NCBI GenBank assembly: GCA_003162695.1
Contig: PMML01000083.1
Coordinates: forward strand, 5,742-43,969
Length of the DNA: 38,228 nucleotides
Direction of reading: 5' to 3'
DNA from: Ignavibacteriota bacterium
Lineage (GTDB): Bacteria; Bacteroidota; Ignavibacteria; UBA10030
The notes beneath the pieces are model-generated. The model worked only from the letters and a program-made list of their open reading frames with translations. It ran no database searches and had not been told where the DNA came from. The position numbers were made by a program, and so were the translations under genes. This document shows, one piece after another, positions 1-38,228 of this stretch; position 1 is the stretch's first letter, and every line of letters begins with the position of its first letter.

Positions 1-480
1 GCATACGGGCTGGCATCGCGTCTGGAAATAAGTCAGGCCGAGGCAAAAGAAATTATTGCGCGTTACTTCCAGCGTTTTCCGAAAGTGCAAAACTACATTA
101 ACGATACGATTGCCCGGTCGCGGCAGCAGGGATTCGTTTCCACCTTGCTCGGCAGAAGAAGATACATTCCGGACATCAACAGCCGTAATCAGAATATCCG
201 GCAGAACGCGGAACGGCAGTCGATCAATATGCCGATCCAGGGTACAGCCGCAGACATGATCAAACTGGCGATGATTAAAATAGACGCTGCATTGCGGGAA
301 AATAATTTTCTCAGCGCGATGGTGCTGCAGGTACACGACGAACTTGTCTTCGAAGTTCAGGAGAGCGAGCTTGACATGGTAAAGAAGATCGTATCGGAAA
401 ACATGCGCAATGCACTCCCTCTGAATGTTCCCGTCGAAGTGGAACTCGGCGCCGGCTCAAACTGGCTTGATGCGCATTGA
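1..480 (+). CDS. polA: DNA polymerase I, C-terminal part (5' truncated by window edge)
   Basis: The reading frame is open from base 1 and ends with TGA at 478-480, so only the last 159 residues of the polymerase domain are present. The first residues, AYG, are the end of the O-helix motif B. The run from GRRRYIPDIN to MPIQGTAADMIKLAM is the conserved fingers/palm segment of family A polymerases. QVHDELVFEV is motif C, whose Asp-Glu pair contributes to metal binding at the active site. PolA fills gaps and removes RNA primers in replication and repair. The true start lies upstream of the window; internal GTG or ATG codons here are not starts. It is convergent with the minus-strand gene at 490, with only 9 nt between the stop codons and no clear hairpin there. 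Confidence 0.97.
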   Translation, partial: AYGLASRLEISQAEAKEIIARYFQRFPKVQNYINDTIARSRQQGFVSTLLGRRRYIPDINSRNQNIRQNAERQSINMPIQGTAADMIKLAMIKIDAALRENNFLSAMVLQVHDELVFEVQESELDMVKKIVSENMRNALPLNVPVEVELGAGSNWLDAH

Positions 481-489
481 ACAATGGAT

Positions 490-1005
490 TTATTTCCGCC
501 GGTGCAGCAGAATCGACAAACCCCAGAGGACGAGCAGAACTGGCCAATAGATCCGGACATAATGCATGACGTCGAACCATTCGATCATGTCGTACCACCA
601 CAGGTAATAGAACACTCCATAGGCGCCGAATAAAATTGCAGGAATGAGTGTGCCGATGCGGCGCGGATCATAGAAAAAGAGAATTAAAAAGGAAAAGCCG
701 AGAACCAGGCTCAGCGTTGCAAACCAGTCCCAGGGAGCAGACTCGACAAGATGCATCCGGTGAAGAATGGCGGCAATACTGAAGAAGAATAGAACGCTTC
801 CCAAAAAAGCAGCGCCGCGCCGGCGCGTCACGAATGCCAGCGCCGTTGCAAGCAATCCATAGACGCCGATCGATCCCCAAAAAATGATATCCCAACGGTA
901 CGGAACAATGTGCAGACGGCTCAGAATCAACGCTGCACCCATAACGATCAAAACCACACCTATAAGAGAGACAGTATAATTACGCTTTATTGATTTTTCT
1001 TCCAT
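490..1005 (-). CDS. Multi-pass membrane protein of the LiaI/LiaF (DUF5668-like) type
   Basis: A 171-residue, strongly hydrophobic protein with about five to six predicted membrane segments separated by short charged loops (for example RRRGAAF and FYDPRR). It ends in the basic tail LLHRRK. The ATG at 1005 is preceded by GAGG five bases upstream. It lies 7 nt after the stop of the PspC-domain gene, so the two are almost certainly one operon. The segment spacing resembles the small TM modules found next to PspC domains in LiaF-like envelope-stress proteins. A role in membrane-stress sensing or in tuning the PspC protein is inference from this context; no catalytic motif is visible. Confidence 0.7.
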   Translation of the reverse strand: MEEKSIKRNYTVSLIGVVLIVMGAALILSRLHIVPYRWDIIFWGSIGVYGLLATALAFVTRRRGAAFLGSVLFFFSIAAILHRMHLVESAPWDWFATLSLVLGFSFLILFFYDPRRIGTLIPAILFGAYGVFYYLWWYDMIEWFDVMHYVRIYWPVLLVLWGLSILLHRRK

Positions 1006-1012
1006 GGCAGCC

Positions 1013-1756
1013 TCACTTTGTTGCCGGAATGGTTTCTTCCGGAATGATCAAATACATCAATACATACAGAATAATCCCAGTCCCGGCAGAAAGGATTGTA
1101 AAAAAAACATAGACAAGGCGCACAATTGTGGGATCGATATCGAAATATTTCCCCAATCCTCCGCATATACCGAATATTTTTTTCTGAATGCGGGATCGCC
1201 GCAATTGCCGCTGCTGCGTTGTTTGTGTAAAATCTTTTCGATCCGATGTCTGCTCTCCGGATTCCGCCTGATTTGCCTCTCCGGACTCTGCTGACGGTTG
1301 ATCCATGCTGCCTGCCGGTTTTCCCGGACTCGGATCTATTTTGGGTCCTTCTTTCCGTTCCGCTTTTAAGATTAAAGCGATTCCTGCAAAAACAAAAATA
1401 GCAGGCAGGACAAATTCCCAGCTTTCATGCCAGAATGAATGAAAAGAAAAAATATCCAGATTATCTAATAAAAGCAGAACGCCGATAAACATCAGGAATA
1501 TGCCGACAACCTTTCCTGCGGTAAAATCTGCTTTTGCAGAATGAGGCGGCGGTACGGAATAATCCGGATTTTTCGGCATTACAAAATAGGCAATGACATA
1601 GAGGAGAATTCCGGATCCGCCGAACAGTGTAAGCACGACCCAGAGCAGCCGGACGATAGTAGGGTCAAAACCGAAATATTCAGCAATACCGCCGCACACA
1701 CCGGCGAGCGTTTTATTGCTTCTGCTGCGATACAGATGTTTCGTTTGGTCTTTCAT
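1013..1756 (-). CDS. PspC-domain membrane protein with two PspC modules
   Basis: 247 residues from the ATG at 1756, chosen because GGAGGG sits about five bases upstream; a longer frame to 1876 lacks support. Residues about 5-60 form a first PspC domain (LAGVCGGIAEYFGFDPTIVR, then a membrane helix ending in MPK). The middle holds two to three hydrophobic helices of the DUF5668 type and a polar Pro/Ser/Glu-rich linker. The last 65 residues form a second PspC domain (FGICGGLGKYFDIDPTIVR, then a helix ending in IIPEE). PspC proteins are inner-membrane stress-response factors related to the phage-shock system. Two PspC copies flanking a TM core in one chain is less usual than a single copy. No PspA or PspB homologue is present nearby. 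Confidence 0.85.
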   Translation of the reverse strand: MKDQTKHLYRSRSNKTLAGVCGGIAEYFGFDPTIVRLLWVVLTLFGGSGILLYVIAYFVMPKNPDYSVPPPHSAKADFTAGKVVGIFLMFIGVLLLLDNLDIFSFHSFWHESWEFVLPAIFVFAGIALILKAERKEGPKIDPSPGKPAGSMDQPSAESGEANQAESGEQTSDRKDFTQTTQQRQLRRSRIQKKIFGICGGLGKYFDIDPTIVRLVYVFFTILSAGTGIILYVLMYLIIPEETIPATK

Positions 1757-1892
1757 GGTGCCCTCCGCTTCTCTTTTTTCCTTCTTACGAGAGGGAAAGG
1801 GAAAAAGTTTCATGCCGCTGGATGGACAATTGCAGCCGGTCTCGGGTACAATAAGAATCTCGGATAGTACGAACATGTTGAGGAGTTAGAAT

Positions 1893-1920
1893 AAAAAACC
1901 CGGCCGGAGCCGGGTTTGCA
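1893..1920 (-). terminator. Intrinsic terminator after frr
   Basis: On the minus strand a 9-bp stem (AAACCCGGC at 1896-1904 pairing with 1909-1917) with a four-base loop is followed directly by a run of T. It lies 23 nt beyond the frr stop codon and closes the ribosomal/translation-factor operon. Confidence 0.88.
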
Positions 1921-1942
1921 GCACTCCATGATGCATGAATCC

Positions 1943-2506
1943 TTATACTTCCATAATCTCTTTTTCTTTGGCAGCCAGGATTCCGTCGATGTCTTTGATA
2001 TATTTATCCGTAAGTTTTTGCGAATCCTGTTCACCGCGTTTTCTCTCGTCTTCCGGCATATGCTCGGCTTTTTCCGCTTTCTTCAAATGCTCGATTGCAT
2101 CGCGTCTGACGTTGCGCACGGCAAGCTTGCCGTCTTCACCGAATTTTTTAATGAGTTTCACGAGTTCTTTTCGCCGTTCTTCATTCAGCGGCGGAATCGG
2201 AACGCGCACGAGAGTACCGTCGCCTATGGGATTCAACCCAAGATTCGCCTGCAAAATTGCTTTTTCGATATGCGGAATCATGTTCTTTTCCCATGGCTGG
2301 ACGGTGATCGTATGTACATCCGGTGTGCTTACGTTCGCAACCTGATGGAGCGGAGTCGGCGTTCCGTAATAATCGACTTTGACGCTGTCTAAAAGCACCG
2401 TTGTTGCTTTACCGGTACGGACTTTCACTAATTCGTCCCGTACGACTTCCACGGCTTTTTTCATTCTCTCTTCCGCTTGTTTCAGAATATCTTTTGAGTT
2501 TGTCAT
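1943..2506 (-). CDS. frr: Ribosome recycling factor
   Basis: 187 residues, the usual RRF length, with ATG at 2506. RRF, with EF-G, splits post-termination ribosomes into subunits. The family signatures are present: VRTGKATTVLLDSVKVDYYG near residue 30, the loop PWEKNMIPHIEKAI, then GDGTLVRVPIPPLNEERRKEL and VRNVRRDA. The rest of domain I is a three-helix bundle rich in Lys/Glu. It is the last gene of the rplM-rpsI-rpsB-tsf-pyrH-frr block, 33 nt downstream of pyrH, and is followed by a strong terminator. Confidence 0.98.
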   Translation of the reverse strand: MTNSKDILKQAEERMKKAVEVVRDELVKVRTGKATTVLLDSVKVDYYGTPTPLHQVANVSTPDVHTITVQPWEKNMIPHIEKAILQANLGLNPIGDGTLVRVPIPPLNEERRKELVKLIKKFGEDGKLAVRNVRRDAIEHLKKAEKAEHMPEDERKRGEQDSQKLTDKYIKDIDGILAAKEKEIMEV

Positions 2507-2539
2507 AGGTGCACCATTGATAAGTTAAAAGGATAACTA

Positions 2540-3265
2540 TTATTCAAAAAAATCGCTTACCATCGATCCGACAGGCTCTCCGCACAGCACACGTTTGAAG
2601 TTCCCGGGAACATTCATATCAAACACGATGAGCGGCAAATTGTTTTCTTTCGAAAGCGTAATAGCCGTCATGTCCATGATACGAAGATTTTTTGTCATTA
2701 CATCGCTGTACGAAATTTTTTCAAACCGCAGCGCTTTCGAATTTTTTTCAGGATCGGAATCGTAAATGCCGTCTACGCGGGTTCCTTTCAGAATGACTGC
2801 CGCTCCGATTTCGATGGCACGGAGCACCGCTGCAGTATCGGTGGTAAAATAAGGATTACCCGTTCCTGCCGCGAAGATCACGACGCGTCCTTTTTCCAGA
2901 TGCCGTACGGCACGGCGGCGGATGAATGGTTCGGCAATCCGTTCCATATTAATAGCCGTCAGGCAGCGTGTTTTCAAGTCCTCATGCTCCAGTGCGTTCT
3001 GGAGTGCAAGCGCATTGATGACTGTTGCAAGCATTCCCATGTGGTCGCCGGTCACTTTATCGATACCGTCGGTTGAATTTTCAATGCCGCGGTAAATATT
3101 TCCGCCTCCGATCACGATGCCGATTTCGGCGCCAAGCCTCTGTGCCGAGCCGATCTCCTGGGCATATCTTTTGAGCACTTTCGAATCAATACCGTATTCA
3201 AGGCTGCCCATCAAAGCTTCACCGCTCAATTTCAGAAGAACACGTTTGAACTTGAGTCCGTTCAT
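2540..3265 (-). CDS. pyrH: UMP kinase (uridylate kinase)
   Basis: 241 residues when started at the ATG at 3265. A 17-codon N-terminal extension is open, but it would be encoded by a terminator hairpin (3282-3307). A GAGGG Shine-Dalgarno sequence lies just upstream of the chosen ATG. The enzyme phosphorylates UMP to UDP for RNA and sugar-nucleotide synthesis and belongs to the amino-acid-kinase fold. Motifs: [14 protein letters not shown] at the N terminus, [26 protein letters not shown], and the nucleotide-binding [17 protein letters not shown] with [11 protein letters not shown]. Position between tsf and frr is the conserved arrangement. It appears to need read-through of the hairpin ahead of it, or partial attenuation. 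Confidence 0.97.
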
Positions 3266-3279
3266 TTCCTTACCCTCAT

Positions 3280-3310
3280 AAAAAATCCCGAATCGTATCG
3301 GGATTTTGTT
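3280..3310 (-). terminator. Terminator-like hairpin between tsf and pyrH
   Basis: AAAATCCCGA (3282-3291) pairs perfectly with 3298-3307, loop of six, with a T run on the minus strand immediately after. It begins about 12 nt after the tsf stop and ends about 15 nt before the pyrH ATG, which leaves no space for an independent promoter. It is therefore either a partial terminator or an attenuator controlling pyrH and frr. Confidence 0.75.
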
Positions 3311-3321
3311 CTTCAAAATAT

Positions 3322-3918
3322 TTATTCACCAAGCTGATATCGGACATAACGCTTGATGGTGATTTTTTCACCGACGCGGCCGATTTCTTCGTCGATAATA
3401 TCCTTGATCGTTTTTCCGGAATCCTTAATAAAGCTCTGCTCCATCAGGACAAATTCCTGATAAAATTTATCGAGCCGTCCTTGAGCGATTTTATCGGCAA
3501 TCTCAGCCGGCTTGCCTTCGTTCTTCGCCTGTTCACGGTAAATTTCAAGTTCCTTGTCGATAGTCGCTTGCGTAATATTTTCCCGCAGAATATACTGCGG
3601 ATTCATCGCCGCTGCCTGCATGGCAATATCGTGTGCCAGCTGCTTAAAACCCGGTGTCTTTGCGACAAAATCCGTCTCGCAGTTTAATTCTATCATCACA
3701 CCGATGCGTCCGCCTGCATGTATGTACGCTTCGACAACGCCCTGGTTCGTTTCTCTATCGGCGCGTTTTGCGGCTGTCGCCGCTCCTTTTTTGCGCAGGT
3801 GGTCGATGGCGGCTTCCATATCGCCGTTTGCCGCTTCTAATGCGCGCTTGCAATCCATCATACCGGCGCCGGTTTTATCGCGTAATTTTTTTACTAAATC
3901 GCTTGTAATCTCAGCCAT
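3322..3918 (-). CDS. tsf: Elongation factor Ts
   Basis: 198 residues, the short EF-Ts form: Thermus-type length, shorter than the roughly 280 residues of E. coli. EF-Ts regenerates EF-Tu-GTP by displacing GDP. The N-terminal UBA-like module has [19 protein letters not shown], and the core exchange motif is [19 protein letters not shown], which contains the TDFV residues that contact EF-Tu. The C terminus ([20 protein letters not shown]) retains the closing segment of the family. ATG at 3918 follows the rpsB stop (3920) by one base, indicating translational coupling. Confidence 0.98.
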
Positions 3919-3919
3919 G

Positions 3920-4702
3920 TTACTCTCTTACCTTCCTTTGTTCGACTGCTCCTGATTTTTCCGCAGCAACAGCAGCCTGAGCAGCCTTCTCTTCAGCCTC
4001 TGCGGCTTTTTTTGCCGAAGCGCGTTCGTTGCCGTTGAGAACCGCGTTGCACATTGCATTGGCAATCAACTGAATTGATTTCAATGCATCGTCGTTTGCA
4101 GGAATCGGATGATCGATCGGATCTGGATCCGTATTCGTGTCGACAATAGCTACGACCGGAATACCGAGACGCTTCGCTTCTTTGACAGCTATCGCTTCTT
4201 TTTTAATATCGACGACAAAGATAACGCCGGGCATCCGTGACATTTCCACGACGCCGGAGAGCACTTCCTGAAGTTTATCGCGTTCACGGCTCAAGAACAG
4301 GCGCTCTTTCTTCGTAATATTTTCGAAAGTGCCGTCGGTTTCCATTTTTTCAATATTCGTCAAATGCTTGACGCTCTTGCGGATCGTAGCGAAGTTAGTC
4401 AGCATACCGCCGAGCCAGCGTTCGGTCACATAAAAAGCGTTGCAGCGGAGAGCCGCTTCTTTTACGACATCTTGCGCCTGAGTTTTGGTGCCGACGAATA
4501 AAGGCCTTTTTCCTTCCGCAACAATGCTGGAAACCGCATTGTATGCTGCGTCGATCGATTCCTGTGTTTTCTTTAAATCGATGATGTGAATTCCATTGCG
4601 CTCCATAAAAATATAGGGCTTCATTTTGGGATTCCATCGGCGGGTCAGGTGACCGAAGTGCGCTCCTGCTTCGAGAAGTGCATTAATTTCTACTTGAGGC
4701 AT
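3920..4702 (-). CDS. rpsB: 30S ribosomal protein S2
   Basis: 260 residues from the ATG at 4702, selected because AAAGGA lies upstream and because family members begin close to LLEAGAHFGH. S2 binds the 30S head-body junction together with S1 and S8. Visible signatures are GAHFGHLTRRWNPKMKPYIF, GTKTQAQDVVKEAA, WLGGMLTNF and the C-terminal PGVIFVVDIKKE ... IPVVAIVDTNTDPDPIDHPI, followed by SIQLIANAM. A final Ala/Glu/Lys-rich tail of about 40 residues is probably disordered. It is first of the rpsB-tsf pair and is separated from rpsI by about 158 nt containing a hairpin, so a local promoter is likely. Confidence 0.98.
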   Translation of the reverse strand: MPQVEINALLEAGAHFGHLTRRWNPKMKPYIFMERNGIHIIDLKKTQESIDAAYNAVSSIVAEGKRPLFVGTKTQAQDVVKEAALRCNAFYVTERWLGGMLTNFATIRKSVKHLTNIEKMETDGTFENITKKERLFLSRERDKLQEVLSGVVEMSRMPGVIFVVDIKKEAIAVKEAKRLGIPVVAIVDTNTDPDPIDHPIPANDDALKSIQLIANAMCNAVLNGNERASAKKAAEAEEKAAQAAVAAEKSGAVEQRKVRE

Positions 4703-4810
4703 TGAATATTTCCTTTCAGTTATTCTTCTATTCCCGTCATCTCCTGCCGGAATCACGCAATCGATAGAAGCGCTCGCACGACACTGCCGGTCGGATCGGA
4801 GAATATGCTT

Positions 4811-4846
4811 GATAAAATATCACCGTTCCGCCGGAAGCGGAACGGG
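4811..4846 (-). terminator. Probable terminator after rpsI
   Basis: A perfect 9-bp stem, CCGTTCCGC at 4823-4831 with 4837-4845 and a five-base loop, lies 16 nt past the rpsI stop. The minus strand continues into TGATATTTTATC, a broken rather than pure T run, so termination may be incomplete. The remaining bases up to rpsB show no motif I can identify. Confidence 0.55.
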
Positions 4847-4860
4847 ATGTGATAAAAAAA

Positions 4861-5247
4861 TTAACGTTTGGAGAACTGGAACCGTTTGCGGGCTTTTTTC
4901 TGTCCGTATTTTTTCCGTTCCACCATACGCGGGTCACGCGTCAACAAGCCGGCATTGCGCAGTACCGTGCGCAGATCTTCATCCAGCGCAACGAGAGAGC
5001 GGGCAATGCCCAGACTCACGGCTCCGGCTTGACCGGTCGTTCCGCCGCCGAGAACGCGGATAGCGGCATCATAGCGGCCGAGTGTTTCCGTCACCTCAAA
5101 CGGTTTCAGAACCTCGCTGCGCAGGATCGCCAGTGGAAAATAATTTTCTAATTCTCGATTATTGATCGTCACTTTGCCGGAACCATCCGAGAGTTTGACA
5201 CGGGCGACGGCATTCTTGCGGCGGCCAACGGTTATGGGTATCTGCAT
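4861..5247 (-). CDS. rpsI: 30S ribosomal protein S9
   Basis: 128 residues, full length. S9 sits in the 30S head, with its C-terminal tail reaching toward the P-site tRNA. Motifs: [22 protein letters not shown] at the start, then the conserved core [20 protein letters not shown] and [21 protein letters not shown], ending in the obligatory basic SKR tail. It is paired with rplM 19 nt upstream, as in nearly all bacteria. Confidence 0.98.
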
Positions 5248-5266
5248 AGACTTACTTCACCTTTAT

Positions 5267-5707
5267 TCAGAAAGACATGGTTTCAGGTTGTTGCGCTGCA
5301 TGCGGATGCGATGCGCCGCGGTATACTTTTAATTTCATTCCAATTCTGCGTCCGAGCCGGTTATGCGGAAGCATGCCTTTGACGGCATGTTCAATGACGA
5401 ATTCAGGCTTCGTCTTTATCAATTCTTTGAACGCCTCGAAGCGGGCGCCGCCCGGATAGCCGGTATTGTGATACAATTCTTTTTTCTCCGTGCGCTTGCC
5501 GGTAAGTTCGACTTTTTCCGCATTAATCACCACAACAAAATCGCCAACGTCGGCATTTGTCGTAAAAATCGGTTTGTGTTTGCCTCGCAGAATATGTGCA
5601 ACATGCGAAGCAATGCGGCCTAATGTTTGTCCGGAGGCATCGACCAGATACCATTTCTGTACCGTATCCGACGTTTTAAAGAACCGTGTTTTTGGCGATG
5701 TTTCCAC
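5267..5707 (-). CDS. rplM: 50S ribosomal protein L13
   Basis: 146 residues, an early assembly protein of the 50S subunit. The start is GTG at 5705-5707, supported by GAGGAG about eight bases upstream; no ATG fits. Typical segments: WYLVDASGQTLGRIAS, then LRGKHKPIFTTNADVGDFVV, NAEKVELTGKR, YHNTGYPGG, and AVKGMLPHNRLGRRI with the C-terminal LKVYRGASHPHAAQQP. It begins the ribosomal block about 100 nt downstream of tRNA-Lys, with which it may be co-transcribed. Confidence 0.97.
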   Translation of the reverse strand: METSPKTRFFKTSDTVQKWYLVDASGQTLGRIASHVAHILRGKHKPIFTTNADVGDFVVVINAEKVELTGKRTEKKELYHNTGYPGGARFEAFKELIKTKPEFVIEHAVKGMLPHNRLGRRIGMKLKVYRGASHPHAAQQPETMSF

Positions 5708-5765
5708 TTGCTTTTCTCCTCACTCTCGTTAATTCAAAACTTCCATTTTCTTTATTTACATCCGC

Positions 5766-5800
5766 GTGCGTCATCGGTCTCGAATCTGCAGGATTTAAGA
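5766..5800 (-). pseudogene. Degenerate partial copy of the tRNA-Lys 3' half
   Basis: Immediately downstream (minus strand) of tRNA-Lys is a block reading TCTTAA, then TGCAGATTCGAGACC, then GCAC in the same order as the anticodon loop, T arm and acceptor end of the tRNA. The T-arm stretch matches the tRNA at 13 of 15 positions (5776-5790), but the arms no longer pair. It looks like a decayed partial duplication; coincidence is possible but unlikely so close to the intact gene. Confidence 0.4.
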
Positions 5801-5803
5801 TCG

Positions 5804-5876
5804 TGCACCCAGCAGGACTCGAACCTGCAACCCACTGATTAAGAGTCAGTTGCTCTACCAATTGAGCCATGGGTGC
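5804..5876 (-). tRNA. tRNA-Lys (CUU)
   Basis: 73 nt forming a full cloverleaf on the minus strand: acceptor GCACCCA/TGGGTGC, D stem GCTC/GAGC, anticodon stem ACTGA/TCAGT around loop CTCTTAA with anticodon CTT, T stem GCAGG/CCTGC with loop TTCGAGT, discriminator A. The CCA end is not encoded. It lies between secG and rplM on the same strand. Confidence 0.96.
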
Positions 5877-5887
5877 AGAACTGACAC

Positions 5888-6220
5888 TTACTTGCCGGTC
5901 GGAACAGGCATCGCCGGAGCCTGCTGTGCAGGCGGCAGAGACGCTGCCGGCGGTGCAGACTGAATGATGCTCTCCCGCTGCTTCTCGCCGCGCGGAAGAA
6001 GCCAGAGGTTAATCAGCAATGCCAGCACCAAAAAAACTCCCGCAAGCCATTGCGTTGCTTTCGTTAAAAAATCCGATGTACGGCGAACTCCGAAAACAGC
6101 TCCGATATTCGATCCGCCGAAACTTCCGGCTAATCCGTTTCCTTTGCTCGATTGCATTAAAATTACAATTATCAACAGGATGGAAACGACTAATTCTATA
6201 AACAGTGCTAAGGTGTACAT
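5888..6220 (-). CDS. secG: Protein translocase subunit SecG
   Basis: 110 residues with two membrane helices, one at residues about 3-22 (LALFIELVVSILLIIVILMQ) and one at about 52-75. Between them is the SecG signature SSKGNGLAGSFGG followed by GVRRTSDFLTKAT. SecG stimulates protein export through SecYE. The C-terminal 30 residues are Pro/Ala/Gln-rich and probably disordered. AGGA lies about seven bases before the ATG, directly after the U tract of the preceding terminator, so expression may depend on read-through. tRNA-Lys follows 11 nt beyond the stop. Confidence 0.96.
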   Translation of the reverse strand: MYTLALFIELVVSILLIIVILMQSSKGNGLAGSFGGSNIGAVFGVRRTSDFLTKATQWLAGVFLVLALLINLWLLPRGEKQRESIIQSAPPAASLPPAQQAPAMPVPTGK

Positions 6221-6238
6221 AGTTTATCCTTCTTCACG

Positions 6239-6265
6239 AAAAAAATCCCCACACAAGTGGGGCAG
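6239..6265 (-). terminator. Intrinsic terminator upstream of secG
   Basis: CCCCAC (6247-6252) pairs with GTGGGG (6257-6262) around ACAA, followed on the minus strand by seven T. It closes the folB-folK-kinase operon. Its T run ends only about 19 nt before the secG ATG. Confidence 0.85.
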
Positions 6266-6270
6266 ACATA

Positions 6271-6447
6271 TTATAATAAAGAAATTTGCTCTAAAACGCA
6301 ATAAAAACTTCCGAGAAAAATGATTCCGATTGCGGTGACACCGGAATAACCCATGGCGATATGCCTGCATTTTATTCCATCAAGCAAGATCGAACGCGAT
6401 TACAGGATGACGCCGAGAAACGAGCAGAGCGCGGCTGCGAGTAAAAT
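6271..6447 (-). pseudogene. Remnant of a DUF423-family membrane protein (possible)
   Basis: One frame encodes ILLAAALCSFLGVIL (6447-6403), then a stop, and then in the same frame MGYSGVTAIG-IIFLGSFYCVLE-QISLL, ending at 6271 just before the terminator. The first part resembles the N-terminal helix of DUF423 proteins. The second resembles their internal helix that carries FSGSLYCLAL. The GAFGAH motif and the C-terminal helices are missing, so this looks like an internally deleted, truncated relic. The 27-residue open frame 6271-6354 could alternatively be a small membrane peptide in its own right. Confidence 0.4.
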
Positions 6448-6451
6448 CCGG

Positions 6452-6679
6452 TCACACCGGCCCGTTTCCCTTTGAAATATCCTTGAATTTTGCTTCTTGC
6501 ACATCCGAATAATCCTCTTTCGGCTTTGCATCTGTTTTCTGCCATTTCGGAGGGATTTTGCCGTCAGGCGGCCGGGATCGCCGGATCAATCCCAGTCCTA
6601 CGAGAAGCCCCCGTGCGATGGTAAGAACGATATACGCGATAAGAAACGTAAACACCAATCTCAGAAAACCGAATATCAC
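6452..6679 (-). CDS. Small single-span membrane protein (DUF4834-like)
   Basis: 75 residues: one N-terminal membrane helix (FLRLVFTFLIAYIVLTIARGL), a basic stop-transfer RRSR, and then a polar cytoplasmic tail rich in Lys, Asp and Pro. The architecture resembles the short DUF4834 proteins of Bacteroidota, but assignment rests on layout rather than a decisive motif. Its ATG overlaps the deoxynucleoside kinase stop by four bases (ATGA), so the two are translationally coupled. Function is unknown. Confidence 0.7.
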   Translation of the reverse strand: MIFGFLRLVFTFLIAYIVLTIARGLLVGLGLIRRSRPPDGKIPPKWQKTDAKPKEDYSDVQEAKFKDISKGNGPV

Positions 6680-7353
6680 GTCCGCCTCACAAAAGGATTA
6701 TAATATTCAATCGGCGCTTTGTTGGGCCGGAGAATCTGCTGCAATAAATCCTCAAAATGTTCCGGATTGTTTACAAAGTCGATATCCGTTGCTTTGACAA
6801 TCAGAAGCGGCGCCGATTTATACCTGAAAAAGAAGTAATTATATGCTTCGTTAAGCTCACGGATATATGTTTCCGACATGTTGCGCTCCATAACCCGGTC
6901 CCGCTTTTCTATGTTTTCCATCAAGCGATCGACGCTCGACTGCAGATAAATAACAAGGTCCGGCTGCGGGACTTTATGCTCGATCGTCGCCAAAAGATTT
7001 TCATAGAGCTTCAACTCATCATCGCGCATTGTGAGATAAGCAAAAATTTTATCTTTTTCAAAAATATAATCGGAGATGACATGGGAATGGAAAAGATCGG
7101 CCTGAAAAAGTTCCTGCTGCTGTTTGTACCTGCTCAGAAGAAAAAATATCTGTGTTTGAAATGCATAATGCTCCGGATCTTCATAAAACTTGGCAAGAAA
7201 AGGGTTCTCGTCAAACTTTTCAAGCACAAGGCGCGCCCCAAGCCGTTGCGCTACCATGTTCGCCAGCGATGTCTTTCCCGCTCCGATGACACCTTCGATG
7301 GCGATATACCGGATATCCGCGGGAATTTGCAAGTCGTTTTCTTTTTGCTGCAT
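6676..7353 (-). CDS. Deoxynucleoside kinase (dCK/dGK family)
   Basis: 225 residues. The Walker A loop GVIGAGKT lies at residues 21-28. It is followed by LEKFDENPFLAKFYEDPEHY, the FQTQIFFLLSRYKQQ helix, and the SDYIFEKDKIFA segment that holds the general base and substrate-contacting residues. The Arg-rich lid is KRDRVMERNMSETYIREL. The family transfers phosphate to deoxyadenosine, deoxyguanosine or deoxycytidine in nucleotide salvage; which substrate cannot be read from sequence alone. It is downstream of folK by 9 nt and coupled to the small membrane gene after it. Pairing of folK with such kinases is frequent in Bacteroidota and Chlorobiota. Confidence 0.93.
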   Translation of the reverse strand: MQQKENDLQIPADIRYIAIEGVIGAGKTSLANMVAQRLGARLVLEKFDENPFLAKFYEDPEHYAFQTQIFFLLSRYKQQQELFQADLFHSHVISDYIFEKDKIFAYLTMRDDELKLYENLLATIEHKVPQPDLVIYLQSSVDRLMENIEKRDRVMERNMSETYIRELNEAYNYFFFRYKSAPLLIVKATDIDFVNNPEHFEDLLQQILRPNKAPIEYYNPFVRRT

Positions 7354-7362
7354 ACGATTCTA

Positions 7363-7848
7363 TCACTCTTTCCGGTGTACTGCCGATGCATCCGGACAGT
7401 TCTTGAGTAAAGCCGCAACGGTCTGATGTTCCCGCGGATCTATGAAGTCCGCCGCAATCTCGGACAACGGCTGCAAAACGAACCGGCGGGCAGGAATCCC
7501 GGAATGTGGAAGAGTAAGTTGTTCGGTCTCCATCATTGTATCGCCGTAATATAAAATATCAATATCGATTTCTCTCGGACCCCATCGCACTGATTTCGTT
7601 CGGCCGAGATTTCGTTCGATTCCCTGCAGCATGCCGAACAAAATCCGCACATCGATATCTGTTTCAAGTTCAACCGCCATATTAAGAAACGGCGGCTGTT
7701 CTTTCATACCGACCGGTTCCGTTTCATAAACGGACGACTGCCCCGCAAAGACGCTTCCGGAGATTCGCCGAAGCTCCCCGAGCGCACGAAGAAGATACTC
7801 TTCTCGCTTGCCTCTATTGGATCCCAATCCGAGAAAGACGCGGGACAT
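7363..7848 (-). CDS. folK: 2-amino-4-hydroxy-6-hydroxymethyldihydropteridine pyrophosphokinase
   Basis: 161 residues, the normal HPPK length. It transfers pyrophosphate from ATP to 6-hydroxymethyl-dihydropterin, supplying FolP. Motifs: FLGLGSNRGKREEYL at the N terminus; SSVYETEPVG; QPPFLNMAVELET; and the ATP/Mg site RWGPREIDIDILYYG, with its two Asp ligands; then LPHSGIPARRFVLQPL. It begins 3 nt after the folB stop. The partner folP is encoded separately at 22286-23155. Confidence 0.97.
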   Translation of the reverse strand: MSRVFLGLGSNRGKREEYLLRALGELRRISGSVFAGQSSVYETEPVGMKEQPPFLNMAVELETDIDVRILFGMLQGIERNLGRTKSVRWGPREIDIDILYYGDTMMETEQLTLPHSGIPARRFVLQPLSEIAADFIDPREHQTVAALLKNCPDASAVHRKE

Positions 7849-7851
7849 TGT

Positions 7852-8232
7852 TTATTTCCGGGTTTCCGTCAATTCCACTTCCACGGAATCGACAACGCCT
7901 CGAATCGGCGCACTCGGTTTACGCACGCGAACCGTAACAACCTGTACTTTCGGAAATTTTTCCAATAGTCCGCGCGCAATTGTGCCGGCAACCGATTCGA
8001 TGAGAAAATGTTTTTTTTCAACGACCGACGAACGGATATACTCGTAAACCCGCTCATAATCGATCGTGTCATGCAGCTGGTCGCTTTTCGCGCCTTTGGA
8101 CAAATCGCAGTGCAATTCCACATCCACTTCAAATTTTCCGCCGCGCGATTGTTCGTCCGATAAAACGCCGTGATATGCATAGAAAACAGCATTGTGCAGG
8201 CGAATGATACCTAGATTATTTTTTTTTGCCAT
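7852..8232 (-). CDS. folB: Dihydroneopterin aldolase
   Basis: 126 residues with the fold and motifs of FolB: IIRLHNAVFYAYHGVLSDEQ with the conserved Tyr-His-Gly, GGKFEVDVEL, the DTIDYERVYEYI segment and HFLIESVAGTIARGLLEKFP with the active-site Glu-Ser. The C terminus (VRKPSAPIRGVVDSVEVE) carries the catalytic Lys. It cleaves dihydroneopterin to 6-hydroxymethyl-dihydropterin. It is the first gene of the folB-folK-kinase run; gltX ends 55 nt upstream. No strong Shine-Dalgarno sequence is visible. Confidence 0.96.
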   Translation of the reverse strand: MAKKNNLGIIRLHNAVFYAYHGVLSDEQSRGGKFEVDVELHCDLSKGAKSDQLHDTIDYERVYEYIRSSVVEKKHFLIESVAGTIARGLLEKFPKVQVVTVRVRKPSAPIRGVVDSVEVELTETRK

Positions 8233-8287
8233 AGCTTTTTGTATCGCGTAAAATTGAATATAGGGAAGGAAGTCCCGAAAGGCAATC

Positions 8288-9748
8288 CTATGAAGTTTTC
8301 ATCGCTTTCGACGCAGCTCGCAGCCGCCGCACGACCGTTTCTTTACCGAGCACGGACATCAATTCATACAGGCTCGGGCCGACCTGCTTTCCGGACACAG
8401 CCAGCCGCGCCGGATGAATGAGCTTGCTGGTCTTTATTTGCAATTCATCGGCAAGCCGCTTCATGACCGTTTCGATCGCTGTATGAGAGAATTCTTCCAC
8501 GGCATCAAAGACTTCTGCTAAACGCGTCAGCCTCTGGGAAGTTTCCGGTTCCCAATATTTTTGAATTCCCGCTTCTTCATACGTTTTCGGTTCTTCAAAA
8601 AAATATGTGCTGTACTCGCCGAAGTCCTGAGGGAAAGTCAGCTTTTCTTTTAACAATCCTATAACGCGCAGAAAGTATGCTTCATCGGAAATTCGTATTC
8701 CTTTGACTTCCAGCATCGGTCTGAACATCTCTGCCAGGGTTTCATCGGACAGCAATCGGATATGCTGCTGGTTCAGCCAATTCAGTTTCTCCACATTGAA
8801 CACTGCGCCTGCTTTCCCTACACGTTCAAGTGAAAAGTCATGAATCAATTGATCCAGAGTAAAAACTTCCCGTTCATCTCCCGGATTCCATCCGAGGAAT
8901 GCCACAAAATTGACGATGGCTTCTTTTAAATATCCCTTACTGCGATAATCCTCGACCGCTACATCCCCCTGGCGTTTGCTGAGTTTCGATTTATCGGGAT
9001 TCAAAAGCAGCGGCAAATGAGCAAGCACCGGCGCATCCCAGCCGAAGAAACGGTAAAGCAGTAAATGTTTCGGCGCACTCGGCAGCCATTCCTCTCCCCG
9101 GATCACATGCGTGATACCCATCAAGTGATCGTCCACTACAACGGCAAGGTGATAGGTCGGGAACCCGTCCGATTTAAGAATTACCTGATCGTCCAAGACT
9201 TTGTACGCAATCGTCACTTTTCCGCGTATCGCATCTTCAAACGTCATTTCGCCCGTCAGAGGTACCTTCATGCGTACGACATATTTTTCCCCGGCAGCAA
9301 TACGCTGTTCCGCCTCTCCGAGAGGAATTTCACGGCAATGCCGGTCGTAGGAGAATGATCGTTTAAGCTCCGTTTGTTTTTTCCGGACATCATCTAACCG
9401 TTCCGGCGTGCAAAAACAATAATAAGCATTTCCGTTTTTAATCAGATCCAGCGCATGTTGGCGATAGATCGGCAGCCGCTCCGATTGAATATAGGGGCCG
9501 CAGTTTCCATCCTTGTCGGGACCTTCATCATACTCCAGACCGGCCCATTTCAGTGTTCGTATTAAATTCTCAAGAGCCCCTTCGACCTTGCGGGATTGAT
9601 CGGTATCTTCGATTCGCAGAATAAATTTCCCGCCGTTATGTTTTGCAAAAAGATAATTATAGAGCGCCGTTCTCAGCCCGCCGACATGCAGATAGCCGGT
9701 CGGACTCGGTGCAAAACGTACGCGAATATTCTTATTCATAGACACCAT
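8288..9748 (-). CDS. gltX: Glutamyl-tRNA synthetase
   Basis: 486 residues, class I synthetase. The HIGH-equivalent is RFAPSPTGYLHVGGLRTALY near residue 10, and the KMSKS-equivalent is KLSKRQGD near residue 250. The catalytic domain also shows GGKFILRIEDTDQSR and EYDEGPDKDGNCGPYIQSER. The C-terminal half is the helical anticodon-binding domain. ATG at 9748 and another three codons in are both possible starts; neither has a good Shine-Dalgarno sequence. Because a separate GlnRS is encoded divergently at 10262, this enzyme is probably discriminating (tRNA-Glu only); that is inference. Confidence 0.97.
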   Translation of the reverse strand: MVSMNKNIRVRFAPSPTGYLHVGGLRTALYNYLFAKHNGGKFILRIEDTDQSRKVEGALENLIRTLKWAGLEYDEGPDKDGNCGPYIQSERLPIYRQHALDLIKNGNAYYCFCTPERLDDVRKKQTELKRSFSYDRHCREIPLGEAEQRIAAGEKYVVRMKVPLTGEMTFEDAIRGKVTIAYKVLDDQVILKSDGFPTYHLAVVVDDHLMGITHVIRGEEWLPSAPKHLLLYRFFGWDAPVLAHLPLLLNPDKSKLSKRQGDVAVEDYRSKGYLKEAIVNFVAFLGWNPGDEREVFTLDQLIHDFSLERVGKAGAVFNVEKLNWLNQQHIRLLSDETLAEMFRPMLEVKGIRISDEAYFLRVIGLLKEKLTFPQDFGEYSTYFFEEPKTYEEAGIQKYWEPETSQRLTRLAEVFDAVEEFSHTAIETVMKRLADELQIKTSKLIHPARLAVSGKQVGPSLYELMSVLGKETVVRRLRAASKAMKTS

Positions 9749-9805
9749 ACGGAAGATAAAAGCAGCATTACTGCTCAGCGCTTATTAGGGCACATTCCCA
9801 ATTGA

Positions 9806-9940
9806 GGGAATCATTCTTTTAAGAATCCCGCTACCAGAAGATATTGCCCTTCGAGAAATCGACAAAGGGTGCAGTGCCGTTTCAGACACCTTGCGAAGGT
9901 GTCCACCTTCGCAAGGTGGTAAGCATTTCACGCAATGCTT
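9806..9940. repeat. Cluster of short palindromes
   Basis: Consecutive self-complementary words: an imperfect one at 9806-9829, CACCTTGCGAAGGTG (9887-9901), CACCTTCGCAAGGTG (9904-9918) and AAGCATT/AATGCTT (9921-9940). The second and third are also reverse complements of each other, so the pair can form either two small hairpins or one 15-bp stem. No T tract follows, so it is not a standard terminator. It resembles a REP/MITE-like intergenic repeat. Confidence 0.6.
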
Positions 9941-10114
9941 GGTGCAATATATAGCTATTCGAATTTCATTTAAAAGATAGCTCGAGATGCCTACAAAATC
10001 AAGGCAACCGCTCTGAAAACGATATCTTCTTTGCCTTTCCTTTGAAAATCCTTTTCTTTTTTCTTATACTATATATTGATAACTATTCAACATATCTTGA
10101 ATTACCAATTCTTT

Positions 10115-10187
10115 TGTAGCCAACGGCGGTGACGTCGGAAGCTTCCGCGGTCACCCTCCCGAGGCGGGCGAGCCGTCCGCGGCTACA
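10115..10187. repeat. Palindromic repeat element, copy A
   Basis: 73 bp bounded by inverted ends TGTAGCC (10115-10121) and GGCTACA (10181-10187). Inside, GGTGAC (10128-10133) pairs with GTCACC (10150-10155) around the palindrome GGAAGCTTCC (10137-10146). The inner block and the right end CCGCGGCTACA are shared with the element at 16506-16604, so this is a repeat family. There is no coding potential. Whether it is mobile, structural or regulatory is unknown. Confidence 0.65.
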
Positions 10188-10261
10188 GAGTAAATCCCGG
10201 ATATCAAGGAAATGCTTAGGTTACAAATATTGAAACTTTCTATAGAGGAAACCAAGTAAAA

Positions 10262-11959
10262 ATGTCTATCGACGAAAAAGAAGAGAAAAAAGATTTTATA
10301 CGGGAAATTATCGACGAGGATTTAAAGACCAATAAATTCCAGGGACGCATTCACACGCGCTTCCCGCCCGAGCCGAACGGATACCTCCACATCGGCCATG
10401 CGAAGTCCATTAATTTGAATTACGGCATTGCCAAGCAGTACGGCGGCAAGTTCAACATGCGCTTCGACGATACCAATCCTTCCAAAGAGGAACAGGAATA
10501 CGTTGATTCCATCGTCGACGACGTTCGATGGATCGGCGGAGACTTCGAAGACCGTTTGCTCTATGCTTCGGACTATTTCGATAAAATGTATGAATGGGCA
10601 GTGCAATTGATTAAAGCGGGAAAGGCGTATGTCTGCGACCTGAGCGGAGATGAAATCCGCGACACACGCGGCACGCTGACGGAACCGGGAAAAGACAGTC
10701 CCTACCGCAACAGAAGTATTGAAGAAAACCTCGATCTTTTCGAGCGAATGCGCAAAGGCGAATTTCCGAACGGTTCCAAGACGCTCCGCGCAAAAATCGA
10801 TATGGCAGCCCCCAATGTGAACTTGCGTGATCCGATTATGTACCGCATTCTTCACGAATCGCATCACCGGCAGGGGGATAAATGGTGCGTCTATCCGATG
10901 TACGACTGGGCTCATGGATTGGAAGATTCTATCGAAGGCATCACGCATTCTATTTGCACGCTGGAATTTGAGAATCACCGTCCCCTCTATGACTGGTTCA
11001 TCGATCAACTCGGCATCTATCATCCGCAGCAGATCGAATTTGCACGCCTGAATCTTACATATACTATCGTGAGCAAGCGGAAACTTTTACAGCTCGTGCA
11101 GGAAAAACACGTGTCCGGCTGGGATGATCCGCGCATGCCGACTATTGTCGGCTTTCGACGCCGCGGTTATACTTCGGAATCTATTAAAGTCTTTTGTGAT
11201 AAAATCGGAATTTCAAAAAAGGATAGTATTATCGATGTTGCAATGCTCGAATGGAGTATTCGCGAAGAGTTGAACAAAACGGCACAGCGTGCGAATGCGG
11301 TTTTGAATCCTGTCAAAGTCATTCTGACGAATTATCCGGAAGGGCAAGTGGAAGAACTTCAGGCCGTCAACAATCCGGAAGATGAATCTGCAGGAACCCG
11401 CATTGTCCCGTTTTCAAGGGAGATGTACATCGAGCAGGAAGATTTTCGCGAAGTTCCGCCGCCGAAATATTTCCGCCTCTCGCCGGGCAAAGAAGTACGG
11501 CTGCGATATGCATATATTATCAAATGCGAAAAAGTAATTAAAGACGACAAAGGCAATATTATTGAATTGCACTGCACCTACGACCCGACGTCGAAAAGCG
11601 GCACACCGACGGCAAATCGTAAAGTCAAAGCGACCATTCATTGGGTCTCCGCTCCCCATGCGGTAAGTGCGGAAGTGCGTCTCTATGATCGCCTATTCCT
11701 GAAAGAAAATCCGGATGAAACGGAGGAAGGAAAAACCTTCTTAGACAACATCAATCCGAATTCTTTGCAGGTGCTGACACAATGCAAATTAGAGCCGATG
11801 CTTGGTGCGGCAAAACCCGGTGAGCGTTTTCAGTTCGAACGGATGGGATATTTCTGCGCCGACATTAAGGATTCCAAACCGGGCGCCCCGGTCTTTAACC
11901 GTGTGGTCACGTTAAAAGATACATGGGCGAAGATAGAACAAAAAGATATTAAACGATAA
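10262..11959 (+). CDS. glnS: Glutaminyl-tRNA synthetase
   Basis: 565 residues, typical of GlnRS. Class I motifs: [20 protein letters not shown] with HIGH near residue 45, [19 protein letters not shown], the KMSKS-equivalent [11 protein letters not shown] near residue 280, and the GlnRS-specific [18 protein letters not shown]. The last 220 residues form the two beta-barrel anticodon-binding domains ([27 protein letters not shown]). Direct charging of tRNA-Gln makes the GatCAB amidotransferase route unnecessary for that tRNA. GlnRS is patchy in bacteria and is known from Bacteroidota. It is an isolated plus-strand gene among minus-strand neighbours, followed by repeat copy C two bases after the stop. 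Confidence 0.98.
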
Positions 11960-11960
11960 A

Positions 11961-12033
11961 CTGTAGCCGGAGATGGCAAGGCCATGCCTTCGGCACCTGA
12001 AAATGTTATTCCGCGTAGCGGAATTCAAATTGG
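11961..12033. repeat. Modular hairpin repeat, copy C
   Basis: Begins with CTGTAGCCGGAG and continues with small hairpins ATGGC-AAG-GCCAT and TGCC-TTC-GGCA. It ends with CCTGAAAATGTT, the stem ATTCCGC/GCGGAAT (12008-12024) and CAAATTGG. The 3' module is clearly homologous to 24922-24960. It sits immediately after the glnS stop and could also act as a 3' stem for that mRNA, but no T run follows. Confidence 0.6.
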
Positions 12034-12327
12034 AACGTTATAATAATTCTGACTGCTAAGAAAAGCTTAATGTAACTCAGCGTATTTTGAAATAAATGCT
12101 TTTTTGTTCAGTTTTAAATCTCCCTGAAATTAATATCACATAAATATGATTCATTTATCCTATTTGTAACATGCCATGCATGTTAACATTTTTATGTCTC
12201 CGACTGGCGCCTTTGCAAAGGGGATTTGGAAACGTAAAAATGAGTCATGCGGAAGCATGACGCTTATTAACCATTTTTGCAGGGAATTTTAATCATTAAA
12301 TTAAACACTGAGTAATTACCTGAAATT
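12034..12327. other. A/T-rich intergenic region downstream of glnS
   Basis: No gene seen. Two perfect 7-bp hairpins occur: AACATGC/GCATGTT (12168-12184), followed by a short T run on the plus strand that could terminate glnS weakly, and GTCATGC/GCATGAC around GGAA (12244-12261). The rest is featureless. Confidence 0.5.
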
Positions 12328-12981
12328 TTAGAAAGCTCTCGTATAGTACTCTTCCTTTTCGTTCGTGTGAATGCGCATGACGCCGGCGCGGACTAATTGT
12401 ATCAATGAGCGGGACGCTCTGCGCGGCGAGACGTTGATCTCGCGGGCATATTCTTTGACGGTAATCCTTTGGTGTTCATCAAGATATTCAAACAGGCGGC
12501 GCTCATTATCGCCCAGGGCGATGCGCAACGGCGGGGCATCCGGATTTTCCGATTCAAGAATTTTTACAACTTCCTTGCTCGCTTCAACCGTCTTGTCGTC
12601 GACCCGGATATACACATTGGTTCCGTCTTTCAGTTCATCGTCGCCGTCGACGAAAAGTACATGCGGCTTCCGGTCGCTTTCTGCTATGGTAACGGCAATG
12701 ACGTCTTTTTTCTTAAACGGAACGATATCGATGGCCGGCTCGATCGGGGGATCGCAGTAATAACTCCCTGCCGTTTGAATCATTTCCATTTCTTCTTTTT
12801 CACTTTCAACGCCGACGATCGTATGATCGTCATCGACACCGAAGAGAATAGTCCCGCCTTTCGTATTCGCAAACGCAATCATGGTCTTTGCAATTTTCTG
12901 CGGTCTGGAAACTTTCCGCTTTAGTTCGATTGCAAATCCCTCTCCCTCATCGATCAGATCCTGAATATCTCTGTAATTCAT
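12328..12981 (-). CDS. AlbA_2 (Schlafen-type) putative DNA-binding transcriptional regulator
   Basis: 217 residues. Residues about 8-120 carry the AlbA_2 / divergent-AAA-4 pattern: EGFAIELKRKVS, IAKTMIAFANTKGGTILFGVDDDHTIVGV, and the strand block IVPFKKKDVIAVTIAES with KPHVL and VYIRVDDKTVEAS. The last 60 residues form a winged helix-turn-helix (ERRLFEYLDEHQRITVKEYA, then INVSPRRASRSLIQLVRAGV). Such proteins are annotated as ATP-binding or transcriptional regulators; the ligand is not established. It is the last gene of the rel-ruvX-mtgA run, 17 nt after mtgA, with GAGG nine bases before its ATG. Confidence 0.85.
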   Translation of the reverse strand: MNYRDIQDLIDEGEGFAIELKRKVSRPQKIAKTMIAFANTKGGTILFGVDDDHTIVGVESEKEEMEMIQTAGSYYCDPPIEPAIDIVPFKKKDVIAVTIAESDRKPHVLFVDGDDELKDGTNVYIRVDDKTVEASKEVVKILESENPDAPPLRIALGDNERRLFEYLDEHQRITVKEYAREINVSPRRASRSLIQLVRAGVMRIHTNEKEEYYTRAF

Positions 12982-12998
12982 ACTCCGGTTTCCTCATC

Positions 12999-13784
12999 TC
13001 ATAACCCGCGCGCAGACATTCTTTCAAGGATGATTTGTGAACGGCGCAGGACATACTTCGAATCGGTATTGGCCCGATGCATACGGGGACTTGGAATAAT
13101 TGCCGCAAGACGCGCGCATTCTTCCCTGCTCAATCCCGATGCCCCTTTCCCGAAATAAATTCTCGATGCCGCTTCAATTCCGTAAATTCCGTTCCCCCAC
13201 TCGATCACGTTCAGGTAAATCTCCATAATACGGCTCTTGCTCAGCGTTCTGTCCATGTACCACGTCAGGACCCATTCCTTCAGCTTACGGAACGGATTCT
13301 TGGACGGGGAAAGAAAAAGATTTTTAACAAGCTGCTGAGTAATCGTGCTCGCACCGCGAGCCGCCCGCCCTTCTTCAAAGTTCTTTTCTACCGATTCCTT
13401 GAATTCATACCAGTCGAAACCTTCGTTCCACCAGAAGGTTCCGTCTTCTGCGAGTATAACCGCATCGACTGCATCTTTCGGAATCGTTTTCAGAGGAATC
13501 CAGTACTGCACCTTATGAAAAGGCTTTTTTTGCTCTCTTGCCCGTTCTGCATGTTCCCGCATGAAGGCAGTTTCACCGGGGTTCACAGTCTTCAGACGGT
13601 CGATTTCCCCGTATGGAAGAAATACAATTTGCAGAATGAATATCAGCAGCAACGCCAGCAGAGCTGAGCGAATCTTGTGCCGCCATATCCAGCCGGCTGG
13701 TTTGCGTAAAAATACCGGCACCGGCTGAGGCTGTCCATCAGCCATGCGTTCCGGAACCGGAAGCGGTTCGTGCGATTGTTCCAT
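12999..13784 (-). CDS. mtgA: Monofunctional biosynthetic peptidoglycan transglycosylase
   Basis: 261 residues from the ATG at 13784, two bases beyond the ruvX stop. A longer frame would run through ruvX in another phase and is rejected. A Pro-rich cytoplasmic N terminus is followed by one membrane helix (residues about 41-58). The GT51 domain comes next: AEDGTFWWNEGFDWYEF with the catalytic Glu-Asp, RGASTITQQLVKNLFL, then RKLKEWVLTWYMDRTLSK and EIYLNVIEWGNGIYGIEAAS. There is no transpeptidase domain. It polymerises glycan strands from lipid II at the outer face of the inner membrane. Confidence 0.95.
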   Translation of the reverse strand: MEQSHEPLPVPERMADGQPQPVPVFLRKPAGWIWRHKIRSALLALLLIFILQIVFLPYGEIDRLKTVNPGETAFMREHAERAREQKKPFHKVQYWIPLKTIPKDAVDAVILAEDGTFWWNEGFDWYEFKESVEKNFEEGRAARGASTITQQLVKNLFLSPSKNPFRKLKEWVLTWYMDRTLSKSRIMEIYLNVIEWGNGIYGIEAASRIYFGKGASGLSREECARLAAIIPSPRMHRANTDSKYVLRRSQIILERMSARGL

Positions 13785-13786
13785 GA

Positions 13787-14227
13787 TTAACAAGAGCGGG
13801 AATATTTTACGCTGTCTAAATAATTCTGCAGAAGAATTGCCGCTGCCATCGAATCGATTCGTCCGTCTTTTTTCTGACGTTCCGATTTTTTTGTTCCCAT
13901 TTCGCGAAGTGTTTGCTGTGCTATGCTTGTGGTAAAGCGCTCGTCCCACGAAACTACATCGAGTCCGATTTCACGCTTCAGCTGATCAATGAAAATTCGC
14001 ACTTCTTCCGCTTTGAATGCGACCTGTCCTTTTAAATTAAACGGCATACCGACCACGAATAATTTTATCTTTTCACGTACGACAATCGCCTTTAGAGCGT
14101 TGAAGAATTCATCGTCGTTCGTCAGCGCATCGATCGGCCGGGCGATAACACCCAGCGGATCGCTTATGGAAAGCCCGATCCGTTTGGAGCCGTAATCCAC
14201 GCCGATAATCCTTGAAAGAGTATTCAT
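13787..14227 (-). CDS. ruvX: RuvX/YqgF family Holliday-junction resolvase-like nuclease
   Basis: 146 residues from the ATG at 14227, which has ATAGGG about five bases upstream; a TTG six codons earlier is possible but would overlap rel. The RNase H-like fold is seen in IIGVDYGSKRIGLSISDPLG with the first catalytic Asp, FVVGMPFNLKGQ, the SWDERFTTSIAQQTL segment, and the C-terminal KKDGRIDSMAAAILLQNYLD with the final acid. The family acts in pre-16S rRNA 5'-end maturation and/or resolves junctions. It lies 7 nt after rel and runs directly into mtgA. Confidence 0.95.
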   Translation of the reverse strand: MNTLSRIIGVDYGSKRIGLSISDPLGVIARPIDALTNDDEFFNALKAIVVREKIKLFVVGMPFNLKGQVAFKAEEVRIFIDQLKREIGLDVVSWDERFTTSIAQQTLREMGTKKSERQKKDGRIDSMAAAILLQNYLDSVKYSRSC

Positions 14228-14234
14228 GTTTTCC

Positions 14235-16409
14235 CTATCCGACAAGCCGCTCTACCGAAAGGATATTCGGTATTTTTTTAATCTTCTCGATCACACGGGC
14301 AAGATGCCCGGTATCTTTGACGTAGAGAATCACTTTGCCGTCAAAAATGACGCCCTTCGAATCCATGTTGACGCTTCGGATATTCGTATTCTGGTAGGTG
14401 GAAATAGCATGCGTGATGTCGTTAAGAAGTCCGGGACGATCTTCCCCGGAAATATGTATGCCGGCGACGAAATCCGTACCGTCTGAAGACGGCCACGCGA
14501 CTTCCACAATGCGTGCACTTTCCGCCAGGCGCAGCGTAAGTATGTTCTTGCAGTCTTTCCGATGAATCTTAATGCCTTCGCCGGTCGAAACAAATCCCGT
14601 AATTTCATCGCCGGGTATCGGATTGCAGCATTTTGCATGCTGGTACAAAAAACCTTCGTTCTCGCCCCGTATCGAGATTCCGCTCGTCAATTCCCGTGCC
14701 GTACTGACAAACCGGTTGAACAGCGATGTATCTTCGGCGACCGGTTCTCCGGCGGAAGGTTTGGAACGAATAACATATTGCTCAATCATCGTATCCGGTT
14801 CCGCTTTTTGATCGGCGATAGCTAAATAGAAATCCTGAAGATCGTTGAATTTAAGCACATGCACGAATTTTTCCAGATCATCGTCGTTGATATGTACTTT
14901 CCGCCGTTTGACCTTCTTTTCCCACAACTCGCGCCCTGTTTGTGCGTGTTTAAAAATCTCTTCTCTGATATATTTTCGAATATGCGCTTTTGCTTTGTGC
15001 GAAACAACGAACTGTTCCCAATCGGGATTCGGGGTCTGATTCTTCGATGTAATGATTTCAATTTGATCGCCGCTGCGGAGGAAGGTGTTGAGAGGAACGA
15101 TACGTCCGTTCACTTTTGAGCCTATACAATGATAACCGACATTGGAGTGTATTTCGAAAGCGAAATCGATCGGAGTGGAGTTGCGCGGAAGATTTTTCAA
15201 TTCGCCTTTCGGCGTGAAGACATAAATTTCATCCTGATAAAGATTGAGCTTGAAACTCTCCATTAATTCCCTTGGCGTATTTGCATCCTTCTGCTCGAAG
15301 AGATCGCGCACCCAGCTGATCCAGCCTTCCAGTTCCTTATCGAGTACCGATTTGTTTTCTTTATATATCCAATGCGCCGCAACTCCTTTTTCCGCAACCT
15401 CGTGCATTGCTTTTGTGCGGATCTGAACTTCAACCATCCGTCCTTCCGGGCCGACAACGGTAGTGTGGATCGATTGATAACCGTTCTGTTTCGGGACAGA
15501 GATATAATCCTTAAAGCGTTCGGGAATAGGTTTGTACATCTCGGTCACCATGCCGTAAACCACATAACAATCGTTATTATCGGTCGTATCGAGAATAATC
15601 CGGACCGCAAAAAGATCGTAAATTTCCTCCAGCGGTTTTCCACGCCGCTTTAATTTGTTATAAATACTATAGATATGTTTCGGGCGCCCTGCTATTTCAT
15701 ACACATAGCCCGACTCGGCCATTTTCTTTTGGATAGGCAGAACGAACTTGTTAATGTACGACTCGCGTTCACGCCGCTTCGAGCGGATTTGGCGCGCGAC
15801 CTTATCGTATTCTTCACGCTGCAGGTATTTGAACGCAAGATCTTCCAGTTCCCATTTTATCTTGGCAAGGCCGAAACGGTGTGCAAACGGCGCATAAATA
15901 TCGAGAGTTTCCTTCGCAAGGCGCTGCTGTTTTTCGGGCGGGAGATATTCCAGAGTGCGCATATTATGCAGGCGGTCGGCAAACTTGACAAGCATAACCC
16001 GAATATCGTTCACCATGGAAAGCAGCAGTTTCCGATAGCTTTCCGCCTGAGTCACTTCATGACTTTCGAATAATCCGGTAATCTTCGTTGCTCCATCGAC
16101 GATATCGGCGATCGTATCGCCGAATTCCGCACGAATATCTTTCAACTCGAATGCCGTATCTTCCACAACATCATGAAGCAGTGCGCTTGCAACGGAAACG
16201 TCGTCTAATGGAATTTCTTTGGCAACGACCATAGCCACTTCATACGGATGGAGAAAATACGGTTCTCCGGAAGCACGCAAATCATGTTTGTGCGCTTCAA
16301 CGCTCAGCATAAATGCCCGCTTGATGAGATCTTCATCGACCGAACGTAAGTTCTTGCGGCATACGCTCAGGAGATTATCAAGCCTTTTTTGATATTGACT
16401 ATCGATCAT
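14235..16409 (-). CDS. rel: Bifunctional (p)ppGpp synthetase/hydrolase
   Basis: 724 residues with the complete RSH layout. The HD hydrolase domain has LHPYEVAMVVA and an intact HDVVED at residues 79-84, predicting an active hydrolase. The synthetase domain has IYSIYNKLKRRGKPLEEIYDL, the basic RFKD version of the RXKD/EXDD motif (typical of bifunctional enzymes), NGYQSIHTTVVGP and EVQIRTKAMHEVAEKGVAAH. Then come TGS (EIYVFTPKGELKNLP), a helical and Cys-containing region (QHAKCCNPIPGDEI), and the C-terminal ACT/RRM domain. It makes and degrades the stringent-response alarmone. The upstream region contains a 7-bp hairpin (16460-16479). Confidence 0.97.
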   Translation of the reverse strand: MIDSQYQKRLDNLLSVCRKNLRSVDEDLIKRAFMLSVEAHKHDLRASGEPYFLHPYEVAMVVAKEIPLDDVSVASALLHDVVEDTAFELKDIRAEFGDTIADIVDGATKITGLFESHEVTQAESYRKLLLSMVNDIRVMLVKFADRLHNMRTLEYLPPEKQQRLAKETLDIYAPFAHRFGLAKIKWELEDLAFKYLQREEYDKVARQIRSKRRERESYINKFVLPIQKKMAESGYVYEIAGRPKHIYSIYNKLKRRGKPLEEIYDLFAVRIILDTTDNNDCYVVYGMVTEMYKPIPERFKDYISVPKQNGYQSIHTTVVGPEGRMVEVQIRTKAMHEVAEKGVAAHWIYKENKSVLDKELEGWISWVRDLFEQKDANTPRELMESFKLNLYQDEIYVFTPKGELKNLPRNSTPIDFAFEIHSNVGYHCIGSKVNGRIVPLNTFLRSGDQIEIITSKNQTPNPDWEQFVVSHKAKAHIRKYIREEIFKHAQTGRELWEKKVKRRKVHINDDDLEKFVHVLKFNDLQDFYLAIADQKAEPDTMIEQYVIRSKPSAGEPVAEDTSLFNRFVSTARELTSGISIRGENEGFLYQHAKCCNPIPGDEITGFVSTGEGIKIHRKDCKNILTLRLAESARIVEVAWPSSDGTDFVAGIHISGEDRPGLLNDITHAISTYQNTNIRSVNMDSKGVIFDGKVILYVKDTGHLARVIEKIKKIPNILSVERLVG

Positions 16410-16505
16410 CGCGACCTGTGATTAAAAATTTCCGCGCACCAAACATTCTTAAAATGTAATGAATCAGCAGCTTGATTCAAACTGAACATCCTCTCGGTCA
16501 TCCGT

Positions 16506-16604
16506 TGCAGCCGGCGCCGGCTTGCCCGGCCTGCATCATTTTCCGCGGGTGACGCCGGAATACCCCGCGGTCATCCCGCAGGGACAACGCCGACCGCGGC
16601 TGCA
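16506..16604. repeat. Palindromic repeat element, copy B
   Basis: 99 bp bounded by TGCAGCC (16506-16512) and GGCTGCA (16598-16604). The block 16548-16576 matches copy A (10128-10156) at about 23 of 29 positions, and the right end CCGCGGCTGCA matches CCGCGGCTACA at 10 of 11. Copy B has a longer left portion containing CCGGCGCCGG. It lies between the TPR gene's stop and the rel start, so it may influence their transcription; no T tract is present. Confidence 0.65.
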
Positions 16605-16667
16605 TTCCTAAAATAATATAGAGATTCCCTGCCGAATGTCAAGCGCAGAGGGAGGAATTGCGGGAAG

Positions 16668-17690
16668 TTAATTTTTCCCGAGAGAATTCAGAAGTTGCCG
16701 GGTATCCTGGAATTTCGCCTCAGCCCGTTTTTGAAGCGCTTCCGAAAATTGCACGGAGTCATAGGAAAGTATTTTCTGCAATTGCTCGCGGACTCCAGCC
16801 GTATCGGCAACAGACAACTGTGATTTTGAGAGATTGAGCCGGCAGACGATCTCGTCGTACGGATGCGGTTCATGAGCTAACACAAGGTTTTCTAAAAGAG
16901 TACGATAAGCGGGAATTGCTTCATGATACCGCTTCGAACGGTCGTAAGCAGTTGCAAGTCCCCATAGGAACACTCTCGTATCCGGGTAATGCTGCAAAGC
17001 TCTTCGGGACCAGTATTCGACCTGTTCGTAGTTTTCTGCATCCAGTTCGATGGAGATAAGCGCACTGATTGCCGCATAGCGGTTTTCTCCCGCTCTTTCT
17101 GCTGCGATCCCGAGCAGCCGGATCCCCTCTGCACGGCTGTCATGAATAAAAGGAATCCAGTGAAGAAATTCCGTTTTCCTGCTTCGCCAATAATAATATG
17201 TTCCGACACCGACGTATGCATCGTAAAATGAAGAGTCCTGTCCTATAACTTCTTCGAGTTTCGAGGCGCTGGAAGAGCCGTACCGTACCGCCGCAATCCA
17301 CGCGCCCCTGTCTGCACGTTCGTAAGCATCATACCCGTCTGCGGTGCCGAGATAATATTCTTTCCATGGAGATTGCAATTTTTCCGCTGCAGTCCTTCCG
17401 AGCACAAGCAGCGAATCGAATATTCCCCGCTCGACCGGAACGGAAAAATCGATTGAGCGCGCCTGCAGAACTGCAACACGATAGAGGAATCCGGCGGGAT
17501 GAGCGGGAAATTCGCGGCAAAGTTCGGAAAAAAGAGAATCCGCTTTTGAATATTCCTGCTTGAGAATCAGGTCGACTCCGGCAGAGACGCCTTTTTGCAG
17601 TTTCGATTCGAGCTGCCATCGGGAAGGCTGTGCCCAAACGTTTGCAATTGCAGAAGAAAGGATGAAAATAAAAAGAGGGAACCGCTGCAT
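16668..17690 (-). CDS. Exported TPR-like protein
   Basis: 340 residues. A signal peptide covers residues 1-20 (short basic start, hydrophobic core FPLFIFILSSAIANV, then AQ), with no lipobox Cys. The mature part is almost entirely helical, with repeat-like units at about 35-residue spacing, for example YSKADSLFSELCREFPAHPAG, YAAISALISIELDAENYEQ and YHEAIPAYRTLLENLV. These are degenerate tetratricopeptide repeats, suggesting a periplasmic scaffold. A YYYWRS stretch near the middle is distinctive. The stop is 2 nt from... upp lies immediately upstream (17693), so the pair is probably co-transcribed, but no functional link with uracil salvage is evident. Confidence 0.75.
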   Translation of the reverse strand: MQRFPLFIFILSSAIANVWAQPSRWQLESKLQKGVSAGVDLILKQEYSKADSLFSELCREFPAHPAGFLYRVAVLQARSIDFSVPVERGIFDSLLVLGRTAAEKLQSPWKEYYLGTADGYDAYERADRGAWIAAVRYGSSSASKLEEVIGQDSSFYDAYVGVGTYYYWRSRKTEFLHWIPFIHDSRAEGIRLLGIAAERAGENRYAAISALISIELDAENYEQVEYWSRRALQHYPDTRVFLWGLATAYDRSKRYHEAIPAYRTLLENLVLAHEPHPYDEIVCRLNLSKSQLSVADTAGVREQLQKILSYDSVQFSEALQKRAEAKFQDTRQLLNSLGKN

Positions 17691-17692
17691 GT

Positions 17693-18319
17693 CTATTCCG
17701 TCCCGAAAATTCTATCGCCGGCATCGCCGAGCCCGGGAAGAATATATCCGCGGTGATTCAATCCGCGGTCCAATGAACATGCATATATGCGAATGTCCGG
17801 ATGAGCTTTATGCATTTTCTTTACGCCTTCCGGTGCAGCGACAAGACTGACGAACTGGATATCGCGCGCGCCCCGTTCCTTCAGAGAGGCGACGGCAGCA
17901 ATGCCGCTCCCTCCCGTTGCAAGCATCGGATCGAGAACAAGGACCAGCGCCCTATCGATGCTGCCGGGTACTTTAAAATAATAATCGACCGGATGAAGCG
18001 TCTTCTCATTGCGGTAAAGACCGATATGCCCAACACGGGCATCGGGCAAAATTTCATTAAATCCATCGAGCAAGCCGAGACCGGCGCGCAGAATAGGAAC
18101 AAGGACGACCGGCTGCTTTATAACGTACCCGCCGGTTTTTTCCAGCGGCGTCATAACACGAATTTTCTCTGTTTTCAATTCGCGAGACACTTCATAAGCC
18201 ATAAGACGTGCCATGCGATGCAAAACAGACCGGAATAGATGACTCGGCGTTTTTTTATTTCGCAGGATCGTCAAATCGCGCTTCACCAGCGGATGATCAA
18301 TGATCACGAGGTTCTTCAC
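17693..18319 (-). CDS. upp: Uracil phosphoribosyltransferase
   Basis: 208 residues, normal UPRT length. It converts uracil plus PRPP to UMP. Motifs: NLVIIDHPLVKRDLTILRNK at the start, PILRAGLGLLDGF, GLYRNEKTLHPVDYYFK, the PRPP loop VLVLDPMLATGGSG, and the uracil-binding C terminus GYILPGLGDAGDRIFGT. It lies 27 nt after der and 2 nt before the TPR gene. UMP kinase for the next step is encoded at 2540-3265. Confidence 0.97.
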   Translation of the reverse strand: MKNLVIIDHPLVKRDLTILRNKKTPSHLFRSVLHRMARLMAYEVSRELKTEKIRVMTPLEKTGGYVIKQPVVLVPILRAGLGLLDGFNEILPDARVGHIGLYRNEKTLHPVDYYFKVPGSIDRALVLVLDPMLATGGSGIAAVASLKERGARDIQFVSLVAAPEGVKKMHKAHPDIRIYACSLDRGLNHRGYILPGLGDAGDRIFGTE

Positions 18320-18346
18320 AGCATTACTCCCTCTCGATTGACCACA

Positions 18347-19654
18347 TTACTTTTTATTGAAGACAATTCCAAGCGGAACACCGGAGAAACCAAAATGTTC
18401 GCGGAGCCTGTTTTCCAGATACCGCCGGTAACTTTCCTGAACGAGTTTCGGTTCGTTGCAGAAGAATGCAAACATCGGCGGGTTTGTCTTGATCTGCGTA
18501 GCATATTTTATCTTGATTTCTTTCGGAGAGGATGACTTTGGAGGATAGTGTTCGATATCCCACATAATTTTTTTATTCAATGCACTTGTCGAAATCCGGC
18601 GGTGCTGCTGCTCGTTCACTTCCAGGGCAACATCAACCACCTTCAGGATGCGTTGTTTTGTCAGCGCTGATATGAACATAACGGGAAGATAGTCATGTTC
18701 TCCGAGTGCTTCCTGAATGATGAGTTCGAGCTTCCGCGCCGTATTCGTTTCCTTTTCGATCAGATCCCATTTATTCACTGCGATAATGGTGGAACGGTGT
18801 TTCTGGATCGTCGCATCGATAATCTGTAAATCCTGCTTATCGACCCCCTGGCTCGCATCGAACAAAATAACGGCCACATCGCTTCGTTCAATAGCACGAA
18901 GCGTTCGCAGCGTGCTGTAGAATTCCACGCTCTCTTCAATCTTGCTCCGCTTGCGAAGACCCGCCGTATCGACCAGCACAACTTCCTGATCCTTATACTG
19001 CAGGATAGAGTCGACGGCATCGCGGGTTGTCCCGGGAATATCCGTCACAACCTGCCGCGTTTTTCCGAGAAGCGCGTTGACAAGAGAAGATTTTCCGACA
19101 TTCGGTTTTCCGATTACTGCAAGACGAAGCCTCGTTTCCTTTACCGGGCGTCCCGCACGCTTAATTTTCTTTGTTATGCGATCGAGAAAATCCCCGATTC
19201 GTCTGCCGCCCAATGCCGCAAGACTGATCGGTTCACCGAGTCCAAGACTGTAAAATTCTGCGGTCAGATTTTCCCGCTGTTCGGAATCGATCTTGTTGGC
19301 GATAAGATAGATCGGTTTGTTCGATTGGCGAAGTATATTGGCGATTTCTTTATCGAGCGGTGTTACTCCTTCCAGGGCGTCGACGACAAAAACGATGGAA
19401 TCCGCCTCTTCTATGGCGATTTCCGCCTGTTCCCGTATGGCTTTTTCAAAGATATCTTCGGATTTCGGCACATATCCGCCGGTGTCGATAATGGTAAATT
19501 GTTTCCCGGCCCATTCAGTTTCCGCATACAGGCGGTCGCGGGTCACTCCCGGCGTATCGAAAACGATGGCATCGCGCATACCGAGGATACGGTTGAACAA
19601 TGTCGATTTACCGACGTTCGGACGGCCTATAATAGCAACGATATGGGATGGCAT
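18347..19654 (-). CDS. der: Ribosome-assembly GTPase Der (EngA)
   Basis: 435 residues with two tandem GTPase domains, the hallmark of Der. Domain 1: GRPNVGKST (residues 9-17), DTPGVTRDR, DTGGY, NKID. Domain 2: GKPNVGKSS, DIPGTTRDAVDS, DTAGLRKRSKIEESVEFYS, NKWDL. The final 80 residues form the KH-like domain (SALNKKIMWDIEHYPP, PMFAFFCNEPKLV, RLREHFGFSGVPL). Der matures the 50S subunit. tRNA-Pro is encoded 27 nt upstream on the same strand. Confidence 0.98.
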   Translation of the reverse strand: MPSHIVAIIGRPNVGKSTLFNRILGMRDAIVFDTPGVTRDRLYAETEWAGKQFTIIDTGGYVPKSEDIFEKAIREQAEIAIEEADSIVFVVDALEGVTPLDKEIANILRQSNKPIYLIANKIDSEQRENLTAEFYSLGLGEPISLAALGGRRIGDFLDRITKKIKRAGRPVKETRLRLAVIGKPNVGKSSLVNALLGKTRQVVTDIPGTTRDAVDSILQYKDQEVVLVDTAGLRKRSKIEESVEFYSTLRTLRAIERSDVAVILFDASQGVDKQDLQIIDATIQKHRSTIIAVNKWDLIEKETNTARKLELIIQEALGEHDYLPVMFISALTKQRILKVVDVALEVNEQQHRRISTSALNKKIMWDIEHYPPKSSSPKEIKIKYATQIKTNPPMFAFFCNEPKLVQESYRRYLENRLREHFGFSGVPLGIVFNKK

Positions 19655-19681
19655 AGATTTGTTTTCTTCTGAAGGATATTG

Positions 19682-19756
19682 TCGGGGCGGGGAGATTTGA
19701 ACTCCCGACCTCTTGGTCCCGAACCAAGCGCGCTAGCCAGGCTACGCTACGCCCCG
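19682..19756 (-). tRNA. tRNA-Pro (CGG)
   Basis: 75 nt on the minus strand: acceptor CGGGGCG/CGCCCCG, D arm GCGTAGCCTGGCTAGCGC, anticodon stem CTTGG/CCAAG around TTCGGGA with anticodon CGG, T stem GGGAG/CTCCC with loop TTCAAAT, discriminator A. CCA is not encoded. A degenerate copy lies 50 nt upstream. Confidence 0.95.
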
Positions 19757-19810
19757 ATTTAGAAACAATATTTAGAAACTTATTTAATCAAAGAACTTTT
19801 TAGCGCAATT

Positions 19811-19883
19811 CCCGACCTTGGCGCCCCAGCGCCACGCGCCAGCCAGGCGGAGTTTATCCCGCCTGCAGCGGGACTACGCCCCG
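19811..19883 (-). pseudogene. Degenerate tRNA-Pro-like sequence
   Basis: Read on the minus strand it begins CGGGGCGTAG, like the 5' end of tRNA-Pro. A 26-base insert follows (19848-19873) containing TCCCGC-TGCAG-GCGGGA. It then resumes with CCTGGCTGGCGCG (tRNA: CCTGGCTAGCGCG), an altered anticodon arm TGGCGC-TGGG-GCGCCA, and AAGGTCGGGAATT (tRNA: AGAGGTCGGGAGTT). The T stem cannot form and the acceptor 3' strand is missing. It is a decayed duplicate of the neighbouring tRNA, or a repeat element that resembles it. Confidence 0.5.
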
Positions 19884-19927
19884 TTAGAATTCCTGAATTA
19901 TTAATATACGAAAGAGATGCCGGAAAA

Positions 19928-20887
19928 TCAATTTGAGTTTTCAGCTCTTTTTTTTTGATTCCGGAATAGATCGACAATCTCATCAGTCAATGCTTCCCAG
20001 TTCTCGGCTGCATCGACCTGCATCCAGTGAATTCTCTCATCTGCCCGAAACCATGTCATTTGACGTTTTGCGAAACGGCGCGAATTGCGCTTTATGAGTT
20101 CGATCATCATATTCTTGTCGATTATACCGTCCAAAAAATTGAACACTTCTTTGTATCCGACCGTATTAAGAGCATTGACCGTGCGGGGCACTCCGCGTTT
20201 CAGAAGTCTCTCTGCTTCTTCAACCAGTCCTTTTTCCAGCATGAAATCGACACGCCGGTTGATTCGCTCATAGAGAACCTTTCGTTCCCATTTCAAACCG
20301 ATCTGCATAACGCCGTAAACCGGTTTCGAATTCTGCCCTGCATGATGATCGGAAAGAGTTTTCCCCGTTTTAGTATATACCTCGAGCGCCCTGATGATTC
20401 TCCGTAATTTTGTAGGATCGAGTTTAGAAGCGGTAACCGGATCGACCTGCATCAGCCGCAAAAAAAGTTTTTCCGCACCTTCCTCGGCTGCTTCCTCTTC
20501 CAATTGCCTGCGGATTGCATCATCCTTTCCCGGACCATCGAAGAAGCCGTCAATCACTCCTTGCGCATACAATCCGGTGCCCCCGACAAGGATGGGCTGA
20601 ATGCTTTTTCCAAAAAGTTCTTCAACACATCGCCGTGCCTGATCGCTGTAGATCCCTGCATTGTAATCCTCCGGCGGATCGAGGATATCGATAAAATGAT
20701 GCCGGACATTGCGAAGGTCTTCGGGCGTCGGTTTTGCAGTGCCGATGTCCAGATGCCGGTACACCTGGCGCGAATCGGCTGAAACGATTTCACCGTTCAG
20801 CCGACCGGCAAGCAGCATACCGAGATGTGTTTTCCCTGACGCCGTCGGCCCGACAATAGCAAGAAGAACCTGTTCTGAGCGTTTCAT
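19928..20887 (-). CDS. miaA: tRNA dimethylallyltransferase
   Basis: 319 residues. MiaA adds an isopentenyl group to A37 of tRNAs reading UNN codons. Motifs: LAIVGPTASGKTHLGMLLA with the P-loop at residues 13-20, EIVSADSRQVYRHLDIGTAKP, HHFIDILDPPEDYNAG, ILVGGTGLYAQGVIDG, and the C-terminal VGYKEVFNFLDG and RNSRRFAKRQMTWFR. ATG at 20887. pcm is upstream, separated by a 7-bp-periodic repeat tract. Confidence 0.97.
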   Translation of the reverse strand: MKRSEQVLLAIVGPTASGKTHLGMLLAGRLNGEIVSADSRQVYRHLDIGTAKPTPEDLRNVRHHFIDILDPPEDYNAGIYSDQARRCVEELFGKSIQPILVGGTGLYAQGVIDGFFDGPGKDDAIRRQLEEEAAEEGAEKLFLRLMQVDPVTASKLDPTKLRRIIRALEVYTKTGKTLSDHHAGQNSKPVYGVMQIGLKWERKVLYERINRRVDFMLEKGLVEEAERLLKRGVPRTVNALNTVGYKEVFNFLDGIIDKNMMIELIKRNSRRFAKRQMTWFRADERIHWMQVDAAENWEALTDEIVDLFRNQKKRAENSN

Positions 20888-20891
20888 CTTT

Positions 20892-20961
20892 TAGTTCTTG
20901 GTTCTTGGTTCTTGGTTAACCATTCACTGTTTACAATTGTCCATTGGCAGTTGACAATTTA
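20892..20961 (-). repeat. Degenerate heptamer repeat tract 1
   Basis: On the minus strand about ten consecutive 7-bp units, first of the type AGTAAAT / TGTAAAC / AGTGAAT and then three near-identical CCAAGAA-type units. It begins in the pcm stop codon (the TAA at 20961-20959 is part of AGTAAAT) and ends just before the miaA start. Confidence 0.75.
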
Positions 20962-21624
20962 CTGCTTCCCGTTCCATCCTTTTTTCCCGATCAGCGGAAC
21001 GAACTTGAATCCGACCGCTTCTTGAGCGGTATAAGCGTCTCCTGTTCGGCTAAGGATTCGGATCGATTGTGTTTCAAGATCGCCGACCGGGATAATAAGA
21101 CGGCCTCCGTCGGCAAGCTGTTTGAGCAGCGGTTCGGGGACATCCGGTGCCGCCGCTGTAACGATGATGCCGTCGTACGGCGCGAATTCGCTCCAGCCGA
21201 CCGTTCCGTCTCCGCACCGGGTTGCAATGTGATAGCCTAATTTTTCCAGCAGCTTCCGCGACTGCAAGTGCAAATCCATATGCCGCTCGATCGTAAAAAC
21301 ACGGCAGCCCAATTCCGCAAGCACGGCAGCCTGATAGCCGGAGCCGGTCCCAATTTCAAGAACTTTTATATCTCTTCCTGAAGGGATGGATTTCCAGCCG
21401 AGCAGCAGCTGCTCCGTCATGAACGCCACGGTATACGGCTGTGATATTGTCTGGCCGCTGTCAATCGGCAGTGCGTTGTCTTCATATGCCCGGCCGGAAA
21501 AAACAGGAGCAATAAATTGATGACGCTCTATTTTCTGCATCACTCCCAGCAGCGCTTCATCGGTAATGCCTCGCTGCTTGAGCAAAGCTGCCATTTCTGC
21601 GCGTTCGTCTTCAAAGCGGCTCAT
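20959..21624 (-). CDS. pcm: Protein-L-isoaspartate O-methyltransferase
   Basis: 221 residues. It methylates isoaspartyl residues from damaged proteins using SAM. Family segments: RHQFIAPVFSGRAYEDNALPI, SGQTISQPYTVAFMTEQLLL, SAM motif I KVLEIGTGSGYQAAVLAELG, FTIERHMDL, then RCGDGTVGWSEFAPYDGIIVTAAAP and the closing ADGGRLIIPVG. The ATG overlaps the glycosyltransferase stop by four bases. The stop codon lies inside a heptamer repeat, so the extreme C terminus (GWNGKQ) may have been set by repeat insertion. Confidence 0.96.
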   Translation of the reverse strand: MSRFEDERAEMAALLKQRGITDEALLGVMQKIERHQFIAPVFSGRAYEDNALPIDSGQTISQPYTVAFMTEQLLLGWKSIPSGRDIKVLEIGTGSGYQAAVLAELGCRVFTIERHMDLHLQSRKLLEKLGYHIATRCGDGTVGWSEFAPYDGIIVTAAAPDVPEPLLKQLADGGRLIIPVGDLETQSIRILSRTGDAYTAQEAVGFKFVPLIGKKGWNGKQ

Positions 21625-22289
21625 GCATTTTCCTTAAAAAGGACTTCAATAAATTTAACGGTCGTTTTCCAATGTGTCATATAACTTTTTTCTTCTCCAT
21701 AAACGGTTTGAACAGGCGCCCATGCAAACCGGAAACCCCGCTTTGCCGCTTTAATGAGAAATTCAGTTTCCGCCTCGTATCCCGATGAAACCGTAAAAAC
21801 TTTTTCAAGCACTATTTTCCGGATCAACCGAAACCCGCATTGACTGTCTTTGATCCGGATTCCGGTCCGTATTCCCACCAAAGCCGACGTGATGGTATTC
21901 GACATTCTCCGGTGGAACGGCATGCACGTCCCTTTCCTCTGCCGCCACCCCACGACTATATCGGCGTCCATCTCTTTCTGGACTTCAATAAAATTCGGAA
22001 TATCTTCCGGAAGATGCTGGAGATCGGCATCCATCGTCAGCACAAAATCGGCCGGTGTGTGGAAACGGATATAATCAAATCCGGTCTGCAGGGCAGCGCC
22101 TTTCCCTTTATTCACAGCATGACGCAGAACGGTTGCACCGTTTGTCCCGGCAGCAATGGCCGTGGCATCCGGAGATCCGTCGTCCACGACAAGAATGCCG
22201 GCGTCCGGCATTACGCCACGCACTCTCCGGATCAATTCCGGAAGCGTTCGCTCTGCACGATAGGCTGGAATCATTACGATGAGATTCAT
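21621..22289 (-). CDS. Family 2 glycosyltransferase (polyprenyl-phosphate sugar transferase type)
   Basis: 222 residues starting at the ATG at 22289, which overlaps the folP stop as ATGA. It is a GT-A fold: MIPAYRAERTLPELIRRV, VVDDGSPDATAIAAG, GAALQTGFDYI, the metal-binding TMDADLQHLPEDIP, DIVVGWRQRKGT and DSQCGFRLIRKIVL. This set matches the DPM1/dolichyl-phosphate-mannose-like clade, which loads a sugar on polyprenyl phosphate. Unlike ArnC/GtrB, no C-terminal membrane helices are present, so it is soluble or peripheral. Donor and acceptor cannot be inferred. Confidence 0.9.
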   Translation of the reverse strand: MNLIVMIPAYRAERTLPELIRRVRGVMPDAGILVVDDGSPDATAIAAGTNGATVLRHAVNKGKGAALQTGFDYIRFHTPADFVLTMDADLQHLPEDIPNFIEVQKEMDADIVVGWRQRKGTCMPFHRRMSNTITSALVGIRTGIRIKDSQCGFRLIRKIVLEKVFTVSSGYEAETEFLIKAAKRGFRFAWAPVQTVYGEEKSYMTHWKTTVKFIEVLFKENA

Positions 22290-23155
22290 ATTCTGGGAAA
22301 GTCTCCTGCTGCACCCGGTTTTAAAACATCGCATGCCTGCGCAATGCGCTTGATCACCTGAACGTCGTGAACGCGAAGAATCTGAACACCGTTAAAAATA
22401 CAGGCAGCGGAAGCTGCGGCAGTTCCTTCCAAGCGCTCATGCGGAGGAAGGTTCAAAATAGTACCGATAAAAGATTTTCTGGAAGGACCGACAAGCAAAG
22501 GATAACCGAGTGTGCGAAACGATGAAAGTTCTTTCAATATCCGGATATTATGCGCAAAGGTTTTTCCGAATCCGATGCCGGGATCAATAATAATTTGATC
22601 CACACCTGCCAGCTTTGCCGACTCCGCTTGAGCGGACAGAAACTGCATTACCTCCTCTACAACATTTTCATAAATCGGATCGGCCTGCATCGTTTTCGGT
22701 TTTCCTTTGGTGTGCATAAGAACAGCCGTTGCGCGATGCCGGGCTGTTACTCCGGCCATTTGACTATCGAATGTAAACCCGCTGATATCGTTGACAATCA
22801 CTGCGCCTGCAGACAATGCCGCATCGGCAACTTCCGATTTCGTCGTATCGATCGAAATCGGGACCTTGACTTCTTTTTTCAGCCGTTCAATAAGAGGAAT
22901 AGTCCGCCGGATCTCTTCGTTGATACCGACCGGTTCCGATCCCGGTCTCGTCGACTCACCCCCGACATCGATAAAGTCCGCACCTTCCTTTTCCATTGCC
23001 CTTCCATGAGCCGCAGCTTCTTCGATGCCAAAATATTTGCCGCCGTCGGAGAATGAATCCGGAGTCGCATTAAGAATACCCATGATATGCGTACGGGATA
23101 AGAGATCGTAAGTAATATTGCCGAATTGAAATAGAAAATTCGTTCGCATATCCAT
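22286..23155 (-). CDS. folP: Dihydropteroate synthase
   Basis: 289 residues. It condenses p-aminobenzoate with the FolK product; it is the sulfonamide target. Motifs: IMGILNATPDSFSDGGKYF, DFIDVGGESTRPGSEPVG, ISIDTTKSEVADAAL, VIVNDISGF, the MHTKGKPKTMQ loop, IIIDPGIGFGKTFAHN and the C-terminal LLVGPSRKSFIG with RVHDV. ATG at 23155 or two codons in. It heads the folP-glycosyltransferase-pcm run, 14 nt after the M28-type gene. Confidence 0.97.
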   Translation of the reverse strand: MDMRTNFLFQFGNITYDLLSRTHIMGILNATPDSFSDGGKYFGIEEAAAHGRAMEKEGADFIDVGGESTRPGSEPVGINEEIRRTIPLIERLKKEVKVPISIDTTKSEVADAALSAGAVIVNDISGFTFDSQMAGVTARHRATAVLMHTKGKPKTMQADPIYENVVEEVMQFLSAQAESAKLAGVDQIIIDPGIGFGKTFAHNIRILKELSSFRTLGYPLLVGPSRKSFIGTILNLPPHERLEGTAAASAACIFNGVQILRVHDVQVIKRIAQACDVLKPGAAGDFPRI

Positions 23156-23169
23156 CGATTATAAAAAAT

Positions 23170-24633
23170 TTATTTCCACATGAGCTGCAGCAAAGCAAGG
23201 CCTGCGGCATTGACTCCCCATACCATATCGACCGGCTCTTTATCAGTCGTCATTTTCGGCAAATCGAGCGCGGAATGGTAATACGGCGAATAGCCGATCA
23301 CGATGGAATCGGATTTCCCTTTCCACGCTTTTGATCGCCATCCTTCTGTCTGCGCAACGGTTTTCGGTTCATTCCAGGCCGCGGTGAAGATGGTGATAGA
23401 AGGAATTCCAACCGAAGGCAGGCCGAGTCCTTCCAGCGACTTCGGCAAAAAGACATGCGAATCCAATCCGCCCAGCAGAGGATTCGTAGTCGCTTCTTTC
23501 CAGAATCCCCTCTGTCCTGCATATTTTTCACCGATGTTTTCAAAAATTTTCAAGAGATCATGATTTTGTTCGGCATCATTTCCCTCAAAGTAGATGCAAT
23601 TGCGCGGACGGGCGATGCCGATTTCGTCAAGATTGATCACACCGGCAATTTTTTGTAATTCCTGAGCATGCTGTCGGACATAATATCCGGACGATGATAC
23701 TTCGCTTCCCCAGACAATAAAGCGGATACTTTTAGACGGGGGCGGAAGAACCTGATCGTCAACCAGCCCTTTTAAGAGACGAGCTATTTCCATTACTCCG
23801 GAAACACCGGAAGCATTATCATCGGCTCCCGGCCCGCCGGAATCGGAATCGCCATGAGCACAGACGATAAAATATCCATCGCCGGTTCCATGCAATGTCG
23901 CTATCACTGTTTTTGGATGCCCGGGCGCAACGATGCACTTTGATGAATATTTTATCGTAACCGGTATTCCTTTTTGCAGCTCCGATTTCAATCGTTCTCC
24001 GGCATACGTTGAAATATCGTAAACCGGAATCGGGTTAGTCTTCGATGCTTTCAAGTTCGTAATCATTGCATATATAGAATATGCGGACGAGTGAACGGGT
24101 TCATAGGTCAGCAAGCAGCGAGCACCGGCCTGGACTAGCACCTTGTATGTTTGATCCGAAGGATGCCGGTCCAGCAGCACTGCCTTACCGTCGATTTTTT
24201 TCTTATCAAGATCGGTATCCGAAAGGCAGGAGATTAACGAGGATCTTTGTTCGCGCACAGAGGGAGAATATCCGGCAAGCCATTCATGCTGAATAAGACC
24301 GCGAAGTCGATTCGGTTCTTCGATCCTGATATTCCAATGTACATCGGAAAAGGCAAGCTGCTCCGGTTCCGAAACAATTTCAGGATCGAATCCATATCCC
24401 TTGAGCCGGCGTACGACATACTTTACCGATTTGTCGCCGGATACCGTTCCGCCGAGCCGGTTCCCGCATTGAACGATGTCCCGGACAGTCATCCGCAGAT
24501 TGACCTGGCTGACTTTTGAAATAAATCGTTTCTCCTCCTGAGCCGTTATCGAAGCCGCAGGCGGTGATTGAGCAAAAATCTGCCGGACAAGCAGAAGGAA
24601 AATAAGATTAATGAGCCTGTTAAAGTCCATCAT
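23170..24633 (-). CDS. Exported M28-family peptidase-like protein with altered active site
   Basis: 487 residues. A signal peptide spans residues 1-21 (LINLIFLLLVRQIFA). A PA-like segment (residues about 130-220, LLDRHPSDQTYKVLVQAGARC) precedes the M28 domain. Metal-site matches: VCAHGDSDSGGPGADDNASG (His and bridging Asp), NLDEIG (Asp) and SPYYHSALDLP (final His). The usual Glu-Glu pair after the WG motif reads WGSEVSSSG here, so one of the two glutamates (catalytic base or zinc ligand) is missing. It could be a weakened or non-catalytic M28 protein. Likely periplasmic or outer-membrane associated. The stop is 14 nt before folP. Confidence 0.85.
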   Translation of the reverse strand: MMDFNRLINLIFLLLVRQIFAQSPPAASITAQEEKRFISKVSQVNLRMTVRDIVQCGNRLGGTVSGDKSVKYVVRRLKGYGFDPEIVSEPEQLAFSDVHWNIRIEEPNRLRGLIQHEWLAGYSPSVREQRSSLISCLSDTDLDKKKIDGKAVLLDRHPSDQTYKVLVQAGARCLLTYEPVHSSAYSIYAMITNLKASKTNPIPVYDISTYAGERLKSELQKGIPVTIKYSSKCIVAPGHPKTVIATLHGTGDGYFIVCAHGDSDSGGPGADDNASGVSGVMEIARLLKGLVDDQVLPPPSKSIRFIVWGSEVSSSGYYVRQHAQELQKIAGVINLDEIGIARPRNCIYFEGNDAEQNHDLLKIFENIGEKYAGQRGFWKEATTNPLLGGLDSHVFLPKSLEGLGLPSVGIPSITIFTAAWNEPKTVAQTEGWRSKAWKGKSDSIVIGYSPYYHSALDLPKMTTDKEPVDMVWGVNAAGLALLQLMWK

Positions 24634-24760
24634 CCTTGAATTGTGTATTATCGATTAAGCAAGTATACCGAAATGTTATGAAAGTTAAAAGTTCAAAAAT
24701 CGCCCGCGAGCGTATTATGTGAGTGGCTGCGATTTTGAGAATCCCGTGTTTTTTGACGGG
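24634..24760. other. Upstream region of the M28 gene
   Basis: Contains an 8-bp inverted repeat AAAATCGC (24696-24703)/GCGATTTT (24729-24736) with a 25-base loop, and a 6-bp stem TCCCGT/ACGGGA around GTTTTTTG (24742-24761). No gene. Promoters for the divergent genes should be here or in the adjacent repeat region, but none is evident. Confidence 0.4.
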
Positions 24761-24860
24761 AACTGTGAATTGTAAACTGTGAACGGTAAATTGAGAACAG
24801 TGAATAGTAAATTGTAAATAGTCAATGGTAATAGAGACTAAGAACCAAGCACCAAGAACT
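24761..24860. repeat. Degenerate heptamer repeat tract 2
   Basis: About nine direct 7-bp units of the form (A/T)GT(G/A)AA(C/T) run in phase from 24763 to about 24828, followed by AAGAACC / AAGCACC-type units up to 24860. Element D begins exactly where this tract stops. Confidence 0.78.
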
Positions 24861-24960
24861 ATGGCCGGAGGCCTGCCCGCATTGCGGCGACACCGACTGC
24901 TGACGCAGTCACGCAGGCAGGCCTGAAAATCTTATCACGCATGAGCGTGATACAAATCGG
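24861..24960. repeat. Modular hairpin repeat, copy D
   Basis: Starts ATGGCCGGAG. Module 1 is a perfect 8-bp stem GGCCTGCC (24870-24877)/GGCAGGCC (24916-24923) enclosing smaller hairpins, among them ACTGC-TGAC-GCAGT. Module 2 is CCTGAAAATCTT, the stem ATCACGC/GCGTGAT around ATGA (24934-24951), then CAAATCGG. Module 2 matches copy C (11996-12033) with paired stem substitutions. It is flanked on both sides by heptamer repeats. Confidence 0.68.
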
Positions 24961-24973
24961 ACAATGGCTCTCT

Positions 24974-25003
24974 TAACTAAGAACCAGGAACTACGAACTA
25001 CTT
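24974..25003. repeat. Degenerate heptamer repeat tract 3
   Basis: About four 7-bp units of the AACTAAG / AACCAGG / AACTACG type directly follow element D. This makes the 24964 ATG an unlikely gene start, since its first codons would be repeat. Confidence 0.6.
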
Positions 25004-25035
25004 GCACCTTATCCCTGTCCGCAGTACCTTACAGC

Positions 25036-25512
25036 ATGTATAAAAACAATCTTGAACGGATGATTCAGCTTGCGGGTGATTTCTTTCAAGCTCACGACGA
25101 TCCCGATCAGATCTCGGTCGATGAGAATATTATACAGCGTTTAAGGGAATTACATCCTGCGACCATCACGCAGGAAGAGGATGAAGACGGACCAATCGCT
25201 TGGATTTTACTTATACCGACAACCGAATATGTAATGAATAAATTTATTACCGGAGCCATTAATGAAAACGATCTTCTGAACCTGACGCCAAAAGACACGA
25301 TCTGCACCGCGCTGTATCTCTGCTCCGCTCTCGTCTTGCCGGAATATCGGGGAAAAGGAATAGCCCGCCGCCTGACCGTTGAAGCCGTCAAATCCATGCA
25401 GCAACAGCTTCCTCTCAAATCTCTTTTCTATTGGTCTTTCAGCCTGGAAGGAGAAGGTCTTGCCTTGTCTATTTCAAAGGAAACCGGACTGCCTTTATTT
25501 AAGCGGGAATGA
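25036..25512 (+). CDS. GNAT-family N-acetyltransferase
   Basis: 158 residues from the ATG at 25036, chosen because the upstream in-frame extension to 24964 is translated repeat sequence; no good Shine-Dalgarno sequence supports either start. The acetyl-CoA-binding motif A is visible as CSALVLPEYRGKGIARRLTVEAV, with the Arg-x-x-Gly-x-Gly pyrophosphate loop. The N-terminal half is acidic, with QEEDEDGPIAWILLIPTTEYV likely forming the first strands. Substrate unknown. It is convergent with the superoxide dismutase gene and shares a bidirectional terminator with it. Confidence 0.75.
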   Translation: MYKNNLERMIQLAGDFFQAHDDPDQISVDENIIQRLRELHPATITQEEDEDGPIAWILLIPTTEYVMNKFITGAINENDLLNLTPKDTICTALYLCSALVLPEYRGKGIARRLTVEAVKSMQQQLPLKSLFYWSFSLEGEGLALSISKETGLPLFKRE

Positions 25513-25620
25513 ATGGAACATCGCTGTTTTCAATCCACAGAGCGTTCTCCGGGCGAGTCCCCTTGATCTTCATCGGCTGCATTCGGGAACACTGATGCCT
25601 GTCCTTTGATATAAACATAA

Positions 25621-25656
25621 AAGCCCGGTCTCGCTTGAGCAAAACCGGGCTTCGTT
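25621..25656. terminator. Bidirectional terminator between GNAT gene and SOD gene
   Basis: AAGCCCGGT (25621-25629) pairs with ACCGGGCTT (25644-25652), enclosing a small CTC-GCTT-GAG hairpin. Plus-strand exit is CGTTTT, minus-strand exit is TTATGTTTAT. Its position between convergent genes fits termination in both directions. Confidence 0.8.
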
Positions 25657-25665
25657 TTAACAGTT

Positions 25666-25702
25666 CAGTCTATACAATTTTCTGTTTACAGTTTACTGTT
25701 CA
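25666..25702 (-). repeat. Degenerate heptamer repeat tract 4
   Basis: On the minus strand, units AGTGAAC, AGTAAAC and TGTAAAC follow each other, then degrade. The first unit contains the SOD stop codon TGA (25702-25700), mirroring the pcm stop codon in tract 1. Confidence 0.7.
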
Positions 25703-26332
25703 CTTCCCAAGCACATATTTTTTATACCGTTCGTTGATTCTTCCCCAGTGCAGGTTTGCAATCACGTTGTCTATGTACTTTGCACGCGCCGGGCCGTCCT
25801 TATGATAATATGCATGTTCGAAAACATCGAGAGCGATCAACGGAACTCCGCCCCAGATGGCTCCGTATTGATGTTCGTCCACCAGTACATTGAGCAGCCG
25901 CTCCGAATAAAGCCGGTCGAACACAAGCAATCCCCATCCGCTGAGCTTCGCCGAGAGCGCTGAAGCTTTGAAGTCCGCTTTCCATGCATCGAACGATCCG
26001 AATTCTTTTTCAATCGCCGCTTTTATTTCCGGTCCCTTTGAAGAATCTCCGTCGCCGCCAAGGACTTCCCAGTACAGGTCGTGAAGCAGCGTTCCGGAGT
26101 GATTCCATGTAAACCGGCGTTTGAGCTCGCCGATCTGACTGTAGTTTCCGTTCGCTACCGAACGATCCGCCGTCTCCAGTCCTTTTTCGATGTTATTCAG
26201 GGCTGTGACATACCCTTTATGGTGCGTGTTGTAATGCCAATCAGTCGTTTCCGAACTGACGACATTCGCCAGCAGTTTCTTTGCATCTTCATCCGTATAC
26301 GGACGCGGTCTGAATTTCCATTCGTATGCCAT
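25700..26332 (-). CDS. Superoxide dismutase, Fe/Mn family
   Basis: 210 residues. It converts superoxide to oxygen and peroxide. The four metal ligands can be placed: His in DWHYNTHHKGYVTALN, His in SGTLLHDLYWEVLGG, and Asp and His in LDVFEHAYYHKDG. The KLSGWGLLVFD segment and the GAIWGGVPLIALD strand are family features. The second-ligand region has a few more residues than E. coli SodA/SodB, as in several environmental SODs. Metal preference (Fe or Mn) cannot be assigned with confidence. It is monocistronic, between the suf operon and a bidirectional terminator. No signal peptide, so cytoplasmic. Confidence 0.95.
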   Translation of the reverse strand: MAYEWKFRPRPYTDEDAKKLLANVVSSETTDWHYNTHHKGYVTALNNIEKGLETADRSVANGNYSQIGELKRRFTWNHSGTLLHDLYWEVLGGDGDSSKGPEIKAAIEKEFGSFDAWKADFKASALSAKLSGWGLLVFDRLYSERLLNVLVDEHQYGAIWGGVPLIALDVFEHAYYHKDGPARAKYIDNVIANLHWGRINERYKKYVLGK

Positions 26333-26431
26333 ATCATTTCCTCTCTTGATAATGTGTAAGCGGCTTCTTTCAATTCAAAATATATAACAGCATATCCCTG
26401 CAGGAAGTTCCTGGCAGCGCCTTTTTAAAAA

Positions 26432-26824
26432 TTACGACATATTCAAAATCAATTTTGCCGCTTCGGTCATCATTCCCGGATTCCATGTCGGCTCGAAAAC
26501 CAGCTCGACCATGACATTACGCACGCCCGGAATTTGTTCCGCCCGCCTCTTGACATCCGCAGCGATCATAGGACCCATCCCGCATCCGGGGGCCGTTAAT
26601 GTCATCACAATAAATATATTCGCCTCGCCTGGAATTTCCTCTTCGACTTTTATGTCATAGACGAGTCCAAGGTCGACGATATTCACCGGAATTTCCGGAT
26701 CGTAACAATCCCGAAGCGCATCCCACACGCGGCTTTCTATTATCGGACCGTTGAGATCGAGAGAGGGAATTTCTTTCGGTTCATCAGCAGCCGGCCGTTC
26801 TTGTTTTTGTTCCTGGGCAGCCAT
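26432..26824 (-). CDS. sufT: SufT-like DUF59 (MIP18/PaaD) Fe-S assembly factor
   Basis: 130 residues from the ATG at 26824, two bases past the A-type carrier stop. After a charged 25-residue leader comes the DUF59 core: VWDALRDCYDPEIPVNIVDLGLVYDI (residues about 35-60), then VMTLTAPGCGMGPMIAADV with the conserved Cys, and VELVFEPTWNPGMMTEAA. Such proteins assist Fe-S cluster maturation and are commonly the last gene of suf operons. The distal position and co-transcription support that role; the gene name follows the functional analogue and is less certain than the family. Confidence 0.88.
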   Translation of the reverse strand: MAAQEQKQERPAADEPKEIPSLDLNGPIIESRVWDALRDCYDPEIPVNIVDLGLVYDIKVEEEIPGEANIFIVMTLTAPGCGMGPMIAADVKRRAEQIPGVRNVMVELVFEPTWNPGMMTEAAKLILNMS

Positions 26825-26826
26825 AA

Positions 26827-27195
26827 TCAATTACCGCAGTCACAACCGCCGCCGCAGCCGCATTTTTCCTCGCCCGGATTATCGAAATAAAATCCGCGTC
26901 CTTCCGGGCCCTCGGCAAAGGCCAGCTTCGATCCTGAAAGACGCAAAAGGCTTTGAAGATCGACAAAGACCGTCAATCCTTCGCTTTGAAATACGCGATC
27001 CGTTTCGCTCGCCTTGTCGTCGAATCCGATGAGATAAGAAACCCCGCAGCATCCGCTGCCGTCCTTAACACCTAGACGCAGCGATAACGATTCCGGAATA
27101 TTGTTTTCCGTTCGAACACGCCGAATTTCCGCCGCTGCTTCCGGTGTGATCGTAATCTCTGCTGCCGTCATGTTTTCCGTCATGTTTTCCGTCAT
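26827..27195 (-). CDS. A-type Fe-S carrier (IscA/SufA/HesB family)
   Basis: 122 residues. The fold is recognisable from ITITPEAAAEIRRV, the first conserved Cys in KDGSGCCGVSYLIGFDD, FVDLQSLLRLSGSKLAF, and FYFDNPGEEKCGCGGGCDCG with the Cys-Gly-Cys pair. The tail carries more Cys than needed. It transfers 2Fe-2S or 4Fe-4S clusters from SufBCD to targets. The start region is a triplicated 12-bp unit giving MTEN-MTEN-MTAAE; the first ATG (27195) has GGAG five bases upstream and is preferred, but 27183 and 27171 are possible. Confidence 0.93.
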   Translation of the reverse strand: MTENMTENMTAAEITITPEAAAEIRRVRTENNIPESLSLRLGVKDGSGCCGVSYLIGFDDKASETDRVFQSEGLTVFVDLQSLLRLSGSKLAFAEGPEGRGFYFDNPGEEKCGCGGGCDCGN

Positions 27196-27241
27196 GTTTT
27201 CTCCGTTTATTATTGAACATCAACTTTATTATGAAAATTCC

Positions 27242-27688
27242 CTATTCCGTAGAAACGGATTCAGCTTTGTCTTCTAGAACATTCTTCATCGTATGCCAGG
27301 CGAGGATCGCGCATTTGACCCGAGCCGGAAATTCGCTGACACCCGAGAATGCCGCCAGCTTGCCCAGCTCTTCCGCATCCGCTTTCGATTCTCCTCGCAC
27401 CAGACGATGAAACTGATCGAATATTACTTCCGCTTCAGCTCGCGTCTTTCCCTTGAGCAAGCTTCCCATGACCGACGCGGACGCTTTGGAAATAGCACAG
27501 CCCGATCCTTGAAAGGAAATATCTTCGATGACCTCGCCTTTCATTTTTATATAGACTGTATAGCGGTCCCCGCAGAGCGGATTATACCCTTCCAGAAAAC
27601 GATCCGGGTTTTCCATTTTCCTGTAATTCCGCGGGTTGCGATTATGATCGAGTATCACTTCCTGATACAGCGCTTTGAGATCAGACAT
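27242..27688 (-). CDS. sufU: SufU-type sulfur-transfer protein
   Basis: 148 residues. Resembles IscU but has the SufU-specific insertion between the second and third Cys. Motifs: LYQEVILDHNRNPRNYRKM, the first ligand in NPLCGDRYTVYI, FQGSGCAISKASASVMG, and the last in ARVKCAILAWHTMKNVLE. SufU takes persulfide from SufS through a zinc-dependent ligand swap. The start overlaps the end of sufS by eight bases. The linkage sufS-sufU is the Gram-positive-type arrangement that is also common in this bacterial group. Confidence 0.95.
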   Translation of the reverse strand: MSDLKALYQEVILDHNRNPRNYRKMENPDRFLEGYNPLCGDRYTVYIKMKGEVIEDISFQGSGCAISKASASVMGSLLKGKTRAEAEVIFDQFHRLVRGESKADAEELGKLAAFSGVSEFPARVKCAILAWHTMKNVLEDKAESVSTE

Positions 27689-28946
27689 AGCCGAAAACCT
27701 TTTTCACTTTTTGAATGCCCTGAACGAGCACATCGACTTCATCGACGGTATTGTAGAATGCAAATGAAGCGCGTGCTGTTGCAGGAATTCCGAACCGGTC
27801 CATCACCGGCTGCGCACAATGATGTCCCGTCCGTATAGCAATCCCCTCCTGATCGAGTATGGTTCCGATATCATGCGGGTGAATGCCGTCTATAACGAAC
27901 GAAACGACACCGGCTTTTTCTTTTGCCGTGCCGATTATTCGCACGCCTTCAATCTCCGAAAGCCGATCCGCTGCAGATCGAATCAATGCATGTTCATGAC
28001 GGACAACTGCTTCCCAATCGAACGTATGGAGATATTCCAGTGCCGTACCGAGACCGATTGCTCCTTCGATATGCGGTGTGCCTGCTTCAAATTTATAGGG
28101 CAGGTCGTTGAAAATAGTTTTTTCAAACGTCACGGAACGAATCATATCTCCGCCGCCCTGATATGGAGGCAAAGCATCCAGAAGTCGTTCCTTTCCGTAC
28201 AGCACTCCGAGTCCTGTCGGTCCGAAAATCTTATGCGAAGAAAATGCATAAAAATCCGCATCCAGAGCGAGCACATCCACGTTCAAATGCGGCACACCCT
28301 GTGCACCGTCGATCAGAACGGGAATACCGAAACGGTGAGCCGCCTCGATCATCCGGCGTATAGGGTTGACCGTTCCCAGCGCGTTCGAAATATGACTGAT
28401 TGCCGCAATTTTTACTTTTTCCGAGAGGAGCTCTTCAAACTCAGCCAATTCAACTTCGCCGCTGCTATTGATCGGCGCGACACGAAGTTTCGCCTGTTTC
28501 TCTTCGCAGATGAGCTGCCAGGGAACGATATTGGAATGATGCTCGAGCCCGGTGATAACGACCTCGTCCCCCGGTTTCAGATATTTCCTGCCGAAGGTCG
28601 CAGCGACAAGATTAATGCTGTCCGTAGCTCCGCGTGTAAAAATAATTTCTTTTGAAGAAGCGGCGTTGATAAACGCCCTGACGGTTTCACGAGAATCCTC
28701 ATACTTCTTCGTGGCAAGTTCGCTTAACGCATGCACACCGCGGTGCACATTGGCATTTTCTTCCCGGTAATAACGGTCTATTGCATCGAGAACCGCAAGC
28801 GGCTTCTGTGTGGTCGCGGCATTATCCAGATACACGAGCGGCTTTCCGTGAACCCGAATCGAGAGAATTGGAAAATCCCGGCGAATCCCTTCGACATCGA
28901 ATGCGGCAGACGATTTCGTCTTCCGTGTTTTTTCTGCAGTCATCAT
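27681..28946 (-). CDS. sufS: Cysteine desulfurase SufS
   Basis: 421 residues, PLP-dependent class V fold. It releases sulfur from L-cysteine as a persulfide. Motifs: PLVYLDNAATTQKPLAVLDAI, NVHRGVHALSE, FTRGATDSINLVA, LEHHSNIVPWQ, DGAQGVPHLNVDV, the PLP Lys in AFSSHKIFGPTGLGVLYG, and the catalytic Cys in AIRTGHHCAQPVMDRFGIP on the short group II loop. A 20-residue charged leader precedes the conserved start. The ATG overlaps the sufD stop as ATGA. Confidence 0.97.
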   Translation of the reverse strand: MMTAEKTRKTKSSAAFDVEGIRRDFPILSIRVHGKPLVYLDNAATTQKPLAVLDAIDRYYREENANVHRGVHALSELATKKYEDSRETVRAFINAASSKEIIFTRGATDSINLVAATFGRKYLKPGDEVVITGLEHHSNIVPWQLICEEKQAKLRVAPINSSGEVELAEFEELLSEKVKIAAISHISNALGTVNPIRRMIEAAHRFGIPVLIDGAQGVPHLNVDVLALDADFYAFSSHKIFGPTGLGVLYGKERLLDALPPYQGGGDMIRSVTFEKTIFNDLPYKFEAGTPHIEGAIGLGTALEYLHTFDWEAVVRHEHALIRSAADRLSEIEGVRIIGTAKEKAGVVSFVIDGIHPHDIGTILDQEGIAIRTGHHCAQPVMDRFGIPATARASFAFYNTVDEVDVLVQGIQKVKKVFGYV

Positions 28947-30280
28947 ACAGCACCCTTTCGTCCGCGGTCAAGCCGGGAATGAATCTGCAAATCTATCTGT
29001 TCGCGAAGCTCCGGAATGCCGATACTCCCGACTACCTCGCCGGCAAAAGCATAGGTCAGCATATCCCGCGCTTCCGATTCATCGAGACCGCGCGCACGAA
29101 GATAAAATATATGTTCCGCATCGAGCTGTCCCACCGTAGCTCCGTGCGTGCATTTGACGTCGTCCGCAAATATTTCAAGCTGCGGCTTTGTATCGATCAC
29201 GGCATCATCCGACAGCAGGAGCGTTTTATTCGTTTGTTTTGCATCCGTCTTTTGCGCGTCTTTATGCACCATAATTTTTCCGTTAAATACGCCTCGGGCT
29301 TTTCCGTCCAGAATAGCTTTGTAGACTTGATGACTGCTGCAGTTCGGTTTTATATGATCCAGCAGCGTGTGGTTGTCGATAAGCTGATTTCCATGCGCAA
29401 TCGAGAGACCGTTGAGACGACATTCTATTCCCTCCGCATCGAGCCTGGCAGCGAGCGTATTCCGGACCAGAAGACCGCCGAGCGTTATGCAATTCGAACG
29501 ATACGCACTTCCGGCCTGCTGGTACACGGAAGAAGTATTGACGTGAAATGCATTTTCGCCTTCAAGCTGAATGCGGTCATGTTCAACGACTGCGTGAGTT
29601 CCAAGAACCACTTCTGATACGGCATTTGTCAAATATGCCTGACCGCCAGGACCGAAATACGTCTCGACAATTTTCACCTGAGCCGCATCGCCGGCAATAA
29701 AAAGACTTCTCGGATATGCAACGAACGGGTCATTTCGCTTTGTTGCCGAATAAATGACCTGAATCGGTTTCTCGACAATCGTATGACCGGGGACGAAAAG
29801 AAAAACACCATCCAGTGAAAAAGCGGCATGAAGCGCTGTAAATCCATTTTCACTCGAATCGGTATATGCGCCGAGATGAATCAGCGCTTCGGGACGGTTC
29901 TGCTTCAGAGCGGCGGCAAGACTTTCACCAACAACGCCTGCAGGCAGGTCTTTTAAGTCTGAAAGTGCGGAAGAAAAATATCCATCGACAATAACTACAC
30001 GTATAACATCCTTCAGCATAACGGATTCGAGATCCGCTAAAGAAATAGACACGGCCTGATTCGCAGGAACAGGCTGGAAATGTGTTTTGGTAACGGGTTG
30101 TATGTTCGTAAACCGCCATTCTTCATGTCTGGAAGTCGGAAATCCCATTTCCATAAATTTTGAGAATGCCCGGCGGCGCAGAGCATGCCGCGGAGTCGAT
30201 TTTTCACCGTTGAGTCCCTGTTCGAATTTTTCAAAATCCGATTGATACGATAATTGCACTGTTTGATCCGTCGATTGCAT
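28943..30280 (-). CDS. sufD: Fe-S cluster assembly protein SufD
   Basis: 445 residues from the ATG at 30280, which has GGAG six bases upstream and starts 11 nt after sufC; the longer frame to 30325 overlaps sufC and is not used. SufD pairs with SufB on SufC to form the scaffold and is needed for iron acquisition. The N-terminal part has FPTSRHEEWRFTNIQP. The C-terminal beta-helix carries the SufBD core features: HAVVEHDRIQLEGENAFHVN, DHIKPNCSSHQVYKAILDG and RGVFNGKIMVHKDAQKTDA, then EIFADDVKCTHGATVGQLD with a conserved Cys-Thr-His. Confidence 0.95.
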   Translation of the reverse strand: MQSTDQTVQLSYQSDFEKFEQGLNGEKSTPRHALRRRAFSKFMEMGFPTSRHEEWRFTNIQPVTKTHFQPVPANQAVSISLADLESVMLKDVIRVVIVDGYFSSALSDLKDLPAGVVGESLAAALKQNRPEALIHLGAYTDSSENGFTALHAAFSLDGVFLFVPGHTIVEKPIQVIYSATKRNDPFVAYPRSLFIAGDAAQVKIVETYFGPGGQAYLTNAVSEVVLGTHAVVEHDRIQLEGENAFHVNTSSVYQQAGSAYRSNCITLGGLLVRNTLAARLDAEGIECRLNGLSIAHGNQLIDNHTLLDHIKPNCSSHQVYKAILDGKARGVFNGKIMVHKDAQKTDAKQTNKTLLLSDDAVIDTKPQLEIFADDVKCTHGATVGQLDAEHIFYLRARGLDESEARDMLTYAFAGEVVGSIGIPELREQIDLQIHSRLDRGRKGAV

Positions 30281-30291
30281 TCTTCGCTCCG

Positions 30292-31056
30292 TTAGACAGC
30301 CTGTGCCGTTTCTTCTTTTACCCAATCGTAGCCGCGCGATTCGAGTTCGACCGCCAAATCCTTCGTGCCGGATTTTACAATACGGCCGTCGACAAGGACA
30401 TGGACGACATCGGGAATAATATAATTCAGCAGGCGCTGGTAATGCGTCACGATAATCGATGCATTTTCCTTGCTGCGCAGTTTGTTGACGCCGTCTGCGA
30501 CAATCCGGAGCGCGTCGATATCCAGTCCCGAATCCGTTTCGTCGAGGATTGAAAGAACAGGATCAAGCACGGCCATATGAAATATTTCGTTCCGCTTTTT
30601 CTCGCCGCCTGAAAATCCCTCATTGACCGGACGATTGAGAAAACTCTCATCCATTTCGATCAGCTTCAATTTCGATTTAATGAGTTTGAGAAAATCCATA
30701 GCATCCAGTTCCTCCAATCCACGGTACTTCCGGACGGCGTTCAGCGCTGCTTTCAGGAAGTACGAATTATTGACTCCGGGAATTTCGACCGGATATTGAA
30801 AGGCAAGGAACAATCCTTCACGCGCACGTTCCTCAGGATTGAGCGAAAAAAGGTCTTTCCCGCGGTATAGGACATCGCCTTCTGTTACCGTATAAGCATC
30901 GCGCCCGGCAAGAACACCTGCGAGCGTGCTTTTTCCGGAACCATTAGGCCCCATAATCGCATGTATCTCTCCAAGATTCACTGTAAGGTTGATTCCGCGG
31001 AGAATTTCATTTCCATTCACCTCCGCACGCAAATTTTTAATTTCAAGCAAAGACAT
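30292..31056 (-). CDS. sufC: Fe-S assembly ATPase SufC
   Basis: 254 residues, ABC-type ATPase without membrane partner. Walker A is GPNGSGKS (residues 36-43), followed by the Q-loop [13 protein letters not shown], the SufC-specific [20 protein letters not shown] signature, Walker [17 protein letters not shown], and the switch His in [13 protein letters not shown]. It drives conformational change of the SufBD scaffold. GAGG precedes the ATG. It is separated from sufB by 136 nt containing a heptamer repeat tract, the only long gap inside the operon. Confidence 0.97.
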
Positions 31057-31110
31057 ATATTATCCTCATATCATTCGCAAAGTATATTCTTCGTTCAAAG
31101 TGCCGCCGTT

Positions 31111-31195
31111 CAATGTTTGTAATTCCTGGTTCTTAGTTTCTATTCACTATTGACCGCATTCTTTATTCTTACTTCTGAATTCTTCATTCTTGTTA
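31111..31195 (-). repeat. Degenerate heptamer repeat tract 5, inside the suf operon
   Basis: Starting at the sufB stop codon, the minus strand has units AATGAAG, AATTCAG, AAGTAAG and AATAAAG in exact 7-base phase, then weaker TCAATAG / TGAATAG and AACTAAG / AACCAGG units. It fills most of the sufB-sufC gap, so it is transcribed. Confidence 0.72.
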
Positions 31196-32638
31196 GCCTA
31201 CGCTTCCTTCCAGGCTTACGCCGAGAAGTTTTTGGGCCTCAACGGCAAATTCCATCGGCAATTCGCGAAAAACTTCTTTGCAAAATCCGTTAACGATCAT
31301 ATTCACCGCATCTTCTGCAGAAAGGCCTCGTTGTTTGCAGTAAAAAATCTGATCCTCGCCGATTTTTGAAGTCGACGCTTCATGCTCCACTTTGGATGAT
31401 GTATTTTTTACTTCGATATAGGGGAACGTATGCGCGCCGCATTTATCCCCTAAGAGAAGCGAATCGCATTGCGAGAAATTACGCGCATGCACTGCCCCCT
31501 TTTTGACCTCGACGAGTCCGCGGTATGAATTCTGCCCGCGTCCCGCCGAGATGCCTTTGGAAACGATCGTACTGTGCGTGTTCTTTCCGATATGAATCAT
31601 TTTTGTTCCGGTATCAGCCTGCTGGTAATTATTGACGACTGCAACGGAATAAAACTCGCCGACGGAATTATCTCCGACTAAGAGAACGCTCGGATATTTC
31701 CAGGTGATGGCCGATCCGGTTTCGACCTGCGTCCATGAAATTTTCGAACTGTCGCCGGTGCATTTGCCCCGCTTGGTTACGAAATTAAAAATACCGCCGC
31801 GGCCTTCTTTATCCCCGGGATACCAGTTTTGTACCGTCGAATATTTAACCTGAGCATTTGCATGCGAAACGATCTCCACGACTGCTGCATGCAGCTGGTT
31901 CGTATCCCGCATAGGAGCCGTGCATCCTTCCAGATAACTGACGTATGCCCCTTCCTCCGCAACGATCAATGTGCGCTCGAATTGACCCGTGTCCGCAGCA
32001 TTGATGCGAAAATACGTAGAAAGCTCCATGGGACAATGGACGCCCTTCGGAATAAAACAAAAAGAACCGTCGGTGAACACAGCCGAGTTGAGAGCCGCAA
32101 AAAAGTTGTCGTTTTGCGGAACGACCGATCCGAGATACTGTTTTATCAGATCCGGATGCTCGCGCACCGCCTCTGAAAAGGAACAGAAAATAATTCCGAG
32201 GTCTTTCAACTTTTCTTTAAATGTCGTTGCAACGGAAACGCTGTCGAAAACGGCATCGACCGCAACACCGGCAAGCCACTCCTGCTCCTTGAGCGGAATA
32301 CCCAATTTTTCGTATGTTTTCACAAGTTCCGGATCGACTTCGTTCAAGTTTTTCGGCCTTATTTTTTGTTTCGGAGCCGAATAATATGCAATCGCCTGGT
32401 AATCGATCGGTGCAAATTTCACGTTCGGCCAATGAGGCTCCGTCATGGTTTTCCAATGCCGGTACGCTTTCAGACGCCATTGGAGCAGCCATTCCGGTTC
32501 CTCTTTTTTTAACGAGATCATTCGGATGACCTCTTCGCTGAGGCCCGGTGCGACCGTATCGGACTCTATATCGCTTACAAATCCATACTTATATTCCTGC
32601 GTTGCAAGATTCTCAATTTGATTTTGATCTGCATTCAT
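31193..32638 (-). CDS. sufB: Fe-S cluster assembly protein SufB
   Basis: 481 residues, the standard SufB length. It is the main cluster-building scaffold of SufBCD. Visible family blocks: [127 protein letters not shown], and the beta-helix core to the C-terminal [21 protein letters not shown]. It begins 14 nt after the Rrf2 gene. Confidence 0.97.
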
Positions 32639-32652
32639 ACGTGCTCGCGTTT

Positions 32653-33057
32653 CTATATAATCTGTTCCAATGTTGTATTTTCAAGAAGGACGTTGAGATT
32701 GTGCTGCATTTTTTCGAGCGGGCGGCGGATGGTGCATGAATCGTAAATCGAACAGTTATCCATCCCTTCCGCGTAGCATTCGGTAATTGTAGGCTTCTCT
32801 TCTTCAATAACCTGAATAATTTTCGAGACCTGCAATTCATCCGGCCGGCGTGCAAGCGAATATCCGCCGCGCATTCCCTGAATCGATATGAGGAGTCCCG
32901 CTTTCGACAATTTCTGCAGTACTTTCGCCAGCAGCTCGTATGGAACATCGCAGCGCACGGCAATTTCTTTGGCTGTAAAGAATTGACCGGATGGATTCAT
33001 TGCCATGTGCCTGAGCGCCATCAGACCGTACTCGACTTTTTTCGAGAGCTGCAGCAT
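32653..33057 (-). CDS. Rrf2-family regulator of the suf operon (IscR/SufR-like)
   Basis: 134 residues. The winged helix lies at residues about 1-75: [39 protein letters not shown] (recognition helix) and the wing [10 protein letters not shown]. Three cysteines, C94, C102 and C108, in [16 protein letters not shown] match the position of the Fe-S ligands of IscR, although the first spacing is seven rather than five residues. It probably senses cluster supply and autoregulates rrf2-sufBCDSU. Dyads at 33129-33187 are candidate operators. Confidence 0.93.
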
Positions 33058-33088
33058 AACTACGACTTAATCAGTCCTATATTGTTTC

Positions 33089-33119
33089 AAAAAAATGAGA
33101 GCATTCTGCCGCTCTCATT
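33089..33119 (-). terminator. Terminator-like hairpin in the suf leader
   Basis: AATGAGAGC (33094-33102) pairs perfectly with GCTCTCATT (33111-33119), loop of eight, followed on the minus strand by T residues. It lies about 30 nt before the Rrf2 ATG with no minus-strand gene upstream that would need it. It therefore probably acts as an attenuator or mRNA-protecting 5' stem. Confidence 0.7.
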
Positions 33120-33128
33120 AAAATCATT

Positions 33129-33187
33129 GCAAAGAAATTACTTTCTTGCTATTTAAATATCTCTGGAAATTTCTTGCAAATCAAGAA
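33129..33187 (-). promoter_or_regulatory. Putative suf promoter and Rrf2 operator region
   Basis: Dyad 1 (33171-33187) reads TTCTTG-5 nt-CAAGAA. Dyad 2 (33129-33149) has near-perfect GCAAaGAAA / TTTCTTGC arms. The same GCAAGAAA half-site recurs. On the minus strand TTGATT (33184-33179) followed after about 18 bases by an A/T-rich TATTTA can serve as -35/-10, placing dyad 1 over the -35 and dyad 2 just past the start point. Operator function is inferred from position only. Confidence 0.4.
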
Positions 33188-33237
33188 CATTTCTTACTTT
33201 GAAATTTTTTTGAAGTGCGCTATTTTTTCTCTACCTT

Positions 33238-34182
33238 ATGTATACTATGAATGCACTTCAAACAGAAAACCTGAGCAAACAATACCGCTCCGGGGCCTTC
33301 AAAAAATATAACATACCCGCGCTCGATAAAGTTTCTTTGGAAGTCGGGGAAGGTGAAATTTTCGGCCTTCTTGGCCCTAACGGAGCCGGAAAAACGACAT
33401 TTATTAAAATTATGCTCTCGATTGTTCATGCGACATCGGGAAAAGCGGAAATCTTCGGGCAGTCGATCAAAATCCGCTCAGTACGAGAATTATGCGGCTA
33501 CCTGCCGGAGAATCATCGTTATCCGCAGTTTTTGCATGGACTCGATACACTCCTTTTTTTCGGAAGGCTGAATGGACTCTCCGAATCGGAATTGCGTCCG
33601 AGGGCGCAAACATTGCTGGAAACGGTCGGTTTGGTACAGTGGGCAAAAGTCAAGACAAAAAAGTATTCAAAAGGCATGCTCCAGCGTCTGGGTCTGGCGC
33701 AGGCATTGATGAATAATCCCAAGCTCCTTTTTCTGGACGAGCCGACGGATGGTGTCGATCCGGTCGGAAGAAAAGAGATACGCGATTTGCTGATCGGCTT
33801 AAAATCGCAAGGGACGACAATCTTTTTGAATTCCCATTTGCTCTCGGAAGTAGAACTCATCAGCGACCGGGTGGCCATCCTCAATAAAGGCAAAGTTATA
33901 CGGACAGGAACAGTTGCGGAAATAACATCTCAAAAGCTGTCGTATACCATACAGCTTTCCTCGCATTTGCCGCTCGCACTGGAAGAACGATTCAAATCTT
34001 CGCTTCCGGCATTTTCGTACACGGACAATCGCCTGGATATTTCGCTCAACGATAAAACCGACCTGAATCCGGTCATCGATGCGCTGCGGACGGCAGGCAT
34101 CGGCATCGATGGGATGACACAGCAAAAAGCTTCGCTTGAAGATTATTTTATCAAGCTTGTCCAAGGAGAAAACAACAAGTGA
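33238..34182 (+). CDS. ABC transporter ATP-binding protein
   Basis: 314 residues. The nucleotide-binding domain has Walker A GPNGAGKT (residues 46-53), ENHRYPQFL around the Q-loop region, the signature as KYSKGMLQRLGLAQAL (a Ser-Lys-Gly variant of LSGGQ), Walker B KLLFLDEPTDGVDP, and switch His in FLNSHLLSEVELI. The last 90 residues form the C-terminal extension seen in exporters of the CcmA/NatA type. ATG at 33238 or 33247; no Shine-Dalgarno sequence is seen, and the transcript may be nearly leaderless. The stop overlaps the permease start by four bases. Substrate unknown. Confidence 0.93.
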   Translation: MYTMNALQTENLSKQYRSGAFKKYNIPALDKVSLEVGEGEIFGLLGPNGAGKTTFIKIMLSIVHATSGKAEIFGQSIKIRSVRELCGYLPENHRYPQFLHGLDTLLFFGRLNGLSESELRPRAQTLLETVGLVQWAKVKTKKYSKGMLQRLGLAQALMNNPKLLFLDEPTDGVDPVGRKEIRDLLIGLKSQGTTIFLNSHLLSEVELISDRVAILNKGKVIRTGTVAEITSQKLSYTIQLSSHLPLALEERFKSSLPAFSYTDNRLDISLNDKTDLNPVIDALRTAGIGIDGMTQQKASLEDYFIKLVQGENNK

Positions 34183-35018
34183 GATTCTGGGGTATGTTTC
34201 GTTTTACGGTTCTTGAGACCGTCCGAAAAGGCACATTGATTTTTTATTTTGGCATTGCAACACTTACTCTGCTCCTGCTTGCTTTCGGTATTACCAGGTC
34301 GCCGAACGACCCGGAGCTTATCACAATGTTCGGAATCCCCTTCGGCGGCAAAGCGATGGGCAATCTCGGCCTTGTCGAATTTCTGCTCTACATGCTGCAC
34401 CATCAATCCGTTCAGTTCATTTTGCTTCTCGGCATTTTCGGTGTTTCCGGTTTGATTCCGGACATGCTGGAAAAGGGAACGATTGATTTATTCCTCAGCA
34501 AACCGCTTACGCGCATGGAATTGCTCCTTTCCCGTTCGCTCGGAGCTACTGCCGGAATCGGATTAAATCTTTTTTATTTCTTTATCGGTGTATGGGCGGT
34601 TTTTGGACTGAAGCTCGGCGTATGGCATTGGGCTTTCCTATCCTCCTTCATTTACGTTTTTTTTGCATTTGCCTGTTTTTATTCCGTTGTAACCGTCGTC
34701 GGACTTATTACGCGCAGCACCGGATTTACTATTCTCATCTCATTCTGCTTCCTTTTCATTTCATGGGGATTAGACGCGCGCGAACACGGGCTTTATTTGT
34801 TATGGAACAATATTGTCTACCATCGTCTCCTCGATGCGCTCTATTATCTAACGCCGCAGCTCAATGCAATGCTCGAAAATTCTTCAAGGGTTATAATAAA
34901 AACAGCGCTCTTTCCCGGCATGCTTGATTTTACAATTATGCCGTTTCTGTGCTCCCTCGGCTCCGCTGTTCTGATGTATGCACTCTCGATCTGGTATTTT
35001 TCTCGCCAGGACTTTTAA
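34179..35018 (+). CDS. ABC-2 type transporter permease
   Basis: 279 residues with about six membrane helices, the typical ABC-2 pattern: an N-terminal amphipathic start FWGMFRFTVLETVRKGT before helix 1, a large extracytoplasmic loop (residues about 45-80), and the cytoplasmic coupling segment DMLEKGTIDLFLSKPLTRMELLLSRSLGA. These last motifs resemble the coupling region of NatB/GldF-like exporters. It overlaps the ATPase gene (ATGA) and forms a two-gene exporter. The cargo cannot be deduced. A possible promoter for downstream sequence lies at about 35037-35066. Confidence 0.88.
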   Translation: MRFWGMFRFTVLETVRKGTLIFYFGIATLTLLLLAFGITRSPNDPELITMFGIPFGGKAMGNLGLVEFLLYMLHHQSVQFILLLGIFGVSGLIPDMLEKGTIDLFLSKPLTRMELLLSRSLGATAGIGLNLFYFFIGVWAVFGLKLGVWHWAFLSSFIYVFFAFACFYSVVTVVGLITRSTGFTILISFCFLFISWGLDAREHGLYLLWNNIVYHRLLDALYYLTPQLNAMLENSSRVIIKTALFPGMLDFTIMPFLCSLGSAVLMYALSIWYFSRQDF

Positions 35019-35096
35019 AGTCGTACAGGATGTCTCTTGTTTGATTTTTGACTCAAATATTATATATACTGTTTGCAGTTATTTTTAAAAGAGCTT

Positions 35097-35440
35097 ATGA
35101 CCCCTGCAAAAATATTTACAAATGGAGGAAGCCAGGCAGTTCGGCTCCCAAAAAAATATCGTTTTACATCCAAAGAAGTCTATGTGCAGCCGGTCAAAGC
35201 CGGCATATCGAACAGAATAAGCGGACGATCGAAAGCTTTATTATACCGCTTGTTATCCTTCCCTTTGATGCAAATGCCGCAAAACAATATGGATACATAC
35301 TGTATAAATTGGAGCAATCCGGCAGAATGATCGGCTCAATGGAGATGCATATTGCGGCAATTGTTGTTGCAAATGATGCAAGAATTGTGACCAATAATTT
35401 GAAAGAGCTTAATCGAGTCAGCGGATTGAAGACCAAGTAA
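35097..35440 (+). pseudogene. Fused remnant of a vapB-vapC toxin-antitoxin pair
   Basis: From the ATG at 35097 one frame encodes MTPAKIFTNGGSQAVRLPKKY and RFTSKEVYVQ, the N-terminal AbrB-like DNA-binding half of a VapB antitoxin. From about 35200 a different frame encodes NKRTIESFIIPLVILPFDAN, AAKQYGYILYKLEQSGRMIG and IAAIVVANDARIVTNNLKEL to the stop at 35440, the C-terminal half of a VapC PIN-domain toxin. The antitoxin C terminus and the toxin N terminus with its first catalytic Asp are gone, and the usual Asp in the IGPLD motif is Glu here. One internal deletion explains the arrangement. Neither protein is likely to work. Confidence 0.8.
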
Positions 35441-35457
35441 TTACATTGAGGACGTCT

Positions 35458-36579
35458 ATGAAGATCGGCATTACATGCTACCCGACTTACGGCGGAAGCG
35501 GCGTTGTTGCAACCGAACTCGGCAAAGAACTTGCCCGCAGAGGCCATTCCGTTCATTTCATCAGCTATGCGCTGCCGATGCGATTGGGAGGATTCCAGGA
35601 TAACATTGTCTATCACGAAGTAGAAATGTCCAATTACCCGCTCTTTGAGTTTCCTCTTTATACTCTTGCGCTCGCCAGCAAGATGGTGGAAGTCGCCCGG
35701 TATGAGAAGCTCGACATCCTCCATTGTCATTATGCCGTTCCCCATGCAACAAGCGCTTACCTGGCAAAACAAATTCTCCGCGATACGAACATAAAGATCG
35801 TTACGACACTTCACGGCACCGATATCACATTAGTCGGTTTGGAACCGAGTTTTTTGTCGATTATGAAGTTCAGCATCGAACAAAGCGACGGTGTCACCGC
35901 AGTTTCGCGGTTCCTTAAAGAAAAGACACAAACCAATTACGGCATCGATAAAGATATTGCCGTTATTCCGAATTTTATCGACACCGCAAAATACAAACGG
36001 ATCCCCTCCGATATTTTTTTCGTCAAATGCGGTGCCGAGGGACAGAAAGTCCTTGCCCACACATCGAATTTCCGACCCGTCAAACGGGTCCCGGACGTCA
36101 TACGTATTTTCAATGAAGTTCAGAAAAAAATTCCAAGCATTCTTCTTTTGATCGGCGACGGTCCCGACCGCTCGCAATGTGAAATTCTCTGCCGCGAGTT
36201 GGGCATCGGAGACAAAGTACGCTTCCTCGGAAAACAGATGGAAATCGTTCCTCTTCTCTCAACGGCGGACTTATTCCTCATGCCGAGCCAATCGGAAAGT
36301 TTCGGTCTTGCCGCACTCGAAGCAATGGCATGCGAAGTTCCGGTTATCTCATCCAGCGTCGGCGGGCTGCCGGAATTGCAGGTGCACGGACAGACTGGTT
36401 TCATTGCGGAGATCGGCGACATCGATCGCATGGCACGCTACGCCATCGACCTGCTTTCCAATCCGGTCAAGCACAAAATGTTTGCCGAAGCTGCCCGGAG
36501 GCGTGCAGAGGAATTCGAATCGACAAAGATCATACCGCAATACGAAGAATATTACGAGAAGATCCTATCGACACCTTAA
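35458..36579 (+). CDS. bshA: N-acetyl-alpha-D-glucosaminyl L-malate synthase
   Basis: 373 residues from the ATG at 35458, with GAGGA five bases upstream; the TTG four codons earlier is part of the ribosome-binding region. It is a GT4 glycosyltransferase joining GlcNAc (from UDP-GlcNAc) to L-malate, the first step of bacillithiol synthesis. Signatures: MKIGITCYPTYGGSGVVATE, ILHCHYAVPHATSAYLA, TTLHGTDITLVG, VIPNFIDTAKY, HTSNFRPVKRV, LLIGDGPDRSQ, and the E-x7-E motif in QSESFGLAALEAMACEVPVI. bshB and bshC are not in this window. Known from Firmicutes, Deinococcus and Bacteroidota/Chlorobiota. Confidence 0.95.
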   Translation: MKIGITCYPTYGGSGVVATELGKELARRGHSVHFISYALPMRLGGFQDNIVYHEVEMSNYPLFEFPLYTLALASKMVEVARYEKLDILHCHYAVPHATSAYLAKQILRDTNIKIVTTLHGTDITLVGLEPSFLSIMKFSIEQSDGVTAVSRFLKEKTQTNYGIDKDIAVIPNFIDTAKYKRIPSDIFFVKCGAEGQKVLAHTSNFRPVKRVPDVIRIFNEVQKKIPSILLLIGDGPDRSQCEILCRELGIGDKVRFLGKQMEIVPLLSTADLFLMPSQSESFGLAALEAMACEVPVISSSVGGLPELQVHGQTGFIAEIGDIDRMARYAIDLLSNPVKHKMFAEAARRRAEEFESTKIIPQYEEYYEKILSTP

Positions 36580-36603
36580 ACAAGAGCGTCGTTTTCCCCT
36601 TAT

Positions 36604-36660
36604 ATAAAACTCGCCGCCCGTCATTATTAAAATAGCAACAACAGGCGGCGAGATTTCTTT
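36604..36660. terminator. Bidirectional terminator between bshA and the T9SS-exported protein gene
   Basis: CTCGCCGCC (36610-36618) pairs with GGCGGCGAG (36644-36652) around a 25-base loop. It is followed by ATTTCTTTAATAAAT on the plus strand and by TTTTATATAAG on the minus strand, fitting termination of both convergent genes. Confidence 0.72.
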
Positions 36661-36674
36661 AATAAATCACAGGG

Positions 36675-38228
36675 CTATTTCAGCATCTGTATTTTCAGTG
36701 CTTTTACAATCTGCTGCGCATTCGATCCCTGCACCATCATGCGTACAAAATATACACCGCTGGCATAATGAGAACCGTCAAAGACCGCCGTATATTGGCC
36801 GGCTGTTTTATTGCCTTCAGCCAGCGTCGCTATCTGCCTGCCGAGTATATCGTAGACCTTGATGCTTACATGGCTATCCTCAATTAACTGATAGCTGATA
36901 TTTGTGGTCGGGTTAAACGGATTCGGATAGCTGCCAAGAGTGACTCCCGTTCCAGAGATCGGCTGCATCGCTAAGGTATTGGCTTGACCCATGACGCTCG
37001 TACTGGGGCCAGCATATTGTTCTACAAGTGCCAATTGGAGACTATCGAGATTCATTCCAACGGCTATCTTCAATCTTCCTGTCTTTCCACCGAGTCCTTT
37101 GGTAGGGAGTTTATATGAAGATGTTTTGTATTTCTGTAGATTAGCCGAACTGAACTTCTGTTGTCTTACCGTTCCAAGTACACTTCCTGAAGCATCATCG
37201 ATAAGCTGAATAGTAAAGGTGAGATATCCTTGATCTCCTAATACTCCAGCCGCTGCCGAAGAATCTACCGCTCCTGAGTTATCACTAAAACTGAGAATGG
37301 AATTGCTCTTGATCGCAAATGGCTGTGAAAGGAGCATGTTATTCAATGTGTCCATGTTGTTATATTTGGTCTTATTGTTCGCACTGACAAAGTCAATTAA
37401 ATTACCATCAACGTTGATATCACCTATCGAGTAATAAAATCCGGTGTTTCCTTTGTCAATGGCTATTCCTCTGCCTCTGCCGCTAGTAACGGTGTTTATT
37501 GTAGAAATGGCATTTGCTTTGGAGACAGCGTTTGCTTGGGCAATGACATTTCCTTGGGGAGCACTAGTTAGACTATTGGACGTTTGGAAGTAATATGGCA
37601 ATGCTGAGTTATAGAACGATGATACATACATACTCGAGCTTGTAGCTCCATTGGACAATTGGACACACTGGCCTGTAGTGTTCAGAGATTTTGCTGAAAG
37701 ATTGCTGCCTACAACCGAGTTTGTGCAGGAACTTGGACTTTGGTTATATGAAGAATTCTGGACCCAAGCGAGATAATAATTGTTGCCGTTGTCTGTATTC
37801 ATCGACAAGGATTGTGCACCTACACCATATTTATAGATAGTTGAATAGCCTACTTCACGTTCATAAGTGTAAACATTCATCCATGTACCTGAGCCGTCCA
37901 AATCTCCTATCCAGGAACAATAGGTATTATTCCATCCTTTTCCATCAGGCATTGTGACAATCGAAGGTTTGTAATTTTTGCTGATTGAATTACTTGATAC
38001 TTGATCTACAACACTTGGAGTAGCTGAATATTGATTGGTGCCAGTACTTATACTTGTTAGATTAATATGTTTAATTGAACTTTTCGTACTATTAACATCC
38101 TGCTCCCAAGCTATATCATACTGCATCGTTTGACCATCTGAATATAAGGCGCCAGAAGATGTCGCATTTGTGGAATTCTTGTCTGTGGAAGAAACAACAT
38201 TTGGCAATGCGGAACTTGCCAATAAGAA
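36675..38228 (-). CDS. Secreted protein with T9SS type A C-terminal sorting domain (5' truncated)
   Basis: The frame is open to the right edge (the codons before the TTG at 38222 read Phe-Leu), so the N terminus and any signal peptide are outside. At least 517 residues are present. The last 80 or so form the sorting domain: LGSYPNPFNPTTNISYQL, VSIKVYDILGRQIATLAEGN and YASGVYFVRMMV, ending KALKIQMLK; it directs export by the type IX system. The larger N-terminal part is Ser/Thr/Asn/Tyr-rich without a recognised domain, with a distinctive ANAVSKANAISTINTVTSGRG stretch near the middle. It is visibly more A/T-rich than the sorting domain, suggesting a mosaic or recently acquired passenger. Confidence 0.9.
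   Translation of the reverse strand, partial: FLLASSALPNVVSSTDKNSTNATSSGALYSDGQTMQYDIAWEQDVNSTKSSIKHINLTSISTGTNQYSATPSVVDQVSSNSISKNYKPSIVTMPDGKGWNNTYCSWIGDLDGSGTWMNVYTYEREVGYSTIYKYGVGAQSLSMNTDNGNNYYLAWVQNSSYNQSPSSCTNSVVGSNLSAKSLNTTGQCVQLSNGATSSSMYVSSFYNSALPYYFQTSNSLTSAPQGNVIAQANAVSKANAISTINTVTSGRGRGIAIDKGNTGFYYSIGDINVDGNLIDFVSANNKTKYNNMDTLNNMLLSQPFAIKSNSILSFSDNSGAVDSSAAAGVLGDQGYLTFTIQLIDDASGSVLGTVRQQKFSSANLQKYKTSSYKLPTKGLGGKTGRLKIAVGMNLDSLQLALVEQYAGPSTSVMGQANTLAMQPISGTGVTLGSYPNPFNPTTNISYQLIEDSHVSIKVYDILGRQIATLAEGNKTAGQYTAVFDGSHYASGVYFVRMMVQGSNAQQIVKALKIQMLK

Follow-up and report, generated by a model that had tools for sequence, protein, structure and literature searches.

In the locus described here, a terminator-like hairpin followed by a T-run stands before the first gene of a putative suf operon. 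The window, i.e., the whole stretch of DNA analysed, comprises 38,228 nt of contig PMML01000083.1 from an Ignavibacteriota bacterium, and all coordinates refer to it. A sequence-only reading of the window had proposed that the operon is controlled in two layers, by the Rrf2 protein and by premature termination or 5′ stem protection in the leader.

The suf operon and the rrf2 leader

The genes and the hairpin behind them are as follows.

32653..33057, minus strand: rrf2, Rrf2-superfamily regulator with Cys94, Cys102 and Cys108 (ATG at 33057)
31193..32638, minus strand: sufB
30292..31056, minus strand: sufC
28943..30325, minus strand: sufD, start codon uncertain
27681..28946, minus strand: class-V aminotransferase, SufS-like by position
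27242..27688, minus strand: NifU_N scaffold protein, SufU-like
26827..27195, minus strand: A-type Fe-S carrier (Fe-S_biosyn)
26432..26830, minus strand: FeS_assembly_P (SufT-type) protein
25700-26332: Fe/Mn superoxide dismutase, the last gene before the terminator-like hairpin
25653-25620: 15-bp terminator-like hairpin behind the suf genes

Gene order and spacing suggest that rrf2 through the superoxide dismutase gene form one operon. Many relatives in the leader family that includes the window (f1) carry an additional ORF of approximately 120–150 amino acids between rrf2 and sufB (e.g., L019:1936-2355). This ORF is missing between the two genes in the window, and the one example tested had no Pfam match. 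Upstream, rrf2 is separated from a divergent ABC gene, which begins at 33238, by a gap of 180 bp with 29% GC. The leader contains the following elements.

33179..33184, minus strand: likely -35 element, TTGATT
33187-33171, minus strand: first GCAAGAAA-type repeat, TTCTTG-N5-CAAGAA (arm score 14)
33156..33161, minus strand: likely -10 element, GATATT, ending 60 nt before the T-run
33129..33149, minus strand: second repeat, GCAAGAAA-N4-TTTC(T)TTGC (arm score 13), not conserved
33094..33119, minus strand: terminator-like hairpin AATGAGAGC-(8 nt)-GCTCTCATT with a 10-pair stem, from inverted-repeat score and fold energy
33089..33095, minus strand: T-run (T7), whose first two T double as the last two bases of the stem
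33083..33088, minus strand: 6-nt gap GAAACA between the T-run and the 25-bp dyad
33058..33082, minus strand: 25-bp dyad ATATAGGACTGATTAAGTCGTAGTT, predicted Rrf2 operator, directly abutting the rrf2 ATG

The strong hairpin and T-run claimed upstream of rrf2 were confirmed. The inverted-repeat score of the hairpin was equalled in 0.6% of 500 shuffles of the 180-bp gap, and the 39-nt hairpin segment folds at -13.5 kcal/mol (z -3.1). By pair number, it ranks second among the 33 terminator-like hits between 20000 and 38228 (20.7 expected from shuffles), the 15-bp hairpin behind the operon being first. The stem runs straight into the T-run, as in an intrinsic terminator, and RNA would probably be released at this point, i.e., transcription would terminate. 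A search of 19 sources matched no Rfam leader or riboswitch family, the only hits being two tRNAs in the window. The hairpin lies upstream of the ATG, as had been stated, at a measured distance of 36 nt rather than 30 nt. No minus-strand gene lies directly upstream of it, again in agreement with the sequence-only reading, because the neighbor is the divergent ABC gene.

The two GCAAGAAA-type inverted repeats highlighted by the same reading are present but unexceptional: their uninterrupted arms (14 and 13) were matched by 26% and 40% of shuffles, respectively. Within 300 nt upstream of rrf2, GCAAGAAA/TTTCTTGC recurred in only 1 of 92 other loci. On this ordinary score and lack of conservation, the GCAAGAAA dyads were rejected as Rrf2 sites. 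In the leader RNA, the second repeat would fold into a small 5′-terminal hairpin. The 25-bp dyad between the hairpin and the ATG, which that reading did not mention, is the best conserved element of the leader.

The promoter assigned to the window (TTGATT-N17-GATATT) has 8 of 12 matches, which is at chance level, since 78% of shuffles of the AT-rich stretch reach this value. The same hexamers with the same spacing occur in the same kind of place in L003-L007. Transcription would start near 33149.

Conservation and spacing of hairpin, T-run and dyad

Loci of rrf2 were collected from 61 genomes of the order to which the window belongs and from 80 named loci (Ignavibacteriae, Ignavibacteria, and MAGs labelled Bacteroidetes or Chlorobi). 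A first search of the genome contigs with a single protein as query gave no match. From the 61 genomes, G044 (no match) and G017, G018, and G019 (distant paralogues only, E 1e-15 to 1e-19) were dropped, leaving 57 leaders including the window. Among the 80 named loci, 44 were duplicates and 36 were added, giving 93 leaders, window included. These belong mostly to the same order (Ignavibacteria-type MAGs), with a few from outside.

The dyad scored at least 10 of 14 in 89 of the 93 leaders. The distance from the last T of the T-run to GACT is exactly 12 nt in 74 leaders and 12–15 nt in 85, with 13 nt in four, 14 nt in two, and 15 nt in five. A pattern combining T-run, spacing, and dyad (TTTTN12GACYN5RGTCSKA) found 47 matches in 45 of the 61 genomes; by their coordinates, 43 lie at rrf2. 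The reversed pattern had eight. The dyad lies 0–69 nt from the start codon, the unit as a whole being displaced upstream by 69 nt in L035 and 62 nt in L037. Hairpin sequence, promoter, neighboring gene, and start-codon distance thus all vary around a fixed spacing between T-run and dyad.

Eight leaders depart from this arrangement. L153, L154, L161, and L172 keep a dyad variant and have T-runs 18–23 nt from GACT; in these loci (sampled again as L208, L205, L206, and L204, respectively), a TATATT -10 element ends 13–17 nt before the GACT position. L047 and L183 lack a T-run, and TATATT was seen by eye approximately 29 nt upstream of the GACT position. Both T-run and dyad are missing from L198 and L203. 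The six exceptions that bear a dyad thus have their promoter close to it.

Because stems cannot be aligned across genera, hairpins were assessed as stems anchored to the T-run, in the 84 of 93 leaders with sufficient upstream sequence and a T-run no more than 15 nt away. A stem adjoining the T-run, with a loop of at most 10 nt and a score of at least 16, was found in 44 of 84 leaders (3.6% of shuffles), and the same number had stems with a loop of at most 60 nt and a score of at least 18 (5.8% of shuffles). Fold z was below -2 in 42 of the 84 leaders and in 6 of 84 upstream control segments. The hairpin is kept in relatives while the GCAAGAAA dyads are not, a split answer to the conservation check that had been suggested. 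Different genera have unrelated stem sequences (AATGAGAGC, AGAGTC, TCGAGGG, GATTCCG, ATTTCTC, and AGAAGAA), and in a sizeable minority of leaders no local stem is convincing, so conservation is stricter for the T-run and its spacing than for the stem. When aligned leaders were folded to a consensus, f1 (20 sequences) and f6 (15) gave no structure, and f5 (16) gave five pairs at -1.96, the covariation term being positive; none was supported overall. Aligning four f5/f6 leaders gave no useful information.

The promoters in front of this unit are of several kinds. In f1, the best promoter reaches at least 10 of 12 in 15 of 29 leaders (window included), and the -10 element ends 29–42 nt before the T-run in 25 of 29, the window having 60 nt. 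Most f2–f4 loci have no above-chance promoter upstream of the T-run, and 5 of the 12 f3/f4 loci examined have a small ORF in the same direction whose end is 46–92 nt before it. In f5/f6-type leaders, the element GRAAC-N18/19-GTT precedes the T-run in 31 of 35 (0.23 expected; 0 of 29 in f1 and 0 of 17 in f2–f4), a post hoc count, as these 35 loci were grouped after the element had been seen there. Its carriers include L036, L050, L053, L163, L166, L167, L185, L187, and L194. The element, which we take to resemble an ECF sigma promoter of the SigR/SigH type, is flanked by the T-run on one side and by a promoter-like site farther upstream on the other. Several f5 loci place the 5′ arm of the terminator stem upstream of the element, so only RNAs from the upstream promoter could presumably form the terminator. 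The unit of hairpin, T-run, and dyad thus persists behind different promoters. Its anatomy and, as judged by conservation, the coupling of its parts are well supported.

The sequence-only reading had also suggested that control is shared with the divergent ABC exporter. This is unsupported: by reading of gene neighborhoods, the divergent gene next to rrf2 is an ABC gene in 16 of 29 relatives and a glycosyltransferase in 11, with the unit retained throughout. Furthermore, the predicted operator is 117 nt from the sole promoter-like site facing the ABC gene in the far half of the gap (33199-33226). The glycosyltransferase that lies directly beside rrf2, in divergent orientation, in those 11 relatives (L008, L013, L023, L026, and others) is BshA-like. 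In the window, an ORF that reads like BshA (35446-36579) lies beyond the ABC genes.

The Rrf2 protein and its predicted operator

The regulator belongs to the Rrf2 superfamily, with 102.3 bits against TIGR00738 (cut-off 73.3) and 112.3 bits against PF02082 (cut-off 30). It stays below the cut-offs of the IscR equivalog profile TIGR02010 (67.2 bits; 207.55) and of the Xanthomonas-type SUF regulator profile TIGR02944 (81.8 bits; 110.65). Its three cysteines are invariant in 32 sequences. The reported cluster ligands of IscR are Cys92, Cys98, Cys104, and His107; Cys94, Cys102, and Cys108 align with the cysteines, but Arg111 faces His107, and the full ligand set is not matched. Glu43, which is reported to keep apo-IscR off type-1 sites, is not conserved and aligns with Ala44. 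By analogy with IscR at type-1 sites, we assume that the cluster form of the protein represses.

The 25-bp dyad, which begins 7 nt beyond the end of the T-run, is the probable binding site of this protein. It has the length of an IscR type-1 site and the exact GACT-N5-AGTC core, and by our own count it agrees with the type-1 consensus ATASYYGACTRWWWYAGTCRRSTAT at 17 of 25 positions. Type-1 sites of P. aeruginosa are reported to fit this consensus at 68% and 76% (PMC3899308). The upstream region of E. coli iscR carries TTACTTGACTGATTTAGTCGGGTAT, one mismatch from ATANNNGACTNNNNNAGTCNNNTAT (0.01 expected). Columns from the 73 leaders with the 12-nt distance and enough sequence give a 25-bp palindrome, AWATARGACTNNNNNRGTCGKATWT, with the first A and last T invariant; a G directly follows the T-run in 93%. 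An RNA stem formed by the dyad was considered and rejected, as the position beside GACT/AGTC is mostly R opposite G, a mismatch. We read the dyad as DNA because of this mismatch and because the same dyad covers promoter elements at feoAB, as described below. For a second operator in the window's own genome, a search allowing up to three mismatches gave 32 matches versus 117 for the reversed control, and none is claimed.

In 32 genomes, the plain dyad pattern had 17 matches (7 at rrf2, 5 at feoB operons, and, as we read them, 5 inside other genes) and the reversed control had nine. The feoB operons belong to five relatives (L090, L094, L095, L101, and L104), and no such hairpin is present there. 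FeoB was confirmed in all five loci, and FeoA in the one tested. Their promoters consist of TTGACT/A, N17, and TAAATT, TAATTT, or TAACTT, which places the -10 element inside the dyad center. At feoAB, the dyad thus reads as an ordinary site for blocking a promoter, and in L094 and L095 it is followed by a second dyad-like sequence. All five feo sites carry A2 and T6 of a -10 hexamer at the dyad center, as against 8 of the 83 hairpin leaders with a dyad score of at least 10.

At the class level, 60 loci were picked among the best matches listed from 149 genomes, L204-L208 being repeats of loci among the 93. Among the matches listed, the dyad scored at least 10 of 14 before rrf2 in 46 of the 60 loci, a lax test for a hairpin plus a T-rich stretch was passed in 11 of 60, and five hairpin units were clear by eye (L207, L220, L223, L228, and L248). 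Outside the order, the dyad center had A2 and T6 in 20 of 41 class loci among the matches listed. In L217, L239, and L241, the right half-site was seen by eye to run into a TAnnTTTG-like sequence, as if, we presume, the dyad overlapped a Bacteroidetes-type -7 element. The class-wide dyad and the -10-like centers outside the order suggest that the operator predates the hairpin unit. Within the loci sampled, that unit belongs mainly to the order of the window.

A proposed mechanism and comparison with known systems

We propose, with a little better than even confidence, that the unit is a repressor-gated terminator, in which Rrf2 bound beyond the T-run promotes premature termination. Judged from sequence only, RNA polymerase would start upstream of the hairpin and meet DNA-binding Rrf2, presumably the form present when Fe-S clusters are replete, just ahead of it. 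The bound protein would hold polymerase at the T-run while the hairpin forms and RNA is released, and rrf2-suf expression would be kept low. When Rrf2 leaves the DNA, presumably upon iron or Fe-S shortage or oxidative stress, polymerase would cross the modest terminator more often and the operon would be made. Two-layer control by Rrf2 and premature termination was therefore a good guess whose parts were wrongly assigned: the likely operator is the GACT-N5-AGTC dyad that follows the terminator rather than the GCAAGAAA repeats, and the 12-nt spacing in 74 of 93 leaders makes the two layers look like a single, coupled device.

One alternative is a plain roadblock next to an independent, constitutive attenuator hairpin, the fixed spacing being inherited without function. 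The reported C.Kpn2I and LacI roadblocks work without hairpins, and the four leaders with distant T-runs (L153, L154, L161, and L172) keep the dyad variant without such a T-run. However, the spacing is kept while stems, promoters, and start-codon distance change, which neutral inheritance explains poorly, and we regard this alternative as unlikely.

Promotion of termination is the direction of the Rrf2 effect that we favor, and the opposite sign seems to us quite improbable: bound Rrf2 would stop polymerase before the end of the T-run and prevent release, and the poised polymerase would enter the operon when Rrf2 leaves. Polymerase is reported to stall at about the site edge (C.Kpn2I), 12–13 nt before the site (EcoRI E111Q), or 15 bp from it (Reb1). 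With Rrf2 bound, these positions would place the RNA end between the hairpin base and the end of the T-run. The longer clearances (12–15 nt) put it at the first T or the hairpin base, where the hairpin would not yet be complete, and this counts against promotion of termination. In addition, forward translocation is thought to accompany release, and according to that published view a protein bound ahead could oppose it. On the other hand, a polymerase freed from the block must still cross the terminator, the precedents of YtgR and Pol I point the other way, and a reported block-and-release experiment saw more termination at the trp attenuator after the block.

It is very unlikely, in our judgement, that the hairpin serves as the terminator of an upstream gene, as an insulator, or as a shield for the 5′ end of the mRNA, with the dyad as a separate element. 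The co-directional small ORFs of the f3/f4 loci and the missing above-chance promoters of most f2–f4 loci would fit such a role, but the neighbor is divergent in the window and in most f1 relatives read, the f1 promoters lie upstream of the hairpin, and neither insulation nor 5′ protection calls for a fixed distance between T-run and dyad. Least credible of all is that the dyad is an ordinary promoter-overlapping operator with the T-run standing in for a -35 element: the T-run is at the feoAB -35 distance (17 nt before the dyad-center hexamer), but that hexamer has A2 and T6 in so few hairpin leaders, and the ATG directly after the dyad in many f1 loci leaves no room for a leader.

Beyond the mechanism itself, we consider, at slightly less than even confidence, that this order evolved a repressor-gated intrinsic terminator, a counterpart in bacteria to the hairpin-plus-roadblock terminator of Pol I. 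Its origin would be an older Rrf2 site overlapping a promoter, it would serve behind promoters of different types, and the occupancy of the sensor would decide release.

The systems compared with the repressor-gated terminator are described in PMC12366685, PMC6237814, PMC10310618, PMC3913778, PMC4132739, PMC3899308, PMC11475020, PMC12594620, and PMC6504234. IscR type-1 autoregulation of isc in E. coli and P. aeruginosa likewise involves a 25-bp site with a GACT-N5-AGTC core and an Fe-S sensor of the Rrf2 family whose gene comes first in an Fe-S assembly operon. However, the P. aeruginosa sites are reported to overlap the RNA polymerase recognition region (PMC3899308), whereas the window dyad is downstream of a terminator-like hairpin, and the window protein falls below the IscR profile cut-off. 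YtgR at trpRBA of C. trachomatis is an iron-dependent repressor reported to terminate upstream transcripts at an operator inside the transcription unit; it is another protein in another pathway, at a single locus, and the main text of that paper mentions no hairpin. The reported C.Kpn2I and LacI roadblocks show that a protein downstream of its own or a test promoter can stop elongating polymerase, but the C.Kpn2I paper, in its available text, has no terminator hairpin and mentions no hairpin, and no conserved T-run spacing is described for either protein in the text available. TRAP reportedly raises termination in the B. subtilis trp leader, as proposed for Rrf2, but it binds nascent RNA, whereas the predicted site in the window is DNA ahead of polymerase. 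The parts of the unit are of known kinds; their precisely spaced combination in bacteria was not found in searches of one open-access library.

The closest well-characterized parallel is the Pol I terminator with Reb1 or Nsi1. As reported, it has an RNA hairpin, a T-rich stretch, and a DNA-bound protein in the same order and close spacing, and Pol I termination needs all three in combination, whatever the sequence of the hairpin. It differs in being eukaryotic, constitutive, located at the end of the transcription unit, and dependent on backtracking, with the site 15 bp beyond the stall and the hairpin 20 nt before it. If the proposed mechanism is true, a protein roadblock and intrinsic termination, which are usually treated apart, are joined in one switch with conserved geometry. 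The natural variants in spacing, hairpin, and promoter would make it testable how a protein ahead of RNA polymerase affects hairpin-driven release. It would also supply an operator and two predicted targets (suf and feoAB) for an uncharacterized Fe-S-type regulator in a little-studied bacterial group.
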